Assembly: GCA_038040445.1 (NCBI GenBank) | Contig: JBBPIG010000002.1 | Location: 124,001-188,000, forward strand | Direction of reading: 5' to 3' | Length of the DNA: 64,000 nucleotides | Source of the DNA: Acidobacteriota bacterium | GTDB lineage: Bacteria > Acidobacteriota > Blastocatellia > UBA7656 | Shown: positions 1 to 64,000 of the stretch, one piece after another | Layout: each line of letters starts with the position of its first letter | How positions within the stretch are numbered: position 1 is the stretch's first letter | Made by a program: the position numbers and the translations under genes | Notes under the pieces: generated by a model | What the model was told of the DNA's origin: nothing | What the model saw: only the letters and a program-made list of their open reading frames with translations | Database searches by the model: none

Positions 1-144
1 GAGATCGTCAAGAATAACTTCTCGCTCGTTGTCATAGCGATTGTGCTCATCTCGGTGCTGCCGATGCTGGTGGAGTACATCCGTCATCGTGCCCGCCGGA
101 CTACCTCGGCCACGACGCCGGCAAAGTTTCCCTTAGACTCGTAG
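1..144 (+). CDS. C-terminal end of a DedA-family membrane protein (partial)
   Basis: Only the last 47 codons are inside the window; the reading frame is open from base 1 and stops at TAG. The visible part is a hydrophobic helix (NNFSLVVIAIVLISVLPML) followed by a basic tail (EYIRHRARR) and a short polar end. A final membrane helix running into a basic cytoplasmic tail is typical of DedA/VTT proteins, which act in lipid scrambling and membrane homeostasis. The assignment rests on this tail only, so another small multi-pass membrane family is possible. It converges on truA, with 18 bases between the stops. Confidence 0.5.
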   Translation, partial: EIVKNNFSLVVIAIVLISVLPMLVEYIRHRARRTTSATTPAKFPLDS

Positions 145-162
145 CAAGCCTGGCGATAGTCG

Positions 163-966
163 TCACTCTCTTCGCGCCGGAAACGCCGGTGAAAGTGGCC
201 CCGGTTTTTCATTCTTCTCGTACACGACGCGTTCAAGAAACAGCCCCGAAGGCGGCGCCGTGTGCGAGGCAACGTCGAACCGACCGGCGTCGCCAGCAGC
301 AGGCCGCGAGTCAATGAGGCTGGCGAATTCGGCGGCGCCGATCGATCCGCGGCCAACCTCTACCAGCGCTCCGACGACCCGTCGCACCATTTTCCAGAGA
401 AAGTGCGACGCGCCAACTCGGAAGAGAAGCAGATCTCCGTCAGTCCCAAACTGCACATCGTTGACAACCACGATCGTTGAGCCTTCGCCGGCCCTCTTAT
501 CACAAAAGCGCGCGAAGTCGTGGCGTCCCAGGAGCGACTGCGCCGCCTCGCGCATCGCCGCCTGGTCCAGCTTGTCTTTCACCCACCACACGAACCGCTT
601 GGCGAACGCGGTGCGTCTGGTCGAGATCTGATAAAGGTAGTAGCGCGCAAACGCTGCCCTTCGCGGATCGAACCCCCCTCGCGCTTCCTCGACTCTTAGA
701 ACATTGATGTCCGGAGGCAGTCTGTCATTCAGTGCGGTAAGCAGATCGACACGCTTTTGTCGCCAATCGGTTCGCAAGCGGGCGACTTGTCCGAGCGCAT
801 GCACTCCAGCATCGGTGCGCCCCGCTCCGGCGATCTCTACGGGCTTTGCAAAGAATTCTTCAGCCGCAATGCGAATCTCCCCCGCAACGGTGCGTGCGTT
901 TCTTTGCTCCTGCCAACCGTGGTAACGCGTGCCGTCGTATTCAAGCGTGAGGTTCCATGCCGCCAC
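163..966 (-). CDS. truA: tRNA pseudouridine(38-40) synthase TruA
   Basis: TruA isomerises uridines 38-40 in the anticodon arm of tRNAs to pseudouridine in the cytoplasm. The 267-residue protein starts with the usual first strand (NLTLEYDGTRYHGWQ) and carries the catalytic motif AGRTDAGVHALGQV, with the nucleophile at about Asp52. The later RNA-binding block FLWKMVRRVVGALVEVGRG is also present. The length is normal for the family. It is transcribed away from the Lrp-type regulator and converges with the DedA-like gene, so it is probably monocistronic. Confidence 0.97.
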   Translation of the reverse strand: MAAWNLTLEYDGTRYHGWQEQRNARTVAGEIRIAAEEFFAKPVEIAGAGRTDAGVHALGQVARLRTDWRQKRVDLLTALNDRLPPDINVLRVEEARGGFDPRRAAFARYYLYQISTRRTAFAKRFVWWVKDKLDQAAMREAAQSLLGRHDFARFCDKRAGEGSTIVVVNDVQFGTDGDLLLFRVGASHFLWKMVRRVVGALVEVGRGSIGAAEFASLIDSRPAAGDAGRFDVASHTAPPSGLFLERVVYEKNEKPGPLSPAFPARRE

Positions 967-1169
967 CCAGGCCTCCTGATCGATTGATGAGTTTTATCTG
1001 AGATTGCGGGCCGCCAGCCGTTATGTCAACCGCCAGTTGCTATGATTCAAACCTCGAGGTTCATAGCGAAGATTCATACCGAGTCCAATGCGTAACTTTT
1101 TTGTTGACCTCAGCCATTGGCGGGGATATTATAAGCGCACTCGACATTTACTTGGATTATCTTACTGAA

Positions 1170-1682
1170 ATGAACTTAGACACGATAGATTATAAGCTTC
1201 TCGATTTGCTTCAGCTGAGCGCCAGGGCGACACAGATGGAAATGGCGGCCGCCGTCGGTCTTTCACAGCCGGCAGTGGCCGAGCGAATGCGAAAGCTCGA
1301 ACAGGAAGGCATCATCACCGGCTACACGGCGCGAGTCGATGGGCGGAAGCTGGGCAAGGACATCACAGCATTTATTGGGGTTCGCATCGAGCACCCGAAG
1401 TACAATGAGGGCTTTGCAAAGAGGATTCTCGCCCTGCCGGACGTTCTCGAATGCCATCGCATCACCGGCCCTGATTCTTACCTGCTCAAGGTCGTTACCG
1501 AAGACACGAATAGTCTCGACCGCCTGATATCGGATCTACTGCGCCACATCCCCGGGGTGACCAGGACACTCACCACGGTGGTCACGTCCTCAATCAAGGA
1601 AGGCTCGCACATCACGCCCGCGTCACCGGACGCTGCTCCAAAACAGCGCCGCCGAAGCGCTGCAAAACGGACTCGAAGATGA
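1170..1682 (+). CDS. Lrp/AsnC-family transcriptional regulator
   Basis: This is an amino-acid-responsive DNA-binding regulator of 170 residues. The N-terminal helix-turn-helix (about residues 4-50: LDLLQLSARATQMEMAAAVG, then LSQPAVAERMRKLEQEGIITG) is followed by an Lrp-type ligand-binding domain (about 65-145, with VLECHRITGPDSYLLKV). A longer reading from 1023 exists, but the extra residues look non-coding and Lrp proteins normally begin a few residues before the first helix, so I chose ATG 1170. A lysine/arginine-rich tail (about 155-170) is an unusual extension. It lies 35 bases upstream of an aminotransferase on the same strand and may control that gene set. Confidence 0.93.
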   Translation: MNLDTIDYKLLDLLQLSARATQMEMAAAVGLSQPAVAERMRKLEQEGIITGYTARVDGRKLGKDITAFIGVRIEHPKYNEGFAKRILALPDVLECHRITGPDSYLLKVVTEDTNSLDRLISDLLRHIPGVTRTLTTVVTSSIKEGSHITPASPDAAPKQRRRSAAKRTRR

Positions 1683-1717
1683 GCTGTGATGCTGCAAAAA
1701 GAAAACGGAGGAGATGA

Positions 1718-2953
1718 ATGGCTACTCAACGCAGATCAATCGAAGTGATGCCCCCGGCAGTTCTCGACGGGAATAGTCATCGCTTTGCGAGCCGAATGTC
1801 GCGGATGCATGTATCGGCGATTCGCGAGTTGCTCAAGGTCACCGAGCAGCCGGAGATCATCTCCTTCGCCGGAGGCCTCCCCGCACCGGAGATGTTCCCG
1901 GTGGCCGCAATCGCTCAGGCATATGCCGATGTGTTCGCCGCCGACGGGCCGGCCGCGTTGCAATACAGCACCACAGAAGGTTGGCGTCCGCTGCGGGAAT
2001 GGATCGCGCGTCGAATGGAGAAGGGCGGCATCGCCACAACTGCCGATCGAGTGTTAATCACCACCGGCTCACAACAGGGCATCGACATCGTTGGAAAAAT
2101 CTTTCTCGAACCCGGCGATGCGGTTGTTGTCGAGAACCCAAGCTATCTCGCTGCACTCCAGGCCTTCTGCGGACACGAAGCGACTTTTATTCCGATTGAA
2201 AGCGACGACGAAGGCATGCGCGTCGACCAAATCGAAAGCGCCCTCGAGCGTTCCAAGCCGAACCTGATCTACATCGTGTCCGAGTTCTCCAACCCGAAGG
2301 GCACCACGCTTTCATATCAACGAAGGTTGAAGTTGCTCGAGCTGTGCGCGCGCTCCCGGGTTCCGATTCTCGAAGACAATCCCTACGGCGAGCTTCGATA
2401 CACGGGCGAGCCGACGCCGTCGCTGGCCGCCTTGGACCGCGAGGGGCTGGTCATCCACATCAGCACCTTCTCTAAGACTCTCAGCCCGGGAATGAGGCTT
2501 GGGTGGCTAACAGCCTCGGAGGAGATCTTTCAAACCGTCGTGATAGCCAAGCAGGCGGCCGATCTTCATACCAGCACGATCGAACAGCGGGCAGCCGCGC
2601 GGTTGCTCGAGACCTTTGATTACGACCAGCACGTCGCATCTCTATGCAGGGTCTACGGAGAACGGTGTGAAATGATGCTATCGGCCATAGCGCGATACTT
2701 CCCGTCCGAAACCAGGTGGACCAGGCCAGAGGGCGGCCTCTTTTTGTGGCTCGAATTGCCTGAACGCGTCAGCGCGGAGGAGCTTTTTAAAGAAGCGGTA
2801 GCCGAACGGGTCGCGTTTGTTCCCGGCACTTCGTTCTTCGCCTGCGAACCGAAGCTCAACTTCATGAGGCTCAACTTCTCAAATCAGAAACCAGAGATGA
2901 TCGAGGAGGGTATCAAGCGCATCGCACGTGTTCTCAAACGGAGACTCACATGA
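1718..2953 (+). CDS. PLP-dependent class I/II aminotransferase (LysN/2-aminoadipate type)
   Basis: The 411-residue fold-type I aminotransferase resembles the LysN/MocR-domain group that transaminates 2-aminoadipate or other hydrophobic or acidic amino acids. Family signatures are IISFAGGLPAPEMFP near the N-terminus, QYSTTEGWRPLREW, the cofactor-contacting EDNPYGELRY (about 219-228) and the Schiff-base lysine in STFSKTLSPGMRLGW (about Lys253). The start has a strong ribosome binding site (GGAGGAG). The stop overlaps the start of the PhzF gene by four bases, indicating translational coupling. The true substrate cannot be read from sequence. Confidence 0.93.
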   Translation: MATQRRSIEVMPPAVLDGNSHRFASRMSRMHVSAIRELLKVTEQPEIISFAGGLPAPEMFPVAAIAQAYADVFAADGPAALQYSTTEGWRPLREWIARRMEKGGIATTADRVLITTGSQQGIDIVGKIFLEPGDAVVVENPSYLAALQAFCGHEATFIPIESDDEGMRVDQIESALERSKPNLIYIVSEFSNPKGTTLSYQRRLKLLELCARSRVPILEDNPYGELRYTGEPTPSLAALDREGLVIHISTFSKTLSPGMRLGWLTASEEIFQTVVIAKQAADLHTSTIEQRAAARLLETFDYDQHVASLCRVYGERCEMMLSAIARYFPSETRWTRPEGGLFLWLELPERVSAEELFKEAVAERVAFVPGTSFFACEPKLNFMRLNFSNQKPEMIEEGIKRIARVLKRRLT

Positions 2954-3867
2954 ACAGCAAACAATTCGTGATCGCCGATGTGTTTACCGACGAGCGATTC
3001 GGCGGCAACCAGTTGGCAGTGTTTACAGACGGCTCGGGGCTCGAGCCGGCGATGATGCAAAACATCGCGCGTGAAATGAATTATTCAGAGACGACGTTTT
3101 TGTTTCCGCCCGAGCGCGGCGGCGATTATCGCGTGAGGATTTTCACACCGGCGCGCGAGCTTCCATTCGCCGGACATCCGCTGGTCGGCTCGGCTTATGT
3201 GATAGTCGCCGAGCGAATGAAACCGTGGAGCGAACCGCTGACTTCAGTCACCCTGGAAGCGGGCGTCGGCCCAATCCACGTTGAGGTTAGAACCGACAGT
3301 GGTCAGCCCGGTCGCACGACGATGACCCAGCCGTTGCCGATTGTTCGCGGCGCTTATTCCGATGTGGCTCGATTGGCAAAGGCACTCTCGCTTGACGCGT
3401 CACGGATCGGACAAACAGGACTGCCGGTCGAAACGATTTTCAACGGCATCGCAGTTATGATCGTGCCGGTCGCAAACCGCGCCGCCATCGGAGACATCAG
3501 AGTGGACACCGGCGAACTCGAACGCATCAGCAACGACGTCGGCGCCTCGACGGTTTTGGTCTTCACGCATGAGACGGTGCTCCCGACAAGCACAGTCCAT
3601 TGCCGTGTGTTTGCGCCCGCCGCGGGTGTGAGCGAAGACGCAGCTACAGGATCAGCAAATGGACCGCTTGGTTTCTACCTTGTGCGTCACAGGCTCGTCA
3701 AAGCCGAAGCGACTACGAAGATCGTGAGCGAACAAGGCTTTGAGATGAAACGGCCCAGCTTGTTGTACATCGACGTCGATGTCGATCCGGCGACCAGCGA
3801 CGTCACGGCAGTTCGCGTAGGCGGTGGAGTCGTAATCGCCGGACGCGGCGAGATCTTTGTTGGCTAA
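2950..3867 (+). CDS. PhzF-family isomerase/epimerase-like protein
   Basis: PhzF proteins share the diaminopimelate-epimerase fold and catalyse cofactor-free isomerisations; most members have no known substrate. The 305-residue protein shows the N-terminal [15 protein letters not shown], the Glu-containing block [11 protein letters not shown] (the position of the catalytic Glu in PhzF), [20 protein letters not shown], and the C-terminal [19 protein letters not shown]. Its ATG overlaps the stop of the aminotransferase, so the two are probably made together and may act on one amino-acid-derived compound. That shared pathway is an inference. Confidence 0.9.
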
Positions 3868-3899
3868 CACTATTCTTGGAGCTTCCGGGAGGGACAGCA

Positions 3900-4781
3900 A
3901 TGAACGACAACTTGATTCGCTTAAAGACCGGGCTCGCCGAGATGCTCAAAGGCGGAGTGATAATGGATGTCACCAACGCCGAGCAAGCGCGAATCGCGCA
4001 AGACGCGGGCGCCGTGGCAGTGATGGCGCTTGAGCGCGTGCCCTCCGACATACGCGCCGAAGGCGGGGTGGCTCGCATGGCTTCGCCCAAGAAGATTCGC
4101 AAGATAATGGCTGAGGTCAACATTCCCGTTATGGCCAAGGTGCGCATTGGCCACTTTGCTGAGGCGCAGGTATTGGAGGCGCTCGGCGTCGACTTCGTCG
4201 ATGAGAGCGAGGTGTTGACGCCAGCCGACGAAGAGCATCACATCGACAAGCAGCAATTCAAAGTCCCGTTCGTGTGCGGGGCGCGCGATCTCGGTGAAGC
4301 GCTCCGCCGCATCGGCGAAGGCGCGGCTCTGATTCGCACCAAGGGCGAGGCGGGCTCCGGCAACATCGTCGAGGCCGTGCGTCATCTTCGACGCATTGCG
4401 CATGACATCAAGCGGCTGACGATCTTGGGACAAGAGGAATTGATGGCCGAAGCGAAACGGCTCGGCGCTCCCTACGAGCTGGTTCGCCTCGTTGCACGCG
4501 AAGGCCGGCTGCCGGTTCCAAACTTCGCCGCGGGCGGAATAGCGACGCCCACGGACGCCGCGCTGTGCATGCAATTGGGCGCGGAGTCGGTATTTGTCGG
4601 CTCGGGCATTTTCAAATCGTCCGATCCGGCGACTCGCGCACGAGCCATCGTCAAAGCGACGACGCACTTCGGCGACCCAAAGACCGTGCTCGAAGCAAGC
4701 GAAGAACTGGGCGAGGCGATGCGAGGACTCGACGTATCGAAGATGGCAGAAGGCGACTTACTCCAGACTCGAGGATGGTAA
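3900..4781 (+). CDS. pdxS: Pyridoxal 5'-phosphate synthase subunit PdxS
   Basis: PdxS joins ribose 5-phosphate, glyceraldehyde 3-phosphate and ammonia into PLP; it forms a dodecamer supplied with ammonia by PdxT. The 293-residue protein has the conserved [18 protein letters not shown], the Schiff-base lysine in [13 protein letters not shown] (about Lys80), [17 protein letters not shown] with the second active lysine, and the phosphate-binding [19 protein letters not shown]. The start at 3900 follows GGGAGG at a good distance; an in-frame TTG 24 bases earlier is less likely. Its end overlaps the acetyltransferase start by seven bases. Confidence 0.98.
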
Positions 4782-5248
4782 CGAGAGTGATCTTGCCGGG
4801 CATCATCATCCGCCTTGCGACCGAGGGCGACCTTCAGGCCGTGTTCGGGTTGATGAGCGCGCTAGGCTATCCCGGTCTGTCGCTCGCGCGGTTCGTGGAG
4901 GTCTACCACGCCGCAATGGAAGACCCTTCGATTTTCATAGTTCTCGCGGAAGCTGACGGTGCGGTGATCGGCCTGGCGACGTTATCGAGACGGCCTCAGC
5001 TTCGTCTGACGGCGAACCTGGTGACCATCGACGAGTTGGTCGTCGCACCCGAATGGCGCGGCCGGGACATTGGTAGAGCCTTAATCGAACAGGCCAAAGG
5101 AATCGCCAGGCACTCCGGCTGCGGGCGGCTCGAACTCCTAACCAATCGCGCCAGGGAGAGTTACCGCCGAGGGTTTTACATCAAGAACGGTTTTACCGAA
5201 GCCGACTCAGCCGTGATGCGAATCGACTATGACTTCGACGATGACTAG
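4775..5248 (+). CDS. GNAT-family N-acetyltransferase
   Basis: The 157-residue protein transfers an acyl group from acyl-CoA to an unknown amine. It has the beta4 strand [30 protein letters not shown], which contains the acetyl-CoA pyrophosphate loop RGRDIG, and the late motif [22 protein letters not shown]. It begins inside the last codons of pdxS and overlaps the start of pdxT, so it is tightly packed between the two PLP synthase subunits. That position suggests co-translation, but not a role in PLP synthesis. Confidence 0.9.
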
Positions 5249-5852
5249 CAGCGTGGTTGGCGTGCTGGCAATTCAAGGTGATTTCGACGCGCACGCCCGG
5301 GCGCTTCGACGCATCGGCTTGGATGCGATCGAAGTCCGGCGCGCCGACGAGCTCAATGCAATAGACGGCCTGATAGTGCCAGGCGGCGAGAGCACGACGA
5401 TGCTCAAGTTCATCGAGGAAGAGAATCTCGGCCAACCCATCGCCCGCTTTGTTCGCGCAGGCAGGCCGATCTTCGGAACGTGCGCAGGAGCTATTCTGCT
5501 CGCGCGGGAGGTGTATAATCCGGCTCAGGCTTCGCTAGGGTTGATTGACATAAGAATCGAGCGCAACGCATACGGACGTCAAATTGACAGCTTTATCGCC
5601 GAAGTCGAAACAACGATCGAAGGCGGACCAATTGAAGCAGTGTTCATACGCGCGCCGCGGATCACGAGCGCCGGTCCGAATGTCGAGGTCCTTGCTCGTT
5701 TAGGTTGCGAACCCGTTCTAGTTCGAGAGGGCGGCATACTCGCCGCCACGTTTCATCCCGAGCTTACTGAAGACGCGCGCGCGCATCGCTTATTTGTCGA
5801 GATGGTGCGCGCGTCCAAAGAATCACAGGTGACGACCGCCACTCTAGCGTAA
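5241..5852 (+). CDS. pdxT: Glutaminase subunit PdxT of PLP synthase
   Basis: PdxT hydrolyses glutamine and channels ammonia to PdxS. Class I glutaminase features are all visible: GVLAIQGDFDAH at the start, GGESTTMLKF, the nucleophile elbow FGTCAGAILLA with the catalytic cysteine, and TFHPELTED with the catalytic His and Glu. From ATG 5241 the protein has 203 residues and the usual short lead before GVLAIQG. An in-frame ATG at 5229 would add four residues. The first eight bases overlap the acetyltransferase stop. Confidence 0.96.
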   Translation: MTSSVVGVLAIQGDFDAHARALRRIGLDAIEVRRADELNAIDGLIVPGGESTTMLKFIEEENLGQPIARFVRAGRPIFGTCAGAILLAREVYNPAQASLGLIDIRIERNAYGRQIDSFIAEVETTIEGGPIEAVFIRAPRITSAGPNVEVLARLGCEPVLVREGGILAATFHPELTEDARAHRLFVEMVRASKESQVTTATLA

Positions 5853-5854
5853 GA

Positions 5855-5890
5855 ATGACCGAGGACCGACGACGGAGGACCGACGACCGC
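5855..5890. repeat. Short imperfect tandem repeat (GACCGAGGACCGACGACGG-type)
   Basis: Two to three imperfect copies of a GAGGACCGACGAC unit lie directly after the pdxT stop. It is low-complexity intergenic sequence with no sign of coding. Similar simple runs occur at 52381-52446 and 61270-61356 in this window. Confidence 0.6.
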
Positions 5891-5933
5891 AGTGATTCTT
5901 TCTCCTCGAAAACAATCCAAACGGAGGATCACA

Positions 5934-6287
5934 ATGAAGCTATACAACTGGAACGAGATGCCCGAAGAGCAAGTACACGAACTGTTCAGCCGGCGCTTCA
6001 TCTCCGGCGAGCAGATGACGATGGCGAGGATATTTCTAAAGAAGGGCTGCCTTGTTCCAACGCACAATCACGAAAGCGAGCAGTTGACGACAGTGTTCAC
6101 AGGCGCGCTGAAGTTCTTAATCGACGGGCGCGAGATCGTCGTTCGAGGCGGTGAGACACTGCTGATTCCTGCGTTTGTGCACCACAGCGCCGAAGCCATT
6201 GAAGACACCGACGAAATGGATGTGTTCTCGCCGATTCGGGTCGACTGGATCGAAGGCACGGATGATTATTTGCGTAGCAAGGCGTAG
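5934..6287 (+). CDS. Cupin-domain protein
   Basis: A single-domain cupin of 117 residues. The first metal-binding motif is PTHNHESEQLTTVFTGALKF (two His and a Glu), and the second half holds GETLLIPAFVHHSAEAIED with another His, so a bound divalent metal is plausible. The start has CGGAGG eight bases upstream. Small stand-alone cupins range from sugar isomerases to dioxygenases and sensor proteins, so no reaction is assigned. It follows the PLP synthase genes on the same strand after an 81-base gap. Confidence 0.9.
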   Translation: MKLYNWNEMPEEQVHELFSRRFISGEQMTMARIFLKKGCLVPTHNHESEQLTTVFTGALKFLIDGREIVVRGGETLLIPAFVHHSAEAIEDTDEMDVFSPIRVDWIEGTDDYLRSKA

Positions 6288-6355
6288 TTGAGAGACCCGT
6301 AAGGGCATCTCGGGCGCTTCTCCCTGCCCCAGTGATGCACTAAGCGAAGACGGAG

Positions 6356-6432
6356 CCCTGGGAGCGCAGGCATCCCTGCCTGCTTGGCGTTGCGCAAGAA
6401 AGAGGCAGGCAAGGATGCCTGCGCTCCCAGGG
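6356..6432. repeat. 28-bp inverted repeat, intergenic hairpin element A
   Basis: The arms 6356-6383 and 6405-6432 are complementary with a single mismatch and enclose 21 bases. The core reads GGGAGCGCAGGCATCCCTGC. The element sits between the convergent cupin and transglycosylase genes, six bases from the latter's stop. It could act as a two-way terminator, but the length and identity of the arms suggest a REP- or MITE-like repeat. Confidence 0.85.
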
Positions 6433-6437
6433 TGGCT

Positions 6438-8024
6438 CTAGCGCCGGTGGCGGCGCGAAGAGGTGTGGCGGGCCGAGTGGGTTCGCACTGAGCCGCGGTG
6501 GCGCCCACGCACGGCGGGCAATGTTCGATAGCGACCAACACGCCCGTGGCGGCCTCGCGATGCGCGCACTGCCTTGGGGATCTTGACCGTTTGGCCCTTG
6601 CGCAACTCGCCGCGCGACGATATGCGATTCAGCCTGGCAAGCTCCTTCACTGAGACACCCGATCGGCGCGCGACCGAAGCGAGCGTGTCACCCCTTCTCA
6701 CCTGATAAGAGGCGACTTGAACCCGGTACGCGCTGCGGTATCGTTCGGCGATCTCCTCGCTGGGAACGGCGATCTTGCGCACACGCTGCGTCTCGGGCAA
6801 ATCGGCGTACGCAATCTCGAACTGCTTCTTCATTCCCTTCGGGAGCTTAATTGTGTAGCGCTGACCTGCCGGAGAGGTGCCCCGCCGCAGCTCGGCGTTC
6901 AAGTCCTGAATTGTTTCGTAGGGCACGCCGATTAGATCGGCGGCCACCTTTAGATCGGTCTGCGCAGGAACCTCAAAGGTGTCGTAGTTGAGCGGGGTAT
7001 CCGGTTTTACATCAAAACCGTAACGCTTCTGGTTCTTGCTGACAATGATGATCGAAAGAATCGCCGGCACGTAGTTGCGAGTCTCTTGCGGCAGCAGTCC
7101 TCGCTTGTACAGTTCCCAGAAATCAGCGTAACCACATCTGGCGATCGCACCATCTACTCGATTCTCGCCCGAGTTGTAAGCCGCCATCGCAAGCAGCCAA
7201 TCCCCTGCGAAATGGTCGTGCAGCCAGCGCAGATACCTCGCCGCGGCGCGAGTCGATTTCTCGGGTTGAGACCGCTCATCGATCCACGTCGTCTGCGCCA
7301 ATCCATAACGCGTGCCGGTCGAAGGTATGAACTGCCAGATGCCCTTCGCCGCGGCGCGTGATAGCGCGTTAGGCTTCCAGACCGACTCCGCCTGGGCAAG
7401 CCATATCAGATCGGTCGGAACACGCTCTTCCTTGAAGACCTTCTCGACCATCTGGCGATAGCGACCCGAACGTTGGAGCCCGGCTTCCATCGTAGAACGG
7501 CCGCGACCGGCAACGAAGAAGTTGATGAACTGAAACACCGGCGGCGCAACCGCGAAGTCGAAATCGTAACGGCCGAAGATCTTCACTCCATCCGGAGTGA
7601 CCATCGCGAGTTCGGCTTCTTTGATCTCAGAAACTTCGTCGAGCACCGAAGGCTCAGCTACCTCGGGCCGATCAGCCGCGTCGTGAACGTCTCCGGGCTG
7701 AGCTTCGTGCTTGTGTATTCGATCTAGAAGAGTGCGGTAGTAAGCTGCCAGCTTGGTATCGGTCTTCAGGTCTATCCCTGATTGCAAAACGGTGTCGAGC
7801 GCGTGATCGAACATCTTGCGAGCGATGTCGGGCAAGCCCTTCGCGAACGCTTCTTCGCCGCGCAGACACGCTTCCTCCGCGCGGTCAATGACAGATCGAG
7901 TGCTTGTGGGTAAGGCCGGTTGCTGTGACCCGCCGAGGGCTTGCACTGGTCCGGCGGTTCCGATGAGCAATAACGAAAGAAGTAGCACAACTGGAACACG
8001 ACTCGCCGCTGTTGCTAGCCTCAT
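6438..8024 (-). CDS. Membrane-bound lytic murein transglycosylase D-like protein with LysM
   Basis: This enzyme would cleave peptidoglycan glycan strands in the periplasm. The 528 residues comprise a signal peptide (about 1-30, hydrophobic VVLLLSLLLIGTAGP), a helical region, an SLT lysozyme-like domain (about 195-320) with the catalytic Glu in WLAQAESVWKPNALS (about E213), GIWQFIPSTGTRYGL and MAAYNSGENRV, and a LysM domain near 440-485 (YQVRRGDTLASVARRSGVS). The last 40 residues are very basic (Arg/His-rich), which is unusual and could bind acidic polymers. E. coli MltD is shorter and has two or more LysM copies. Confidence 0.92.
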   Translation of the reverse strand: MRLATAASRVPVVLLLSLLLIGTAGPVQALGGSQQPALPTSTRSVIDRAEEACLRGEEAFAKGLPDIARKMFDHALDTVLQSGIDLKTDTKLAAYYRTLLDRIHKHEAQPGDVHDAADRPEVAEPSVLDEVSEIKEAELAMVTPDGVKIFGRYDFDFAVAPPVFQFINFFVAGRGRSTMEAGLQRSGRYRQMVEKVFKEERVPTDLIWLAQAESVWKPNALSRAAAKGIWQFIPSTGTRYGLAQTTWIDERSQPEKSTRAAARYLRWLHDHFAGDWLLAMAAYNSGENRVDGAIARCGYADFWELYKRGLLPQETRNYVPAILSIIIVSKNQKRYGFDVKPDTPLNYDTFEVPAQTDLKVAADLIGVPYETIQDLNAELRRGTSPAGQRYTIKLPKGMKKQFEIAYADLPETQRVRKIAVPSEEIAERYRSAYRVQVASYQVRRGDTLASVARRSGVSVKELARLNRISSRGELRKGQTVKIPKAVRASRGRHGRVGRYRTLPAVRGRHRGSVRTHSARHTSSRRHRR

Positions 8025-8267
8025 CTATGGGTTTTACCTTCCTGTTCTCAAAATGTCAGGATGAAGTCGCGACTCACGTGACTGATTCAATTGCTCGGTC
8101 ACCGAGGGGCAGAGTCGCAGTCTCAACCGTTTGGCGTTTGCACACCTGCCTAATGCGGCTTTTATATCACGCTAAATTCCAGGCCGTCAATGAAATAGCG
8201 GCTCGCAACAGAATTGAAACAATTGGGGCTCGGCCCCTGTGGCTGGTCGATGTCCTGAACCTCGGGG

Positions 8268-10634
8268 CTACAGAAGCGCGGTCCTCAACGCCTGTTGCAC
8301 CGAATCGACAAACACGAAGGTGATTTCCTTCTGCAACTCTTTAGGGACCTCTTCGAGGTCGCGGCGGTTTTGTTGAGGCAACACGATCGTGTTCACGCGA
8401 GCGCGGCGCGCGGCCAGGACCTTTTCCTTCACGCCTCCAACAGGCAGCACATTTCCGCGCAGGGTGATCTCGCCGGTCATCGCCACTGAGCGCTTCACCG
8501 CTTTGCCCGATAGCGCCGAAACCATGGCTGCGGCGAGTGTTACTCCCGCGGAGGGTCCGTCTTTCGGGATCGCGCCTTCGGGAACGTGCACGTGGATGTC
8601 GAACTTACCGAACTTCTCGGGATCGATGTTCAGCTCTTCGGCGTGCGCCTTTGCCCACGACAGGGCGGCTTGTGCCGATTCTTTCATCACGTCACCCAGT
8701 TGACCAGTGAGCACCAGCAATCCCTTGCCGGCCGTAAGGAGCGCTTCGATAAACAGCACGTCGCCGCCGGCCGGAGTCCAGGCGAGCCCGGTCGCTACAC
8801 CGATTTGATCCTTCTTGAGCACTTCGTCCGGATAAACGTGAGGAATGCCGAGGAACTCGTGAAGATTCTTTACGGTCACGCGAACGAGCGCGTCGCTTCC
8901 TTCGGCGACTCGGCGCGCAACTTTGCGGCTGATGCCGGCGATCTCGCGTTCGAACTGCCGCAAGCCGGCTTCGTGCGTGTACTGGAGAATGATTCCCTTC
9001 AGCGCCGAGCGGCTGATGGCCATATGTCGAAGCGTGATGCCGTGCGCTTCCATCTGCTTGGGTATGATGTGGCGGCGAGCGATCTCGACTTTTTCCTCTT
9101 CGGTGTACCCCGCCAGGCGGATGACCTCCATCCTGTCTCTCAGCGCGGGGTGCACGGTGTCCAGCATGTTTGCGGTCGTCATGAACATAACGTTCGAGAG
9201 ATCGAACGGCACGCCTAGATAATTGTCGCGGAAAGAAAAATTCTGTTCGGGGTCGAGCACTTCGAGGAGCGCCGACGATGGATCGCCTCTGAAGTCGGCG
9301 CCAACTTTGTCGATCTCGTCGAGCATTATCAGTGGATTGTTTGTTCCCGCCTGCTGAATGGATTGAACGATGCGGCCGGGCATCGCTCCAATGTAAGTCC
9401 GCCGATGGCCGCGAATCTCAGCCTCGTCGTGCAAGCCGCCCAGGCTCAGCCGCTGAAACTTGCGGTTGAGAGCGCGCGCGATCGAGCGGCCCAGGCTGGT
9501 CTTCCCGACGCCCGGCGGTCCGACCAGACAGAGTATCTGGCCTTTCAGTTTCTCTTTCAGCTTCCGTACGGCGAGCGTTTCAATGATTCGCTCTTTGACC
9601 TTATCGAGCCCGTAGTGGTCTTCGTCGAGAATCGTCTGAGCTCGTTTGAGGTCCAGGTTTTCTTCGGAAGCCTTGGACCAGGGCAGCGCAACCATCACGT
9701 CGAGGTAGTTGCGAAGAGTCGCCGCTTCGGCGGCGTCGGGATGCATGCGCTCGAGCTTCTTGATCTGCCGGTCGACTTCTTCCTCGACGGCTTCGGGCAG
9801 CTTGGCCTGAAGCATCTTCTCGCGATACTGAGTTATCTCTTCGCCCAGTTCGTTGCCTTCACCCAACTCGGTCTGAATCGCCTTGAGTTGCTGCCGCAGA
9901 TAGAACTCACGCTGGCTGCGATCGATCTCGCCCTTAGCTTGAGTGTTGATCTCCTGCTGAACCATGAGCACGTTGATCTCTCTGGCAAGCAGCTCGTTGA
10001 CGCGGTGAAGGCGCTCGGAAGGATTGAGCTTCTCCAGCACGCTTTGAGCGTCGACGACTTTGAGCTCGAGGTTTGAAGCGGCGACGTCGGCGAGACGGCC
10101 GGGGTCTTCGAGATTGGCGACGATGGCCATGACCTCGCCGGAAATGTTTTTGCCAAGAGTGATCGCGCGCTCGAGCGAGGCTCGCACGTTGCGTATGAGG
10201 GCCTCCAGCTCGAGCTCATCGGCGTCGGGCTCGGTGTCGGCGAGCGGCAGGATATGAGCGAGCAGGTGAGGAAGGTTCTCGTCGATGCGCGTGACGCTGG
10301 CGCGCGCGAGCCCCTGGACAAGGATCCGTATGCGGCCATCGGGCATCTTGAGCATCCGCATGATCGACGCGGCAGTCCCATAATTGTAGAGATCGGGACC
10401 CGAAGGTTCCTCTTTCTCGAGGTCGCGCTGGGCCACGAGCATGATCATTCGATTCTCGGCCAGCGCTTGCTCGACAGCTCGAATCGAACGTTCGCGCTGC
10501 ACGAACAGGGGAACGATCATGTAAGGAAAGATGACGATGTCGCGAAGCGGCAAGACGGGAAGCGAATCCGGCAGCTTTAACTGCTCATCGCTTCGCTCGA
10601 TTTGAATCTCTTCTGGTTCGATTAGTGATGACAT
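8268..10634 (-). CDS. lon: ATP-dependent protease Lon
   Basis: Lon is a cytosolic AAA+ serine protease that degrades damaged and regulatory proteins, including many antitoxins. The 788-residue protein has the LAN substrate-binding domain ([21 protein letters not shown]), Walker [12 protein letters not shown], Walker [11 protein letters not shown], and the Ser-Lys catalytic dyad in [13 protein letters not shown] and [16 protein letters not shown]. Length and domain order are normal. It lies just downstream of the orphan DUF433 gene and next to the toxin-antitoxin patch. Confidence 0.98.
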
Positions 10635-10661
10635 AAGTTGAGGGACAATTCTCTTCCTTTT

Positions 10662-10961
10662 CTATGAATAGCTCTCTTCATAATCGTAGAGTGACGCAAG
10701 CTTAACTGCTTCATGCACGGCCGCGACGGGAATGCGATAGTTGCGTGCGATCTGCTTCGGACTGTCTCCGCGTTCCAGGAAGCCGATGATGTGCAGGGCA
10801 TCGAGCCGGTGATACTTGATCGTCGGCCGCCCGCCGCAAACGCCAGGGGCGGCTACGATGTACTTGCCGAGAGGATAATACTCGTACGGCTCGCCGCCAC
10901 GAATCTCACACACTAGCTTCAGCTTAGTTCCTTTTGGTTCTTTGGGAACTCTCGCAGCCAT
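10662..10961 (-). CDS. DUF433-domain protein (VapB-like antitoxin type)
   Basis: The protein has about 99 residues. The DUF433 core is clear: YIVAAPGVCGGRPTIKYHRL, GFLERGDSPKQIARNYRIP and VAAVHEAVKLASLYDYE, a short winged-helix-like fold used by antitoxins paired with PIN-like (DUF5615) toxins. I chose the ATG at 10961 because GAGG lies 11 bases upstream; an ATG at 10970 is almost on top of that site. No partner toxin is next to it: lon follows downstream and about 220 bases of non-coding sequence lie upstream. It may be an orphan antitoxin or a stand-alone regulator. Confidence 0.8.
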   Translation of the reverse strand: MAARVPKEPKGTKLKLVCEIRGGEPYEYYPLGKYIVAAPGVCGGRPTIKYHRLDALHIIGFLERGDSPKQIARNYRIPVAAVHEAVKLASLYDYEESYS

Positions 10962-11180
10962 GGTCTTCATCACCTCGACGCGAATTCTAGCACAGGCCGG
11001 CCCCATCAAATTCCAAGCTTCTCACGGGCTTTGTCAAAGCTGATGGTCATACTCACGCGTTGGGTTCTGCGGCCGGCACTCCCTTCAACGTTTCGATGAG
11101 TCTCCTCTGCTGCGGGCTTTGCGCGGATTGCGATGTAGCTCTTACATGAGCTGACGAGATCGTTTGGCATACGCCTTTGT

Positions 11181-11417
11181 TTAGAGCCTGTCGTGTTCAG
11201 CAGGTTCGACATCGGGGACTTGAGCCAACACTTTTAGAGCCTCATCCCAACTGCCGCGACGGGCGCGTTCCGCTATGTAGTCTTTCGTGAGCCAAGCGGA
11301 TACTTGTGCCGCTAACGCGATTGCCACGAGATGGTCAACGGTTATGCTTTCACGTTCGGCGAGCGACTTGACCTGGTTGTAGAGCGACTCGGGGATCTGT
11401 GTTTCTATGGTTGTCAT
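11181..11417 (-). CDS. Putative antitoxin of a PIN toxin pair
   Basis: The 78-residue protein begins MTTIETQIPESLYNQVKSLA, a ribbon-helix-helix-like start, then has SITVDHLVAIALAAQVSAWL and the tail WDEALKVLAQVPDVEPAEHD. Such proteins bind operator DNA with the N-terminal part and block the toxin with the C-terminal part. Its start overlaps the end of the PIN gene by four bases, so the toxin comes first in the transcript. The toxin-first order is less common but known in other families. Function is inferred from size, motif and neighbour. Confidence 0.75.
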   Translation of the reverse strand: MTTIETQIPESLYNQVKSLAERESITVDHLVAIALAAQVSAWLTKDYIAERARRGSWDEALKVLAQVPDVEPAEHDRL

Positions 11418-11860
11418 GCAAGTTCTCCCATCCGTTGCAAAAACTCTTTCGGCGTAACTAACGCGATGCCAAACTGCGTCGCCGGTAGCAAATCGCTCGT
11501 GTTGTATGTAACGATGAAATCTGCTTGGGCTCGAACTGCAAGCTCTAACAAGAAATCATCATCAGGGTCCCGTGCCAACGGACGCCACAGATAGAAAATA
11601 TCATGTTGATTGGAAATAGCACAGAGACCGTCTAGAAACACATCTATGGTCTCATTGCTGAATCCGGTAACGAGGCCGGGGCGTTTCAGCACCTCTTCAT
11701 ACTCCAGGACAAGCGGTGTGGAAAGATTAACTTGCCAGCGTGTGTCTTTGAGCAAAGTGACGAGCTTGTGAGACGCGCCGCGCCGCGAGCGGAATGCGGT
11801 AACCAGCACGTTTGTATCCAAGACGATTTGATAGGGTCTAACAGATTGATCGTTTGACAT
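11414..11860 (-). CDS. PIN-domain toxin-like ribonuclease (PIN_3/COG1569 type)
   Basis: The 148-residue protein has the conserved acidic residues of a PIN nuclease: VLDTNVLVTAF (first Asp), STPLVLEYEEVLKRPG (Glu), DPDDDFLLELAVRAQADFIV (Asp cluster) and VTYNTSDLL. These would hold Mg2+ or Mn2+ for RNA cleavage. It is coupled to the putative antitoxin that follows. The family is widely labelled as a putative toxin component, although few members have proven toxicity. Confidence 0.88.
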   Translation of the reverse strand: MSNDQSVRPYQIVLDTNVLVTAFRSRRGASHKLVTLLKDTRWQVNLSTPLVLEYEEVLKRPGLVTGFSNETIDVFLDGLCAISNQHDIFYLWRPLARDPDDDFLLELAVRAQADFIVTYNTSDLLPATQFGIALVTPKEFLQRMGELA

Positions 11861-11871
11861 AGCAGGAAGTC

Positions 11872-11947
11872 AATGTCCGCGATAAGACTCCTAATACCAG
11901 TTCCTTGTCATACATAGAGTACGTCCCTGTCTATCCCCGCGGACATT
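11872..11947. repeat. 76-bp segment bounded by 10-bp perfect inverted repeats
   Basis: AATGTCCGCG at 11872-11881 is matched exactly in inverted form at 11938-11947. The right end lies in the last codons of the truncated HEPN gene, whose frame stops 17 bases into the segment. Size and structure fit a miniature inverted-repeat element or the remains of one, but I see no clear target duplication. It could also be a long-loop hairpin ahead of the PIN gene. Confidence 0.5.
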
Positions 11948-12116
11948 CAATGCTTCGCGACGCAAGCAAGGCCTTAAGCAGCTTCTCAGCGGTCTGTTGG
12001 ACGTGAAAGGCGACGGCGTCCAAAGGCCCGTCATGCTCGATGCCGATCTCAGCCATACGCCGATCGCTTTCGGCCTTGCTCATCAGAGCCCGCGCCAGGT
12101 CAAGCTCGTTTTTCAT
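11931..12116 (-). pseudogene. Truncated HEPN-domain protein
   Basis: Only 61 codons remain. The start KNELDLARALMSKAESD and the block AVAFHVQQTAEKLLKALLA are typical of the first two helices of HEPN proteins, which are usually about 120-140 residues. Reading then passes into RSIECPRG and a stop, so the conserved C-terminal RNase motif (R-x4-6-H) is missing. The break falls inside the 76-bp inverted-repeat segment, and no remainder of the gene is visible on its far side. It overlaps the intact MNT gene by 17 bases, as expected of a former HEPN/MNT pair. Confidence 0.75.
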
Positions 12117-12432
12117 AGAGCACTCTTCCTTCGCGCAAGGCACGTGTAGCGATGTAGTTTTGGACGCCCGCCCAGTCTCTAATCTCGCTAGGAGTTCGCC
12201 AGAGAATGTCTTTGGGAACACCGATTCCGGTTAGTGCGCGGTAGGCGGGAATCAGCCGTCGGTGTGGGGGATCATCGGAGTCCTTAACAACCAGCAGATC
12301 GATGTCACTATCGCCTCGCTCGCCGCCCCGCGCTCGACTGCCGAAGAGAACTATTCGGTCCGGGTCGATCGCCTTGACCAGCCGGTCGACGATCTCGCGA
12401 AGCAAGTTCTCGTCTACAATGACTTGTTTCAC
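12100..12432 (-). CDS. MNT-domain nucleotidyltransferase (HEPN/MNT antitoxin type)
   Basis: The 110-residue minimal nucleotidyltransferase has the Pol-beta signature RIVLFGSRARGGERGDSDID: the GS motif followed by D-x-D, which coordinates the metal. In HEPN/MNT systems this protein neutralises the HEPN ribonuclease by AMPylating it. The partner gene downstream is broken, so the antitoxin is left without an active toxin here. All catalytic residues appear intact. Confidence 0.88.
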   Translation of the reverse strand: MKQVIVDENLLREIVDRLVKAIDPDRIVLFGSRARGGERGDSDIDLLVVKDSDDPPHRRLIPAYRALTGIGVPKDILWRTPSEIRDWAGVQNYIATRALREGRVLYEKRA

Positions 12433-12502
12433 AATTCGATCTGCCTTATCAGTTGACGCTGCTCTTCAAGCGATAACCTCTTTAGTCGGCCCACCGCATA
12501 GC

Positions 12503-13030
12503 TCACCGATGACGGCCCCGTCCCAAGCCTCGCGAATTGCCCAGCAGAGTCGCGCGGTCGTCATTGCGTGCAGTCCCTGGTTCGAGGTTGCCTGCTCTGC
12601 GCCGACCTGCGCGCGCGCGCTCGCGGGAGCAGAACGCCTTGGCTGCAAGTCGGCCCAAGACCGTCTCGCTTTCAATCTGTGTTCTAAGCCAGACACCTAG
12701 CTTCAGAATCCACTGAAGCTCTTCTGGGCCGTAAAACCAGCGATAGTTGTTGCAGATTGGATGAGCAGGGAGGTAGTTGTCCGCTGCATGCTGGCCACCG
12801 AGCGAATGTGAAAAGACATGATCAGCCTCCCATGCCCCCTCGATGAGGCCCCCGCAGATATGGCACCGACCTGCAGTCTTCCCGAACACCTCATCTCGTT
12901 CGTTGCGAGAGAGGGGCTTCCTGATCACTTGGCAGCGAAGTTCCAGCTTTCGGTCGCGCCGCAGGCTTCTCAGTGAGCGCAATCGTGCAACGAAGTCTGC
13001 GGTGGATTCAAATATGTCTGACGCACTCAT
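12503..13030 (-). CDS. HNH endonuclease-like protein with abnormal C-terminus
   Basis: Residues about 35-105 form an HNH/beta-beta-alpha metal nuclease unit: LSRNERDEVFGKTAGRCHIC, then EADHVFSHSLGGQHAADNYL and AHPICNNYRWFYGPEE. The cysteine pairs would bind zinc and the Asp-His of EADHV is the active site. After about residue 135 the sequence turns into an Arg/Gly-rich stretch (RERARAGRRRAGNLEPGTAR) unlike the rest, suggesting a lost stop codon or a frameshift. The protein could act in defence, mobile elements or repair. It is 18 bases from nrdR on the same strand but has no obvious link to it. Confidence 0.8.
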   Translation of the reverse strand: MSASDIFESTADFVARLRSLRSLRRDRKLELRCQVIRKPLSRNERDEVFGKTAGRCHICGGLIEGAWEADHVFSHSLGGQHAADNYLPAHPICNNYRWFYGPEELQWILKLGVWLRTQIESETVLGRLAAKAFCSRERARAGRRRAGNLEPGTARNDDRATLLGNSRGLGRGRHR

Positions 13031-13048
13031 GCTGTTTTCACCGGGCCA

Positions 13049-13513
13049 CTACTTGACCCGGCCGGTGCGCACCAGCGAGCGAAGCTCGCTCATGAATTCG
13101 GACACATCCTTAAAATCGAGATAGACCGATGCGAAGCGGACGTAAGCTACCTTGTCCAGCTCTTTGAGCCGCCGCATTATCAACTCGCCTATTCTTTCAG
13201 TCGAGCGCTCGCGTTCGCGTGACTCCTGGACGTACTTCTCGACTTGATTCACCAGGGCTTCGATCTTTGCGGTTGGAATCGGCCTTTTCTCACAAGCCTT
13301 CATGACTCCCGAGAGCACCTTCTCACGTGAGAACGGCGCGCGAGTGCCGTCCTTCTTCACGACCATGTACGGTATCTCGTCGATACGCTCGTAACTGGTA
13401 AAGCGGCGCTCACATTTCAAACACTCACGGCGCCGGCGTATCACGTCGCCTTCGCGGCTCTCGCGCGAATCGACTACCCTGTCCTCCACATGCAAACAAA
13501 ACGGACACTTCAT
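13049..13513 (-). CDS. nrdR: Transcriptional repressor NrdR
   Basis: NrdR senses ATP/dATP and represses ribonucleotide reductase genes. The 154-residue protein has the zinc ribbon (MKCPFC, then [18 protein letters not shown]) followed by an ATP-cone domain ([20 protein letters not shown] through about residue 140). Length and motifs are fully standard. No ribonucleotide reductase gene is in the window, so its targets lie elsewhere. Confidence 0.97.
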
Positions 13514-13539
13514 AGAAATCTCTCTTTATGCATGGATTA

Positions 13540-14634
13540 TCATCCGCGTGCAGCCATCGCTCCTTCATTCTCCTGCGTGTGCGTGACTGCTGCGTCGGCC
13601 CTTTGTTCGCCATTCTTCTGTTCGCCGATGTGTCTCAACCGGTCAAGCGACAGACCTTCCTTCGCGAGATAGTACAAGCCGAATACCATCGCCGGAGCAA
13701 ATATCACAACGTGCAGGACTATAGCTATCGAAGCCGCCTTGTTCGGTTGGACTCCGAGAAACGCAAGCGCCGCGGCGGTCGCCGTGTGAAATGGTCCAGT
13801 CGCGCCCCCAGGTGTCGGCACAACCGAGCCCAGCATCGAAAGACCCATCACAAACACCGCGCCGGTAAAAGGAACCTCGGCGTACGAAATCCCAAAGGCC
13901 CGCACGACTAACAAGTGCGCAAGCGCTACCATCAGCCAGAGCAAAACCGTGTATGACACAGTGACCGTCAGCCCGCGCGCATCGTGGAGCACCGCAAGCC
14001 CCTCCGAGATATGTCTCAGCAGGCTCATGGCGGCCGCGTGCGCGCTTTGCGGCAGCCAGCCAAGCTTCCTTTCAAGATACGTGAGCGCGCCGTTGCGTCC
14101 TCGTCTGAAAGCAGACAGACCGTATATGCCGGCTGCGGCGATGAGCAGCAACAGCACGCCGGTTAGCTTGATCCAGCCGAACATCCGCATTGCATCAGCA
14201 TCTCGCGCGATATACTCGAAGAAGACCAGATTCACCGCGAAGAAAACAACGACCATCACCATGTCGAACACGCGCTCGATCATTACTGTGGCGTAACTGG
14301 CCGAAGGATGCACGGGCTCTTTAACTGAAAGCGCCGCCGGTCTGACTATCATCTCGGCGGCGCGGCCTACAAGAAAGAGAGCGGTGAAGCCGATCATCGT
14401 GGCCTGAAACAAGGCACGGAGGGAAGGACGGGCCATCGGCTCGAGCAGCGCACGCCACCTGAGCACTCGCACGAAGTAGGTACCAACGAGTAGCGCGAGG
14501 GCCAAGCCAAGCTGGCTCCAATTTGCCTCGCGCACCTCATTCCGGACTTCAAGCCAGTTGAGCTTGTGAACGAACCAATAGACGAACAGCGCGCCCACCA
14601 GTAAGCCTAAGATCGTTTTGACTCTTCCACTCAA
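13540..14634 (-). CDS. Lysylphosphatidylglycerol synthase-like transmembrane (flippase-like) protein
   Basis: The 364-residue polytopic inner-membrane protein is of the UPF0104/COG0392 type. It has about eight hydrophobic segments, starting with TILGLLVGALFVYWFVHKL, and the family blocks RVLRWRALLEPMARPSLRAL, GFTALFLVGRAAEMIVRP and GSVVPTPGGATGPFH. Relatives move lipid-linked molecules or form the flippase half of MprF. The lysyl-transferase half is absent. The C-terminal end is hydrophilic. It is divergent from the ECF sigma gene. Confidence 0.85.
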   Translation of the reverse strand: MSGRVKTILGLLVGALFVYWFVHKLNWLEVRNEVREANWSQLGLALALLVGTYFVRVLRWRALLEPMARPSLRALFQATMIGFTALFLVGRAAEMIVRPAALSVKEPVHPSASYATVMIERVFDMVMVVVFFAVNLVFFEYIARDADAMRMFGWIKLTGVLLLLIAAAGIYGLSAFRRGRNGALTYLERKLGWLPQSAHAAAMSLLRHISEGLAVLHDARGLTVTVSYTVLLWLMVALAHLLVVRAFGISYAEVPFTGAVFVMGLSMLGSVVPTPGGATGPFHTATAAALAFLGVQPNKAASIAIVLHVVIFAPAMVFGLYYLAKEGLSLDRLRHIGEQKNGEQRADAAVTHTQENEGAMAARG

Positions 14635-14834
14635 AGCGCCGACGCTCCCCGTGTTATACTTTTCGCGAAATCAAGCTCGGATTTCTGACGCCCTCGACGT
14701 CTTTTATACTGAAGTGCAGCCGCTATGGACTGTGGCAAGCGGGGATTCTAGCACAAAATATGGAGGCTCCGCATGGCAATCGCGGTCCCAGGCGGAGCGG
14801 CTGCGGGCGGGCTTGAAACATTTTCCGTCACCGT

Positions 14835-14886
14835 CTCGTTTAGCGAGTTTGGAAGACTTCACCATAACATCGGGAAGCTAAACGAG
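14835..14886 (+). promoter_or_regulatory. 10-bp inverted repeat in the leader of the ECF sigma gene
   Basis: CTCGTTTAGC (14835-14844) is repeated exactly in inverted form at 14877-14886, ending 21 bases before the GTG start. It could fold as a leader stem that affects translation, or be an operator for a dimeric regulator. The loop of 32 bases is long for a simple hairpin. The rest of the 273-base gap shows no other element I can support. Confidence 0.35.
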
Positions 14887-14907
14887 TAGCTTGCGAGAAG
14901 GCGACAG

Positions 14908-15495
14908 GTGGGAGCACAACTCGCGTTGACATCGACCGATGCTGAATTGGTTCAGCGTTGTGTGGAAGGTGACCAGCAGGCGTGGTCTGAGATTGTGCGC
15001 CAATACTCGAGGCGCATATACAATCTCGCCTACCGGTTCACCTCCAGTCACAGCGCGGCGGAGGACCTGACGCAGGAGGTCTTCATCCGCGTATACCGCT
15101 CGTTGAAACAGTACGATCCGACGCTCGGGGATTTGTCGAACTGGCTGATGCGCCTGGCTCGGAATCTGGTCATCGACGACTATCGCAAACGGCAGCGAAC
15201 GCCGACCGAATCGGGCGACGACCTGGCCAACCACGAGTATCATCTCCCTTCAGCCAGCGACAGCCCACAGCGAACGCTTGAACGCCAGGAGCGAAGACTG
15301 CAGGTGCTCGCGGCGATTAACAAGCTATCTCCTGACCTGCGAGAGTGCGTCATCCTTCGAGACATCGAGGAATTGACGTATCAGGATATTGTAGATCTTC
15401 TGAAGATACCCGAGGGCACGGTGAAGAGCCGCATCAACCGGGGCCGGATTGAATTGGCCAAGGTATTGCGCCGGATGAAAGTGAACCCTGACTAA
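14908..15495 (+). CDS. ECF-subfamily RNA polymerase sigma factor (RpoE-like)
   Basis: The 195-residue protein has region 2 (NLAYRFTSSHSAAEDLTQEV with FIRVYRSLKQYDPTLG, then NWLMRLARNLVIDDYRKRQR) and region 4 (LRECVILRDIEELTYQDIVD, then PEGTVKSRINRGRIELAKVL). These bind the -10 and -35 elements respectively. GTG is the start, with GAGAAGG upstream. A zinc-finger anti-sigma factor follows after 158 bases, the standard arrangement for an envelope-stress or redox-responsive unit. Confidence 0.95.
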   Translation: MGAQLALTSTDAELVQRCVEGDQQAWSEIVRQYSRRIYNLAYRFTSSHSAAEDLTQEVFIRVYRSLKQYDPTLGDLSNWLMRLARNLVIDDYRKRQRTPTESGDDLANHEYHLPSASDSPQRTLERQERRLQVLAAINKLSPDLRECVILRDIEELTYQDIVDLLKIPEGTVKSRINRGRIELAKVLRRMKVNPD

Positions 15496-15653
15496 GACGG
15501 CCAGCGATCAGTAGCCCGAAGTCAGAGGCCAAACGATCAGCGCTCAGTGGCTGTCGTACTGCGCGAGTAAGAAATACAACGCCCTGACTGGCTGAGTCAC
15601 TCGGCCGGTGCGGGCCTGATTTTGGAGGGCGGAGTTTGCTCCGCTAGGAACAG

Positions 15654-16502
15654 ATGGATTGCAACAGATTCGAGGAACGGCTGAGCGATTACTTTGACGG
15701 CTTGCTTTCGGCCGGGGACGTGAGCCTTTTTCGAGCGCACGCGCTTCAGTGCCGCGCGTGCCGGGCACTGATGGACGATGTGAAAGCGGTCATCTCCGTT
15801 TGCAGGCAGCACGACGAACTTGAAGCGCCCGCGAGGCTCGAGACAATGCTTGCCACGATTCCCGCCGAGCACGGGCCCCTGGGCTGCGGCGGATTTGAAG
15901 AATTGATTACGGAGTTCCTTGATGGCTTCGTGCCAGCCCAGACCTACCACTGTTTTGAAGACCATGCCGAGAAGTGTGACGAGTGTTCGACGCTGCTTAC
16001 CGGTGTCGTGTATGCGGTAGCCGCTTGTCATTCAGTGCACACGTTCGAGGAAGTGGACGTTCCCGAGCCCTTGCTTGCCCGTCTGATTGCGATGATGCCT
16101 GAGCGGAGCCCGCGCCTCGGACGCCGCGTTGCCGATCGTTTAACCGCCTTTGCAGGACACCTCATCCCTCGAACAACCGAAAGCGCGCGGTGGACTTTTG
16201 CGACGGCGGCTTCGCTTGCGATGGCCACGTTCGGTCTTTTGTTGTTTGGATTCTCGGACGACGGGACGGTTGCCGGCATCTATCGCCAGGCTAACGTCAA
16301 GGTTTCCGAGCTGTATACGAAGGGCGCCGACGTCTACACCCAGACCGACGAAGTTGTCGCTCGCCTGGAACGCGTCGGGCTGGGGATTGGCGAGTTCTGG
16401 GATACGCTGGGCGGCGAGACCAAGCCCGACGGCAAAGACAGCCACGATCAAAACCCAGAACCGAATTCGAACCGGCCCGAACAGATGCGCGAGAGGAATT
16501 AG
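15654..16502 (+). CDS. Membrane anti-sigma factor with two zinc-finger (ZAS) domains
   Basis: The 282-residue protein carries two copies of the zf-HC2/ZAS fold: residues about 3-45 with HALQCRACRALMD (H29, C33, C36) and about 78-118 with DHAEKCDECSTLL (H104, C108, C111). A single membrane helix follows at about 180-200 (TFATAASLAMATFGLLLFGF), then a periplasmic domain rich in charged residues. This places the sigma-binding half in the cytoplasm. Most ZAS anti-sigma factors have one such domain, so the doubling is unusual. It is the likely partner of the ECF sigma factor upstream. Confidence 0.88.
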   Translation: MDCNRFEERLSDYFDGLLSAGDVSLFRAHALQCRACRALMDDVKAVISVCRQHDELEAPARLETMLATIPAEHGPLGCGGFEELITEFLDGFVPAQTYHCFEDHAEKCDECSTLLTGVVYAVAACHSVHTFEEVDVPEPLLARLIAMMPERSPRLGRRVADRLTAFAGHLIPRTTESARWTFATAASLAMATFGLLLFGFSDDGTVAGIYRQANVKVSELYTKGADVYTQTDEVVARLERVGLGIGEFWDTLGGETKPDGKDSHDQNPEPNSNRPEQMRERN

Positions 16503-16601
16503 GCTGCGCGATCGCAGCGATTCCTTGAACCCTGGCTGGAAGCAAAGCGTTCTAGTCGGTGGAGCTAGCCGAAAAGGACTTCATTTTAGGCAGGACTGAT
16601 T

Positions 16602-17327
16602 ATGTATTGTTCGTACCACACCGGAAGCGTTGCTCGAGTCCAGTGCTCTAGTTGTGCGCGACCACTTTGTCGCGCTTGCGATCACCGAATAAAAGGTTAC
16701 GCATATTGCCAGGACTGCATAGTGATGGGGGTCGAAGGCCTTTCACGAAACTACAGCAGCGACAGACCAAGAGGCAGGGCGCGTTTGGCGGCGTTGTTCG
16801 CTTTGCTCCCCGGCATGGGCGCCGTCTACAATCACCAGAACATAAAAGGCGTTGTCCACTTCGCGACCATAGTTGGACTCTTCCAACTCACCGCCATTCG
16901 AGTAGGCTCGGGGTTCTTTGCTCTCGCAGGACTCGCCTTCTACCTATACTCAATCGTCGACGCGTATCGCACTGCGAACTTGATCGCCTGCGGAGAAAGC
17001 GCCGCGGCCGATGAACAGCGGTTCAAGCGGTCTCTAATCAAACGCGCGCCGCTGATCGGAGTCGTGCTGATTACGGCCGGGCTGCTTCTGGTTGTTCAGA
17101 TCCTTAGGCCTTTCGCGTTCATTACATTCGTGACATTCGTGCGGCTCTTTCCCATTGCTCTGATCATATTGGGCGGCTACCTGCTGACGCGATACTTCAA
17201 GCGGTCGCGCGACGAGAGTTACGATCAGCACCCTGCGCCGCCACCGTACTCTTTGGTGCCTGGAAGATTCAATGAGCGATCATCCGAACGCAGCGGACGG
17301 CTGTCTCGTCCGGCTGGTCGAAGGTAG
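16602..17327 (+). CDS. B-box zinc-finger membrane protein
   Basis: The 241-residue protein starts with a B-box-like zinc-binding head (MYCSYHTGSVARVQCSSCAR, then PLCRACDHRIKGYAYCQDC; ligands about C3, H6, C15, C18, C23, C26, C36, C39). Four to five hydrophobic segments follow (for example GVVHFATIVGLFQLTAI and ALAGLAFYLYSIVDA), with a charged linker at about 130-150. In bacteria such proteins are common in Acidobacteriota and related phyla and have no known role. It stands between the sigma/anti-sigma pair and the DUF4097 gene on the same strand, nine bases from the latter. Confidence 0.8.
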   Translation: MYCSYHTGSVARVQCSSCARPLCRACDHRIKGYAYCQDCIVMGVEGLSRNYSSDRPRGRARLAALFALLPGMGAVYNHQNIKGVVHFATIVGLFQLTAIRVGSGFFALAGLAFYLYSIVDAYRTANLIACGESAAADEQRFKRSLIKRAPLIGVVLITAGLLLVVQILRPFAFITFVTFVRLFPIALIILGGYLLTRYFKRSRDESYDQHPAPPPYSLVPGRFNERSSERSGRLSRPAGRR

Positions 17328-17335
17328 AACGAAAG

Positions 17336-19066
17336 TTGTCTGCAGGACGCAAGAACAGAAGAGGAACTTTGCTGCTTGGGCTGTTGCTCCTGGCTGCGGG
17401 ACTCGTTCTGGTGTTGGCTCCGGCGGGGTCAGGGGTTGCAGGATGGCTGATGCAGCTATGGCCCGTTTTTCTGATCTGCGCGGGAGTAGTTCGAGTGATG
17501 GGCTTTGCCGTCGAACGCAAGCCGCGCTCGCCGTTAGTCGGGATGCTTCTGATAGTTATCGGCGTTCTGTTTCTCGCTGCCCGCTTTCAACCGGGCCTCA
17601 ACGCCTTGCAGGTATACGGTCGCTACTGGGTCCTTCTTTTGGTTGTCTTCGCCAGCGTAGAGCTGGTCCGATACTACTCACATCGTCACGCTGAGGGACC
17701 GCCTCCTCAAGTCTTTACTCCAATGCGAGTGCTGGTCGTCTTGTTGATTGTGGCCACCGGCGTACTTGCTAACCGCGCAGCCAATAACCCGTCGGTTCTT
17801 TCCGCGTTGCGGTTGCCGAGCTTCCTCAGCGGTTTGCGCGACTCGGTCGTGGGCGAGGCGTATGCGTTTACCGATCAGCCTGTTATCAGCAACGACATCA
17901 AGCCGGGGATGACGATCTTCATCAATAACAGCTACGGAAGCGTCAAGATCACCGGAGGGGGCACGGCGGTTAGAGCAACTCTGATAAAAGGCGTTCGCGG
18001 CTGGAGCCAGGATGACGCGCGCAAGATCGCCGATCGGATTCGCCTGATCATGAATCAAACGGCAGACGGCCTCTCCATAACGACGAACCGAGACCAGGTC
18101 GCCGATCAGTTCACGACGGACATTCAGATTGAGGTGCCTTCATATACTAGTATTTCGATAACCGACAGCTACGGAGCGGTCACCGCTAACGGTATTCACG
18201 GCAGCCTGACCGCAAGAGCGAGCTATGGCCAGGCAGACCTAACTGGAATCAAAGGCGACGTGAATCTCGCCCTTAGCTACTGCGACGTTACCGCTGCGAA
18301 TATCGAGGGCAATTTGACGGTTACCGGCGCCAAACGCGCGCGCATATCCAATGTGGTCGGCAGCGTAGACATAGCCGCAAGCACCGGAAGCAACGGTGCG
18401 GTTGATCTCCGGGACATCTCCGGGCCGGTGCGCGTGAACGCGCCGTTTTGCCGAATAGTCGCGCAGGGATTGGAAGAGACCGCGGAACTCAAGACCGAGC
18501 ACGCCAGCGTTGATGTAACACGGACCGCGGATATCGTCATAGATGCCGCTCATTCCGACGTTCGCGCGAAGAACATCAGCGGCGACTTGCGAGTGTTGTC
18601 GTCCAACAGCAACCTTCAGATCTCTTCAATAGCCGGGGACTTGGAAGTGCAAGCGGAGCAGAGCTCGGTTAACGTCGAAGACGTAAAGGGCAGCGTTGCA
18701 ATCGAGACAACCCACGGCGACGTAGTGGTGAAGAATTTCTATGAGGGCGTACACGTGGAAACGAGCTATCGCGATGTAACTCTAATGTCCGCGGTCGAAC
18801 CGTCCGGCGATATCGACGTCCAGAACAACCACGGCCAGATCAAGATCGTTATCCCACAGTCGAGCCGCTTCCACCTCGACGCTGAAAGCGCGAACGGCCA
18901 GATTCAGCCGATTGGCTTCAGCCAGCTTGAACAGAAAGTGCGGAACAGCCTTGTGACAGCGCTCGGACTGGATGGCCCGACGATCAAGTTGAGGACTTCT
19001 TACAAGAACATCATCATTCAGGCGAGCGCAGCTCGCCCGACACAGGCAAAGGCTCTCGTCAACTGA
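17336..19066 (+). CDS. LiaF-like membrane domain fused to a DUF4097 beta-repeat domain
   Basis: Residues about 10-120 form four hydrophobic helices (RGTLLLGLLLLAAGLVLVLA, WPVFLICAGVVRVMGF, LVGMLLIVIGVLFLAARF, YWVLLLVVFASVELV), like the LiaI/LiaF family. From about 185 to 560 there is a beta-solenoid of DUF4097 repeats with recurring short motifs (SYGSVKITG, SYGAVTANG, SYGQADLTG, SYCDVTAAN, THGDVVVKN). The solenoid is presumably outside the membrane. The start is TTG, nine bases after the preceding stop, with a weak ribosome binding site, so translational coupling is likely. LiaF-type proteins tune envelope-stress systems, which fits the neighbouring sigma unit. Confidence 0.85.
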   Translation: MSAGRKNRRGTLLLGLLLLAAGLVLVLAPAGSGVAGWLMQLWPVFLICAGVVRVMGFAVERKPRSPLVGMLLIVIGVLFLAARFQPGLNALQVYGRYWVLLLVVFASVELVRYYSHRHAEGPPPQVFTPMRVLVVLLIVATGVLANRAANNPSVLSALRLPSFLSGLRDSVVGEAYAFTDQPVISNDIKPGMTIFINNSYGSVKITGGGTAVRATLIKGVRGWSQDDARKIADRIRLIMNQTADGLSITTNRDQVADQFTTDIQIEVPSYTSISITDSYGAVTANGIHGSLTARASYGQADLTGIKGDVNLALSYCDVTAANIEGNLTVTGAKRARISNVVGSVDIAASTGSNGAVDLRDISGPVRVNAPFCRIVAQGLEETAELKTEHASVDVTRTADIVIDAAHSDVRAKNISGDLRVLSSNSNLQISSIAGDLEVQAEQSSVNVEDVKGSVAIETTHGDVVVKNFYEGVHVETSYRDVTLMSAVEPSGDIDVQNNHGQIKIVIPQSSRFHLDAESANGQIQPIGFSQLEQKVRNSLVTALGLDGPTIKLRTSYKNIIIQASAARPTQAKALVN

Positions 19067-19129
19067 CGGCGACATCAGCGGCAACGGAGCTCTAGATGTT
19101 CCGTCGCAAAGCTCGATAGGGGGTTAGTC

Positions 19130-19318
19130 GTGGGATTTATCAGATTCGTACTCGGACTCGTGGCTTTCGCAATAGCCATCAAATTGGCAGTGTTTCTGCT
19201 CACGCTAGCGACTTTCGTCCTAAAGCTTCTTGGTGTCGCAGTACTGCTTGTGCTTCTGGCACTGGCGGCATGGATCATCTTCAAGGTCCTTTCCCCAAGC
19301 CGTGCTGCGCAAGTGTGA
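19130..19318 (+). CDS. Small two-helix membrane protein
   Basis: The 62-residue protein is almost entirely hydrophobic: FVLGLVAFAIAIKLAVFLLT and ALAAWIIF flank a third hydrophobic stretch, with a short basic tail (SPSRAAQV). GTG is the start and AGGGGG lies at a good distance upstream. It follows the DUF4097 gene by 63 bases on the same strand and is probably in the same transcript. I do not recognise a family; small helical proteins of this kind sometimes regulate sensor complexes. Confidence 0.7.
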   Translation: MGFIRFVLGLVAFAIAIKLAVFLLTLATFVLKLLGVAVLLVLLALAAWIIFKVLSPSRAAQV

Positions 19319-19627
19319 AAACGCAACAAGCTCTGAGAATTGTCTGCGCTTACCCTGACATGAAGGCTGTCTTCGTCGAGGGCAAAATTGCTGACATTCA
19401 ATAGCTCCCCGAACTCCGGTCCGGCGAGACCGAAGCCACTTTATTGCAAATTTCTTACGCTTACGTTTTTTGATCCCTTCCCTATTGCGGTCCGCCTGAA
19501 CCGTGTGATAGCCTGCGCGTTCTGTTTGAGCGGAATCATCCCACCTGGTAAAAAGCAGTAGAGCTGTTCTGGTGTTGCAGTGGGACCTGGCAACATCTTC
19601 ATACACTGAAGAGGCAAGGAGTCCTGA
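19319..19627 (+). other. Intergenic region upstream of the M23 peptidase
   Basis: About 310 bases hold no convincing gene. A short stem (CGGTC-6 bases-GACCG near 19425-19440) is followed after about 27 bases by a TTTTTT run, too far away for a standard terminator. An A/G-rich AAGAGGCAAGGAG just before the peptidase start supplies its ribosome binding site. Confidence 0.5.
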
Positions 19628-20479
19628 ATGTCGAACGATAACCGGGTCTATACCTTCCTGATCTCTCCAAGTCGAACATCAAAAGTCAGACAGCTTAGCA
19701 TTCATCGCAACTCTCTTCGCGCCGCCGCCGGATTTGGAATCATCTCTGTTGCACTGGTTATCTTCGGCGTGCTGCGACTCGGGCAGCATGAAGCCCTTAA
19801 CCTTAAGTACGTAGCCGTCAAGGCGGAGAACGAGAACCTCAAACAAACCAACGACGCCTATCAGAACTCTTATGCGAGGCTAAAAGGCCAGATCTCATAC
19901 GTCGAGGATATGTCAAAGGAACTGGCTCGAAAGGCCAGGATGGAGCACTCGCCTGAGATCGATGAACTGGTGGGAATCGGCGGACCGGAGACCGTTGTAG
20001 CCCTCGACAAGGCAGCCGATCACCTCGAGCGCGAGGTTCGGCATATCAACGATCGATTGCGTTCCGACATTCTTCGATTGGCCTCGATTCCCAGGGGGCT
20101 GCCCGTGAACGGATACGTGACGGACGGGTACGGAATGCGGCGCAATCCATTCAACGGTGAAGGACGCGAGGTTCACGAGGGGCTCGACATCGCGGTGGAC
20201 TTTGGCACTCCGGTCACGTCGACTGCAGATGGCCTGGTGATTTATGCGGCTCCCCACGCGGGCTACGGTAACTTGGTAATCGTTTATCACAGCAATGGAA
20301 TCACGAGTCGTTACGGGCACCTCTCGCGAATCTCACTCGAGGCTGGACAGCGAGTGAAACGCGGTGATCAGGTTGGCAACGCCGGAAGCACCGGCCGGTC
20401 AACCGGTCCGCACGTACATTACGAGATAAGAGAAAATGATCAGCCGGTCGATCCCCTGCGCTACGCCGGCAAGAGCTAA
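19628..20479 (+). CDS. Membrane-anchored M23-family peptidase (LytM domain)
   Basis: The 283-residue protein has a cytoplasmic head, one membrane helix (about 31-50, AAAGFGIISVALVIFGVLRL), a coiled coil (about 58-105), and a C-terminal LytM domain. The zinc ligands are visible in REVHEGLDIAVDFG (H-x3-D) and GPHVHYEIREND (H-x-H), so it should be an active peptidoglycan endopeptidase or an EnvC/MepM-like factor. It would act in the periplasm on cross-links. Position after the sigma-controlled genes makes it a possible target of the ECF unit. Confidence 0.92.
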   Translation: MSNDNRVYTFLISPSRTSKVRQLSIHRNSLRAAAGFGIISVALVIFGVLRLGQHEALNLKYVAVKAENENLKQTNDAYQNSYARLKGQISYVEDMSKELARKARMEHSPEIDELVGIGGPETVVALDKAADHLEREVRHINDRLRSDILRLASIPRGLPVNGYVTDGYGMRRNPFNGEGREVHEGLDIAVDFGTPVTSTADGLVIYAAPHAGYGNLVIVYHSNGITSRYGHLSRISLEAGQRVKRGDQVGNAGSTGRSTGPHVHYEIRENDQPVDPLRYAGKS

Positions 20480-20495
20480 CCTCGAGTGCAGTTGG

Positions 20496-20555
20496 GCAGG
20501 CTAAAGCCTGTACTCTGAACGGCCTTCTCTGCAGGCTAAAGCCAGTACTCTGAAC
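20496..20555. repeat. Direct repeat of a 25-bp intergenic unit
   Basis: The unit GCAGGCTAAAGCC(T/A)GTACTCTGAAC occurs at 20496-20520 and 20531-20555 with one difference. Each unit also contains the small palindrome-like GGCTAAAGCC. It separates two convergent genes and resembles a dispersed intergenic repeat. Confidence 0.75.
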
Positions 20556-20561
20556 TGCAGC

Positions 20562-20936
20562 CTATTCTAAAAGATCGATAAGACTCGCGATGTCAACCGA
20601 GCCGAGGGGCGACGGAGCCCGTCTTCGCCCGCTCATGGCGGTTTGGCGAATCAGTTCATCCAGCTTCCGGCCGACCTCGCTCGTCTCCTCCCCCTCTTTG
20701 ACTTGAGCTATTCGCTTGAGATCGGACTCACGGGCCTTTATGTACTCGTCAGGCAGCAGCCGCCCGCAGTAGTTGCATGCGGGGCTGCCCAGCGCCAGAA
20801 GCCTGCGATGGCAGAGCGGGCAGAATCGGAAGTCCGGTCGGGCAGCGTCGTTGCGAACGAATGGAGCGCCGCAATTTCCGCACTTCGTCTCGCCTTCATC
20901 AATCGCGCCGCTACAGTACTCGCACTTAAAGTACAT
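20562..20936 (-). CDS. Double zinc-ribbon protein
   Basis: The 124-residue protein has four CxxC knuckles in its first 60 residues (FKCEYCSGAI, TKCGNCGAPF, RFCPLCHRRL, PACNYCGRLL), forming two zinc ribbons. The rest is a charged helical stretch (KARESDLKRIAQVKEGEETS) and a short tail. No enzymatic motif is present. It could bind nucleic acid or a partner protein. It is divergent from the nuo operon across 309 bases. Confidence 0.75.
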   Translation of the reverse strand: MYFKCEYCSGAIDEGETKCGNCGAPFVRNDAARPDFRFCPLCHRRLLALGSPACNYCGRLLPDEYIKARESDLKRIAQVKEGEETSEVGRKLDELIRQTAMSGRRRAPSPLGSVDIASLIDLLE

Positions 20937-21126
20937 AGTCAGTTCCGATATGCCGAATTCAATTTCGGTTGCGTCGCATTCGAGCCTGGCTGAAGCTTAA
21001 GGGCAACCCGGCTTTGGTGACGGGTTCGCCACGATGTTAATCGAACCCACACTCAGCAACAATACTTTTCTCCGTCGCTGCAATGAGTGTTAAACCGTAA
21101 GTGCGCGACGCCACTGCCTCTCTTGC

Positions 21127-21156
21127 TTGACACTAATTTTCAGCAGGCGATAAGAT
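21127..21156 (+). promoter_or_regulatory. Probable sigma-70-type promoter of the nuo operon
   Basis: TTGACA at 21127-21132 and TAAGAT at 21151-21156 are separated by 18 bases. The first is a perfect -35 and the second matches 4 of 6 -10 positions, including the key first, second and last bases. Initiation would fall about 80 bases before nuoA. The remaining 20937-21245 interval holds no gene that I can support. Confidence 0.55.
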
Positions 21157-21245
21157 GCCTAGTCTCAAATGGCGGCCGGATTTTGAGCCGTACAGAGTGG
21201 TCGCGCCGAGAGTCGGGCATAAACAAGAGACAAGCAAACCGGATA

Positions 21246-21629
21246 ATGGTCAACTACCTTCCCGTTCTTCTGATCCTGATCATCGCAACCGGCATGGCAG
21301 CAGTCATTATTGTTCTCTCGCGGCTGGCCGCAAAAAGTCGCCCGACCGCCGAGAAGCTCATGCCATACGAGTGCGGAGTCGAGCCGGTCGGCACTGCGCG
21401 CGAACGTCAGTCCGTCAAGTTCTACCTCGTTGCGATGGCCTTCTTGCTGTTCGACATCGAAGCCGTGTTTCTTGTCCCCTGGGCGGTGATTTTTCGAGGC
21501 GTGGTGACGTCAGAAACCTACGGGCATTTGAAGTACGTTTTCTACGGCGAGATGATGGTCTTCATGGTGGTCCTCTTCGTCGGATTGGTTTACGTCTGGC
21601 GCAAGGGCGTTCTCGATTGGAACAGATGA
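21246..21629 (+). CDS. nuoA: NADH-quinone oxidoreductase subunit A
   Basis: NuoA is a three-helix membrane subunit at the junction of the membrane and peripheral arms of complex I. The 127-residue protein has NYLPVLLILIIATGMAAVII, the conserved loop KLMPYECGVEPVGTARERQS with the switch-loop cysteine, and KFYLVAMAFLLFDIEAVFLV. Longer in-frame starts upstream give non-homologous residues, so ATG 21246 is preferred. It opens a seven-gene nuo operon. Confidence 0.95.
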   Translation: MVNYLPVLLILIIATGMAAVIIVLSRLAAKSRPTAEKLMPYECGVEPVGTARERQSVKFYLVAMAFLLFDIEAVFLVPWAVIFRGVVTSETYGHLKYVFYGEMMVFMVVLFVGLVYVWRKGVLDWNR

Positions 21630-21666
21630 TGAGAGTTTGAGCTCGCCTTTACGTCGATCAGATCTT

Positions 21667-22686
21667 ATGGCTAACCTCCTGCTCGAGTGGACAATCAAGA
21701 CCATCGTAATCCTTCTCATCCTGGTGACGGCAGTCGCCTACGTCACGCTCATGGAACGCAAAGTCATGGGCTGGATACAACTGCGTGTCGGGCCGAATCG
21801 AGTGGGGCCGTGGGGGTTGCTTCAGCCTTTGGCCGATGGACTGAAGATGATCTTTAAGGAAGATCTCGTTCCGCTTCAGGCGAGCCGCTGGCTCTACATA
21901 CTCGCTCCGGCGCTGTCGCTGATCCCGGCCTTGATGACCTTCATCGTGATACCGTACGGCAGCGAGATCACGCTCTTCGGTCACCGAGTGGAGCTGCACG
22001 TCACGCGGATGGATGTCGGGCTGCTCTACATACTCGCGCTGACATCGGTAGGCGTATACGGCATCGTGCTTGCCGGTTGGTCGTCAAACAACAAGTACTC
22101 GCTGATGGGAGGGTTGAGGTCGAGCGCGCAGATGATCAGCTACGAGCTTGCGCTGGGGCTGTCAATTGTCAGCGTCTTGCTCTACGCCGGGACGCTTGAT
22201 CTCGTGGGCATTGTTGATCAGCAAGGCGTCGGGCTTGGGCATATGGGATGGAACATATTTCGTTTCCCGCTGATGTTCGTGTTCGTTATCTTCTATATAG
22301 CATCGCTTGCCGAAACCAATCGCACGCCTTTTGATTTGCCGGAAGCGGACTCGGAACTTGTCGCCGGCTATCACACGGAATATTCAGCGATGAGTTTCGT
22401 GATGTTTCAGATGGCCGAGTACTTGAATCTCATAACCGCTTCTTCCATATCGACGACGCTGTTTTTCGGCGGGTGGAACGGCCCATTCGTTGGAAGGTTG
22501 CCGATCCTGGGACCTGTTTACTTTGTCGTCAAAGTGCTGGCCTTGATCTTTACGGCTATGTGGATTCGCTATACCGTGCCGCGCTTCCGTTACGACCAAC
22601 TGATGCGCTTTGGCTGGAAGGTTCTGCTGCCGGCGGCGATTATCAACATAATCATCACTTCAACAGTGATCTTGTTCATGCAGTAG
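21667..22686 (+). CDS. nuoH: NADH-quinone oxidoreductase subunit H
   Basis: NuoH forms much of the quinone chamber of complex I. The 339-residue protein contains ERKVMGWIQLRVGPNRVGPW, LQPLADGLKMIFKEDLVP, GLRSSAQMISYELALGLSIV and the loop AETNRTPFDLPEADSELVAG. About eight membrane helices are visible. In-frame TTG at 21637 is possible but ATG 21667 gives the family-typical N-terminus. Genes nuoB-G normally placed between nuoA and nuoH are absent here. Confidence 0.96.
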   Translation: MANLLLEWTIKTIVILLILVTAVAYVTLMERKVMGWIQLRVGPNRVGPWGLLQPLADGLKMIFKEDLVPLQASRWLYILAPALSLIPALMTFIVIPYGSEITLFGHRVELHVTRMDVGLLYILALTSVGVYGIVLAGWSSNNKYSLMGGLRSSAQMISYELALGLSIVSVLLYAGTLDLVGIVDQQGVGLGHMGWNIFRFPLMFVFVIFYIASLAETNRTPFDLPEADSELVAGYHTEYSAMSFVMFQMAEYLNLITASSISTTLFFGGWNGPFVGRLPILGPVYFVVKVLALIFTAMWIRYTVPRFRYDQLMRFGWKVLLPAAIINIIITSTVILFMQ

Positions 22687-22694
22687 ACCGCTAA

Positions 22695-23219
22695 ATGGAA
22701 CTCTCCTTAGAAAAGGCACTGTTCATCATCTTCGGCGTACTCGCGCTAGCGAGCGCGCTGAATATTTTGCTTCAGAGAAACCCGCTCTATGGCGCGCTGT
22801 CGCTGATCGGAACGCTGCTGTCACTATCTGCGCTTTATCTGACCGTTCGCGCGCAGTTCATCGCCGCGGTTCAGATCGTCGTCTACGCCGGCGCGATAAT
22901 GGTGCTATTCATATTCGTCATAATGCTTTTGAACGTGCCGAAGGACCAGCCTCAGATCGAAAAGCAAAAGGGACTGCGTTATCTTGCAATTCCTTTTGCG
23001 GGGCTGCTGATCGCTGAAATGTTTTATGTTATTCAACTCGTCCCCGCGCGCACCCTTCCCGCGGTTCCGACCGCAAACGCCGAGCAGGCTGTCGGCACAA
23101 CCTGGAGCATAGGCACTGCGCTGTTCACGGATTACCTGCTTCCGTTCGAGGTGACCTCCGTGTTGATCCTTATGGCGGTTGTCGGAGCGATGGTGCTGGC
23201 GAGACGCGAGGGAGATTAG
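22695..23219 (+). CDS. nuoJ: NADH-quinone oxidoreductase subunit J
   Basis: NuoJ is a five-helix membrane subunit with a pi-bulge helix near the quinone site. The 174-residue protein shows IIFGVLALASALNILLQRNP, LYLTVRAQFIAAVQIVVYAG and AIMVLFIFVIMLLN, the hallmark NuoJ block, and a last helix VTSVLILMAVVGAMVLARRE. It begins eight bases after the nuoH stop. nuoI, usually just before it, is absent. Confidence 0.95.
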   Translation: MELSLEKALFIIFGVLALASALNILLQRNPLYGALSLIGTLLSLSALYLTVRAQFIAAVQIVVYAGAIMVLFIFVIMLLNVPKDQPQIEKQKGLRYLAIPFAGLLIAEMFYVIQLVPARTLPAVPTANAEQAVGTTWSIGTALFTDYLLPFEVTSVLILMAVVGAMVLARREGD

Positions 23220-23223
23220 AACA

Positions 23224-23526
23224 ATGGTTCCTCTGTCGTGGTATCTGGGACTCTCGGCTCTGCTCTTCACAATAGGCGGAGTCGGGGTCTTCATAAAGCG
23301 CAACGCCATAACTATATTCTTGTGCATTGAGCTGATGCTGAACGCGGTTAACCTGACGCTTGTTTCGTTGTCAGGTTTCTTCGGCGACGTCGGCGGCCAA
23401 CTGTTTGTCTTCATCGTGATGACTGTAGCTGCCGCCGAAGCTGCGGTTGGGCTTGCGATCATCATTTCCATCTTCCGCAACCGCGAGTCGCTGAACGTTG
23501 ACGAAGTAGATACGCTGAAGCTGTGA
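23224..23526 (+). CDS. nuoK: NADH-quinone oxidoreductase subunit K
   Basis: The 100-residue subunit has the three helices of the MrpC/NuoK family, with the conserved glutamates in TIFLCIELMLNAVNLTLV and in MTVAAAEAAVGLAIIISIFR. It takes part in proton translocation. GAGGGAGA precedes ATG 23224 at a good distance; the start is four bases after nuoJ ends. Confidence 0.96.
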   Translation: MVPLSWYLGLSALLFTIGGVGVFIKRNAITIFLCIELMLNAVNLTLVSLSGFFGDVGGQLFVFIVMTVAAAEAAVGLAIIISIFRNRESLNVDEVDTLKL

Positions 23527-23543
23527 AAAGTGATGCTTAGAAA

Positions 23544-25619
23544 ATGCTAGCCGCGATTATCCTTGCGCCGCTTGTTGGCGCCGCAATCCTGGGGCTGTTC
23601 GGCAAGCGTATGGGCGAGCGCCTGATTGCGCTCATCGCCTGCTCTACGGTCGCGGTGTCGGCGATACTCTCGTTCTACCTCTTCTTCAAGCATCACGCCG
23701 AGTTGGAACAAGGACAGAAGTTCTATGACTATCTGTTCACCTGGATTCGCGTCGGTTCGTTCCGCGCGGACGCCTCGTTCGTCTTAGATTCACTATCGGC
23801 GATCTACATCCTGTTTATCACCTTCGTCGCGTTTTGGATTCACGTGTTCGCGACCGGTTACATGCGCGGAGACAGGGGATACTGGCGGTTCTTCGCCTAC
23901 ATGAATCTCTTCATGTTCTCGATGCTGACGCTGGTGCTCGGTGACAACTTCCTGATGATGTTCGTCGGATGGGAAGGCGTCGGGCTCTGCTCTTATCTGC
24001 TGATCGGCTACTACTTCACCAAGGACTTCGCCAACGACGCCGCGAAGAAGGCGTTCGTCGTCAACCGCATCGGCGACTTTGGGTTTGCGCTCGGAGTGAT
24101 GCTGCTGTTTTCGAAAGCCGGCACGATTTTCTACTTCGACGATCCTGCGCGGAGCGTTCACGGGGCGTTCAACTGGGCGATGGCGCAGGCAGCAGACCCG
24201 CTCGGATGGCCGGCTATCTTTGCCGGAGGCATAACCACCATCGCCTTGCTCTTGTTCGTTGGCGCGGCCGGCAAGAGCGCCCAGCTACCGCTTTACGTGT
24301 GGCTACCCGACGCGATGGCCGGCCCAACACCCGTAAGCGCCTTGATACACGCCGCGACGATGGTCACGGCCGGCGTGTACATGGTTTCCCGGGCAAGCTC
24401 GATTTACACGCACGCGCCGACCGCGATGCTGATCATGGCGATAATCGGGGCGGCTACCGCGCTGTTCGCGGCGACGATCGGGCTGGCGCAATGGGACATC
24501 AAGAAGGTGCTGGCGTATTCGACTATATCGCAACTCGGCTACATGTTCCTCGCGTGCGGCGTAGGCGCTTTCGGCGCAGGCATCTTTCACGTCTTCACTC
24601 ACGCGTTTTTCAAGGCGCTGCTCTTCCTCGGTTCCGGCTCAGTGATCATCGGTATGCATCACGAGCAGGATATGAAGCGCATGGGCGGTTTGAAGAAGTA
24701 CATGCCCATAACGTTTGCGACTATGTTCGTTGGCTGGCTTGCGATTTCGGGCGTGCCGTTGCTGGCGGGGTTTTTCAGCAAAGACGAGATACTGTTCAGC
24801 GCGTTCACCACGAATGTGCTTCCGGGTTCGTGGCCAACAGTGCTGTGGGCCGTCGGAGCAATAACAGCGCTTCTGACCGCCGTGTACATGACTCGGCTCA
24901 TGGTGCTGACGTTCTGGGGCAAAGAAAGGTTTGGCTCCTCAGAATCAGCTACAGCCCCTCATTCTGCCGCAGGCGAGCATGAGCATCACGGAGGTCCTCC
25001 ACGCGAATCGCCGGTTTCGATGGTCATCCCTCTTGTAGTACTGGCCGTCGGCGCGGCGCTCGCCGGATACCTCGGGGTGCCCGAGGGCCTTTCGGGCGGT
25101 CGAATCTCGAACTACTTTGAACGTTTTCTCGAGCCCTCGATCGCCCGGGAACAAATCACTCATGGCGCCGAGCCCAACCCTGCGCGGGTCGCACCGCTTG
25201 TTCGCGAATCCGTGCCCCAGCCGGCTCATGCTCCGGCCGCTGAAGATCACGGCCTAGAGATAACACTTACTCTGATCTCGTCAATCATAGCGATACTAGG
25301 AATCGCGATGGGCTGGGTTTGGTTCAATCGCAAACCGCTTTGGGAACCGCCACGATTGCTTGAACACAAGTACTACGTCGATGAAGTGTACGATGCGACG
25401 GTCATTCAACCGATCAAAGCCGGCGCGATCAACGTTCTGTGGAAGTTCATCGATGTTCGCATCATAGACGGCGCAGTGAACGGCGCGGGCCAGCTCGCCG
25501 GTCTGTTCGGCGGGACGTTGCGCTACTTGCAGTCGGGGTTGGCTCGAAGCTACGTCGCGGTTGTAGTACTCGGCGCGTTGCTGATAATCGGCTATTTCGT
25601 AATCAAGTTGAGCATGTAA
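23544..25619 (+). CDS. nuoL: NADH-quinone oxidoreductase subunit L (antiporter-like)
   Basis: NuoL is the distal proton-pumping subunit with a long lateral helix. The 691-residue protein has the Proton_antipo block: MMFVGWEGVGLCSYLLIGYY with its key Glu, KSAQLPLYVWLPDAMAGPTP with the conserved Lys, and LLAGFFSKDEIL. The C-terminal part has a His-rich soluble stretch (HSAAGEHEHHGGPP, about residues 472-486) before the extra helices, then KYYVDEVYDATVIQPI. The length is slightly above average because of that insertion. An inverted repeat follows the stop. Confidence 0.96.
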   Translation: MLAAIILAPLVGAAILGLFGKRMGERLIALIACSTVAVSAILSFYLFFKHHAELEQGQKFYDYLFTWIRVGSFRADASFVLDSLSAIYILFITFVAFWIHVFATGYMRGDRGYWRFFAYMNLFMFSMLTLVLGDNFLMMFVGWEGVGLCSYLLIGYYFTKDFANDAAKKAFVVNRIGDFGFALGVMLLFSKAGTIFYFDDPARSVHGAFNWAMAQAADPLGWPAIFAGGITTIALLLFVGAAGKSAQLPLYVWLPDAMAGPTPVSALIHAATMVTAGVYMVSRASSIYTHAPTAMLIMAIIGAATALFAATIGLAQWDIKKVLAYSTISQLGYMFLACGVGAFGAGIFHVFTHAFFKALLFLGSGSVIIGMHHEQDMKRMGGLKKYMPITFATMFVGWLAISGVPLLAGFFSKDEILFSAFTTNVLPGSWPTVLWAVGAITALLTAVYMTRLMVLTFWGKERFGSSESATAPHSAAGEHEHHGGPPRESPVSMVIPLVVLAVGAALAGYLGVPEGLSGGRISNYFERFLEPSIAREQITHGAEPNPARVAPLVRESVPQPAHAPAAEDHGLEITLTLISSIIAILGIAMGWVWFNRKPLWEPPRLLEHKYYVDEVYDATVIQPIKAGAINVLWKFIDVRIIDGAVNGAGQLAGLFGGTLRYLQSGLARSYVAVVVLGALLIIGYFVIKLSM

Positions 25620-25620
25620 G

Positions 25621-25703
25621 GGGCGGCCCTCCGTGGCCGCCCCTCAGTCGCATAGCGCACTCACGGAAGCTAAGGAGCGAGGGGCGGCCACGGAGGGCCG
25701 CCC
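25621..25703. repeat. 25-bp perfect inverted repeat inside the nuo operon (element B)
   Basis: Arms 25621-25645 and 25679-25703 are perfectly complementary around a 33-base spacer. The core is GGCGGCCCTCCGTGGCCGCC. It fills the space between nuoL and nuoM, ending 12 bases before the nuoM start. As RNA it would form a very stable hairpin without a U-tract, so partial termination, mRNA protection or a mobile repeat are all possible. Confidence 0.88.
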
Positions 25704-25715
25704 GTACAGGTCGAG

Positions 25716-27296
25716 ATGGGCGAGTACCTACTAACAATCATCATTTTGCTTCCGCTTGCCGGCGCGATTGCGTTGCTGCTAATCGGGCGAGGCGACAAAC
25801 CAAACGAAAGCGTCCTCAAATGGACGGCGCTTCTCTTCGCTCTCGCGACGTTCGCTGTCTCACTCGCGCTGCCGATCGGTTTCGACAAAGGCACAGGGCT
25901 TCAATTCGAAACAAACGTCGAATGGATCAATGCGTTCAAGCTGGGGGTTCGCTATCACGTCGCGATTGACGGCTTGAGCTTGTGGCTCGTCATCCTCACG
26001 ACGTTTCTGGTTCCGCTTGCGCTGCTATCATCGTGGAACTCGATCCACAAACGCCAGCGCGAGTTTCTCGCCGCGATGCTCGCGCTCGAGACGGGAATGC
26101 TCGGCGTATTCGTCGCGATGGATATGTTCCTGTTCTACCTCTTCTGGGAAGTCATGCTGGTCCCGATGTATTTTCTGATTGGAGTATGGGGCGGCGAGCG
26201 GCGCATATATGCGGCGCTGAAGTTCGTCATCTACACTGTGGTCGGTTCGCTGCTGATGCTTGCGGGCATCATCGCGCTTTATTGGCTGCACGGGAGTCAA
26301 ACGCTCAACTACACCTTTGACATCGCGACGATCACCAACGACGTCAGGACTCACGCCTTGATCCTGGACGCGACGACGCAGAGTTGGTTGTTCTGGGCGT
26401 TCGCGCTGGCGTTCTTAATAAAGGTCCCGCTTTTCCCTTTTCACACCTGGCTTCCGGACGCGCACGTTGAAGCACCAACCGCAGGCTCAGTGCTTCTGGC
26501 CGGCGTGCTGCTCAAGATGGGAACCTACGGCTTGATGCGATTCAACCTGCCGATCTTTCCGGACGCCTCGCATCAGTGGGCCGTGCTGATCTCTTCGCTC
26601 GCCGTAGTTGGAATCATCTACGGCGCGCTGGTGGCTATGGTCCAACCTGATCTGAAGAAGCTGGTCGCTTATTCATCCGTGAGCCATCTGGGTTTCGTCG
26701 TGCTGGGCATCTTTTCTTTCACCGATCAAGGCATGCAAGGCGCGTTGTATCAGATGCTCAATCACGGAGTCTCCACCGGCGCGCTGTTCCTCATGGTCGG
26801 GATGATCTACGACCGCCGGCACACGCGATTGATAGCCGAGTTCGGAGGCCTGGCCAACGTTATGCCGGTGTTCTCGACTTTCTTCATGATCGTAACCTTG
26901 TCGTCAATCGCGCTCCCGTTGCTGAACGGATTCGTTGGCGAGTTCCTGATCCTGATCGGCACGTTCACATCGACTCTGCTTCCGCACGCAAAGCTCTTCG
27001 CGTCGCTTGCTGCGCTCGGGATGATCCTCTCGGCGGTCTATATGTTGTGGATGTATCAGCGCGTTATCTTCGGCGAAGTTCGCAACACTTCCAACCTGAA
27101 GCTCGCCGATCTGGACTTCAGAGAGAAGCTGGTGCTCGCGCCGATTGTCGTATTGGTCATTGCGATGGGGGTGTATCCGGGCCTTTTCCTTTCACGCAGC
27201 AATCAGGCAATTCAATCAATCAAGGCGCGCGTCACCCCGGCTGCTGAGCTTGCCGCAGAAGCGAACCGCAACACGATCGTCATAGAAGAACGCTAA
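25716..27296 (+). CDS. nuoM: NADH-quinone oxidoreductase subunit M (antiporter-like)
   Basis: The 526-residue proton-pumping subunit has the family blocks MDMFLFYLFWEVMLVPMYFL with the conserved Glu, IKVPLFPFHTWLPDAHVEAP with the Lys and HxW of NuoM, KKLVAYSSVSHLGFVVLGIF, and LPLLNGFVGEFLILIG. About 14 helices are visible. Its stop TAA is directly followed by the nuoN ATG. Confidence 0.97.
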   Translation: MGEYLLTIIILLPLAGAIALLLIGRGDKPNESVLKWTALLFALATFAVSLALPIGFDKGTGLQFETNVEWINAFKLGVRYHVAIDGLSLWLVILTTFLVPLALLSSWNSIHKRQREFLAAMLALETGMLGVFVAMDMFLFYLFWEVMLVPMYFLIGVWGGERRIYAALKFVIYTVVGSLLMLAGIIALYWLHGSQTLNYTFDIATITNDVRTHALILDATTQSWLFWAFALAFLIKVPLFPFHTWLPDAHVEAPTAGSVLLAGVLLKMGTYGLMRFNLPIFPDASHQWAVLISSLAVVGIIYGALVAMVQPDLKKLVAYSSVSHLGFVVLGIFSFTDQGMQGALYQMLNHGVSTGALFLMVGMIYDRRHTRLIAEFGGLANVMPVFSTFFMIVTLSSIALPLLNGFVGEFLILIGTFTSTLLPHAKLFASLAALGMILSAVYMLWMYQRVIFGEVRNTSNLKLADLDFREKLVLAPIVVLVIAMGVYPGLFLSRSNQAIQSIKARVTPAAELAAEANRNTIVIEER

Positions 27297-28814
27297 ATGG
27301 AAAGCCTCGGAATCAACTATCACGCGATCCTGCCTGAGACGATCACGGCCTCGGTTGCGGTGCTCATAATGATGATCGACGCGCTGGCTCGCAAGATCGA
27401 ACGCCGAGTCGCGGGCGCCGTGTCGCTGCTGGGATTGATCGCAGCCGCCGTCGCAGTCGTCAGCCTTTGGGGACGCAACGGCGAGAGTTCTTTCAAGGGC
27501 ATGATCATCACCGATGATTTTCGGCTCTTCTTCGCGATGATCTTTCTGATAGTGACGTTCCTGACCGTGTTGATATCGCTTCGCTGGGTAGAAGACGAAT
27601 CGCTTCCGGCAGGCGAGTACTTCGCGCTGCTGATGTTTGCAACGACGGGCATGCTTTTCATGTCGGCGGCGAACGATCTGGTGATGATCTTCCTGGGGCT
27701 CGAGATCACCTCGATATCGACTTATGTGTTGTGCGGTTATCGTCGCCGCGATCTGCGCTCGAACGAGTCGGCTATGAAGTACTTCATCCTCGGCTCTTTC
27801 TCGACGGCGTTCCTGCTGTACGGGATCGCGTTCGTCTACGGCGCGACATTCAACCCTGCCGCCAACCCGGTTGCTACCACGAATCTACAACTCATAAAGG
27901 AGCGGATCGCATCGCCGGGGCAGTTATTCTCAGGGCCAATGCTGCTGGCGGGAGCGGCGATGATGATCGTCGGTTTCGGCTTCAAAGTCGCGGCCGCTCC
28001 GTTCCACGTGTGGTCACCCGACGTGTACGAAGGCGCGCCAACACCGGTCACCGCGTTTCTCTCGACCGGCTCGAAGGCCGCTGCGTTCGCGTCGTTCTCC
28101 CGAGTGTTCATACTGACGTTCGCGGCTATGCCGTTCGCACTAAGCACCGGAGCCTTGCACACTTTGCAGTCAGCCGCGACAGACGCGCTCGTCGTAATGG
28201 CGATACTGACGATGACGATTGGCAATCTGGTAGCGATCGTCCAGAGCAACATCAAGCGCATGCTCGCCTACTCGTCAATCGCGCACGCGGGTTACGCGCT
28301 GATCGGGATTGTCGCGGGCGATTGGCGAGCGGTCGCGTTTTACCTTCTGAGCTACGTGCTGATCAACATCGGCGCCTTCGGAGTCATCGAGCTGATCGCG
28401 CGCCGCGGCGACAAACGGGTCGAGATTAGTGACTACGCGGGAATCGGATTTCAGTCGCTGGGATTGTCGGGCGCGCTGTCGCTGTTTCTGTTGAGTCTGG
28501 CCGGCATCCCGCTCACCGGCGGATTCGTCGCAAAGCTTCTGGTCTTCAAGTCGGCCTGGGCGGGAGGCTTTCACGTCCTTGTGGTGATCGCCGTCATCAA
28601 CAGCGCGATCTCGTGGTACTACTATTTGCGTGTGATTGTAGCAATGTTCTTCGCCGAGCCGGCAACCGGTTTCAAAGCGCCGCGGGTCGCCCGATCGATG
28701 GCTGCAGCGATAGTGTTGGCACTGCTCGGGACTCTCTATCTTGGTATTCTGCCCGGCCGAGTGCTGGATACGCTCGAACACGCGCGCGACCAGATGTCGC
28801 AGGCGCGAAAGTGA
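27297..28814 (+). CDS. nuoN: NADH-quinone oxidoreductase subunit N (antiporter-like)
   Basis: NuoN is the third antiporter-like pump of complex I. The 505-residue protein has DLVMIFLGLEITSISTYVLC with the key Glu, GFKVAAAPFHVWSPDVYEGA with the conserved Lys, AFLSTGSKAAAFASF, and NIKRMLAYSSIAHAGYALIG. It starts with no gap after nuoM, so the two are translationally coupled. It ends the operon; repetitive DNA follows. Confidence 0.97.
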   Translation: MESLGINYHAILPETITASVAVLIMMIDALARKIERRVAGAVSLLGLIAAAVAVVSLWGRNGESSFKGMIITDDFRLFFAMIFLIVTFLTVLISLRWVEDESLPAGEYFALLMFATTGMLFMSAANDLVMIFLGLEITSISTYVLCGYRRRDLRSNESAMKYFILGSFSTAFLLYGIAFVYGATFNPAANPVATTNLQLIKERIASPGQLFSGPMLLAGAAMMIVGFGFKVAAAPFHVWSPDVYEGAPTPVTAFLSTGSKAAAFASFSRVFILTFAAMPFALSTGALHTLQSAATDALVVMAILTMTIGNLVAIVQSNIKRMLAYSSIAHAGYALIGIVAGDWRAVAFYLLSYVLINIGAFGVIELIARRGDKRVEISDYAGIGFQSLGLSGALSLFLLSLAGIPLTGGFVAKLLVFKSAWAGGFHVLVVIAVINSAISWYYYLRVIVAMFFAEPATGFKAPRVARSMAAAIVLALLGTLYLGILPGRVLDTLEHARDQMSQARK

Positions 28815-28877
28815 ATCTGCGCGCGTCGCGAGTGGCGACTCCTCGACTCGCTCTCACAAGTTGGACGCGCACAGGCT

Positions 28878-28980
28878 CAAGCTCGCGGTCGGGAAGGGCG
28901 GCTTGCCCCCGCTCTTGGGCAGAGCAAAGTATCCCTTGAAGCGGAGCGGGGGCAAGCCACCCTTCCCGACCGCGAGCTTG
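28878..28980. repeat. 37-bp inverted repeat downstream of nuoN (element C)
   Basis: Arms 28878-28914 and 28944-28980 match with one mismatch in 37 bases. The core reads GCGGTCGGGAAGGGCGGCTT. It lies 63 bases after the nuoN stop and could help terminate or stabilise the nuo transcript. Arm length and identity are higher than needed for a terminator, which suggests a dispersed element. Confidence 0.88.
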
Positions 28981-29075
28981 AGAAAGGCGTCGGTAGCTTC
29001 CCAACCCCGAACTGGATTGAGAGAGGTGTCGGTAACTTCCCTACCCCGAGCTTGAGAAAGGCGACGGTAGCTTTG
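28974..29075. repeat. Three imperfect tandem copies of a unit of about 38 bp
   Basis: The unit GAGCTTGAGAAAGGCGTCGG... recurs with changes beginning near 28974, 29011 and 29050. Common pieces are TTGAGA(A/G)AGG and CGGTA(G/A)CTTCCC(A/T)ACCCCGA. The first copy shares its beginning with the right arm of element C. The 315-base stretch between nuoN and the next gene is made up mostly of this and element C. Confidence 0.75.
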
Positions 29076-29129
29076 AACTCAGCCGGTGAAGACAAACAAG
29101 CTCTTGATGCAGACAAACAAGCTAACTCG

Positions 29130-29681
29130 ATGAAAACTGAACCGACAATCATTGAATCAATCGACGGCCATCTCTCGCGCCGTGTTCGCCCGGTTAAGGC
29201 CGAAGACATCGCCTCCGAGGTAGCTCAACAACTCGGCGATCTGTGCATCACTTCCATTTACCGCGACAAAGTCCGCTCTCAGAGAACGCGGCAGTACGAG
29301 CTGCGCGCGCCGGTAAAGAAGTCGTCCGTGGATGTGCTTCATACTTTGCTGGGCATCGAGCTCAAGGTTGGCAACCGCAGACTTCTCTGCCCCGATCTGG
29401 CAACGGCCAGGTATTTGTCGGTGTTCGCCCGGCTCGGCTGCGAGGTGATCGCCGTTCCCTATGACATAACTCAGATATCGTTGATTGCCGATGAGCTTGA
29501 AGCGAGCTGGCATCGGATGATGCTTTTGATCGATCACTGGACGGACGGGCGCAGCGAACGCCTGCGCGCCACGGTTCGGCGGCGGTTGATCGCCGACACT
29601 CGAGCGACTATCGCGCTGCTGGGCGCGGGGTCGAGGTTCCCTGAATTCAATCAGCCCACACGCCAGCGCCCTAGACGATGA
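29130..29681 (+). CDS. Hypothetical protein
   Basis: The 183-residue protein is not recognised. It has a mixed alpha/beta pattern (VDVLHTLLGIELKVGNRRLL, then DLATARYLSVFARLGCEVIA and VPYDITQISLIADELE) and an Arg-rich C-terminal part (SERLRATVRRRLIADTRATI). No signal peptide or membrane segment is seen. ATG 29130 was chosen because the reading upstream runs into tandem-repeat DNA. It has the neighbours' codon pattern, so it is probably a real gene. Confidence 0.7.
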   Translation: MKTEPTIIESIDGHLSRRVRPVKAEDIASEVAQQLGDLCITSIYRDKVRSQRTRQYELRAPVKKSSVDVLHTLLGIELKVGNRRLLCPDLATARYLSVFARLGCEVIAVPYDITQISLIADELEASWHRMMLLIDHWTDGRSERLRATVRRRLIADTRATIALLGAGSRFPEFNQPTRQRPRR

Positions 29682-29780
29682 CCGCGCAGCGTGGCCTTGA
29701 GCGCCCGCCACCTCCTGTCTTGACCCTGACGGCCGCCTGGTGCAGCATTAATGCCGTCACTCTCAAGCGGGAAACGAACA

Positions 29781-30194
29781 ATGTACGACGAAGAACCTGA
29801 AGAGGTCAGAGTGTTTACTCTGAGCGAAGCTCGCAGTCTGATACCGCGCCTGCGCAAGCTGCTGGCGCGCGTCATTAGAGAGCGCGAAGCGCTGCTGGAT
29901 ATGCGCGTCGAGATCGATCTGGCGAGAGAAAAGGCCAGCGAGGGCGGCGGTGGCAGTCTGCAGGGTCCAGCCTATCTTGCTCACATGATCGCGTTCAGTG
30001 AAGTCATTCAGGAGATTGAATACCTCGGCGTACATGTCAAAGACTTCCGCACCGGCCTGGTAGATTTCCCTTTCGATCGCGATGGGCGCATCGTGTACCT
30101 GTGCTGGAAACCCGACGAGGATGAAATAGGCTGGTGGCACGAGACCGATGGTGGATTTGGCGGCCGGCAGCCGCTCACCGATGAGTTTGACTGA
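29781..30194 (+). CDS. DUF2203 family protein
   Basis: The 137-residue protein matches the DUF2203 pattern: FTLSEARSLIPRLRKLLARV at the start, a helical middle, VHVKDFRTGLVDFPFDRDGR, and the final motif VYLCWKPDEDEIGWWHETDG. The function of the family is unknown; the Cys, Trp and His in the last motif may bind a metal or ligand. ATG 29781 gives the family start; an in-frame ATG at 29751 is possible. Confidence 0.85.
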   Translation: MYDEEPEEVRVFTLSEARSLIPRLRKLLARVIREREALLDMRVEIDLAREKASEGGGGSLQGPAYLAHMIAFSEVIQEIEYLGVHVKDFRTGLVDFPFDRDGRIVYLCWKPDEDEIGWWHETDGGFGGRQPLTDEFD

Positions 30195-30298
30195 TCGCAG
30201 AATTCTCTAGTTCCATCTTCATTTTCATTCACCGGCGACTCTGATGAACCGTGAGCCATCACGTGTACTCGTTGAGAGTCTTGTTCTGCGCGCTTGGA

Positions 30299-32233
30299 TT
30301 ACGGGGCCGCGGGAAGGATGATTTCAAAGGTGGTGCCCACACCGACCTGGCTATCAAAGCGGATCTCTCCGCCGTGAAGCTGCACTGCGCGGAACGCTTG
30401 AGCCAGCCCGATGCCGGTACCGCCTTTCTTTGTGGTGTAGTAGAGATTGAATATCCGTTCCTGATCTTCGGGAGCGATTCCGATGCCCCGGTCGGTTATG
30501 GCTATTCGCGCCGAACCATCGTCGCCGCGCGACGTCGCTACTTTCAGGGGACCGCCCTCGGACATCGCCTGACAGCCGTTAATGATTACGTTGAGCAGCG
30601 TTTGCGTGAGCAGGTCGGCGTCCCCTTTTATCACAAGCGGGCCCGGATCGAGATGCTTGTTGATCGTCACTCCGCGCCCCTGCGCCTCGGTAGAAGCCAG
30701 CGCGATAACCTGGCTAACAATCGTATTCAGATCGATGGGCTGCAGATGAACCTCGACCGGTCCGGTGAAGTTGAGGAAGGTCTGCACGACTCGATCGAGT
30801 CGTTTGATCTCGGAGTCTAGTATTTCTAGCTGGGGTCTGGGATCCGAGTGTCCCGACTCGAGCTTTGAACGAAGAATCTCCAGGTGAATTACCATCGCGT
30901 TGAGCGGGTTCTTGACCTCGTGGGCGATGCCCGACGTGATGCGCCCGAGATCGGCCAGCTTTTTCGCCAGGTCCCATTGGGACTCGAGCTTTTGAAACGA
31001 CTCGTAGTCGCGCATGCTGACGAGCGCACCCACGGGTTCACCGGCGTCCTCGATATACTGGACGGAAGCCAGAAGTTGGCGAGGATGCGGGGTGCCGGGA
31101 AGGTGCAGAGTCGTTCGCGCTATCGACCTCCTCTCGGCGAAGGCGCGTTCTATGGTCACGACCAGGGGATGATCTGCGCCAAGCGTCTCGTCTATGGGCA
31201 GCCCGCTGAGCTCAATATCATCAAGCCCCAATGTCTGTTCCGCGTCGGGGCTGGCGAGGATCACGCGGCCCTCGCGGTTTATCATAAGCAGCCGCTCCTC
31301 TAGGTGGCTTACCACCTGGCGCAAGCGGCCTCTCATTATTTCCAATTCGCTTCGTTCGCCGGCAAGCCGCTCGCCCAGTTGTCTGAGCCGCGAAGTCACC
31401 CCGGTCACCGTTTGGTCTCGGGGTGAATCGCTGATGGTTCCGGGCTCGTCTATTAGTCCCAATCGATCGATGCTGGTCGATATCGCCTCGAGAGGCTTCA
31501 GGAGCAGGTTCGCCGAGCTGATCGCGACAATGGCGGCTCCGACAATTGCCAACAACCCGATAATCAAATTGGTCTTCACCGGAGAGCCCAGCTCACGCTG
31601 AACACCAGCCGCAGACACGCCTACATGAAGCTCGGCAGCAAAGGAGCCCTCACCCTCCAGCCGCTTGTGATACTCGTAAATGGGCGGACCAAGCAACACT
31701 CGAGCTAGCTGAACGTAACCGCTCTGATCGGCCAAACGGTCAAGGTTAGGGCGGTCAGTCGGTACGTCGCCTATCATGTACCGGTTAGCCGCCAACTCAT
31801 GCCGTCCCTCGGCGTCGGTGATTATCTCACCGCTAACATTGGTTACATAAAGGTAAGCGATTGTGCGCGAGCTGACGATCGTTGACTCCATCAGCCCCCG
31901 CACACCGGAGTGTTCGCTAGCGAGCGCGGCATAGTCATTCGAATGATCGGCAGCGCTGTTGTGCGCAAGCTCCTGCCTTACGGCGTATTCAATCTGGCGC
32001 GATAACTGGCGCGCCTCTTCCTGCGTGCGGCTGACGATCACCCCCGTCAAGTGCGCGATGTTAACCGCAGTCGTGAGCACGACTACGAGCGCTACAAGCA
32101 GGGTTATCAGGGCAATCTGGCGAGCGCGGACACCCAGCTTCAGCCAGGGTGAACCGGGCGCCTGCTCCGTGATTCCGGCCTCCGCCTGGTCGGTGTGCTG
32201 TAGATGTTCCTGAACGGTTACTGTCGTCGCCAT
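30299..32233 (-). CDS. Membrane sensor histidine kinase with PAS domain (NtrB/ZraS type)
   Basis: The 644-residue sensor has a membrane helix (about 39-66), an extracellular sensing domain (about 67-220, Cache-like), a second helix (about 222-245), a linker, a PAS domain (about 310-410), HisKA with the phosphorylated His in SGIAHEVKNPLNAM (about H438), and a HATPase_c domain with NVIINGCQAM, DRGIGIAPED and GTGIGLAQAF. It follows its sigma-54 response regulator by 36 bases on the same strand. Ligand unknown. Confidence 0.94.
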   Translation of the reverse strand: MATTVTVQEHLQHTDQAEAGITEQAPGSPWLKLGVRARQIALITLLVALVVVLTTAVNIAHLTGVIVSRTQEEARQLSRQIEYAVRQELAHNSAADHSNDYAALASEHSGVRGLMESTIVSSRTIAYLYVTNVSGEIITDAEGRHELAANRYMIGDVPTDRPNLDRLADQSGYVQLARVLLGPPIYEYHKRLEGEGSFAAELHVGVSAAGVQRELGSPVKTNLIIGLLAIVGAAIVAISSANLLLKPLEAISTSIDRLGLIDEPGTISDSPRDQTVTGVTSRLRQLGERLAGERSELEIMRGRLRQVVSHLEERLLMINREGRVILASPDAEQTLGLDDIELSGLPIDETLGADHPLVVTIERAFAERRSIARTTLHLPGTPHPRQLLASVQYIEDAGEPVGALVSMRDYESFQKLESQWDLAKKLADLGRITSGIAHEVKNPLNAMVIHLEILRSKLESGHSDPRPQLEILDSEIKRLDRVVQTFLNFTGPVEVHLQPIDLNTIVSQVIALASTEAQGRGVTINKHLDPGPLVIKGDADLLTQTLLNVIINGCQAMSEGGPLKVATSRGDDGSARIAITDRGIGIAPEDQERIFNLYYTTKKGGTGIGLAQAFRAVQLHGGEIRFDSQVGVGTTFEIILPAAP

Positions 32234-32269
32234 GTTTGTACGAGACGATTCGAGTTTAAGGATCCGCGC

Positions 32270-33652
32270 CTACCCTTCCTCTTTTATCAGACCGGCCTCT
32301 CTATACGCCTTCAACTTGTTGTGAAGTGTCTTGAGGCTGATGTGCAAAGTTTCAGCAGTTCGCGTCTTATTGTATTCGGTGCGAGCAAGAGTGCTGAGTA
32401 TCACTCGCCGCTCGACTTCTTCAAGGGGCATGCCGATCGGTATCATCACGGCGTCGGCGGTAGGTGAGGGTTCCTGGCCGGTGATGTGAAAAGGCAGATG
32501 GCGCTGCTCTATTTGTTCTCCGTCGCAAATCACAACCGCGCGTTCGATCACGTTGCGAAGCTCGCGAACGTTGCCGGGCCAATGATAACTCAGCAGCGTC
32601 TCCATTCCCTCTTGGGATATGAGTCGCGCCGCCTTGTTATGCCGCTTGCTCAGCTCGTCGATCATGTGCTGAACGAGCAGCGGAACATCGTCGCGGTGAT
32701 CACGCAACGCCGGAAGCTTGATTGTAATTACGTTCAATCGGTACAGCAAGTCCTCTCTCAGAGTGCTTTGCTGGACTGCCTTCACGGGGTCTTTGTTGGT
32801 CGCCGCGATCACGCGCACATCAACGCTGACCTCTTTAGTTGAGCCGAGCCTCCACACTTTCTTGTCTTCAAGCACGCGCAGGAGTTTTGCTTGAAGAAGA
32901 AACGGCATATCGGCGATCTCGTCCAGCAGCAGCGTGCCGTTGTTAGCCAGCTCGAAGCAGCCTATGCGCCGGTTAGCCGCGCCGGTGAATGCGCCTTTCT
33001 CGTGACCGAACAACTCTGACTCCATCAACGTTTCGGGCACCGCTGCGCAGTTGATGGCGATAAAGGGTTGGTTAGCCCTCGGGCTGAGCTTGTGAAGCGT
33101 GCGCGCAACCATCTCCTTGCCGGTGCCTGATTCGCCGGTGATAAGCACCGACACCGCGCTAGGAGCCACCTGCTCGACTACGGTATAGACCGCGCGCATT
33201 GCGTCGGATGCCCCAACCATATCGCCGAACGCGCCGTACTGGCGAAGCTGACGGCGAAGCAATTCGTTCTCACGTCGCGCGCTGCTGTACTCGGCGGCTT
33301 TCCTCAGCACAAGCTGAAGCCTGCGCATGTCAATGGGTTTCTCAAAATAGTAGAAAGCGCCTTCGTCTTTGACAGAGCGGATAGCCGCGTCAACAGAACC
33401 TTGACCGGTCAGCAGAATCACCGAGGTCTCCGGGTGCTCCGTTCTGAGATGAGCCAGCAGCTTGAATCCGTCAAGGTTTGGCATCACCACATCGGTGATA
33501 ACAACGTGAGGAGCGAAGCTCTCAACATGCTCGACAGCCTCGCGCCCATCGGCGGCAGTGTCTGTCGCGTAGCCCCATCTGGCGACTACTTCGCTGAGAC
33601 CCTGCCGCGCGGGTTCCTCATCGTCCACTATGAGCACGCGCTGGTCGGACAT
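32270..33652 (-). CDS. Sigma-54-dependent response regulator (NtrC/AtoC family)
   Basis: The 460-residue protein has a receiver domain (about 5-118; acidic VDDEEP, phosphorylated Asp54 in VITDVVMPN, Lys in FEKPID), an AAA+ domain (about 140-370; Walker [10 protein letters not shown], the sigma-54 contact loop GAFTGA, and [20 protein letters not shown]) and a Fis-type helix-turn-helix at the end ([20 protein letters not shown]). With the downstream kinase it forms a complete two-component system that would activate -24/-12 promoters. Confidence 0.96.
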
Positions 33653-33770
33653 ATCGAGAGTCTAGCACAGGAATGCAAGACGATATCTATAGAGGCGGGT
33701 GAGGTCCGCGTTGTTCTTCGTTCAACAGTTTCGAACAATGCCGGCCGCATACTGGCAGGCGTTATCTGAC

Positions 33771-34142
33771 CTACTGCTCGTCAAAGGCCCATCGCTCGAT
33801 GAGAACATCCATCTGGCCTCCGCAGACCATGCCTTCGGCATCTTCGTATTCGTCATTCAAATTGAAGTGATAGATGTCGGTCTGGCCTGTGCGCAGCACT
33901 TCGTGCGCTTCAGCCCAGATATCTGCTTCAACACACCCACCGCCCACCGTCCCGATGAATGAGCCGTCGTCAAATATCACTATCTTCGCGCCAACCTGTT
34001 GAGGCGTTGACCCGCGCGTCTTTACAACGGTTGCCATCGCGGCACGCGCGCCTTGCTCAAGCCGTCGTTTCATCTCGGTGTAGATTTCCCCGGCGCTCAG
34101 CGAGCGTCCTGGGACAGTGTTGATATGGTCAGCCTCGGCCAT
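33771..34142 (-). CDS. XdhC/CoxI family protein, N-terminal domain only
   Basis: The 123-residue protein has RAAMATVVKTRGSTPQQVGA, FIGTVGGGCVEADIW and EGMVCGGQMDVLIERW, the pattern of the first domain of XdhC/CoxI proteins, which insert or sulfurate molybdenum cofactors for xanthine dehydrogenase or CO dehydrogenase. The Rossmann-type C-terminal domain is absent, which is also seen in split CoxI forms. ATG 34142 was chosen over an upstream in-frame start because the added residues are not conserved. No molybdoenzyme gene lies nearby. Confidence 0.85.
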   Translation of the reverse strand: MAEADHINTVPGRSLSAGEIYTEMKRRLEQGARAAMATVVKTRGSTPQQVGAKIVIFDDGSFIGTVGGGCVEADIWAEAHEVLRTGQTDIYHFNLNDEYEDAEGMVCGGQMDVLIERWAFDEQ

Positions 34143-34444
34143 GGTTAGATTCCTGAGCTTTGACGTGATCATAGTTGTAACGCAAATCTGCCGAGAAGGC
34201 GAGGAAGCAAAGGCGTGATTCTCGATGCGTGGCCGGTGAGTGGTGACTCGAGATGCCACTTCCCGGCCCTGCGATCTGGCGCTCTACCAGGTATGAAGCA
34301 TTTCTCAATAAGAATTCTAGGTGCAATGATTCAGTAATTATAGTAGAATGCCGCCCGATGGGGTGGCACACATCACCCCAGCCGCGATTGGTTGCGACGG
34401 CCATAGAGTTTCATTCGAACATGTACGAGAATGCGGTTGGGAGG
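34143..34444. other. Intergenic region between xdhC-like and CxC-protein genes
   Basis: This AT-richer stretch holds no convincing gene. A perfect -10 hexamer TATAAT reads leftward at 34342-34337 but has no clear -35 partner. A 7-bp stem (TGGGGTG/CACCCCA, 34359-34380) has no U-tract. Confidence 0.4.
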
Positions 34445-34795
34445 TTATGCCCGCAATCTAGTCCATAAGAAGAAAGCAAGCGCCAGCAAAAGCGCGCCTG
34501 AGCCAAAGTCAAGGTCAGGCAACGCTTCCGGTATTGGAATAGCGCCCGGATTCAAAGAATCATTAGCTTGATCCGACACCGGCATGGCGCGTTGACCCCC
34601 AGGTACTTCACCGGGGTCGCAGATGCAACCCGGCGTGCTGCCGCCGCACTCGCACCAGCCGCCCACGATAACGTGACCGGCAAGAGCGACCGATTGAAAG
34701 GCAACGGCGCCTTTCTGGCCACTCGCACCGGATGGTGAATTGAGGATTGGAAGAACTAACAGGCAAACTGCTGTGAGCAATAGTTTCTTGGCCAA
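34445..34795 (-). CDS. Small secreted CxC-motif protein with C-terminal hydrophobic anchor
   Basis: The 116-residue protein starts at a TTG preceded by a near-perfect AAGGAGG, which decides the start. It has a signal peptide (KKLLLTAVCLLVLPIL, about 3-18), a compact centre with paired cysteines (WCECGGSTPGCICDPGE, about C48, C50, C57, C59), a Pro/Asp-rich linker and a final hydrophobic helix with a basic end (SGALLLALAFFLWTRLRA). This resembles sorting-tail or tail-anchored envelope proteins. The family is unknown to me; the cysteines could bind metal or form two disulfides. Confidence 0.75.
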   Translation of the reverse strand: MAKKLLLTAVCLLVLPILNSPSGASGQKGAVAFQSVALAGHVIVGGWCECGGSTPGCICDPGEVPGGQRAMPVSDQANDSLNPGAIPIPEALPDLDFGSGALLLALAFFLWTRLRA

Positions 34796-34853
34796 CTTAT
34801 CGTCCTCCTTAGCGGAATTTGCCGAATCGCGTACTGCACGCGGCCATGGATCA

Positions 34854-35786
34854 TTGTGCCAACGTCTTATCGAGCTCGAACTCGTTCGAGCCTCGTATTC
34901 ACAAGAAGTATTCCATCGCCTTGTAACCAATTTGATTCGAATCGCGGAGCATTCCATTGGCTTACGCGATATGGAAGCGCTCGCTGAGGTCAGTGAGATT
35001 CTGTTGAATCTCGCGCTGCCGGAAGCTAAACAAGCCGGGACTTACTATTACGCCTTGATAATGAAGCGGAGAGGCCAAACTGACGAGGCCCGAACTCTCC
35101 TCGAGAAGATTGCAGATAGTCCGACCGCCAACTGTCGAGCGCGAGCGATGCAGACCCTGGGCGCCATACATCACGAGCATAACGACCTTGACGAGGCGGG
35201 CAGATTCTATCTCGAAGCACTGCGCGCCGGTGGAGAGCATGATTTAATCACCACGATTTTCCCCCGCTTGACTATTAGCGCGCTCAAGAGCGCGAAAGGC
35301 GACCACCACGGAGCACTAGCCGATCTCGAAGGCCTTCTGCCACTCATGCGGCTCGCAGCCAAACCGCATCCGTTTTACTTCAATTTTTATCACAACGCTC
35401 TAGCAGTAGAGTTCGCCGAACTGGGGCGCCTCGTGGAAGCAGAGGCAGCCTGCGCAATCGCTCTTGCCTCACCGTTCGCACCTGTCTATCCAGAGTTCGC
35501 CGAAACGCGCGATGAGATTGCAGACAAGCGAGCGTCCGCTACGCCATCTGTCGTAGCAGTCAAGCGCGCACCTGAAGCTGACACCTTACAAAGGACTCAA
35601 CCTGAACAGAAGGAATTGGCGGTCAGCGCCTTCGCCTTCACTTGGCCCGCCCGAAGAGATGCTTTTCAAAGATCGTTAATCCGGATTGCCGCGTCGAGGG
35701 CGATCACAAACATTGGGATAGGAAGAATCATCCTCGACCGCGTGCTAAGTTGCATCGCGCCTCGCGCGCCTCCTGCCCTCTTCTGA
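34854..35786 (+). CDS. TPR-repeat protein
   Basis: TPR units are clear from about residue 30 on: GLRDMEALAEVSEILLNLAL, YYALIMKRRGQTDEARTLLE, RAMQTLGAIHHEHNDLDEAG and AVEFAELGRLVEAEAACAIA. Such repeats bind other proteins. The C-terminal quarter is less ordered and basic. The start is uncertain: only TTG codons are available near the beginning (34740, 34788, 34854) and ATG comes at 34971. I chose TTG 34854, which avoids overlap with the divergent CxC gene. Confidence 0.75.
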   Translation: MCQRLIELELVRASYSQEVFHRLVTNLIRIAEHSIGLRDMEALAEVSEILLNLALPEAKQAGTYYYALIMKRRGQTDEARTLLEKIADSPTANCRARAMQTLGAIHHEHNDLDEAGRFYLEALRAGGEHDLITTIFPRLTISALKSAKGDHHGALADLEGLLPLMRLAAKPHPFYFNFYHNALAVEFAELGRLVEAEAACAIALASPFAPVYPEFAETRDEIADKRASATPSVVAVKRAPEADTLQRTQPEQKELAVSAFAFTWPARRDAFQRSLIRIAASRAITNIGIGRIILDRVLSCIAPRAPPALF

Positions 35787-35822
35787 AACAACCCAAATAT
35801 TCAAATAAATCTAAAAATTGGG

Positions 35823-35858
35823 GGTAGGCCACCACCGCTGGTGACGACCTACCTCCCA
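35823..35858. terminator. Stem-loop after the TPR gene
   Basis: The outer arms GGTAGG/CCTACC and inner arms CACCA/TGGTG form an interrupted hairpin 36 bases after the TPR stop. It has no U-tract. It may end or protect the transcript. The rest of 35787-36059 is AT-rich and holds a second possible stem, GAGGGTG/CACCCTC, near 35869-35905. Confidence 0.35.
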
Positions 35859-36059
35859 TCCACGCACGAGGGTGCATAAGTATTTGTCTGCTCAAAACAC
35901 CCTCGCGGGCTAAAGGAACGCCGATGAGTATAACAAAAAGAGCAACCAAAAGCGCAAGTAGTTGAAGAGGAACTATCCGAAGGGTTTGGTTCTCCCTGAA
36001 CGCGAGATCCGAGACCTTGCCGGCAACCTGCGAATCCGCGAGGCTCAACGGGCGGCGAT

Positions 36060-36353
36060 GTGTTTTTATCTTGGCTAATAGCCCTGGCCGCTTTACTGAT
36101 CGTTGACAAGGCAGAGAGTTGCGAGCTGAGTTTGCGCCTCATCAAAGAGATCGCCGGCGAAGAAGAGTGCAGGCACGTTCGCCGGATAATCAGGTCGATC
36201 ATCGCTGCCGTCGAGCACGGCGCTGATGGCGTGTACGCGGCCCGTCTCACGATCACTCGCTTTATCGAGTTGGCTTTTGAGAACCGGCCTGATCCCGACC
36301 GGGCGGAAGGCCCCTACAATCAAAAGCTCAGCAAGCTGAGGCGAGCCGCATAA
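36060..36353 (+). CDS. Hypothetical small protein with N-terminal membrane helix
   Basis: The 97-residue protein starts with a hydrophobic segment (FLSWLIALAALLIVDKAES) and continues as a charged helical domain (LSLRLIKEIAGEEECRHVRR, then FIELAFENRPDPDRAE). GTG is the only reasonable start and the ribosome binding site is weak. I do not recognise a family. It may be real, given its coding-like composition. Confidence 0.5.
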   Translation: MFLSWLIALAALLIVDKAESCELSLRLIKEIAGEEECRHVRRIIRSIIAAVEHGADGVYAARLTITRFIELAFENRPDPDRAEGPYNQKLSKLRRAA

Positions 36354-36492
36354 AGCGATTGCGAGATGGGCCGCGACATTCGAGAAGAAACACCTTCTCG
36401 CAAAAACCTCGTCCGTGCAAATTGGGGGAAACGTCCGCCTGCACCGAAACCGGCCCTGTGAGAAAGAGGTCGAAGCGGAGCGCCTGGGTGCG

Positions 36493-38619
36493 TTAGTGAG
36501 CGTTGTTGGGTGCCCACTTGCGCATAGCGTTGAGACTTTCATTGATCGCTTGCTGCGCGAGAGTAAAGCCGGGCTGCACAGCAAGCGCTTGCCTGAACGC
36601 CTCAATCGCCTGCTCGTGGCGGCCATTTGCCGCAAGATATCGACCTCGGTTGTACAGCATGGTGACGTACACCGGCAGCACTTTCACCTTGACCACATCG
36701 TTGTCTTCGAATCGAAGCGTTTCGTCCGCCAAGCCTCGTGTCATCAATTGCGGATCGGCAGGCTCCGAGAACTCGCGACCGGTCCTCACCTGGAAAACCA
36801 GGCCTTGCGGAACGAACTGATACAGGTCGGCAAGCGATTTAGTCAACTCCACGTCCTTTCCCTCACGGTTTGCGGCGATGTCCAAAGTGACGTAGACCGG
36901 CGCGGTTCGAATGTGGTTGGTCACGAACGCGAGAATCATATCGTAGAATCGCGCACTGATTCGCTGATTCAAAGACACGTCGCGCTCGTAAAGCTCGGGA
37001 TCGTGCTCCCAATGACGCAAGTCTTCCAAGAAGCTTTCGACCTTATCCCGGTTCTGCTCGATCGTCGCCGCGTAGGTACGCTCGAGATAATCAAAGTACC
37101 AGGAGCGCCGAAGCTGATTTACGTCGATGACCACCGCGTCGTCCCGGCGCCGTTCGACTTCGCGGAGGTATAGCATCGGCGAATAAACCTGCCAATCCCG
37201 CGTGAGCAACAGGCCGCCTGGCTCAATCGTGGACAGAATATTCTCGACGTAATCCTGCGCGATAAAGTATCGGCTTCGGTTGTCGTAGGGCAGGTTCCCC
37301 CAAAACGCTGCCACAGGCACAAGCAGTACAACCGCGGCGGCAATGTAGCGCGAGGCCCTCGACGCTGGGCGTAACGAGATCAGCATCTTCACAAGCCAGT
37401 TCGCGCCGAAGCCCGCGGCGATTGCCATTGCGATGAAGGTGGGCAAGTAATACGCGTCTTTGTCTTCGGCGATCTCGTACCCGAGCGCATAGACCAGATC
37501 TGCGGCGATCACCAACGCCAGAAACCAGAACGCGGCTCTTTCCCGGCGATAGACATCGACCAGTCCGGCGATCGCCAGCACCGGTCCGGCGGGCAGCCAC
37601 CACGGACCGAACTCGCTTGCCGTGAGCTTGATGAAGCCGCCAAACTGGCTCACCATCGTCTGCAACGAAAAGGAAAGGAAAACCTGATATTGTCTGCCCG
37701 TCACGTGCCACCACAGCCGCTCGAATGTGCGAGGGTCACCCCAGTTCATTGTCGGCGACCGCGAAGCTGCTAGCGGCAGGTACGCGTAGATGGCAACTCC
37801 CGCGAATGCGAACAACGCGGCATAAAGCAGTCTCCTGCTCTTGAAGAACCTCAGGCCTTCAGTGGTGAAGGCGAGGGCCGCGAGCGCGGGCAACATCAAT
37901 CCTACGGTGACGTGGTGCACGCCGAGCGCAAGGCCAAAGAAGAACGCAGCCGCATAGAGCGGCTTGTCGCTCGGCGATACCCGATCCGCTCCAACAGGAT
38001 CTTGCTTTTGGCCGCGGTGCTCGATAATCCTCCGCCGCCAGCGGAACATCAGCAGAAAGACGACAAGTATCAGCAGCGAGTTGAGTGTGTAGACCTCGGC
38101 TATCGTCGCGTAGCCCCAGAGTGTTCGCGAGAAGGCCAACAATAGCCCCGACACCATGCACGAAACAACCAATAAGAATCGCGCATGCGCGGGAGAGTCT
38201 TGAGGTTGTGCGAATGGCGCGGTCTTCTTTCCACTTTTTCCGCGAGTTGCCTTCTTTCGAGGTCTGTGTACAAGATTCGACAACCGCGTGATTGTTATTG
38301 CCTCAATCACAACGAGCGTGACGAACGATGAAGCCAGCGCCGCAAAGAGCGCCGACGCGAAGTTCACTCTAACAGCCACGTTGCCCATCGGAACTAATGT
38401 GGCAAAATGCGCCAGCAGAACGTACAGAGGAAAGCCGGGCGGGTGAGCCACGCCGAGCGACCGCGCGGCCACGATTAACTCGCCGCTGTCGACCAGGGTG
38501 ACGGTTGGAGCAAGAGTGTAAGCGTACAGGGCAAGCGCTGCGATGAACACCAGGAGCGCGCACGTAATGCGGGCGTCTGAAAGCTGAATCGTGTCGGCAG
38601 TATGGGTGGCAGCGGTCAT
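36493..38619 (-). CDS. DUF2723 membrane protein with C-terminal TPR (PMT-like glycosyltransferase fold)
   Basis: The 708-residue protein has about 11-12 membrane helices. The signature is near the start: PTVTLVDSGELIVAARSLGV followed by AHPPGFPLYVLLAHFATLVP, the DUF2723 pattern, with the catalytic-type acidic residue expected in GT-C glycosyltransferases. The soluble end has a TPR-like unit (NRGRYLAANGRHEQAIEAFR). In Bacteroidota such proteins have been linked to protein O-mannosylation; here this is inference. It overlaps the preceding lipoprotein-sorting-like gene by four bases. Confidence 0.85.
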   Translation of the reverse strand: MTAATHTADTIQLSDARITCALLVFIAALALYAYTLAPTVTLVDSGELIVAARSLGVAHPPGFPLYVLLAHFATLVPMGNVAVRVNFASALFAALASSFVTLVVIEAITITRLSNLVHRPRKKATRGKSGKKTAPFAQPQDSPAHARFLLVVSCMVSGLLLAFSRTLWGYATIAEVYTLNSLLILVVFLLMFRWRRRIIEHRGQKQDPVGADRVSPSDKPLYAAAFFFGLALGVHHVTVGLMLPALAALAFTTEGLRFFKSRRLLYAALFAFAGVAIYAYLPLAASRSPTMNWGDPRTFERLWWHVTGRQYQVFLSFSLQTMVSQFGGFIKLTASEFGPWWLPAGPVLAIAGLVDVYRRERAAFWFLALVIAADLVYALGYEIAEDKDAYYLPTFIAMAIAAGFGANWLVKMLISLRPASRASRYIAAAVVLLVPVAAFWGNLPYDNRSRYFIAQDYVENILSTIEPGGLLLTRDWQVYSPMLYLREVERRRDDAVVIDVNQLRRSWYFDYLERTYAATIEQNRDKVESFLEDLRHWEHDPELYERDVSLNQRISARFYDMILAFVTNHIRTAPVYVTLDIAANREGKDVELTKSLADLYQFVPQGLVFQVRTGREFSEPADPQLMTRGLADETLRFEDNDVVKVKVLPVYVTMLYNRGRYLAANGRHEQAIEAFRQALAVQPGFTLAQQAINESLNAMRKWAPNNAH

Positions 38620-39353
38620 CCCTTCCCGCTCGCTTTCGTGTAGCCGGTGAAGCGCAAATTAACTCTCACGCGAGTAGAATAACTCCCGAGCCTAACACTG
38701 TAGTCCGCCGACGTGTACGCCGGGAACCAGTAGTTATCGTGATTCTGAAAGTAAGTCTCGAATTTCGGAGTTGTATGCCCGCTCTGTTCGGGAAGCGCTT
38801 CCCCGGCCACTTTGACGACGCACAGATCTTGATCGTCAATCCAGACGCGGCCCTTGAGGTATCGCTCGTGACTCCTATCGGGGTCGGGCATCTTAATCCT
38901 GGGTTTCACGTCGAAGACAAAAGTGGTCAGTTCGTCGACGCGTTCGCGGCCGACGTAGTTCAACTCGTAGACATTGAGCGTTTCGGGAGTAATCGTGAAC
39001 TGGTAGACGCGCGTCAGGTTATTAGCGCTGTTTGTGCCGATGTAAACATCTTTAGGCAGGGTCGACGTGTTATCGAGGACCTTCTCTTGCCGATTGCCGT
39101 TGCGGTCGAATGAAATCTTGGAGAAGCGGTAGTACTTGCCGGTTATCGTATCGGCCAGACTGATGGTCTCGATCGTAAGCTCGGCATAATAGGTGTATCC
39201 GCGCAACGCGGCAAGCAGATCCTTACCGCGCTCGGCGGCCGCCGAAAGTATTTCAGCCGGGGACTTCTGAGGAGCCGCGGGAGCTGACGGGTATGGGCCG
39301 GTCGCCACGATGGTCAGGCATGCGGCGATCGTCCGAACAATGTCGAGCATCAT
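38616..39353 (-). CDS. Secreted outer-membrane lipoprotein-sorting-like protein (paralogue 1)
   Basis: The 245-residue protein starts with a signal peptide and has an all-beta layout ending with LRFTGYTKASGKG. Shared blocks with the next gene are VDELTTFVFDVKPR, YLKGRVWIDDQDLCVVKVAG and KFETYFQNHDNYWFPAYTSA, the pattern of LolA/LppX/RseB-like half-barrel proteins that carry hydrophobic ligands. It overlaps the DUF2723 gene and follows paralogue 2 by three bases, so the three genes form an operon. Confidence 0.78.
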   Translation of the reverse strand: MMLDIVRTIAACLTIVATGPYPSAPAAPQKSPAEILSAAAERGKDLLAALRGYTYYAELTIETISLADTITGKYYRFSKISFDRNGNRQEKVLDNTSTLPKDVYIGTNSANNLTRVYQFTITPETLNVYELNYVGRERVDELTTFVFDVKPRIKMPDPDRSHERYLKGRVWIDDQDLCVVKVAGEALPEQSGHTTPKFETYFQNHDNYWFPAYTSADYSVRLGSYSTRVRVNLRFTGYTKASGKG

Positions 39354-39356
39354 GCA

Positions 39357-40226
39357 TCAAGGCTTCTTTGGGGGCTTCTTCGCGTCCGGCTTGGAGTTTG
39401 GATCCGGCGGTTTAACGGAAGGCGTTCCCGGTTTGTTCTTTTCCGCCGCTTTCACGTCGTCCTCATTTGCCGCCTCGCCTTCATCGCCTACGCGAATCCT
39501 GCCGCTGAACTTCCTGTAGTTTGTGTAGCGAACGACTATGCGCAAATGGATAGAGGCTGCCTTCTTGAACTCCAGGACGTCATCCGAGTAGACGTAGGTC
39601 GGAAACCAGAAGCGACCATCGATGTTTTCTCGATATGTTTCAAAGCGTGGGAACTTGTTCTCATCAAATTGAGGAACGGCCCGGCCAGCCACCTTAACGA
39701 TCTGCAGATCTTGATCGTCAACCCATATGCGACCTTCCAGGTAGCGCTGGCCTTTGACGATTGCTTTCGGTTTCACATCGAAAACGTACGTGTTCAACTC
39801 GTCGATCTTCTCTTTGCTGACGTAGTCGACCTGGTATTTGGGAAGATCTTCGGCGGTTAGCGCGAACGGCTGCACGCCGGCCAGGTCCTGCATGTCCTCC
39901 GGGGTCAGGTTCACCCCAGCCGTCGAGGGAGGGAAGAAAGTAATCTTCTCGATTCTGTTGCTCCGGTCGTCGAAAACTATCTCAGAGACTCGATGAAACC
40001 GCCCCGTTGCGGAGCCGGCTTCTCCAAACGTTGTCAGGTCGAAGTCCTGCGTGAACATGTAGTTATTCCGCGCGATCTTGTTCTGAGTCTCAGCTTCCGC
40101 GAATCGCCTGACGACTTCGGCAATCGTTGGCGCTTCGGCTTTTTGCGATGGCCTGGTTTGATAAGCGGACACTGATAGACACGAGGTTATTAGACTCAGA
40201 GTTAGAAGCAATATTCTGCAGCGCAT
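39357..40226 (-). CDS. Secreted outer-membrane lipoprotein-sorting-like protein (paralogue 2)
   Basis: The 289-residue protein has a signal peptide (RILLLTLSLITSCLSVSA), then the same half-barrel pattern as its neighbour: IDELNTYVFDVKPKA, YLEGRIWVDDQDLQIVKVAG and RFETYRENIDGRFWFPTYVY. It ends in a Pro/Lys-rich low-complexity tail (about 255-289). It is the first gene of the three-gene operon. The similarity shows a tandem duplication followed by divergence. Confidence 0.78.
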   Translation of the reverse strand: MRCRILLLTLSLITSCLSVSAYQTRPSQKAEAPTIAEVVRRFAEAETQNKIARNNYMFTQDFDLTTFGEAGSATGRFHRVSEIVFDDRSNRIEKITFFPPSTAGVNLTPEDMQDLAGVQPFALTAEDLPKYQVDYVSKEKIDELNTYVFDVKPKAIVKGQRYLEGRIWVDDQDLQIVKVAGRAVPQFDENKFPRFETYRENIDGRFWFPTYVYSDDVLEFKKAASIHLRIVVRYTNYRKFSGRIRVGDEGEAANEDDVKAAEKNKPGTPSVKPPDPNSKPDAKKPPKKP

Positions 40227-40451
40227 TTTTACATCCCCCGTAAACTAATTGAATCTTACTGTTCACCCGCCAACTCCACAAGCTGACGCACTAGCCTTGG
40301 ATGATCCGCGGGTGATTGCTGTTCGCTCTGCGGCTTCAACAATCGAGGTCGGGTGCTATATCATCGTGAGCGTGGAGCATTCGGCTGGCGGCAAGCTGCT
40401 CCAGACTCGGGCTCGAGAGCAATGCCAGTTCTTCACCTTGTAGGATTGTCT

Positions 40452-41360
40452 ATGAAACTCTTGATCTGCACCGATGGTTCCGCTCAGGCGGAGAACGCGG
40501 TACGGTTTGCCGGGCTCATCGCCGAAAAGTCTCGGGCCGAGACCACGCTTCTGGGAATAACCGAAAAGCCGGGCGACGAGGACGCGGTGTTCGATTCGCT
40601 CCGCCGCGCGCAACAACTCCTCAAGGAGCGAGGCGTAAACGCGGAGGTGATCGCCAAAGCCGGCGAGCCCATCGACGAGATAGTCAAACGCACCGACGAG
40701 ACGACCTACGACCTGGCGGTGATCGGGGCCGTACGCAAGGGCACTCGTGGGCCGTTCCTGATGTCGGCGAAGGCCTACAAGATCATAAAAGCTGTCGCGC
40801 CTCCGGTGCTGGTTGTGATCGGAAATCGCGAGACCATCAAACGCATTCTGGTCTGCAGCGGCGGCGAGAAGTACATCGACCGCGCGGTCGAGTTTTCCGG
40901 CGCGATAGCGAAAGCCGCCGGCGCCTCGATCACGCTCTTTCACGTCATGGCAGAGCCGCCGGCGGTTTTTACCGATTTGATCCGGATGGAAGAAGACGTG
41001 AATCTCTTGCTGCACTCGAGCTTGGGGCTTGGCCAGAACCTGCGCCGCGAGAAGGAATCGCTTGAAGCGATGGGCGTCTCTGCCGAGGTGCGCTTGCGGC
41101 ACGGGCTGGTTATCAGCGAGGTGTTTAAGGAGATCCGTCGCGGCGATTACGACCTGGTGGTGACGGGTTCCTCACCGGAGGGCGGCAACCTTCGGAGTTA
41201 CATAATGGGGAACATCACCCGCGAGATCGTCAACCGCGCCGAGTGTCCGGTGCTGGTCGTTCGCGGCGGCGAAGAACCAGCGGGGCTAACGCGAAGCTTG
41301 AAAGGGTTCTTCACGCACGCGTTTGGACACTCGAAGGGCGAACCAGAGCGAAACCGATAG
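40452..41360 (+). CDS. Tandem universal stress protein (two UspA domains)
   Basis: The 302-residue protein is made of two UspA folds, about 1-138 and 138-285. The first starts KLLICTDGSAQAENAVRFAG and ends AVAPPVLVVIGN. The second starts IKRILVCSGGEKYIDRAVEF and has the nucleotide-binding end VVTGSSPEGG-x9-GNITREIVNRAECPVLVV, close to the G-2x-G-9x-G(S/T) ATP-binding motif. A short basic tail follows. ATG 40452 gives the normal Usp N-terminus. Confidence 0.93.
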   Translation: MKLLICTDGSAQAENAVRFAGLIAEKSRAETTLLGITEKPGDEDAVFDSLRRAQQLLKERGVNAEVIAKAGEPIDEIVKRTDETTYDLAVIGAVRKGTRGPFLMSAKAYKIIKAVAPPVLVVIGNRETIKRILVCSGGEKYIDRAVEFSGAIAKAAGASITLFHVMAEPPAVFTDLIRMEEDVNLLLHSSLGLGQNLRREKESLEAMGVSAEVRLRHGLVISEVFKEIRRGDYDLVVTGSSPEGGNLRSYIMGNITREIVNRAECPVLVVRGGEEPAGLTRSLKGFFTHAFGHSKGEPERNR

Positions 41361-41394
41361 CAGCTCGCAGTCAGTTGTCTCCTTGGACCCGTCG

Positions 41395-41415
41395 CGCCGC
41401 CGATGATCGGCGGCG
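41395..41415. terminator. GC-rich hairpin between convergent genes
   Basis: CGCCGCCGA and TCGGCGGCG pair perfectly around a 3-base loop. The hairpin lies between the stops of the universal stress protein and the M50 fusion gene, and could serve both. There is no U-tract, so a simple intrinsic terminator is not certain. Confidence 0.45.
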
Positions 41416-41488
41416 GCCGTCCTTCGACCTTCCCTGGGTAAGCCCGGCAGCTCCACGAACGACATAAAATTGCGAGGCTCTATCGACC

Positions 41489-44101
41489 TCAGAACAACCA
41501 CAATTCCGGCCTTAGCGCCTGCCAAATCTTTTGCGCCAGGATTAGGCCGATAGACTGCCGGCCGAAACTGATGCGCGCGAAACCGGTCATCCCTGGACGC
41601 AGCAGCCCATCAGAATTCTCAATCAAAACCTCAACAGGATAAAACCGCTGAGCGCGCTCATTTGGAATTGGCTCGGCGTTTATCTTCGAGACTCGGCCGG
41701 TGAATACGCGGCCGGGCATCGTCTTCAATTTGAACCGGACTGGACTGTCGAGTCTGACGCTGCCGATCTCGCGCTCGCTCACGTCAATCTTGAGGAAGAA
41801 CTTCCCGATCTCGCCAATGCGGCAGATCTCTTCACCGCGGCTGTAGCGGCGACCAACCATCTTGCGCATATCTTCACCAAGCACTACTCCGGCTTTCGGC
41901 GTCACTATTGCCATGCCTTCAGACTCGCGCCTGAGTATCTCATGCCTGTGCCGGAGCGATTCGAGCTGCTGCCGATTCGAGTGTAGCTCTGCAATCAACG
42001 ATTCGAAGTTTGAGCGAGCGGCGCGCGCTTCGGTTTCCGCCACCAGCGAATTTGTCTGGGCGCCGCTTGTTAGCCTGTGGTGGTCTACAAGAGCCGCGTC
42101 CAGTCGTGCGCGGGCGGCGCGAAGTGCCGTCTCACTCAGCCGCGCTTCGGCGACAGCCCGGTCATAGATCTGCTCGCCGACCAGCCCTTGATCGAACAGC
42201 TTCTTGTAGCGCTCCACCTCTCGACGATTGCGATCGAGCTCGATTTGCTTCAGCTCTATTTCCGACTGAAGAACGGTGAGTGAGGCCGGAAGCGGTTGAG
42301 AGCGCTGAGCGCTTTTTTCCGCGTTGGCGATTTGAGCCGACTCATCCTTAAGCTCATTTGCCAGACGCTTGCGGTCGGTCTCTTTAAAGTTAGCCGAAAG
42401 CACGTTCTCGCTTCGCACGCGGAGATCGTCCTCTATTCTCGAATTGTTGGTGTTGAGCCGGTCAATCTCCGCGCTCAACTGCGTGAGGCGGTCTTCGATT
42501 TCAGGGTTGGAGAGGCGCGCCACTCTTGCGCCTTCGGCGAGAGCATCGCCCGGCTGAACGTAGATTTCGGCCAGCACGGCATCGGTGTTAGCGCGCACTA
42601 CGCCCTCACGGTCCGGTGGCAAGAGTAGGGTACAGTCGCTTCCGGTAGCCGCTTCCCAGGGCGCGATGAGCACTGCGATCACAATCAACGCGAAACCCAG
42701 CTTGATAACCTTGCGGCGCTTTGGAAACCACGCCTTTCGAGTCTCACTTTGGGGGCTGTTCTGCTCCGAGGTTGGCTTGTCTACAACTGTTTGTGCTGAC
42801 ATGCTGGGTACTCCTTCGATCGTGCTTAATGCTCGCTCCACGAACCGCTCATCGGACGTTTTCTCACGTCGAGCGTTAGCGAGGGATGAAGCAAGCAAAG
42901 CACGTCCTTCGGTCAAAATCGGTTTCCACCATCTTTCAGTTAGCAACGCGGTCAGGAGCATCGTTAGCAACACTCCCAGGAATCGCAATCCGTCCATCAG
43001 CTCGCCGCTTACCCATCCGAGGATGAGCCAGATCAAGATCACGGAATAGAGAATCGACGAGATCCAATAGCTGAAATAGAGCAGCGGCCTTTGAGAATCC
43101 GCCTGTCTCTTCTGTGGCTCGCCCAGAAGTCTTGCGAATAGGGATCGCACGTAATCAGAGGAACGAGCCTGCAGATTAACAACGCCGAGCGCTTGCGAAA
43201 GCGCGTAGTAGCCGTCGAGCTTGATTAGAGGATTGCAGTTGATAAGGATGTTGAACGACCCGCCAATGAAAACCAGCAGCGACAGGTCCCCCAACAGCGA
43301 GTACGGAGTTGCAATAAGCCAACCCAACCCGCCGAGGGCGCTTACTATCAATTGCCAGTAGATGCCGGCGAAGATCACCCACAGGCGCTCGCGCTTGCGG
43401 CCCATGCGGTAGATATCCGTGACATTGCAATAGAAGGCCGGCAAGACGTAATAAATCAGCAACACGCCCATCTCGCGGACATCCCCGCCGAAGTGCTTGC
43501 AGGCCAGTCCGTGCGCGAACTCGTGCAGCGCAGTTATCGTTAGCGTTATCCCAAGAATTGCCGCAATGCCATACTCACGATAGAGGTAGGATGTATAGGT
43601 TGAGACTTCATCAACTCTGGAAAGCATACCAAAAGCGACGATCAGCATAAGCACGAACGAAGACACAATGGCAGGTTTGGTGAGCGCCCAGCCAAAAACC
43701 CGATCGAGCCACGCCAGCACCTTATCAGGGTTGAATAGGTGGAATCTGACGTAGAGCCCGCGCTCAGGCCGGTGACCGGCGATCGAACCATCCGTGCCGC
43801 CGCGCGCCAGCAGACCGAACGAGTCGAGCTTGCCAAGGAATCTTACGAGCGTCGCGCTTGTCACGCGCGGACCATTGGCTTGAGGTCCGCCGCTCGCGAC
43901 ATCCGAAACCGTCAGTGTGCCGTCGAACTGACTCAGTATTCTGTACTCGGGCTGTTTAAGAAGAAAGTAGCGGGAGGTAGCGGTGTTGCGCACGACGTAA
44001 CGCGTAACGCCTGCTTCGATCTGCTCGGTGATATCGACCTCGGCGCCGAGGCGCGGCGGGTACAGGCAATACAGTCCGGGGTGTTGTTCTTGTGTGTCCA
44101 T
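41489..44101 (-). CDS. PqqD-like/M50 peptidase/HlyD adaptor fusion, candidate peptide processing-export protein
   Basis: The 870-residue protein has three parts. Residues about 10-100 resemble a PqqD winged helix, the RiPP leader-binding fold (TSRYFLLKQPEYRILSQFDG, LVRFLGKLDSFGLLARG). About 135-400 form an M50 membrane protease with zinc motif ALHEFAHGLACKHFGG (H193, E194, H197) and CNPLIKLDGYYALS giving the third ligand (about D296). About 465-870 are a membrane helix and an HlyD adaptor with two lipoyl halves (VVRANTDAVLAEIYVQPGDA; IVTPKAGVVLGEDMRKMV) around long coiled coils. Related M50/HlyD proteins occur beside peptide export systems; no ABC transporter or TolC gene is beside it. A 33-residue peptide gene is upstream. 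Confidence 0.88.
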   Translation of the reverse strand: MDTQEQHPGLYCLYPPRLGAEVDITEQIEAGVTRYVVRNTATSRYFLLKQPEYRILSQFDGTLTVSDVASGGPQANGPRVTSATLVRFLGKLDSFGLLARGGTDGSIAGHRPERGLYVRFHLFNPDKVLAWLDRVFGWALTKPAIVSSFVLMLIVAFGMLSRVDEVSTYTSYLYREYGIAAILGITLTITALHEFAHGLACKHFGGDVREMGVLLIYYVLPAFYCNVTDIYRMGRKRERLWVIFAGIYWQLIVSALGGLGWLIATPYSLLGDLSLLVFIGGSFNILINCNPLIKLDGYYALSQALGVVNLQARSSDYVRSLFARLLGEPQKRQADSQRPLLYFSYWISSILYSVILIWLILGWVSGELMDGLRFLGVLLTMLLTALLTERWWKPILTEGRALLASSLANARREKTSDERFVERALSTIEGVPSMSAQTVVDKPTSEQNSPQSETRKAWFPKRRKVIKLGFALIVIAVLIAPWEAATGSDCTLLLPPDREGVVRANTDAVLAEIYVQPGDALAEGARVARLSNPEIEDRLTQLSAEIDRLNTNNSRIEDDLRVRSENVLSANFKETDRKRLANELKDESAQIANAEKSAQRSQPLPASLTVLQSEIELKQIELDRNRREVERYKKLFDQGLVGEQIYDRAVAEARLSETALRAARARLDAALVDHHRLTSGAQTNSLVAETEARAARSNFESLIAELHSNRQQLESLRHRHEILRRESEGMAIVTPKAGVVLGEDMRKMVGRRYSRGEEICRIGEIGKFFLKIDVSEREIGSVRLDSPVRFKLKTMPGRVFTGRVSKINAEPIPNERAQRFYPVEVLIENSDGLLRPGMTGFARISFGRQSIGLILAQKIWQALRPELWLF

Positions 44102-44114
44102 ATGAATGAAGGCA

Positions 44115-44208
44115 CGAAGGGCGCGGTGGCTTCGAATCTTGGCGGATCATCCTGTGGCTGTGTGCTTTGTGGATGATGCGCTTCAGTTCACTGTCACCGC
44201 GCCCTTCG
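44115..44208 (-). promoter_or_regulatory. 14-bp inverted repeat between peptide gene and M50 fusion
   Basis: CGAAGGGCGCGGTG (44115-44128) is matched exactly in inverted form at 44195-44208. The arms enclose 66 bases and lie wholly in the 126-base gap between the small peptide gene and the fusion gene. As RNA it could limit read-through, so that the peptide would be made in excess. That use is inference. Confidence 0.5.
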
Positions 44209-44227
44209 CAGGTTCGGTTGTTGATTC

Positions 44228-44329
44228 TTAGTGGCCGACTATCACCGCGGGTGCAACCACTTCTTCCACTTCTTCGATTTCCAACTCGAAGATGACTCCG
44301 TCTTCGACTATCTTGATTTCGTTTCGCAT
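44228..44329 (-). CDS. 33-residue acidic peptide, candidate RiPP-like precursor
   Basis: A short gene with ATG 44329 (a second ATG is directly upstream at 44332) and a strong AAAGGAG six bases before it. The peptide starts MRNEIKIVED, has a Glu/Val-rich middle and ends APAVIVGH. It has no Cys, Ser, Thr, Trp or Tyr, so lanthionine or sactionine chemistry is excluded. It is not hydrophobic enough for a signal peptide or membrane helix. Size, ribosome binding site and the PqqD-like/M50/HlyD gene downstream on the same strand suggest a precursor peptide that is bound, cut and exported. A leader peptide with a regulatory role is an alternative. Confidence 0.6.
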   Translation of the reverse strand: MRNEIKIVEDGVIFELEIEEVEEVVAPAVIVGH

Positions 44330-44332
44330 CAT

Positions 44333-44737
44333 GGTCTCCTTTGTAGTTCTTGTTTTCTGTGACTGGGTTGTGACGGCAACTTGAGAGCAGCTTTTACAAC
44401 CCCTTGTTTCTCACGTCACTAGGGTTGGCAATGTGCGTGCCGTCGCAGACGTGAGGAGCGGGCTAGCTGCCGCATGTTTGAAGTCAGTAACTTAGCTGCT
44501 TGAGGGAGTGACCGGCAGGGTAGATAGAAATGGGAACCCACTACACACTTGCGATCACGCGACTGTAAGTGGGATCGAGGCGGAGGTTATTGGAGTTGTG
44601 TATCAACTATCCTTGCGTGTACCTGCTACACACTTGGGAGCGGTTCGTAGTCCCGCCTTCAGGCGGCAGTTCGTGGCGAGGGCTGGCGGTCAGGTACAAG
44701 CTTCCGCCTGAAGGCGGGACTACAAACTACGAGCTTC
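44333..44737. other. Non-coding interval upstream of the peptide gene
   Basis: About 405 bases without a supported gene. It contains the 20-bp inverted repeat at 44647-44723 and two copies of CTACACACTTG (near 44541 and 44627). A promoter for the peptide gene should lie in the left part, but no clear -35/-10 pair is seen. Confidence 0.5.
44647..44723. repeat. 20-bp perfect inverted repeat (element D)
   Basis: Arms 44647-44666 and 44704-44723 are perfectly complementary around 37 bases. The core reads AGTCCCGCCTTCAGGCGG. It lies 15 bases from the stop of the HD-GYP gene and could end that transcript, but it resembles a dispersed intergenic element. Confidence 0.85.
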
Positions 44738-47218
44738 TCAACTCGGCGCTTTGGTTGCTCGGTTCTCAAAGCTGATTAACGCCAAGTCGGGCATTGTTCC
44801 CACAGAATCGACTTTAGATGTGCGCGCGGCTCGCAGTAGGTCCTCGAAGCTGGCTCCGTCATCAGGGAGCGTCGCGAGTCCTACGCTAACGGATAGATCG
44901 TGGTCAAACCCAGCCATCATGATTTCCCTTCCAATGCGGCTGCATATCTCGGCAGCATCGCTCCGCCCGCTCTCGGGCAGCAAGGCGATCAAGGAGTCAC
45001 TCTCGTAGCGCGCCACCAGATCGGTCTCACGCACGTGCCGCTTGATTAGCCGGCACAGTTGGGCCAGGCTTTGTTCCCTGATGCTCTCGCCGCCGGTGGT
45101 GGCAAAGCCGAAATGATTGACGTTCACCGCGATTAGCGAAAGCGCGGTCCCAATCCGATGACTCCTTGCGCGCTCTCGCTCGAACTGGGTGATCAGCGCG
45201 CGTTCGTTGGCCAGCCCTGTTGCGGAATCGGTGAAAGCGTCGCGTTGCGCCTGTTCGAATGTGAGCGCATTGTGGACGGCATCGGACGCCGGCTGCGAGA
45301 TCGATTCCAATAACTGTATGTGCTCGCTTCCATAAGCCGCGAGTTCTGTAGAATAGAGGGCGATCGCGCCGATGGCTTCTTCGTTCTTGATGAGCGGAAA
45401 GACAACCACACCTTTATAAGCGCTCGCGGTTTCCGCGCCGAGGAACCCGAGGTCAAGCACGGGGTTGGTGTTGTACATCGGCCGCTGGTTGGTTATTACC
45501 CATCCGGTGATTCCTGCTTCGGCGGGCATGCGACGCTTCATGAATCTCTCAGCGTGCAGCCCGGTCGCGTGGACTATTTCAAACTCTGACCGCGACGCGT
45601 CGAACAGAGCGATCGCGCAGGTCGTAAACGGAATAAGCTTCGAGAGGCGATTCGTTAGTATGGCGACGGTGTCTTCCAGCGAGAGAATGCTCGACAGCGT
45701 GCGAGACATTTCGTACAACGCGGTCACTCGTTGATTGGTCTCGGCGATTGAGTTGAGAGCGGCGGCAGCCCGGTCGACCTGAGGCGCAGTATCGAAACCG
45801 GCGGCCGGCCGCGCATTCGCCATCGCCGCGCTTTCTACCTTACTGGGTTTGTTGGTTGGCGGCGGCTTGAAGTTCACGGCTTCAACTTCGAGCTGGTCTG
45901 CCATCGACAGGAATGTTTCCACAAGACTTGGATCGAAGAAAGTGCCCGCGTTTTCCTTTATGTATGCGAGCGCTGCTTCGCGAGTCATCCCGGTCTTATA
46001 CGGCCGGTCCGAGCGAAGCGCGTCGTAGTTGTCCACGAGCGTGATGATGCGTGCGGTGATCGGGATCCCTTCGCCTTTCAGGCCATCGGGATAGCCGCGT
46101 CCGTCCCATCGCTCGTGATGATGCCGAACGATTGGCACGACCGGATAACGGAAATCGACGTTAGAGAGCATGTCCGCGCCGATGATCGTGTGCATCTTCA
46201 TCTGCTCAAACTCGTGCTCGGTTAGCTTGCCGGGCTTGTTGAGGATGTAAGCGGGCACGCCGATCTTGCCGATGTCATGAAGCAGCGCGCCTGCCTTGAG
46301 CGCTTCGATTTCCAACTCGGACAGGCCGACAGCTTCACCCATCCTGCGCGCGAACAACTTCACTCGCTGAATGTGATCGTGAGTGACGTCATCTTTGGCG
46401 TCGATGGCCATCGCGAGCATTTCCAGAATCGAATCGTAGACGCTGGTGAGTTTCTGATAGTGGCTTTGTTGTTCGTCGAGCTTGTCGTGATAGGTCTTAA
46501 ACGCGTAATAGATGACTATGGGCACCGGCATCAGTGCAAGCATTATCACGGCAGTAGTCGGAAGTCCGAAATTGACGAAGGAATAGTTGATCAATCCTGC
46601 CACTGTAGCGCAGGCTAGAAGTGATATCGGTTCCCATGGGAATGTTCCGCGAATCCTGTCCTTTATCTTGATTAGGGAAGTGAGCAGCGACACCAATACC
46701 GGTATCGCAAACTGCAACACATAGTATGCAAGTGCCATAGCGACGATTGGCGCAGCGACGGTCAATGCTTTCTGACCAGATGATCCTACAGGCTCTACCG
46801 TATGCATCCGGAGTGCGACCGCATAATAGACCTTGCCGGATGCGTAGACCGAGATGGAAATGTTGGAAAGATTAATCAGATAGTCGGTCGGCTTAAGCCT
46901 GAGGCGCCAACTCGAAAGGAACATGTCAACGGCGCCAAGCAAAGCGCCGTGATATGGCCCCAGCATTACGACAGCAAAAAACATCAGTGCCTCCGGGAAA
47001 GAGACTCCGCTGCCGTTCTTGAAAAATAGTGCATGTCGCGCGGAAGTTCTTGCTACGATCAGAGCTAGTAGCAACCAGACAAGTAGTCTTTGTGAGCCCC
47101 CAATGGCCACCTCTGCCGATGCCCGTGCAAGCAGAAAGCCGGTCACCAGTGTCAAGAATGCAAGTAGAACCAAGCCCTTCGCTTTGAACAGCTTCAGATC
47201 GTTCTTGAGCCACTCCAT
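44738..47218 (-). CDS. Membrane HD-GYP protein with GAF and degenerate GGDEF domains
   Basis: The 826-residue protein has about seven membrane helices (about 15-240), an HD-GYP phosphodiesterase domain (about 255-440; LLHDIGKIGVP and VRHHHERWDGRGYPDGLKGE), a GAF domain (about 495-650) and a GGDEF-like domain (about 660-810). HD-GYP domains cleave cyclic di-GMP, and the catalytic HD and GYP motifs are intact here. In the GGDEF domain the active-site loop reads RYESDSLIALLPE, so GGDEF is lost and it is probably not a cyclase. ATG 47218 was chosen over an upstream TTG. Confidence 0.92.
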   Translation of the reverse strand: MEWLKNDLKLFKAKGLVLLAFLTLVTGFLLARASAEVAIGGSQRLLVWLLLALIVARTSARHALFFKNGSGVSFPEALMFFAVVMLGPYHGALLGAVDMFLSSWRLRLKPTDYLINLSNISISVYASGKVYYAVALRMHTVEPVGSSGQKALTVAAPIVAMALAYYVLQFAIPVLVSLLTSLIKIKDRIRGTFPWEPISLLACATVAGLINYSFVNFGLPTTAVIMLALMPVPIVIYYAFKTYHDKLDEQQSHYQKLTSVYDSILEMLAMAIDAKDDVTHDHIQRVKLFARRMGEAVGLSELEIEALKAGALLHDIGKIGVPAYILNKPGKLTEHEFEQMKMHTIIGADMLSNVDFRYPVVPIVRHHHERWDGRGYPDGLKGEGIPITARIITLVDNYDALRSDRPYKTGMTREAALAYIKENAGTFFDPSLVETFLSMADQLEVEAVNFKPPPTNKPSKVESAAMANARPAAGFDTAPQVDRAAAALNSIAETNQRVTALYEMSRTLSSILSLEDTVAILTNRLSKLIPFTTCAIALFDASRSEFEIVHATGLHAERFMKRRMPAEAGITGWVITNQRPMYNTNPVLDLGFLGAETASAYKGVVVFPLIKNEEAIGAIALYSTELAAYGSEHIQLLESISQPASDAVHNALTFEQAQRDAFTDSATGLANERALITQFERERARSHRIGTALSLIAVNVNHFGFATTGGESIREQSLAQLCRLIKRHVRETDLVARYESDSLIALLPESGRSDAAEICSRIGREIMMAGFDHDLSVSVGLATLPDDGASFEDLLRAARTSKVDSVGTMPDLALISFENRATKAPS

Positions 47219-47411
47219 AAGTACCGCCGTGCCTTGAGTCTCAAAATGGATGAATACCAACTAGTCTAGGCGTTGGATTCTTTTCAAACGTGATGCCGCT
47301 CTATCACGAGCGAAGCTTATTCAAGCAATAGCAAGGCTTATGTGGGATCTCCGGTTGACGTCGGGGCGGCTTTGGTTCAGTCAGGCTGACCGCAAACGGG
47401 GGTTGAAACAG

Positions 47412-47820
47412 TCATTCTGATGATGTGAGATGGTTCGAATTCGCGAGGCCGACTCGTTGCAGCAGGCTCTTAAACCTCGGGTGCCACGCAGGCTGTCCAG
47501 TCGTGGATCAACTCTTAGCAGACACAGGTCTGCGTCACGTTCGGCATATGCCCTCTCGATCCATTGGAACGCTTGATCCTTCTCTCCAAGAGCCACGTAA
47601 ATGACTGCAATGAAATTGGGCTGCACGTAACGCTCTGCCGACAGCCGTATCAATTCGTCTATCGCGCCCTGCGCCTTGTCTCTTCTGCCGAGCAAGGCAT
47701 GTATCCGCCCGAGTGACGCCGTGACCTCTGGGGCGTTTCGCAGGCTACCTTGCGCCCACTGATACTCAAATGCGGCTTCTTCGTATTTGCCCTGGGCCTC
47801 ATGCGTGTGATTGCGAAGGG
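47412..47820 (-). pseudogene. C-terminal remnant of a TPR protein, frameshifted
   Basis: The frame read from about 47820 contains TPR units (YEEAAFEYQWAQGSLRNAPE, LLGRRDKAQGAIDELI) and the block AFQWIERAYAERDADLCLLR followed by VDPRLDSLR. That ending is common in TPR-bearing kinases and cyclases, where it continues HPRFKSLLQRVGL. Here that continuation is in another frame after a shift near 47487 and runs to a stop at 47412. The N-terminal part is missing, and a stop lies just before the TPR part. It is a dead fragment. Confidence 0.75.
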
Positions 47821-47908
47821 CGTATCAATGGATCACACGCGTTTAATAACCGAGGCGACGTGGCGCTCGCAGCAGACACAGAAGCCTCCTGCTTTGACGG
47901 TAGAGAGA

Positions 47909-48256
47909 ATGCCAGAGCTTACTAATCGCGAGGTCATGCGTCGTCTCGGATCGGTTTTCGTCGTGCTCTTGATTGCTCTTTTATTCAGTGCTTGCACTAA
48001 GAAGGTGTACACCGACCCGCATGAGTTTCTGCGGAGTATGATTGATCAAGCGACACAAGATGACGTAGCTAAAAGGCTAGGGCCGCCCACCTCAAGGACA
48101 CTCGCAGATGGCAGTGAAGTTTGGGCATTTGATTATCGCTCGGATCATGTCAGGGGATCTCAGGACAATAAAAGCGGCGGCACCGTCTGCCGGCGACTGA
48201 TTCTCGTTTTTGACAAGGGGAAGACATTGAGAGACTGGCGACGTGAGCCATGCTGA
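47909..48256 (+). CDS. Small lipoprotein, BamE/SmpA-like fold possible
   Basis: The 115-residue protein has a lipoprotein signal with lipobox LFSAC after VFVVLLIALLFSAC, so Cys would be lipidated and the protein held in a membrane of the envelope. The mature part, IDQATQDDVAKRLGPPTSRT then VWAFDYRSDH and LILVFDKGKTLRDW, has the order of BamE/SmpA proteins. A longer in-frame reading begins at 47750 but covers the pseudogene region. ATG 47936 is another possible start. Confidence 0.75.
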   Translation: MPELTNREVMRRLGSVFVVLLIALLFSACTKKVYTDPHEFLRSMIDQATQDDVAKRLGPPTSRTLADGSEVWAFDYRSDHVRGSQDNKSGGTVCRRLILVFDKGKTLRDWRREPC

Positions 48257-48325
48257 TAAGAATTACCGGGCGTGAGAGTCCTACCATGGCGCGCTGCTAA
48301 CGTAGCGCAACGCGTTTCGCATGCT

Positions 48326-51300
48326 TCAGTCGCCGAAGTTCAAGCGGTCCATCTTCAAATAGAGTCCCTTTCGCGAGAGTCCCAGATCCTTCGCCGCGCG
48401 GGCTATGTTACCTGACGAGCGGCGAAGGGCCTCTTGAATCATTCGACGCTCCAACTCTTCCACCGCCTCGCCCAGCGTCGTCGAGTCAGTACTCATCTGC
48501 ATCGAGGGCGCATGTTTTCTTGAGCTGGCCGGGCTGGCATCGAGTTCACGGCTGGCTCGCACGATCTCGGAAGAGAGAGTTTCCGGAGTAACGATCGTAG
48601 CCGATTCACTGTAGGTAACGATGCGGCGCACTTCGTTACACAACTGCCTGACATTGCCAGGCCAGTCGTACACCACCATAAGGTCGACTGTTTCCTCGGA
48701 GAGTCTGATCTCATTCTTCGCCGCCTCCTGCTGATATTGACTCATATAGTGGTTGATTAGGGCCGGAATCTCTTCACGTCGCTGTCTCAACGGCGGCACG
48801 TGGACCCTGATAACGTTTATGCGGTGAAAGAGGTCTTCGCGGAATCGGCCTTCGGCAACCGCACGCTCGAGTTCCGCGTTGGTGGCCGCCACGACGCGCA
48901 CGTCGACGCGTTGCGGCTGGCTCTCCCCGATGGGATGAATCTCACCTTCCTGCAGGAACCGCAGGAGCTTTGGCTGAAGCGTGAGCGGCAGATCGCCAAT
49001 CTCGTCCAAAAAGAGCGTGCCGTGCTCGGCGCCGCGAATGATGCCCTCGCTGTTGGCGATGGCTCCGGTGAAGGCGCCTCGCCGAAATCCGAATAGCTGG
49101 CTCTCAATCATGTCATGCGGCGCGGCCGAGCAGTTGAACGGTAGAAAGACGTTCATGCGCCGCGAACTGCCTGCGTGCACCGCTCGCGCGATCAACTCCT
49201 TGCCTGTGCCCGACTCGCCGGTAATCAGCACGGTGACGTCGGAGGATCGAATCTTGTAGATCTGCTCGAGCACGCGACTCATCGCGCGGCTTGCACAGAT
49301 GAAACCGGGGAGCTCGACCTGCGCCAGCAATCGTGCCGGATCGAACACCTGCGTGCGCCGGCTCTTGGTCCTGAGAATCTGTGTCTCCAACCCTTGCTCA
49401 ACTATGGAGAGCAGAGGCTTCATGTTGACGGCGCCATTCAGGTAGCGCTGCGATCCCGGATCGACGATGTGAAGCAAATAGGCCGTCTCCTGATTGTCGC
49501 TGATCCGGTAGACAGATTGGCTTCGGTAGTGTTCGGGCGAAAGCGTGTGAAGGAAATCGATCCTTTCACGTTGCTCTGCCTGGTTAAGCCCGATTGAAGC
49601 CGCGACTCTCAACCTCGGGGCCTCTCTTTTTGCGGATTCGTCGTTGAGAATCTCGGCGACGACCACTCCGCGGCTCGATGATTGGTCCCGCACGATCGAG
49701 ACAAGCTCGTGCAGCAGCAGATCGCGCGACACCGATGCCTGCACCAGGCGATGGGCGATGAACCCGTCGACGGCCGAGGCGAGGCCTTGAGCGATGGACG
49801 GACGGCTGTCGGAGCGTCCAACTTCAAGGTTTCGAGGTTCACCGTTCTCCGGTAACTCATCAGGCTTGGACTTCGCTCTTAGCGATTCGAGAAAAACTCC
49901 GGCGTTGCGCGCGTCGATTGCGGCGCCAAGGCGCTCGAACGCTTCGAGTGCCGATTCCACTTCGGCTATCGCGAGCCCGATGTTGCCCTGTCTCTCAATC
50001 ATCCCGGCTAGCAATACCTGATTCACCGCGCAATGGTAGTCGTTACGTCTGAGCGTGTAGATGGATGTGCTCTGCGCGAGCGATTGGATCGCCGCGGCAG
50101 TGTACCCGTCAGCGACTTCGATCTTCGCGACCATTCGCATCAGCAGTCCCCATACGAGCAGGTTCGGCGCTTCGCGAAGAAATGCTCGCACGTTTTCGAC
50201 AAGCTCGCGCGCTTCTTGCAGCCGGCCGTTTTGAAGCAGCGCCTCGGCAAGCCAGAGCCGCGCCTCCGGAAGGTCATGCTGTTCCCCTCGCCGCGTCGCA
50301 ATGTCTACAGCTCGCTCCAAAGGCGCGATGGCAAGCTCCGTATTTCCTCTTACCAGGTGGCTGCGTCCAATGGTCATCTGGGTGCTGGCTTCGGCCCACT
50401 CGCCGTTCTTGATCGAGGAAAGAATCTCGAGCGACGTCGCAAGTGCGCGATCCGACTCGTCGAGCCTTCCCATCAAAAGGTAGAGTTGGGCTAAAGTATC
50501 GTACGCCCCTCCCTGAGCCGCAACGCTGTTCACCTTGGAAAGCGTCTCAATCGCGCACTTGGCAAGCTCTTCGGCGCGGGCCCACTCGCAAAACCGTATG
50601 AGCTGCATCGCGAAGTTGTTCTGGTTGATGGCAACGAATTTCGGGTTGTCCGCGCGCTTAAAATCCTCGATGCATCTTTCCCAAGAGGCTATTTCCTTGT
50701 CCACCTCGCCCAGGTTCGAATAAACCACCGCGAGATACCAGTGAGCGCGGCCCAACAGGTCGGGCTCATCTCGGTTCCCGATGATCGTCAACGCCTGCTT
50801 CACCGAATGTAGGGCGTTCCGAAAATCACCCTCGCGCGCGTTGATGTACCCGATGTTGATGTATGACTCGGCCAGCTTGCTCCAATTGCCAACCTGCCTA
50901 TAGTGCTCAAGCGCCGATGAGTACTGATCACGCGCAATACGAAGTTCCGAGAAAACGCTGTAAGCCCGGCCCATCCCGAAGTAACACTCGCCCATCTGCA
51001 CGTGATCATCGGCGGCGCGCGCCAGATGTAGCGCCTGGTTGAAGAGCGCGATCGACCTGGGTATGTCGTTGTTAAAGCAGTAGCCCAATCCCAGCCGGAT
51101 CAGTACTGACATCTGCGATGCTTCGGATAAGCGGTCAAAGTCGGCTGGCTTTCCATACTTGGAAACGGCTTCAAGCTGTTCAGGATTGAGCCCGCGCTTC
51201 TCGAGCGCCACGCTTAGCAGACAGCGAATCTGCGCCTCTTCGTCGTTGGATCGCGGCCCCAGCCGGAGGGCGGACTTGAAATTATTCGCCGCCTCCTCGA

Positions 51301-51382
51301 ACCGGCTCTGGTCCAGCGCAGCTTGACCGGCAGCTACCATCTCATCGATGCGGTGACTGCCGAGTACTTCTCTAGTTGCCAT
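48326..51382 (-). CDS. TPR/GAF-like sigma-54-interacting transcriptional activator
   Basis: The 1018-residue regulator has TPR repeats over about 10-500, a GAF-like segment (about 540-670), an AAA+ sigma-54 domain (about 690-930; Walker [16 protein letters not shown], the FRRGAFTGA contact loop, LFLDEIGDLPLTLQPKLLRF) and a Fis-type helix-turn-helix at the end (GNIARAAKDLGLSRKGLYLK). No receiver domain is present, so activity is probably set by TPR partner binding and the GAF-like input. The sigma-54 loop is intact. Its targets are unknown; no -24/-12 site was found nearby. Confidence 0.93.
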   Translation of the reverse strand: MATREVLGSHRIDEMVAAGQAALDQSRFEEAANNFKSALRLGPRSNDEEAQIRCLLSVALEKRGLNPEQLEAVSKYGKPADFDRLSEASQMSVLIRLGLGYCFNNDIPRSIALFNQALHLARAADDHVQMGECYFGMGRAYSVFSELRIARDQYSSALEHYRQVGNWSKLAESYINIGYINAREGDFRNALHSVKQALTIIGNRDEPDLLGRAHWYLAVVYSNLGEVDKEIASWERCIEDFKRADNPKFVAINQNNFAMQLIRFCEWARAEELAKCAIETLSKVNSVAAQGGAYDTLAQLYLLMGRLDESDRALATSLEILSSIKNGEWAEASTQMTIGRSHLVRGNTELAIAPLERAVDIATRRGEQHDLPEARLWLAEALLQNGRLQEARELVENVRAFLREAPNLLVWGLLMRMVAKIEVADGYTAAAIQSLAQSTSIYTLRRNDYHCAVNQVLLAGMIERQGNIGLAIAEVESALEAFERLGAAIDARNAGVFLESLRAKSKPDELPENGEPRNLEVGRSDSRPSIAQGLASAVDGFIAHRLVQASVSRDLLLHELVSIVRDQSSSRGVVVAEILNDESAKREAPRLRVAASIGLNQAEQRERIDFLHTLSPEHYRSQSVYRISDNQETAYLLHIVDPGSQRYLNGAVNMKPLLSIVEQGLETQILRTKSRRTQVFDPARLLAQVELPGFICASRAMSRVLEQIYKIRSSDVTVLITGESGTGKELIARAVHAGSSRRMNVFLPFNCSAAPHDMIESQLFGFRRGAFTGAIANSEGIIRGAEHGTLFLDEIGDLPLTLQPKLLRFLQEGEIHPIGESQPQRVDVRVVAATNAELERAVAEGRFREDLFHRINVIRVHVPPLRQRREEIPALINHYMSQYQQEAAKNEIRLSEETVDLMVVYDWPGNVRQLCNEVRRIVTYSESATIVTPETLSSEIVRASRELDASPASSRKHAPSMQMSTDSTTLGEAVEELERRMIQEALRRSSGNIARAAKDLGLSRKGLYLKMDRLNFGD

Positions 51383-51683
51383 CGAGGCACCTCTGGGGAA
51401 CGGAGCTGCCCTTCCCTCCTACGATGTTCTTCAAAATGGCGGGGCTGAGACTGGTGAATCCTGATTAATAGCTCAAATAATTCCTCTAGTCAGAGCGATT
51501 TTATTGGGTGCCATTCGCAAAGTCAAGCAGGCTCTCCTTATGTATGTCATCTCTCCCTTGTGTCGCCAGGCTTCCCCGGGTGTGGCTCGCCGCTTAACGA
51601 AAGGACCAATCGAGGATATGATGGCTGTCCGAAGGCGTCCGGGGGCGAGACATCGAGAGAATTGACGCGCTCGAGAGACAAGA
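51383..51683. other. Divergent intergenic region
   Basis: About 300 bases between the sigma-54 activator and the methyltransferase. It is AT-rich near 51450-51520 and must hold promoters for both genes, but no good -35/-10 pair or complete -24/-12 site could be identified. Confidence 0.4.
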
Positions 51684-52391
51684 ATGCTGACACCGAAACG
51701 AATCTACGAAGAGGAGCTGCTTGATGCCGGCGAGGGCACCGACAACGATGTCGCCAGAAGCCTGTCCGACTTGCGGCGCGTAAATCGCTTCCTCGGGGGA
51801 AGGAAGGTTGTGCTGCGGGCGCTCTCAACGTGCTTAGACGGGACCACGGAGGCAGTATCGCTGTTGGACGTTGGGACCGGCTCGGCCGATATTCCGATCG
51901 CGGTTGCTGAAAGCTTCAAGCAACGCGGCCTCAAACCGTTCATTGCCGCCGTCGATATCAGCGAGCGCAACCTCAGGATTTCTACCACGCGATTAGGAGT
52001 CAGCTCCGAAGTTCACCTTGTGCGAGCCGATTCGTTGAAGCTGCCCTTCGCCTCCCGCAGCTTTGATTTCGTTACTGCATCGCTTTTCCTTCATCACTTT
52101 CGCGACGAAGATGTTGTTCGCTTACTGGCGGACTTCGGCAGAATCGCCAGGCGCGCGGTTATTGTCAACGATCTCGTCAGAAATCTCGTGCCGTACTACT
52201 TCACCCGGATCGCGTTTCCGATACTGGGAGCGAGTTTCTTGACCCGAAACGATGGACCCGTGTCGGTGCTCAGAGCGTTCACTCCCGATGAGATGAATGA
52301 TCTGGCACAACGCGCGGGCTTGAAGAATCGTCAGGTGAAACGAGTATTTCCGTATCGATTGTCACTTGTCGCAGACGTCCGTAGTCCGTAG
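51684..52391 (+). CDS. Class I SAM-dependent methyltransferase
   Basis: The 235-residue protein has motif I LLDVGTGSADIPIAVAES, an acidic strand AAVDISERNLRIS, motif LVRADSLKLPFASRSFDFVT and SLFLHHFRDEDVVRLLADFG, as in UbiE-like and small-molecule methyltransferases. It is followed by an FAD-dependent reductase on the same strand. In other genomes such a pair often follows a type III polyketide synthase, but no such gene is present here. Confidence 0.85.
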   Translation: MLTPKRIYEEELLDAGEGTDNDVARSLSDLRRVNRFLGGRKVVLRALSTCLDGTTEAVSLLDVGTGSADIPIAVAESFKQRGLKPFIAAVDISERNLRISTTRLGVSSEVHLVRADSLKLPFASRSFDFVTASLFLHHFRDEDVVRLLADFGRIARRAVIVNDLVRNLVPYYFTRIAFPILGASFLTRNDGPVSVLRAFTPDEMNDLAQRAGLKNRQVKRVFPYRLSLVADVRSP

Positions 52392-52446
52392 TAGTCCGTA
52401 GCCCGTAGTCCGTAGTCCGTAGCTACGGACTACGGACCACGGACTA
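52381..52446. repeat. Tandem GTAGTCC units with a 30-bp perfect palindrome
   Basis: GTAGTCC-type units repeat from the end of the methyltransferase gene. The right half is a perfect palindrome, 52408-52437 (15-base arms GTCCGTAGTCCGTAG and its complement). It fills the space between the methyltransferase and the reductase genes and ends just before the latter's ATG. Confidence 0.85.
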
Positions 52447-52452
52447 TCCTTT

Positions 52453-53700
52453 ATGTTTGATTACGACGCAATTATCATCGGCGGGGGGCCGGCTGGTTCG
52501 TCGGCTGCGATATCTCTTTCCCAACGCGGCGCGCGCGTGTTGTTGCTTGAAGAGAAACGCATGCCGAGGGGAAAACTGTGCGGCGAGTTCATAACGCCGG
52601 AGTGCTTTGCGCCGCTCGAAAGACTTGGGGTGATGGACCGCATGCTCGCCGCCGGCGCACGAAAGATAACCGGCGTGCGTCTGATCCTGGCAACCGGGAA
52701 ATCAGTTCAAACTCATATCTCAAAGATATCGGACGACGCCGGGTGGGCGATGAGCTTGAGCCGCGCCCGGTTCGATCAGATTCTCTTTGACCGCGCGCGA
52801 GAGACGGGAGCTGTGTGCCTGGAAGGCGTCGCGGTGAAGGGCTGTGTATTCACTGACGGCATACTCCGCGGGGTCGAAGCATTGTCGCTACCGGAAGGTG
52901 CAAGCGTCCGCTTCGAAGCGCCGCTGATCATCGATGCCTCCGGTAGAAATTCACGTTTGATGCTTGGTAAGCGCGAACGCATCGCCGGCCGCCGCGGCTC
53001 GCGGCTCTACGCGCTAAAGGGACACTTCAAAGGCGTCGAAGGCATCGACGACCAGGTCGAGCTCTATTTCTTCCCACAGGGATACGGCGGTATGTCGGTG
53101 GTCGAAGACGGCCTCGTCAATCTCTGTTTCATAGTTGACCAGCGCGCTTTGAAAAGCGCGGGAGGCGATCCTTCAAGCATCATCGAACACACCTTGATGA
53201 AAAACAGTCTTGCGCGCGAGCGGCTGCAAGGCGCCGAGATCGTGGGGAAGTGGTACAGCGCCGGACCTCTCACGTTTGGACGCAGACGCCTCGAGCGCAA
53301 CGGCGTCATCGCGATCGGCGATGCTTCGGGAATGATCGATCCTTTTACCGGCACTGGAATCCAGATGGCCCTGAGAACCGGCGAGATGGCGGCCGATGCA
53401 GTGTTCGAAGCAATCGCAGGTCAAGTCCCTTCGGGTGTTTCGGCGGCGCGGGTCGGAATGGCAATGTCTGGGAGTGCCTCATCGTCGTTTCTTGACTCTG
53501 TGCTTGCCTGTTATACCCGTCGTTACGAGCATGAGTTTGACAATCGCATGAAGGTCGCCGGTCTGCTTAGGGCCGCCGCTTTCTCAACGCCAACAGGAGG
53601 CCTTGTTGCCAGGGTTTTGGAGCGCGCACCCAGGCTAACCAGCCTCGTGCTAAGAGCCACCCGAAGCGGCAACAGTTCGAGGGACACCGTCTCACGATAA
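52453..53700 (+). CDS. FAD-dependent oxidoreductase, geranylgeranyl reductase family
   Basis: The 415-residue protein starts with a Rossmann fold, DYDAIIIGGGPAGSSAAISL, then RMPRGKLCGEFITPECFAPL, a block typical of the GGR/FixC/tryptophan-halogenase-like group. The late FAD motif is GVIAIGDASGMIDPFTGTGI. Members reduce prenyl chains or act in polyketide tailoring. No membrane helix is seen. It is 61 bases after the methyltransferase stop, and the two probably work in one small secondary or lipid pathway. Confidence 0.88.
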   Translation: MFDYDAIIIGGGPAGSSAAISLSQRGARVLLLEEKRMPRGKLCGEFITPECFAPLERLGVMDRMLAAGARKITGVRLILATGKSVQTHISKISDDAGWAMSLSRARFDQILFDRARETGAVCLEGVAVKGCVFTDGILRGVEALSLPEGASVRFEAPLIIDASGRNSRLMLGKRERIAGRRGSRLYALKGHFKGVEGIDDQVELYFFPQGYGGMSVVEDGLVNLCFIVDQRALKSAGGDPSSIIEHTLMKNSLARERLQGAEIVGKWYSAGPLTFGRRRLERNGVIAIGDASGMIDPFTGTGIQMALRTGEMAADAVFEAIAGQVPSGVSAARVGMAMSGSASSSFLDSVLACYTRRYEHEFDNRMKVAGLLRAAAFSTPTGGLVARVLERAPRLTSLVLRATRSGNSSRDTVSR

Positions 53701-53799
53701 CGGCCCGGGCAGGACGCAGGTTTTGGAACTTTTGTTCTTCCTGGGCGTGCTGAAGCCTGAAAGCACAGTTCACAACTCGAAGAGTTTCGGAGGTATAAA

Positions 53800-54804
53800 A
53801 TGCTCAGACGCCTTTCTTTGATCATACTGCTCATCGCAGCGGTTGGAGCCGGGGTCGCTATCGCCAGCGGCGCGGCTCAAAAGGACAAAGCAAAGAGTAA
53901 GGACCAGCCAGAGAGCAAGGAGCAGGTCGAGAAGGAGAAGGAGAAGGCATTATTACAGTCTCCTGGCCTTTTTGGGCTTGAGCTTGGAGCAGGCGAGGGC
54001 GGTTACCTCGGCGTTTATCTTGAAGAAGTCACGCCCGAGAGGACCAGGGAGCTTGGCTTGAAGGAAGAGCGAGGGGCGGTGGTGATGAAAGTAGTCGCCG
54101 ACAGTCCGGCTGCTAAGTCAGGGCTGAAAGAGAACGATGTGATCGTGTCGTTCAACGGGCGCCGCGTCGACAGCGTTCGTGAACTGCAGCGACTGCTCAA
54201 CGAGACTCCCGCCGACCGCACGGTCCAGATTGAGATCGTTCGCGGCAACTCCCGGCAAACGCTCGCCACAGCTTTGGCGAAGCGGTCTCTTCAAAGTTTC
54301 AAGTCGCTCGGGCCCGAGTTCAACGAGAAGTTCTGGAAGCAGAACGAAGAATCGATGAAGCGAGCCGAAGAATCGCTCAAGCTCTATGAAGAAACAATGA
54401 AGGAGCATCAAGGAACCCTGAAGGCGCTGCCGCCGAACTTTGGCGACTTCGCTTTTGTTAATCCCGGCGAGTATTCATTCTTCAGCGGAAGACGGTTGGG
54501 AATCAGCGCCGAGTCGCTCACCGATCAGCTAGCCGAGTTCTTTGGAGTGAAAGACAGCAAGGGTGTGCTCGTCGCGTCGGTTGATGAAAACAGTTCCGCC
54601 GCAAAAGCAGGAATCAAGGCCGGAGATGTGATCATCGCCATCGAAAACGAAAAGGTCGACAGCGTGCGGGCGCTGGTCAAGGCACTCTCAGCCAAGACGG
54701 AAGGCCCGTTGGCCGTTAAGATTGTCCGCAATCGGGCCGAACAAACTCTCAACGTGACGCTCGAGAAACGAGAGCTTCCAACCACACGCCGCCCGCAGTT
54801 GTAA
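53800..54804 (+). CDS. Secreted protein with two PDZ domains
   Basis: The 334-residue protein has a signal peptide (SLIILLIAAVGAGVAIASGA), a Lys/Glu-rich stretch (about 25-50), PDZ domain 1 (about 65-165, GYLGVYLEEVTPERTREL, VVADSPAAKSGLKENDVIVS) and PDZ domain 2 (about 225-325, AAKAGIKAGDVIIAIENEKV). The two are joined by a charged helix. No serine-protease domain is present, so it binds peptide ends or partner proteins rather than cutting them. The strong terminator downstream suggests it is a single-gene unit. Confidence 0.85.
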   Translation: MLRRLSLIILLIAAVGAGVAIASGAAQKDKAKSKDQPESKEQVEKEKEKALLQSPGLFGLELGAGEGGYLGVYLEEVTPERTRELGLKEERGAVVMKVVADSPAAKSGLKENDVIVSFNGRRVDSVRELQRLLNETPADRTVQIEIVRGNSRQTLATALAKRSLQSFKSLGPEFNEKFWKQNEESMKRAEESLKLYEETMKEHQGTLKALPPNFGDFAFVNPGEYSFFSGRRLGISAESLTDQLAEFFGVKDSKGVLVASVDENSSAAKAGIKAGDVIIAIENEKVDSVRALVKALSAKTEGPLAVKIVRNRAEQTLNVTLEKRELPTTRRPQL

Positions 54805-54856
54805 ACGCGACTCTAATCGGGTCGTGCAAGGCTTTGCGTCATAAGCTTTCTCCTTC

Positions 54857-54889
54857 AAAGGAGGCGCGATTGTTGCGCCTCCTTTTTTT
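54857..54889 (+). terminator. Rho-independent terminator after the PDZ gene
   Basis: An 11-bp perfect stem (AAAGGAGGCGC and its complement, loop of 7) runs into seven Ts at 54883-54889. It is the best intrinsic terminator seen in the window. Confidence 0.92.
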
Positions 54890-54988
54890 CGCGCCCGCCG
54901 AAGTTCCCCGAAAGCTTACGAGCCGCCGTTGCCATTTCTTGCTTCAAACCTCCCGCGACGATAACATACAGCTTCACGTTCAACCTTT

Positions 54989-56026
54989 ATGTCGCCGAAG
55001 AAGAAACTCCAGATTGCACTTAGCGCGATCGCCGGTCTGATCGCGTTCGGTACTCTTGGCTTCAAGTTGATCCTTCCTTTCTTGTCATGGTTCGACTCCT
55101 TCTATTTCACGTTGATCACTCTCACAAGCGTTGGCTACGGCGAACCTGAGAATACAACCGAGGGCGCTCGTTACTTCACGGCGGTTCTGATCATCCTGGG
55201 TGTTGGCACACTCGGCTATGCGCTGTCATCCGCCGCGCAGGCCGTGATAGAGTCCGAGCTGCTATCCACTTTCGGGAAGCGAAAAATGTACAAGGATATC
55301 AATAAGCTCAGCGGCCACTACATCATATGCGGGGCCGGCCGCGTGGGCGCCGGTGTTGTCCGCGATGTCGCCCGCAGCGGCCACGAGTTCGTTGTCATCG
55401 AAGGCGACGAAACCATCGCAGACCGCCTGCTTGCGCAAGGCCACATGGTGTTGATGGGCGACGCCACCAGCGAGGATGTGCTCAAGGCTGCGGGCATCGA
55501 GCGCGCTCGCGGTATCGTTTGCGCTGTATCATCCGACCCGGACAATCTCTACATAACGCTGACTGCGCGAGACTTGAACAAGGAGCTCAGAATTATCGCG
55601 CGAGCCAACGACGAAGCGGCGGTTGGCCGCCTGGTGAAGGCGGGCGCCAACAAAGTCGTGTCTCCTGCCTTAACCGGATCGACCAAGATGGCGCAGATGC
55701 TGCTTCGTCCAGCAGTAGCCGATTTCATCGAGCTGGCGACGATGAGTGAGCGGCTCGAGCTTGAAATAGAACAGGTAGAAATAGGCAACGAATCGCCGTT
55801 CATCGGACGTCCGTTGAAGGACACCGGCATCCGTTCGGAACACGGCGTCATCGTCATCGGCATCAGGCGCGCGGACGGAGCTATGATCTTCAACCCTTCC
55901 GCCGACACGATAATCGAAGAAAGAGATGCGCTGGTCGCGCTCGGAAGCCACGGCAGCCTCGAAACGCTCGAGCAGATGGCCAACCCTGGCAGCAGCTCGG
56001 GCGCGGTAAAGCATCATCGGCACTAA
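54989..56026 (+). CDS. Potassium channel with RCK/TrkA domains
   Basis: The 345-residue protein has two membrane helices around a pore loop with the K+ selectivity sequence TLTSVGYGEP (about 46-55). A TrkA-N/RCK Rossmann domain follows (about 107-230, HYIICGAGRVGAGVVRDVAR, MGDATSEDVLKAAGI) and a TrkA-C domain (about 250-335, IGRPLKDTGIRSEHGVIVIG). It is a ligand-gated, MthK- or Kch-like inner-membrane K+ channel. The glycosyltransferase gene starts two bases after its stop. Confidence 0.93.
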   Translation: MSPKKKLQIALSAIAGLIAFGTLGFKLILPFLSWFDSFYFTLITLTSVGYGEPENTTEGARYFTAVLIILGVGTLGYALSSAAQAVIESELLSTFGKRKMYKDINKLSGHYIICGAGRVGAGVVRDVARSGHEFVVIEGDETIADRLLAQGHMVLMGDATSEDVLKAAGIERARGIVCAVSSDPDNLYITLTARDLNKELRIIARANDEAAVGRLVKAGANKVVSPALTGSTKMAQMLLRPAVADFIELATMSERLELEIEQVEIGNESPFIGRPLKDTGIRSEHGVIVIGIRRADGAMIFNPSADTIIEERDALVALGSHGSLETLEQMANPGSSSGAVKHHRH

Positions 56027-56027
56027 C

Positions 56028-57185
56028 GTGACGCCAGCCGTCAGCATCGTCATCCCAAGCTGGAATGGGCTTGAGCTGCTCAAGCGGTTCCTGCAATCCG
56101 TGATCGCCGCCGCAATCCAATACAGCGAACAGTTCGACGCTCCAACTGAGATCGTCATCGTCGACGACGGCAGTGTCGATGACACAGCCGGATGGCTGCT
56201 CGATCGGGGATTCGTAGAAGAGACGCCGGTGCGCGCGGCAGCTCTGAACAACGCAGGCCACATCAAGAATCCTGAAAGCCACGCCTTCAGCGGTCAGCAA
56301 ATATCGCCGAGTCTCAGGTTAATCAGGCACGAAACCAATCGCGGGTTCGGCCCCGCATGCAATCGCGGGTTCGAGTCAGCCCGGTACCCGCTGGTGTTCC
56401 TTCTCAACAACGACGTTGACGTCGGTGTGGGCTCGATCGCGCCGCTGGTCGAGAACTTCGCAGACCCTTTGGTGTTTGCAGCTCACTGCCGAGTCTTCGA
56501 TCTCGAAAGCGGCCGCGAATGTGGAAGCGGGAAACTGGGAAGCTTTTCCGGCGGCTTTATTCGAGTCCATCGCAGTTATGTGTGTGTGCCCGCCATCCCG
56601 GGCGAGGAAGCAGCCGAATCGAGAGACGCTGCTTCGCGTTACTCGGCGTTCGCGAGTGGCGGCTCGGCAATGTTCGATCGCCGGGTGTTCCTCGAGATCG
56701 GAGGATTCGACAGTCTGTTCGCGCCGATCTACTGGGAAGACGTCGATATCAGCTATCGCGCGTGGAAGCGAGGTCTTTCGGTAGTCTACGAGCCGCGTTC
56801 GGTCGTGCATCATCGCGTTTCATCCACTATGCGCACGGTCAATCAGCGCCGTGTGTGGCGGATGCAGCAGCGAAATCGTTTGATCTACCACTGGGTCAAC
56901 TTACATGATGGGCGGCTGATGGCTTCGCATACGATGTGGGTGGCATTGCTTGCTTTGGCCGCTCCGCTAAGACTTCAGCCGGGCTTTCTCTTGTCTCTTT
57001 TCGCGGCGCTGAAGAAGCTGCGTCAGATCCGCAAGCGGCGGCTTGAAGAGAAACGGGCTGCGCGACGAGGAGATCGCGACGTGTTCAACATCTTCACGTC
57101 GCTGGAAAAACGGCCCGACGTTCTTGCCTATGACGATTACGCCGAGCTGCAGGCGATCGATCTTGCAACGGCAAGCAAGGAGTAA
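56028..57185 (+). CDS. Family 2 glycosyltransferase
   Basis: The 385-residue protein starts at GTG. It shows the GT2/GT-A fold: PAVSIVIPSWNGLELLKRFL, EIVIVDDGSVDDTA, the DxD-like VFLLNNDVDVG, and the acceptor motif FAPIYWEDVDISYRAWKRGL. It resembles rhamnosyl- and other envelope-polysaccharide transferases. No other polysaccharide genes are nearby. The spacing of two bases from the channel gene suggests co-translation, although the functions differ. Confidence 0.9.
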   Translation: MTPAVSIVIPSWNGLELLKRFLQSVIAAAIQYSEQFDAPTEIVIVDDGSVDDTAGWLLDRGFVEETPVRAAALNNAGHIKNPESHAFSGQQISPSLRLIRHETNRGFGPACNRGFESARYPLVFLLNNDVDVGVGSIAPLVENFADPLVFAAHCRVFDLESGRECGSGKLGSFSGGFIRVHRSYVCVPAIPGEEAAESRDAASRYSAFASGGSAMFDRRVFLEIGGFDSLFAPIYWEDVDISYRAWKRGLSVVYEPRSVVHHRVSSTMRTVNQRRVWRMQQRNRLIYHWVNLHDGRLMASHTMWVALLALAAPLRLQPGFLLSLFAALKKLRQIRKRRLEEKRAARRGDRDVFNIFTSLEKRPDVLAYDDYAELQAIDLATASKE

Positions 57186-57191
57186 CTCAGT

Positions 57192-57275
57192 CTTAGCGTC
57201 CTTTGCGAGTCTTTGCGTCCTTTGCGAGAAACGGGGTTCGCGCAAAGAACGCTAAGACCCGCAAAGGACGCTAAG
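57192..57275. repeat. 16-bp perfect inverted repeat (CTTAGCGTCCTTTGCG type)
   Basis: Arms 57192-57207 and 57260-57275 are perfect complements; extra partial copies of TCTTTGCGTCC lie inside. Seven bases separate it from the glycosyltransferase stop. Similar CTTTGCG-type runs are, from memory, common intergenic repeats in several bacterial phyla. It may also end transcription. Confidence 0.82.
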
Positions 57276-57344
57276 AACTCTCCAGCTTCCGCCAGAACGA
57301 TGATCAACGCCCGATCACAGACCAATCCTGTGAGGTACATTTCG

Positions 57345-57821
57345 ATGCTCAGAAAGAACCTGGTCAATATCGGTTTTGGAATATGCGCCGGTTTGCTGCT
57401 AATGCCGGCGGTTCCAGCGTTCGCGAAGCAGAAGAGCACCCCGGAGCCGCGCGCGGCGCGAGAGATTCGCGACGTGCTGGATCGCCAGGTCCAGGCGTGG
57501 AACCGCCGCGACCTTGAAAGCTTTATGCAGGGTTACTGGCGCTCGCCCGATCTGACCTTCTATTCGGGCGGAACGAGGGTCGCCGGTTGGGAAGAGACAC
57601 TGACTCGATACCGCAACCGGTATCAAAGCGCGGGAACCGAAATGGGCAAGCTGGAATTCCTGGATCTGAAGATTGAGTTGCTCGGGCCGAGCGCCGCATT
57701 CGTTCGCGGGCGATTTCATCTGAAGATGTCGAGCGGCGAATCAGGCGGGTTGTTCACGCTGACGTTTCGAAAGTTCCCCGACGGGTGGAAGATTATCCAC
57801 GACCATACGTCTACCGCGTAA
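57345..57821 (+). CDS. Secreted DUF4440/SnoaL-like (NTF2-fold) protein
   Basis: The 158-residue protein has a signal peptide (NIGFGICAGLLLMPAVPAFA) and then a NTF2-like domain: IRDVLDRQVQAWNRRDLESF, the typical start of the DUF4440 group, YRNRYQSAGTEMGKLEFLDL and FTLTFRKFPDGWKIIHDHTS. GAGG lies 11 bases before ATG 57345. Members bind small hydrophobic ligands or have unknown roles. It converges with the Dabb gene, with one base between the stops. Confidence 0.85.
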   Translation: MLRKNLVNIGFGICAGLLLMPAVPAFAKQKSTPEPRAAREIRDVLDRQVQAWNRRDLESFMQGYWRSPDLTFYSGGTRVAGWEETLTRYRNRYQSAGTEMGKLEFLDLKIELLGPSAAFVRGRFHLKMSSGESGGLFTLTFRKFPDGWKIIHDHTSTA

Positions 57822-57822
57822 G

Positions 57823-58113
57823 TTAATATTCGTAATCGACAGAGCCGGCGGCGTCGCAAATTTCACGAAGCTTCAAGACGACCTCAACGTGATCGTCGTG
57901 GCGTGTGTATGTTTCGAGCGCCTCCAGATCGTCGTAAGTGGCGATCAAAACCGCGTCCCACGCGCGAGCCGAATGCATAATGTCCTCGCCGATTTCGAAC
58001 GAGCGGATGACATCGATCTTGTCAGGCAGTGCGCGTAGTTCATCGAGCACCGCTCGGCGCTCTGCCACGCTTGCTTCCGGTTTGAACTTAAAGAAGACGA
58101 CGTGTCTGATCAT
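57823..58113 (-). CDS. Dabb-family (stress-responsive A/B barrel) protein
   Basis: The 96-residue protein matches the Dabb fold: MIRHVVFFKFKPEASVAERR, then ALPDKIDVIRSFEIGEDI and YDDLEALETYTRHDDHVEVV. It is a dimeric alpha/beta barrel found in stress proteins and small ring-cyclising enzymes. No catalytic assignment can be made. It is in the reverse direction to its neighbours on the left. Confidence 0.9.
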   Translation of the reverse strand: MIRHVVFFKFKPEASVAERRAVLDELRALPDKIDVIRSFEIGEDIMHSARAWDAVLIATYDDLEALETYTRHDDHVEVVLKLREICDAAGSVDYEY

Positions 58114-58183
58114 GGCTCGCTAGTGATAACAGACCGGCGTGAGTGGAGCAAGAAAGAACGCAGATAGTCTGACCAATCAAAGC

Positions 58184-58537
58184 TCAATGGAGCTCCAGAC
58201 TGATGCACAGGGGGCCTTGTGCTGCGTCCATAGCGTCAAGCCACCACTCGTTGTCGAATCGCTGCAGTTTTGCAAAGGCCTCGGCAGGTGTAAGCTGAAG
58301 GACGAGGAAGAGCACCAACTGCTGGTCGTCCATGCTATCCGGATCGGCAATCACCTCAAGAGCGTAAGACAACGGTGCGAAGTAACGGGTTGCTGTGTCG
58401 TAAGCCTCAACCAGAAGAGGAACCAAGAAAGCATGCTCACCGAGGAACCTTCTCACCTGTATCGGCTGCCGGAGAGAGTACAATCGCTCAAGCTCTTCGA
58501 TGTTATTCGAAGCGGCAACGGCCTCTTCAACGATCAT
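58184..58537 (-). CDS. Hypothetical protein
   Basis: The 117-residue acidic protein has IEELERLYSLRQPIQVRRFL, then FLVPLLVEAYDTATRYFAPL, DDQQLVLFLVLQL and the block RFDNEWWLDAMDAAQG. It is mostly helical. I recall similar uncharacterised proteins in cyanobacteria but no function. ATG 58537 is preferred for its CGAGGA site; an in-frame TTG at 58552 is possible. It faces the following gene head to head with only 17 bases between the starts. Confidence 0.7.
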   Translation of the reverse strand: MIVEEAVAASNNIEELERLYSLRQPIQVRRFLGEHAFLVPLLVEAYDTATRYFAPLSYALEVIADPDSMDDQQLVLFLVLQLTPAEAFAKLQRFDNEWWLDAMDAAQGPLCISLELH

Positions 58538-58554
58538 TAGTTCCTCGTGCAAGA

Positions 58555-59103
58555 ATGTCTCTCCTCAAGCTGGTCTGCCGAAACTTAAGCGTATCTTCGC
58601 ATTTTGGAAGCATCAAAACAATACGAAACAGACGCCTCAAATTTAAGATCGAACTTAACCAAGAAACTCTAACTTGGTTAAATAACTTTCCAGATGCTTG
58701 GTTTTCTAGAGATGGTGGCAATGCATTCTTGCGCGAAAATGGAGGTATCTGGACTGCCACCTTCGATAATGTTGTTAATCACGAGGTCCGGGCTTACTTC
58801 GGCGGGCTGGGCCTTTCCGATGACTACATGCCATTCATTCAGCATGGCGACACGTACCTGGGTTCTTGGGTGATGGACGCTGCTATCGTAATGAGAGGCA
58901 CGATGGGCAGAGCGTACACTGCGCTTTCAACAATTGGTGACTTGTCTAGGATCGCCGAAGGAGTCACGGGCTTAAAGAGCCGGATGCTACAAAGGTTAAG
59001 TTTGGAAATAAACGACAGAGTCCGAGATACCATTAGTTGGCTTGGCTTTTTCTCAGGCGTGATCTCATTGGCAATCTTCATCGTGAAGAATCTCTTTGCC
59101 TAG
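58555..59103 (+). CDS. Hypothetical protein with C-terminal membrane helix
   Basis: The 182-residue protein has a soluble part (RNRRLKFKIELNQETLTWLN, DDYMPFIQHGDTYLGSW) and ends in a hydrophobic helix (WLGFFSGVISLAIFIVKNLF). Its base composition is clearly more AT-rich than its neighbours, which suggests transfer. No family is recognised. The start is uncertain because no ribosome binding site is seen before ATG 58555. Confidence 0.65.
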   Translation: MSLLKLVCRNLSVSSHFGSIKTIRNRRLKFKIELNQETLTWLNNFPDAWFSRDGGNAFLRENGGIWTATFDNVVNHEVRAYFGGLGLSDDYMPFIQHGDTYLGSWVMDAAIVMRGTMGRAYTALSTIGDLSRIAEGVTGLKSRMLQRLSLEINDRVRDTISWLGFFSGVISLAIFIVKNLFA

Positions 59104-59276
59104 CCGGCTGGAAGCGATCAGCGACTCTCTCACCTCGAACACCGCAATCACAAGGCCTACAGGGTCGATGTCGCCGTTGGGACTCGCACTCATCCTCGGT
59201 TGCCTGCGCGCCGATCTTAAAGTCTATGCTAGCCCGGTAGTCATTCACCCCAGCCTGCGATAAGATTCCAGCGCCA

Positions 59277-61265
59277 ATGTCCAAGATCAAAGTACTGCCC
59301 GATTCGCTCGCCAACAAAATCGCCGCCGGAGAAGTCGTAGAGCGGCCTTCTTCTGTCGTGAAGGAGTTGCTCGAAAACGCGCTCGACGCCGGAGCTAGTA
59401 AGATCAACATCGAAGTCGAGACCGGCGGCAAACGCCTGATCCGCGTCCTTGACGACGGCGAAGGCATGACTCGCGATGACGCGATCATCGCCTTTGAACG
59501 ACACGCTACGTCGAAGCTGCACACAGCCGATGATCTGGAAGCCATCAATACGCTCGGGTTTCGAGGCGAGGCGCTTCCTTCTATTGCATCGGTCTCTCGA
59601 CTCTTCCTGCGCACCAAGACTGCGCGCGACAACGAAGGCACCGAGGTCGAATTCAACGGCGGTAAACTGGTCGCCGTGCGCGATATCGCCTGGCCGGCCG
59701 GCGCGGAAGTGGAAGTGCGCGAACTCTTCTTCAACATTCCCGCGCGCCGCAAGTTTCTCAAGAGCGATGCGACCGAGAGCTTTCATATCGCCAACCTGGT
59801 TCAACACTACGCGCTAGCCAACCCGCAATTGTCCTTCCTGCTTGTTAACAACGGCCGCGACGTGGTTCGCGTAGCTCCCGCGCAATCGCTCAAAGAGCGC
59901 GCTTATCAGGTCCTCGGAGGCTCGCGGTTGGACAAGCTCGTCGAAGTCAACGGCGAGGCCAACGGTCTGAAAATCTCGGGCTTCGTGTCCAACCCGCAGG
60001 AGCAACGGTCGTCGCGCGACGCGCAATACTTGTTCATCAACCGCCGATTCGTCCGCGATCAATTGATAGGGCGCGCGCTAAGCGAGGCTTATCGTTCGAT
60101 GATGCCTTCGGGGACCTATCCCGCGGCGGTTCTCTTCATCGAAGCGCCGCCGGCGGAAGTCGACGTGAATGTTCATCCCGCAAAAACAGAAGTGCGATTC
60201 CTTCACGAGGGCGCGGTGCTCGCTTTCGTTCGCGACGCGGTCGCGGAAGCGCTGCGGTCTACCCAACCGATTACGCAAGTCCCCGGCGTCGCGAGATCAC
60301 GCGCGGAGAACGAGGGTGCGGTTGCGCCGAGCCGGGGAGCAGTCGAGCGGAGAGGCTGGCCATCGGCTGATTTCGACACCACGGCGCGCTCACCGCGCGA
60401 AAGTCCGGGCGTCGATAGACAGCCTGGAGCGGTCGGCGGCGATACGATAGCCGATGCTGCGGGGGCCGATGCTGCGCGCCCGAGCGCGAGGCCTGCGACC
60501 CGCAACAACTCGCCGCTTGGCGGAGAAAAATGGCAGGAAGATTTCGCACAAACGAACGACTTTCCTGTTATCGCGGCCGAACACGCAGAATCAATCGAGT
60601 CTGGTTGCGCGGGACCCTCGGCTGAGCCGATTAGATTGGAGGGCGAAGCGAGACCGCTCGAGTCAAACGCGCTGCCCGGGCTGGGACACGGTATAAAGCC
60701 GCTTGGCCAGATTCGTGACAGCTACATCGTGGCGACCGACGAGGAAGGCTTGCTGCTGGTCGATCAGCACGTCGCGCACGAGCGAATCTTGTTCGAGCAG
60801 TTTCGCGATGCTCGACTCGCGCGCTCGGCGGGATTGCAGCCACTGCTGATACCGGCGACGATCGACTTGACTCCGGCTGAAACAGAAGCGTTCGTCATCG
60901 TTCAAAGCGAACTCGAAAACATTGGGATCGAAACGATGCAGCTATCTGGGCGGACCATCGCGATCAAGACCTCGCCGGCTGGACTCGGGGCGGGCGACGT
61001 GCTGGCTGTAGTGCGAGAAGTGCTCGCGGTAGTCGAGCGCGAGCGGCGCGATTTCACCATCGAACGCATGCGTGACAAGATCGCCGCCGAGCTTGCGTGC
61101 AAAGCGGCGATCAAGGTCAATATGCCGCTCACGTCTGAGAAGATGCAGTGGCTGATCGATGAGCTAATGAAGACGCAGAACCCGATGACCTGCCCTCACG
61201 GCCGGCCGATCATGATGCGGATGGGACTGCGCGACATTGAACGGGGTTTCAAACGCCCGGTGTGA
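59277..61265 (+). CDS. mutL: DNA mismatch repair protein MutL
   Basis: MutL couples MutS mismatch recognition to strand removal. The 662-residue protein has the GHKL ATPase motifs (VKELLENALDAGASKINIEV, VLDDGEGMTRDD, HATSKLHTADDLEAINTLGF then RGEALPSIASVS). A long low-complexity linker covers about 340-470. The C-terminal part has DQHVAHERILFEQF (about 495), ACKAAIKVNMPL and CPHGRPIMMRM, the metal-dependent nicking motifs of MutL proteins that work without MutH. The first motif has Val where Ala is usual. Confidence 0.97.
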   Translation: MSKIKVLPDSLANKIAAGEVVERPSSVVKELLENALDAGASKINIEVETGGKRLIRVLDDGEGMTRDDAIIAFERHATSKLHTADDLEAINTLGFRGEALPSIASVSRLFLRTKTARDNEGTEVEFNGGKLVAVRDIAWPAGAEVEVRELFFNIPARRKFLKSDATESFHIANLVQHYALANPQLSFLLVNNGRDVVRVAPAQSLKERAYQVLGGSRLDKLVEVNGEANGLKISGFVSNPQEQRSSRDAQYLFINRRFVRDQLIGRALSEAYRSMMPSGTYPAAVLFIEAPPAEVDVNVHPAKTEVRFLHEGAVLAFVRDAVAEALRSTQPITQVPGVARSRAENEGAVAPSRGAVERRGWPSADFDTTARSPRESPGVDRQPGAVGGDTIADAAGADAARPSARPATRNNSPLGGEKWQEDFAQTNDFPVIAAEHAESIESGCAGPSAEPIRLEGEARPLESNALPGLGHGIKPLGQIRDSYIVATDEEGLLLVDQHVAHERILFEQFRDARLARSAGLQPLLIPATIDLTPAETEAFVIVQSELENIGIETMQLSGRTIAIKTSPAGLGAGDVLAVVREVLAVVERERRDFTIERMRDKIAAELACKAAIKVNMPLTSEKMQWLIDELMKTQNPMTCPHGRPIMMRMGLRDIERGFKRPV

Positions 61266-61269
61266 ATGG

Positions 61270-61356
61270 CAAAGAGCAAAGAGCGAAGAGCGAAGAGCGA
61301 AGAGCGAAGAGCAAACAGCTAGAGCAAAAAGAGCTAAGAGCTAAGACCTAAGAGTG
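61270..61356. repeat. Simple tandem repeat of AAGAGCG/AAGAGCT units
   Basis: About ten imperfect seven-base units (GAGCGAA, GAGCAAA, GAGCTAA) run between the convergent mutL and 5'-nucleotidase genes. It is purine-rich on the + strand. No gene is seen in it. Confidence 0.8.
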
Positions 61357-61370
61357 ACCGAGGTGACCGC

Positions 61371-62987
61371 TCATCTCATCGAATAATACAGACTAACGTT
61401 CGCGCTATTTGCCATGCGGGATCTCTGGTTCCCGTTCCCGCTCACGGATTTGATTCGACCTTCGACTTGTGGAGCAATCGTTCCCAACTTCCGGACCGCT
61501 TCCATAACCACGTCCGGCTCGACTGGTCCTTCTTCAGGTTTGATCAACAGCGCTACGCCTTTTAAGTCATAGCCGTCACCACCGCCCCAGAGGTAAGAGT
61601 TCACAGACATCGTGTAAGCCTTCTCCGGCTCAATTGGTTTACCTCCGACTTCAATGCTGACAACCCGCGACCCCACTGGCCGACCGGCATCGTACGTGAA
61701 TATGATCCCGGACACTTGAGGGAACCGGCCGTCTTCTTTCCCGGCGACGCTCACGCCGTTCTCCAGAAGCCGCTTAACGTGCGCGCCGGTCAACCGCACC
61801 TTCACAAGCGTATTTTCGAATGGCAAGATCGAGAGGATGTCTTTCTTGGTTAGATCGCCGGGTCCATAAGTCGCGTCCGAACGAATGCCGCCGCTGTTGA
61901 CTAACGCGCAATCGGCTCCCAGGGCCTGTCTATAGGCATCCGCAAGGAAGTTTCCAAGATTGCTTTCGCCGCGCCGAATCACCGACGCTCGAGCGTCGAG
62001 GACCACCGACGTTTTACCGATCACTTCGCCGAGGCTGGCGTTCAATTGCTTCTCGTACTCGCGGACGACGGCTGCGACCTCCGGATCGTCCGGAACGCTG
62101 TCGGTCACCGGGATCGCCTGAAAGTCGGCTGATTGAAGCTTGTATCGCGCGCGCGAAACGCTCGATCGCGAGTTCCGCGAGGCCGCCAAACGAACGACAT
62201 TCAAATCAATGCGGCCGAGATTGCGAGCGTCGGAGCCCATCTTCATTATGAGCGCGCGGCCGGCGAACGACTCGAGCAACTCGTGCTCGTGGCCTCCGAC
62301 AATCAGGTCAACATCAGCTTCAGCGGCGAGCCGCTTGTCGTCGCGCATCGGCAGATGCGTCAACGCGATTACGATGTCCGCGCCTCGCCTGCGAAGCTCG
62401 CGGGACAGTTGCCTGCCCACAGTGACTGGGTCGTCAAACCGAACTCCCGGTCCGGGCGCGGACACCGAAGCGGTTTCAGCCAGCAACAACCCGAAGATCG
62501 CCACGCGCACGCCGCCCAGGTCGCGGATGATGTACCGGCTTGCACCGCCAAACGGCTTGCCGGTTCGCCTGTCAAACACGTTGGCGATCGTATAGGCGAA
62601 CCGCGACTCTCTCATTCGTTCGCGCAACACCTCTGGCCCGAAGTCGAATTCGTGATTGCCCAGAGTGGCGATGTCCAAACCGGCGGCGTTGAGCGCAGCT
62701 ACCATCTGCTTCCCTTTGAACAGGCGCGACGCAACCGACGGCGAAATGAAATCACCCGAAAGCAGAAACAACGTGTGCGGCGACTGAGCGCGAATCTGTT
62801 TTTGAAGAGTTCCCACGCGAGCCATGCCGCCGCGCTTACCTCTGTCAACCGGTGAGATTTGATAGACGTCGTTTAGCTGAAGAATAGTGATTGTTGTTTC
62901 AGGCGGCGATTGCTTGAGCTGCGCGATCGCGTGCGCCGGTAACACTACAACGCTACAAAGAACCCAAAGAGCTATTCTGATTCGCAT
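61371..62987 (-). CDS. Secreted 5'-nucleotidase/UshA-like metallophosphoesterase
   Basis: The 538-residue protein has a signal peptide (ALWVLCSVVVLPAHAIA) and the two-metal phosphoesterase domain (about 33-290): ITILQLNDVYQISP, LFLLSGDFISPS, IATLGNHEFDFG, ALTHLPMRDDKRLAAEADVD with LIVGGHEHELLES. The C-terminal nucleotidase domain (about 320-520) has SNLGNFLADAYRQALGADCA, VNSGGIRSDATYGPG, ILPFENTLVKVRLTGAHVK and LWGGGDGYDL. It would hydrolyse nucleotides in the periplasm. ATG 62987 is fixed by GAGGAG upstream. Confidence 0.93.
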   Translation of the reverse strand: MRIRIALWVLCSVVVLPAHAIAQLKQSPPETTITILQLNDVYQISPVDRGKRGGMARVGTLQKQIRAQSPHTLFLLSGDFISPSVASRLFKGKQMVAALNAAGLDIATLGNHEFDFGPEVLRERMRESRFAYTIANVFDRRTGKPFGGASRYIIRDLGGVRVAIFGLLLAETASVSAPGPGVRFDDPVTVGRQLSRELRRRGADIVIALTHLPMRDDKRLAAEADVDLIVGGHEHELLESFAGRALIMKMGSDARNLGRIDLNVVRLAASRNSRSSVSRARYKLQSADFQAIPVTDSVPDDPEVAAVVREYEKQLNASLGEVIGKTSVVLDARASVIRRGESNLGNFLADAYRQALGADCALVNSGGIRSDATYGPGDLTKKDILSILPFENTLVKVRLTGAHVKRLLENGVSVAGKEDGRFPQVSGIIFTYDAGRPVGSRVVSIEVGGKPIEPEKAYTMSVNSYLWGGGDGYDLKGVALLIKPEEGPVEPDVVMEAVRKLGTIAPQVEGRIKSVSGNGNQRSRMANSANVSLYYSMR

Positions 62988-63170
62988 CAACTGTTCTCCT
63001 CGCCGCGCCTTGTTGCGAATGAAACAAAGGCGGTTAATTCTACAAGGCTCGGCAGCGGAATCGAAATCGAAACTTGGATCCGAGTAGACCTTAGCTCGGA
63101 GGCTCGATTTCAATCGTGCAGTGTGCGGAAAGACTGAGAGTGATTTGAGGAACGGCACCAAATCCGCGTC

Positions 63171-63665
63171 TCAATCGCTATGCCGGTAAGGATCCCTTGT
63201 CGGGTCGAGCTGACGCGTGGTCTGTTCGGTAACGCTGGGTGGCGGGAAGAGGACTTCATTGCGAGGAGGTGGAAGTTCTCCAGTCCTAGCCCCCGCCGGC
63301 ATAGCGGTTTGGTTCGCTCCCGGCGCCAGGTGGGAGCCGTATTTTGCGCTGACGATTTCGGCGACGCCTTTGCCAAGCGAGGCGAACGCGGGAATGAGCA
63401 TCCAAAACCACCATCCCCTCCCGGCATTGCTCAGCCCGAGGGCAAGGGATACAAGCAGGAACCCGAGGCCGACAAACACCTTGGTTATTCCGTTGGCCAA
63501 ACTGGCCGGGCCGCCGCGCTCAAAGTCGTGCCGGCCACGTCTCCTTGAACGAGCCTCGGGCAAACGCCCAGTCAAAGCTTGCGGCACCAGGCTTAAGTTG
63601 CTTCCGCACGAGCGGCAGAACTTCGTGTCGTCGCCGTTTTGCGTTGCGCATTTCGGGCAATACAT
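63171..63665 (-). CDS. Zinc-ribbon protein with two membrane helices
   Basis: The 164-residue protein starts with a zinc ribbon, MYCPKCATQNGDDTKFCRSC, then a basic linker, two hydrophobic segments (KVFVGLGFLLVSLALGLSNA, WWFWMLIPAFASLGKGVAEI) and a Pro-rich polar tail. Similar proteins are common and uncharacterised. Probably a small inner-membrane protein with the ribbon in the cytoplasm. Confidence 0.78.
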   Translation of the reverse strand: MYCPKCATQNGDDTKFCRSCGSNLSLVPQALTGRLPEARSRRRGRHDFERGGPASLANGITKVFVGLGFLLVSLALGLSNAGRGWWFWMLIPAFASLGKGVAEIVSAKYGSHLAPGANQTAMPAGARTGELPPPRNEVLFPPPSVTEQTTRQLDPTRDPYRHSD

Positions 63666-63752
63666 TGATGTTGACCTCGAGCTGAAGTTGCGGAAGGCGA
63701 TTACGCTTCTAGAGGCTAATCTGTTCTGCGCGGTATTTCAATGAGAAAACCG

Positions 63753-63785
63753 TCCCGCCAGACGCCAACCATACGTCTGGCGGGA
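63753..63785 (-). terminator. Rho-independent terminator of the OmpA-like gene
   Basis: TCCCGCCAGACG (63753-63764) pairs perfectly with 63774-63785 around a 9-base loop. Reading leftward the stem is followed by a short T-run (GGTTTTCTC). It lies 24 bases past the stop of the OmpA-like gene. Confidence 0.75.
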
Positions 63786-63809
63786 TCCGGTCCAGCCTGT
63801 CATGGCTTA

Positions 63810-64000
63810 TCAGGGCGCCACAAATACAAGTTCTACTCGCCGGTTCATCGCGCGCGCAGCCAATGTCTTTCGCGCCGAGACCGGAATCGTCGCGCCGCGT
63901 GATTCGACTCTGAAGCTCGAACGCGAGACGCCGAGCGCCGCCAAATAGTCTGCTACTGCCTGTGCGCGGCCCAGCGCAAAAGCGTCCGCGTTGGGCCGCG
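63810..64000 (-). CDS. OmpA-like C-terminal domain protein (partial)
   Basis: Only the last 63 residues are inside the window. They end with the pattern of an OmpA/MotB peptidoglycan-binding domain: ALGRAQAVADYLAALGV, FRVESRGATIPVSA and ARAMNRRVELVFVAP, where the Asn-Arg-Arg-Val block is typical. The protein would hold the outer membrane to peptidoglycan. The N-terminal part continues beyond base 64000. Confidence 0.88.
   Translation of the reverse strand, partial: RPNADAFALGRAQAVADYLAALGVSRSSFRVESRGATIPVSARKTLAARAMNRRVELVFVAP

What the first reader, a model, noticed from the sequence alone, without database searches (positions are those of the whole stretch)
44228..44329. Unannotated 33-residue peptide gene upstream of a PqqD-like/M50/HlyD protein
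On the minus strand, an AAAGGAG site precedes an ATG that opens a 33-codon frame starting MRNEIKIVED and ending APAVIVGH. It has no Cys, Ser, Thr, Trp or Tyr, so the usual thioether peptide chemistry is excluded; maturation would have to be by proteolysis or another residue type. The downstream gene on the same strand encodes what such a peptide would need: a leader-binding-like domain, a membrane protease and an exporter adaptor. I do not recall a characterised system of this design.
Basis: partly seen in the sequence, partly recalled or inferred. Interest (0 to 1): 0.88.

Follow-up and report, generated by a model that had tools for sequence, protein, structure and literature searches.

The report
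Tiny precursor peptide with protease-exporter
A previously overlooked 33-residue gene in a soil acidobacterium is real and conserved, and together with the protein encoded next to it (a peptide-recognition domain, an intramembrane protease and an exporter adaptor in one chain) it looks like a two-gene system for making and releasing a very short peptide, belonging to a wider and apparently undescribed family.

Summary
The 33-codon frame is a real gene: same-position peptides with the motif L-x-I-E-E-x-E-E-[VI]-[VI]-A-P occur beside all three same-family homologues of the fusion. A profile built without the window peptide ranks it first of 1767 window frames (E=2e-5). Substitutions fall at third codon positions (43/10/105), and all five promoter regions share a triple palindrome plus a sigma-54-like element.

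The neighbour is an RRE (leader-binding) domain, a site-2 protease and HlyD; AlphaFold/Foldseek match RRE-leader complexes and S2P. The peptide ends ...EEVEEVVAP|AVIVGH, the place where daptide leaders (ELExMEAP|) are cut, but no daptide tailoring genes or C-terminal Thr are present.

Relatives of the fusion across Acidobacteriota, Planctomycetota and Betaproteobacteria sit beside short genes with variants of the same signal: tandem multi-core precursors, Cys-rich precursors linked to LanM, and LEELEERIAP peptides. The last match the 'LxLExLExRxxP' export signal of planctomycete surface proteins, for which the papers I read name no machinery.

Best reading: the fusion recognises the leader, cuts after AP in the membrane and releases a ~6-residue hydrophobic peptide. 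Function (signal or toxin) and export partners are unknown.

The parts
44228..44329 (-). 33-aa precursor peptide gene MRNEIKIVEDGVIFELEIEEVEEVVAPAVIVGH (alternative start 44332, 34 aa)
   Evidence: conserved in G002, G003 (two copies), G005 (two copies); leave-one-out HMM; codon-position bias
44249..44284 (-). Leader recognition motif LEIEEVEEVVAP (residues 16-27); predicted cut after Pro27
   Evidence: alignments; position matches ELExMEAP with P at -1 in daptides (PMC10036551). Cut site inferred
44231..44248 (-). Predicted released core AVIVGH (residues 28-33)
   Evidence: inference: aligned with the hypervariable short tails GRLLAA, GILIVN, GFLLSE, GRVAAIA, GLTLAE and with the 3-7 residues between AP and NHNE in multi-unit precursors
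44336..44342 (-). Ribosome-binding site AAAGGAG
44427..44442 (-). Sigma-54-like -24/-12 element CGGCACGCACATTGCC
   Evidence: at most 1 mismatch to TGGCA-N6-TTGC in 5/5 peptide upstream regions of this family; no shuffle set of 500 reached 4 of 5; 0 of 14 in other peptide types
44616..44632 (-). Upstream palindrome 1, TGTGTAGCAGGTACACG (consensus TGTGTAGCWGCTACACA)
   Evidence: only match with up to 3 mismatches in 64 kb, chance 0.04; same element upstream of all 5 peptide promoter regions
44597..44613 (-). Upstream palindrome 2 (degenerate), exactly 19 bp from palindrome 1
   Evidence: 19-bp spacing in all five loci
44531..44547 (-). Upstream half-palindrome 3
   Evidence: full palindromes at the equivalent place in G002, G003 and G005
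44108..44215 (-). Strong stem-loop between peptide gene and fusion gene
   Evidence: -51.7 kcal/mol, z -7.2; stems of other sequence at the same place in G002 (z -4.8), G005 (z -3.2), G003 copy 2 (z -4.6)
41489..44101 (-). 870-aa RRE/site-2 protease/HlyD fusion
43802..44044 (-). RRE (PqqD-like) domain of the fusion, about residues 20-100
   Evidence: strand-strand-strand-helices; Foldseek best hits are the TfuB1 and TbiB1 leader-peptide complexes, prob 0.96-0.99; profile hits PqqD 3g2b and TbiB1 (E 0.02-0.09)
42926..43726 (-). Site-2 (M50) intramembrane protease domain, about residues 126-392; HEFAH 43511-43525, LDG 43211-43219
   Evidence: H193, E194, H197, D296 invariant in 44 sequences; SpoIVFB, mjS2P
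41492..42703 (-). Transmembrane helix and HlyD-type periplasmic adaptor, about residues 467-870
   Evidence: HlyD_D23 E 5e-17

Best explanation
The frame is a minimal RiPP-type precursor. Its N-terminal 27 residues are a leader whose acidic amphipathic motif (LEIEEVEEVVAP) is bound by the RRE domain of the adjacent fusion. The S2P (M50) domain of the same protein cuts after Pro27 in the inner membrane, and the freed hydrophobic C-terminal peptide (AVIVGH here; GRLLAA, GILIVN, GFLLSE, GLTLAE in relatives) leaves through the periplasm with the help of the covalently attached HlyD adaptor. No tailoring enzyme is encoded nearby, so the product is probably a plain short peptide, most likely a secreted signal or a short growth inhibitor. 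The peptide gene has its own sigma-54-type promoter with three activator-binding palindromes, and a stem-loop after its stop codon probably keeps precursor above fusion. Shown: conservation, coding constraint, linkage, promoter conservation, predicted domain folds. Inferred: binding, cut site, release, export, function.
For: Same-position peptides at all three same-family fusion homologues and a second, unlinked copy in G003 with the same promoter. Leave-one-out HMM, codon-position bias. In 162 class genomes the peptide HMM hits 11 (E<1e-4), 8 of which are among the 12 fusion genomes. In 396 phylum genomes peptide-type signals occur in 16 of 31 fusion genomes versus 5 of 365 others, and three of those five have the fusion right beside the signal gene. 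Substrate type tracks the fusion tree with the fewest possible changes. AF2 pLDDT 89.8, pTM 0.86; Foldseek to RRE-leader complexes and S2Ps. Invariant catalytic residues. RRE-S2P leader removal and the ELExMEAP motif are published for daptides. A related fusion lies beside precursors whose sister precursor in the same genome is near a LanM synthetase. Shared upstream palindromes and sigma-54-like promoter.
Against: No experiment. No ABC transporter or TolC nearby, so the export route is incomplete. A 6-residue core is unusually short for a RiPP. Window position 28 is Ala where relatives mostly have Gly. Three genomes (G154, G158, G020) have the peptides but no detected fusion, and one (G155) the reverse. 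The peptide HMMs were built from peptides found beside fusions, so the co-occurrence count is partly ascertained, and related genomes are not independent.
Confidence: 0.68

Rival explanations
1. The signal and fusion are a protein-export system: the LxLExLExR/ExxAP motif is an N-terminal sorting signal like that of planctomycete surface proteins, and the small peptides are just its smallest cargo.
For: LEELEERIAP peptides next to fusions match the published LxLExLExRxxP surface signal. In family f12 a ~90-aa protein with MKRKLKVEELEARIAPS lies directly beside the fusion. Giant LEPR/LEDR proteins lie near the fusion in L037 and L038. 4 of 6 genomes with PF07595 hits are among the 51 of 214 fusion genomes.
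Against: PF07595 search underpowered; 2 adjacent giants in about 15 planctomycete loci is near what chance would give; LEERIAP-only HMM does not recognise the window peptide (E 2.8).
Confidence: 0.3
2. A daptide: the C-terminus is converted to an amine and the S2P is MpaP.
For: NF041824 daptide_HExxH matches fusion residues 17-388, E 2.5e-56; ELExMEAP-like motif.
Against: Score 191 against cut-off 300; no C-terminal Thr; no alcohol dehydrogenase, aminotransferase, methyltransferase or MpaB-like gene recognised in the neighbourhood; short core.
Confidence: 0.03
3. The peptide is not cut into a product: it is a short regulatory protein or inhibitor that binds the RRE and controls the protease.
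For: Very short tail, no tailoring genes, own regulated promoter.
Against: Tail is hypervariable while the leader is conserved; multi-unit relatives repeat the recognition motif with variable inserts, as multi-core precursors do; related fusions pair with lanthipeptide-like precursors.
Confidence: 0.15
4. The ORF is a chance frame.
For: Small; frames of this size arise often by chance.
Confidence: 0.02

Closest known systems
Daptide precursor and RRE-fused site-2 protease MpaP (PMC10036551; NCBIfam NF041824)
   Same: RRE fused N-terminally to an intramembrane S2P; leader with acidic/hydrophobic motif ending in A-P, Pro numbered -1
   Different: Here the S2P is also fused to HlyD; no ABC transporter genes, no MpaB/C/D/M, no C-terminal Thr, core about 6 residues
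Planctomycete cell-surface signal RRLxxExLExRxLLA / LxLExLExRxxP (Studholme 2004, via PMC8567305; Pfam PF07595 Planc_extracel)
   Same: Same spacing of hydrophobics and Glu with Pro at the end; N-terminal; LEELEERIAP relatives fit it exactly
   Different: Window peptide has Val in place of the conserved Arg; known carriers are large surface proteins; no machinery named in the papers I could read
TMcin TmcP / epipeptide YydH-LiaK (S2P-clan RiPP leader proteases; PMC13252029, NF058609)
   Same: S2P-clan protease in a RiPP pathway; TmcP shown to remove the leader in the membrane
   Different: No RRE-HlyD fusion described there; different precursors (transmembrane or epimerised); TMcin uses a separate ABC exporter
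Eep-processed peptide pheromones of Gram-positive bacteria (own knowledge)
   Same: An M50 protease releases a short hydrophobic peptide
   Different: Those precursors are signal-peptide-like and are not RRE-bound; exporter is separate
PCAT/C39 peptidase-transporters (own knowledge)
   Same: Leader removal and export joined in one protein
   Different: Cys protease cutting after GG, fused to an ABC ATPase; here a metalloprotease and an adaptor without ATPase

Membership tests
RiPP precursor with RRE-dependent leader protease | conserved leader, variable core, encoded beside RRE-bearing processing enzyme | tested here: met
RiPP precursor with RRE-dependent leader protease | post-translational modification beyond proteolysis | tested here: inconclusive
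   no tailoring gene recognised among ORFs around 36-52 kb or in homologous loci of this family; a distant gene cannot be excluded
RiPP precursor with RRE-dependent leader protease | leader binding and cleavage observed | not testable with these tools
   needs biochemistry
Daptide | ELExMEAP leader motif | tested here: inconclusive
   EVEEVVAP / ELEEIVAP fit in part; position -3 is V instead of E and -4 is V/I instead of M
Daptide | invariant C-terminal Thr | tested here: not met
   C-termini H, A, N, E, A, E
Daptide | MpaB, oxidoreductase, aminotransferase, methyltransferase genes adjacent | tested here: not met
Daptide | protease above NF041824 cut-off | tested here: not met
   191.5 of 300 bits
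Site-2 protease (M50) | HExxH plus distal NP and D (LDG) in membrane helices | tested here: met
RRE domain | PqqD-like winged fold | tested here: met
   (fold match consistent; sequence similarity weak)
Planctomycete-type LxLExLExRxxP signal | Arg three residues before the final Pro | tested here: not met
   Val in window peptide; LEERIAP-only HMM E 2.8. Met in relatives' loci
Class II lanthipeptide | Cys and Ser/Thr core, LanM adjacent | tested here: not met
   no Cys/Ser/Thr in window peptide; Cys-rich relatives in G018/G019, LanM in G018
Sigma-54 promoter with activator sites | TGGCA-N6-TTGC and upstream repeated palindromes | tested here: met
   one mismatch in window; binding not shown

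The most novel reading that the evidence does not exclude
RRE/site-2 protease/HlyD fusions are the recognition, cleavage and export machine of a whole class of N-terminal acidic signals that runs from 31-residue pheromone-like peptides and multi-core precursors in Acidobacteriota to the LxLExLExRxxP surface proteins of Planctomycetota. The window system would be its smallest form: a two-gene, tailoring-free short-peptide secretion system in Gram-negative bacteria under sigma-54 control.
Probability: 0.3. Interest if true: 0.92.

Novelty: new variant of a known kind. Interest (0 to 1): 0.8.

Why it matters
A two-gene peptide system that joins leader recognition, intramembrane cleavage and an exporter adaptor in one chain would be an unusually simple secreted-peptide pathway, and I found no description of it for Acidobacteriota. 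The same fusion family sits beside LEELEERIAP peptides, which makes a concrete candidate for the machinery behind the planctomycete cell-surface signal, for which I found none named, and that is directly testable by deletion. The tandem arrays give ready-made libraries of natural short cores.

Tried and rejected
Daptide membership: rejected on C-terminal Thr, neighbouring genes and score. Paralogous copies of the full fusion in the window's own genome: none, only HlyD-domain hits. RNA element upstream of the peptide: no Rfam hit and fold not above shuffles, z -0.09. Planctomycete surface-signal test with PF07595: only 6 of 214 genomes detected, underpowered; adjacency to giant LEPR proteins in 2 of about 15 loci, not above expectation. 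Upstream peptide for G155: none found. LEERIAP-only profile does not reach the window peptide. Literature searches for a link between these signals and M50/HlyD proteins found none; the library lacks most subscription papers.

Full report
OBSERVATION. An ATG one codon earlier would give 34 residues; the second ATG is better spaced and aligns with the starts of homologues (MINE, MTNE, MINQ), so the 33-residue reading is preferred. Residue content is as stated. The next gene (41489-44101) codes for an 870-residue protein.

IS IT REAL? The fusion's first 434 residues have homologues (54-58% identity) in three other genomes of the same family. Upstream of each lies a short same-strand ORF with the same motif: G002 MINERTNEEVLDILDIEELEEIVAPGRLLAA; G003 MINEMINNDGELLVELEIVEMEEVVAPGILIVN (with another ORF between it and the fusion); G005 MTNERTNNCEEGVILTDIDIEEFEEVVAPGFLLSE and MSDEKNIGVLLSDVEEVELEIEEMEEVVAPGRVAAIA. 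G003 has a second copy elsewhere, MINQRTDLEGVMVDDLNIEEMEEVIAPGLTLAE. A profile built without the window peptide ranks the window frame first of 1767 stop-to-stop frames (E=2e-5; next 0.39); even a profile built only from the repeat units of other families puts it first (E=7e-4). Over 13 motif codons, pairwise differences at codon positions 1, 2, 3 are 43, 10, 105, the mark of protein-level constraint.

THE PARTNER. NCBIfam's daptide intramembrane metalloprotease model covers residues 17-388 (E 2.5e-56) but stays below its cut-off (191 of 300), and HlyD models cover the C-terminal part. In 44 homologues H193, E194, H197, N288, P291 and D296 are invariant. AlphaFold2 of residues 1-392 gave pLDDT 89.8, pTM 0.86 with an N-terminal winged domain and a helical membrane part. 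The best PDB matches are the TfuB1 and TbiB1 leader-peptide complexes (prob 0.96-0.99, target TM about 0.60-0.66), followed by SpoIVFB and the M. jannaschii site-2 protease; Foldseek E-values are around 0.1, so this rests on consistency of fold and on the profile hits to PqqD and TbiB1, not on one score.

WHERE IT WOULD BE CUT. In daptides the leader motif is ELExMEAP with the Pro at -1, and an RRE-fused site-2 protease removes the leader (PMC10036551). Aligning on the Pro gives E-V-E-E-V-V-A-P|AVIVGH here. The part before the Pro is conserved and the part after it varies, as expected of leader and core.

WIDER FAMILY. A search of 162 genomes of the class (Blastocatellia, from the record title of the identical G005 contig) found 12 with the fusion and 11 with the peptide profile at E<1e-4, 8 shared. 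Three substrate forms appeared: (i) single 31-37-residue peptides (window family); (ii) multi-unit precursors with up to seven tandem copies of the type NHNETVEVDLTVEExExVIAP plus 3-7 hypervariable residues (GINL, GFTL, WFLQ, FILW, ALSP...), with a TPR gene between array and fusion in G160, G161 and G019 (the G161 gene was read by eye only); (iii) DDLDFNIEEVEQVVAP leaders with Cys-rich tails (...CSRKAWCC) beside a 1024-residue fusion, with a sister precursor in the same genome near a LanM synthetase (933 bits). Over 396 genomes of the phylum, 31 have the fusion at E<1e-50, and in further families, and in a Phycisphaerae and two Betaproteobacteria records, the gene beside the fusion carries (I/V)EELEERIAP followed by variable tails. 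G194/G206 have three to four tandem 31-residue genes, MAKKSTKKVVKLNVERLEKRIAPTRAAIAMG, nearly the size of the window peptide; planctomycete G659 has five tandem genes with LEELEPRIAP or LEERIAP. Signal profiles hit 16 of 31 fusion genomes and 5 of 365 others (Fisher 4e-16), and three of those five have the fusion next to the signal gene. Two cautions: the profiles were made from peptides found beside fusions, and genomes are related. In a maximum-likelihood tree of 44 protease domains each substrate type forms one group, with the least possible number of changes.

LINK TO A KNOWN SIGNAL. The LEELEERIAP leaders match LxLExLExRxxP, the N-terminal signal of planctomycete surface proteins, which in T. 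immobilis is carried by 52 proteins including 8 of the 10 longest (PMC8567305). The window peptide fits except that Val replaces Arg. I found no paper naming the machinery or linking it to M50/HlyD proteins. My own test in Planctomycetota was weak: PF07595 was detected in 6 of 214 genomes, 4 of them among the 51 with the fusion. This stays a hypothesis.

EXPRESSION. All five promoter regions of the window family (four genomes; the two G005 genes share one) have three 17-bp palindromes TGTGTAGCWGCTACACA, the first two 19 bp apart and the third 66-80 bp further. The window copy is the only match with up to three mismatches in 64 kb (chance 0.04) and is the most degenerate of the set. Downstream is a sigma-54-like element (at most one mismatch in 5 of 5; no shuffle set of 500 reached 4 of 5; absent upstream of 14 other-type peptides, some with little upstream sequence). 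The unlinked G003 copy has the same promoter, so the promoter belongs to the peptide. A strong stem-loop of unrelated sequence follows the peptide stop in each locus tested (z -7.2, -4.8, -3.2, -4.6), which suggests a device keeping precursor above fusion.

MECHANISM. Shown by computation: conserved coding gene, linkage, matched evolution, RRE and S2P folds, catalytic residues, conserved promoter. Inferred: leader binding, cut after Pro27, release of AVIVGH, passage through HlyD, use as signal or inhibitor. With no tailoring gene and no Cys/Ser/Thr, proteolysis alone is the economical reading. Missing parts are an inner-membrane motor and an outer-membrane channel, which may be shared cellular components.

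VERDICT. Nearest known kind: RRE-site-2-protease RiPP systems (daptides), from which it differs on tested defining features; hence new variant of a known kind, with a more novel reading (a general signal-recognition, protease and export machine) left open at about 0.3.

Noticed in passing
L067:9548-10063, L113:1720-2277, L066:5066-5704, L068:9554-9919 and 10294-10536: Tandem multi-unit precursor genes with invariant NHNE...VEExExVIAP units and hypervariable 3-7-residue inserts, natural libraries of short cores.
   Followed up: partly
L069:1-552, L070:4512-5005, L112:58-324 and 6777-10022: Cys-rich precursors (SCSRKAWCC) with the same type of leader; LanM synthetase in the same genome (G018): class II lanthipeptide-like system that may use an RRE-S2P-HlyD fusion.
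   Followed up: partly
L029:2684-2944, L030:518-718, L031:794-1072, L122-L124, L136: Very similar tail G(L/Q)LGYEGQPGNQG after LEELEERIAP in Betaproteobacteria, Phycisphaerae and Acidobacteriota records, suggesting horizontal spread or strong constraint on the tail.
   Followed up: no
window 44531-44632; L019 10469-10572; L020 36-150; L104 7692-7807; L021 1169-1284: Palindrome TGTGTAGCWGCTACACA in triplicate upstream of every peptide promoter of this family; cognate activator unknown.
   Followed up: partly
window 48326-51382 (-) and L021:10932-12473: Sigma-54 activators near the peptide loci; the window one carries TPR repeats, a fold that binds short peptides in some Gram-positive regulators.
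   Followed up: no
L067:8249-9118, L066:5760-6782: TPR protein gene between multi-unit precursor and fusion, with an ECF-like sigma factor and a long kinase-like ORF nearby (the latter two read by eye only).
   Followed up: no
L037:9270-13208, L038:9037-12645: Giant proteins with N-terminal RELEPRVVLNA / LEDRRVLNA near planctomycete M50-HlyD genes; in L037 the gene set also includes an HlyD and a GAF-HlyD protein.
   Followed up: partly
window 44640-44722: Inverted repeat CCGCCTTCAGGCGG...CCGCCTGAAGGCGG, REP-like, between the HD-GAF-GGDEF gene and the peptide promoter.
   Followed up: no
L023, L024, L026: Paralogous PqqD/M50-like proteins in the same order beside other long uncharacterised genes, some resembling radical-SAM enzymes by eye; possibly other RiPP clusters.
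   Followed up: no
L051:5438-5578: Shuttleworthella peptide MKEFAIEEVESLEAPVSGRAVAGFAAGGASIAVVAGAAYLAC beside M50-type proteins: the same leader motif with a long hydrophobic core.
   Followed up: no
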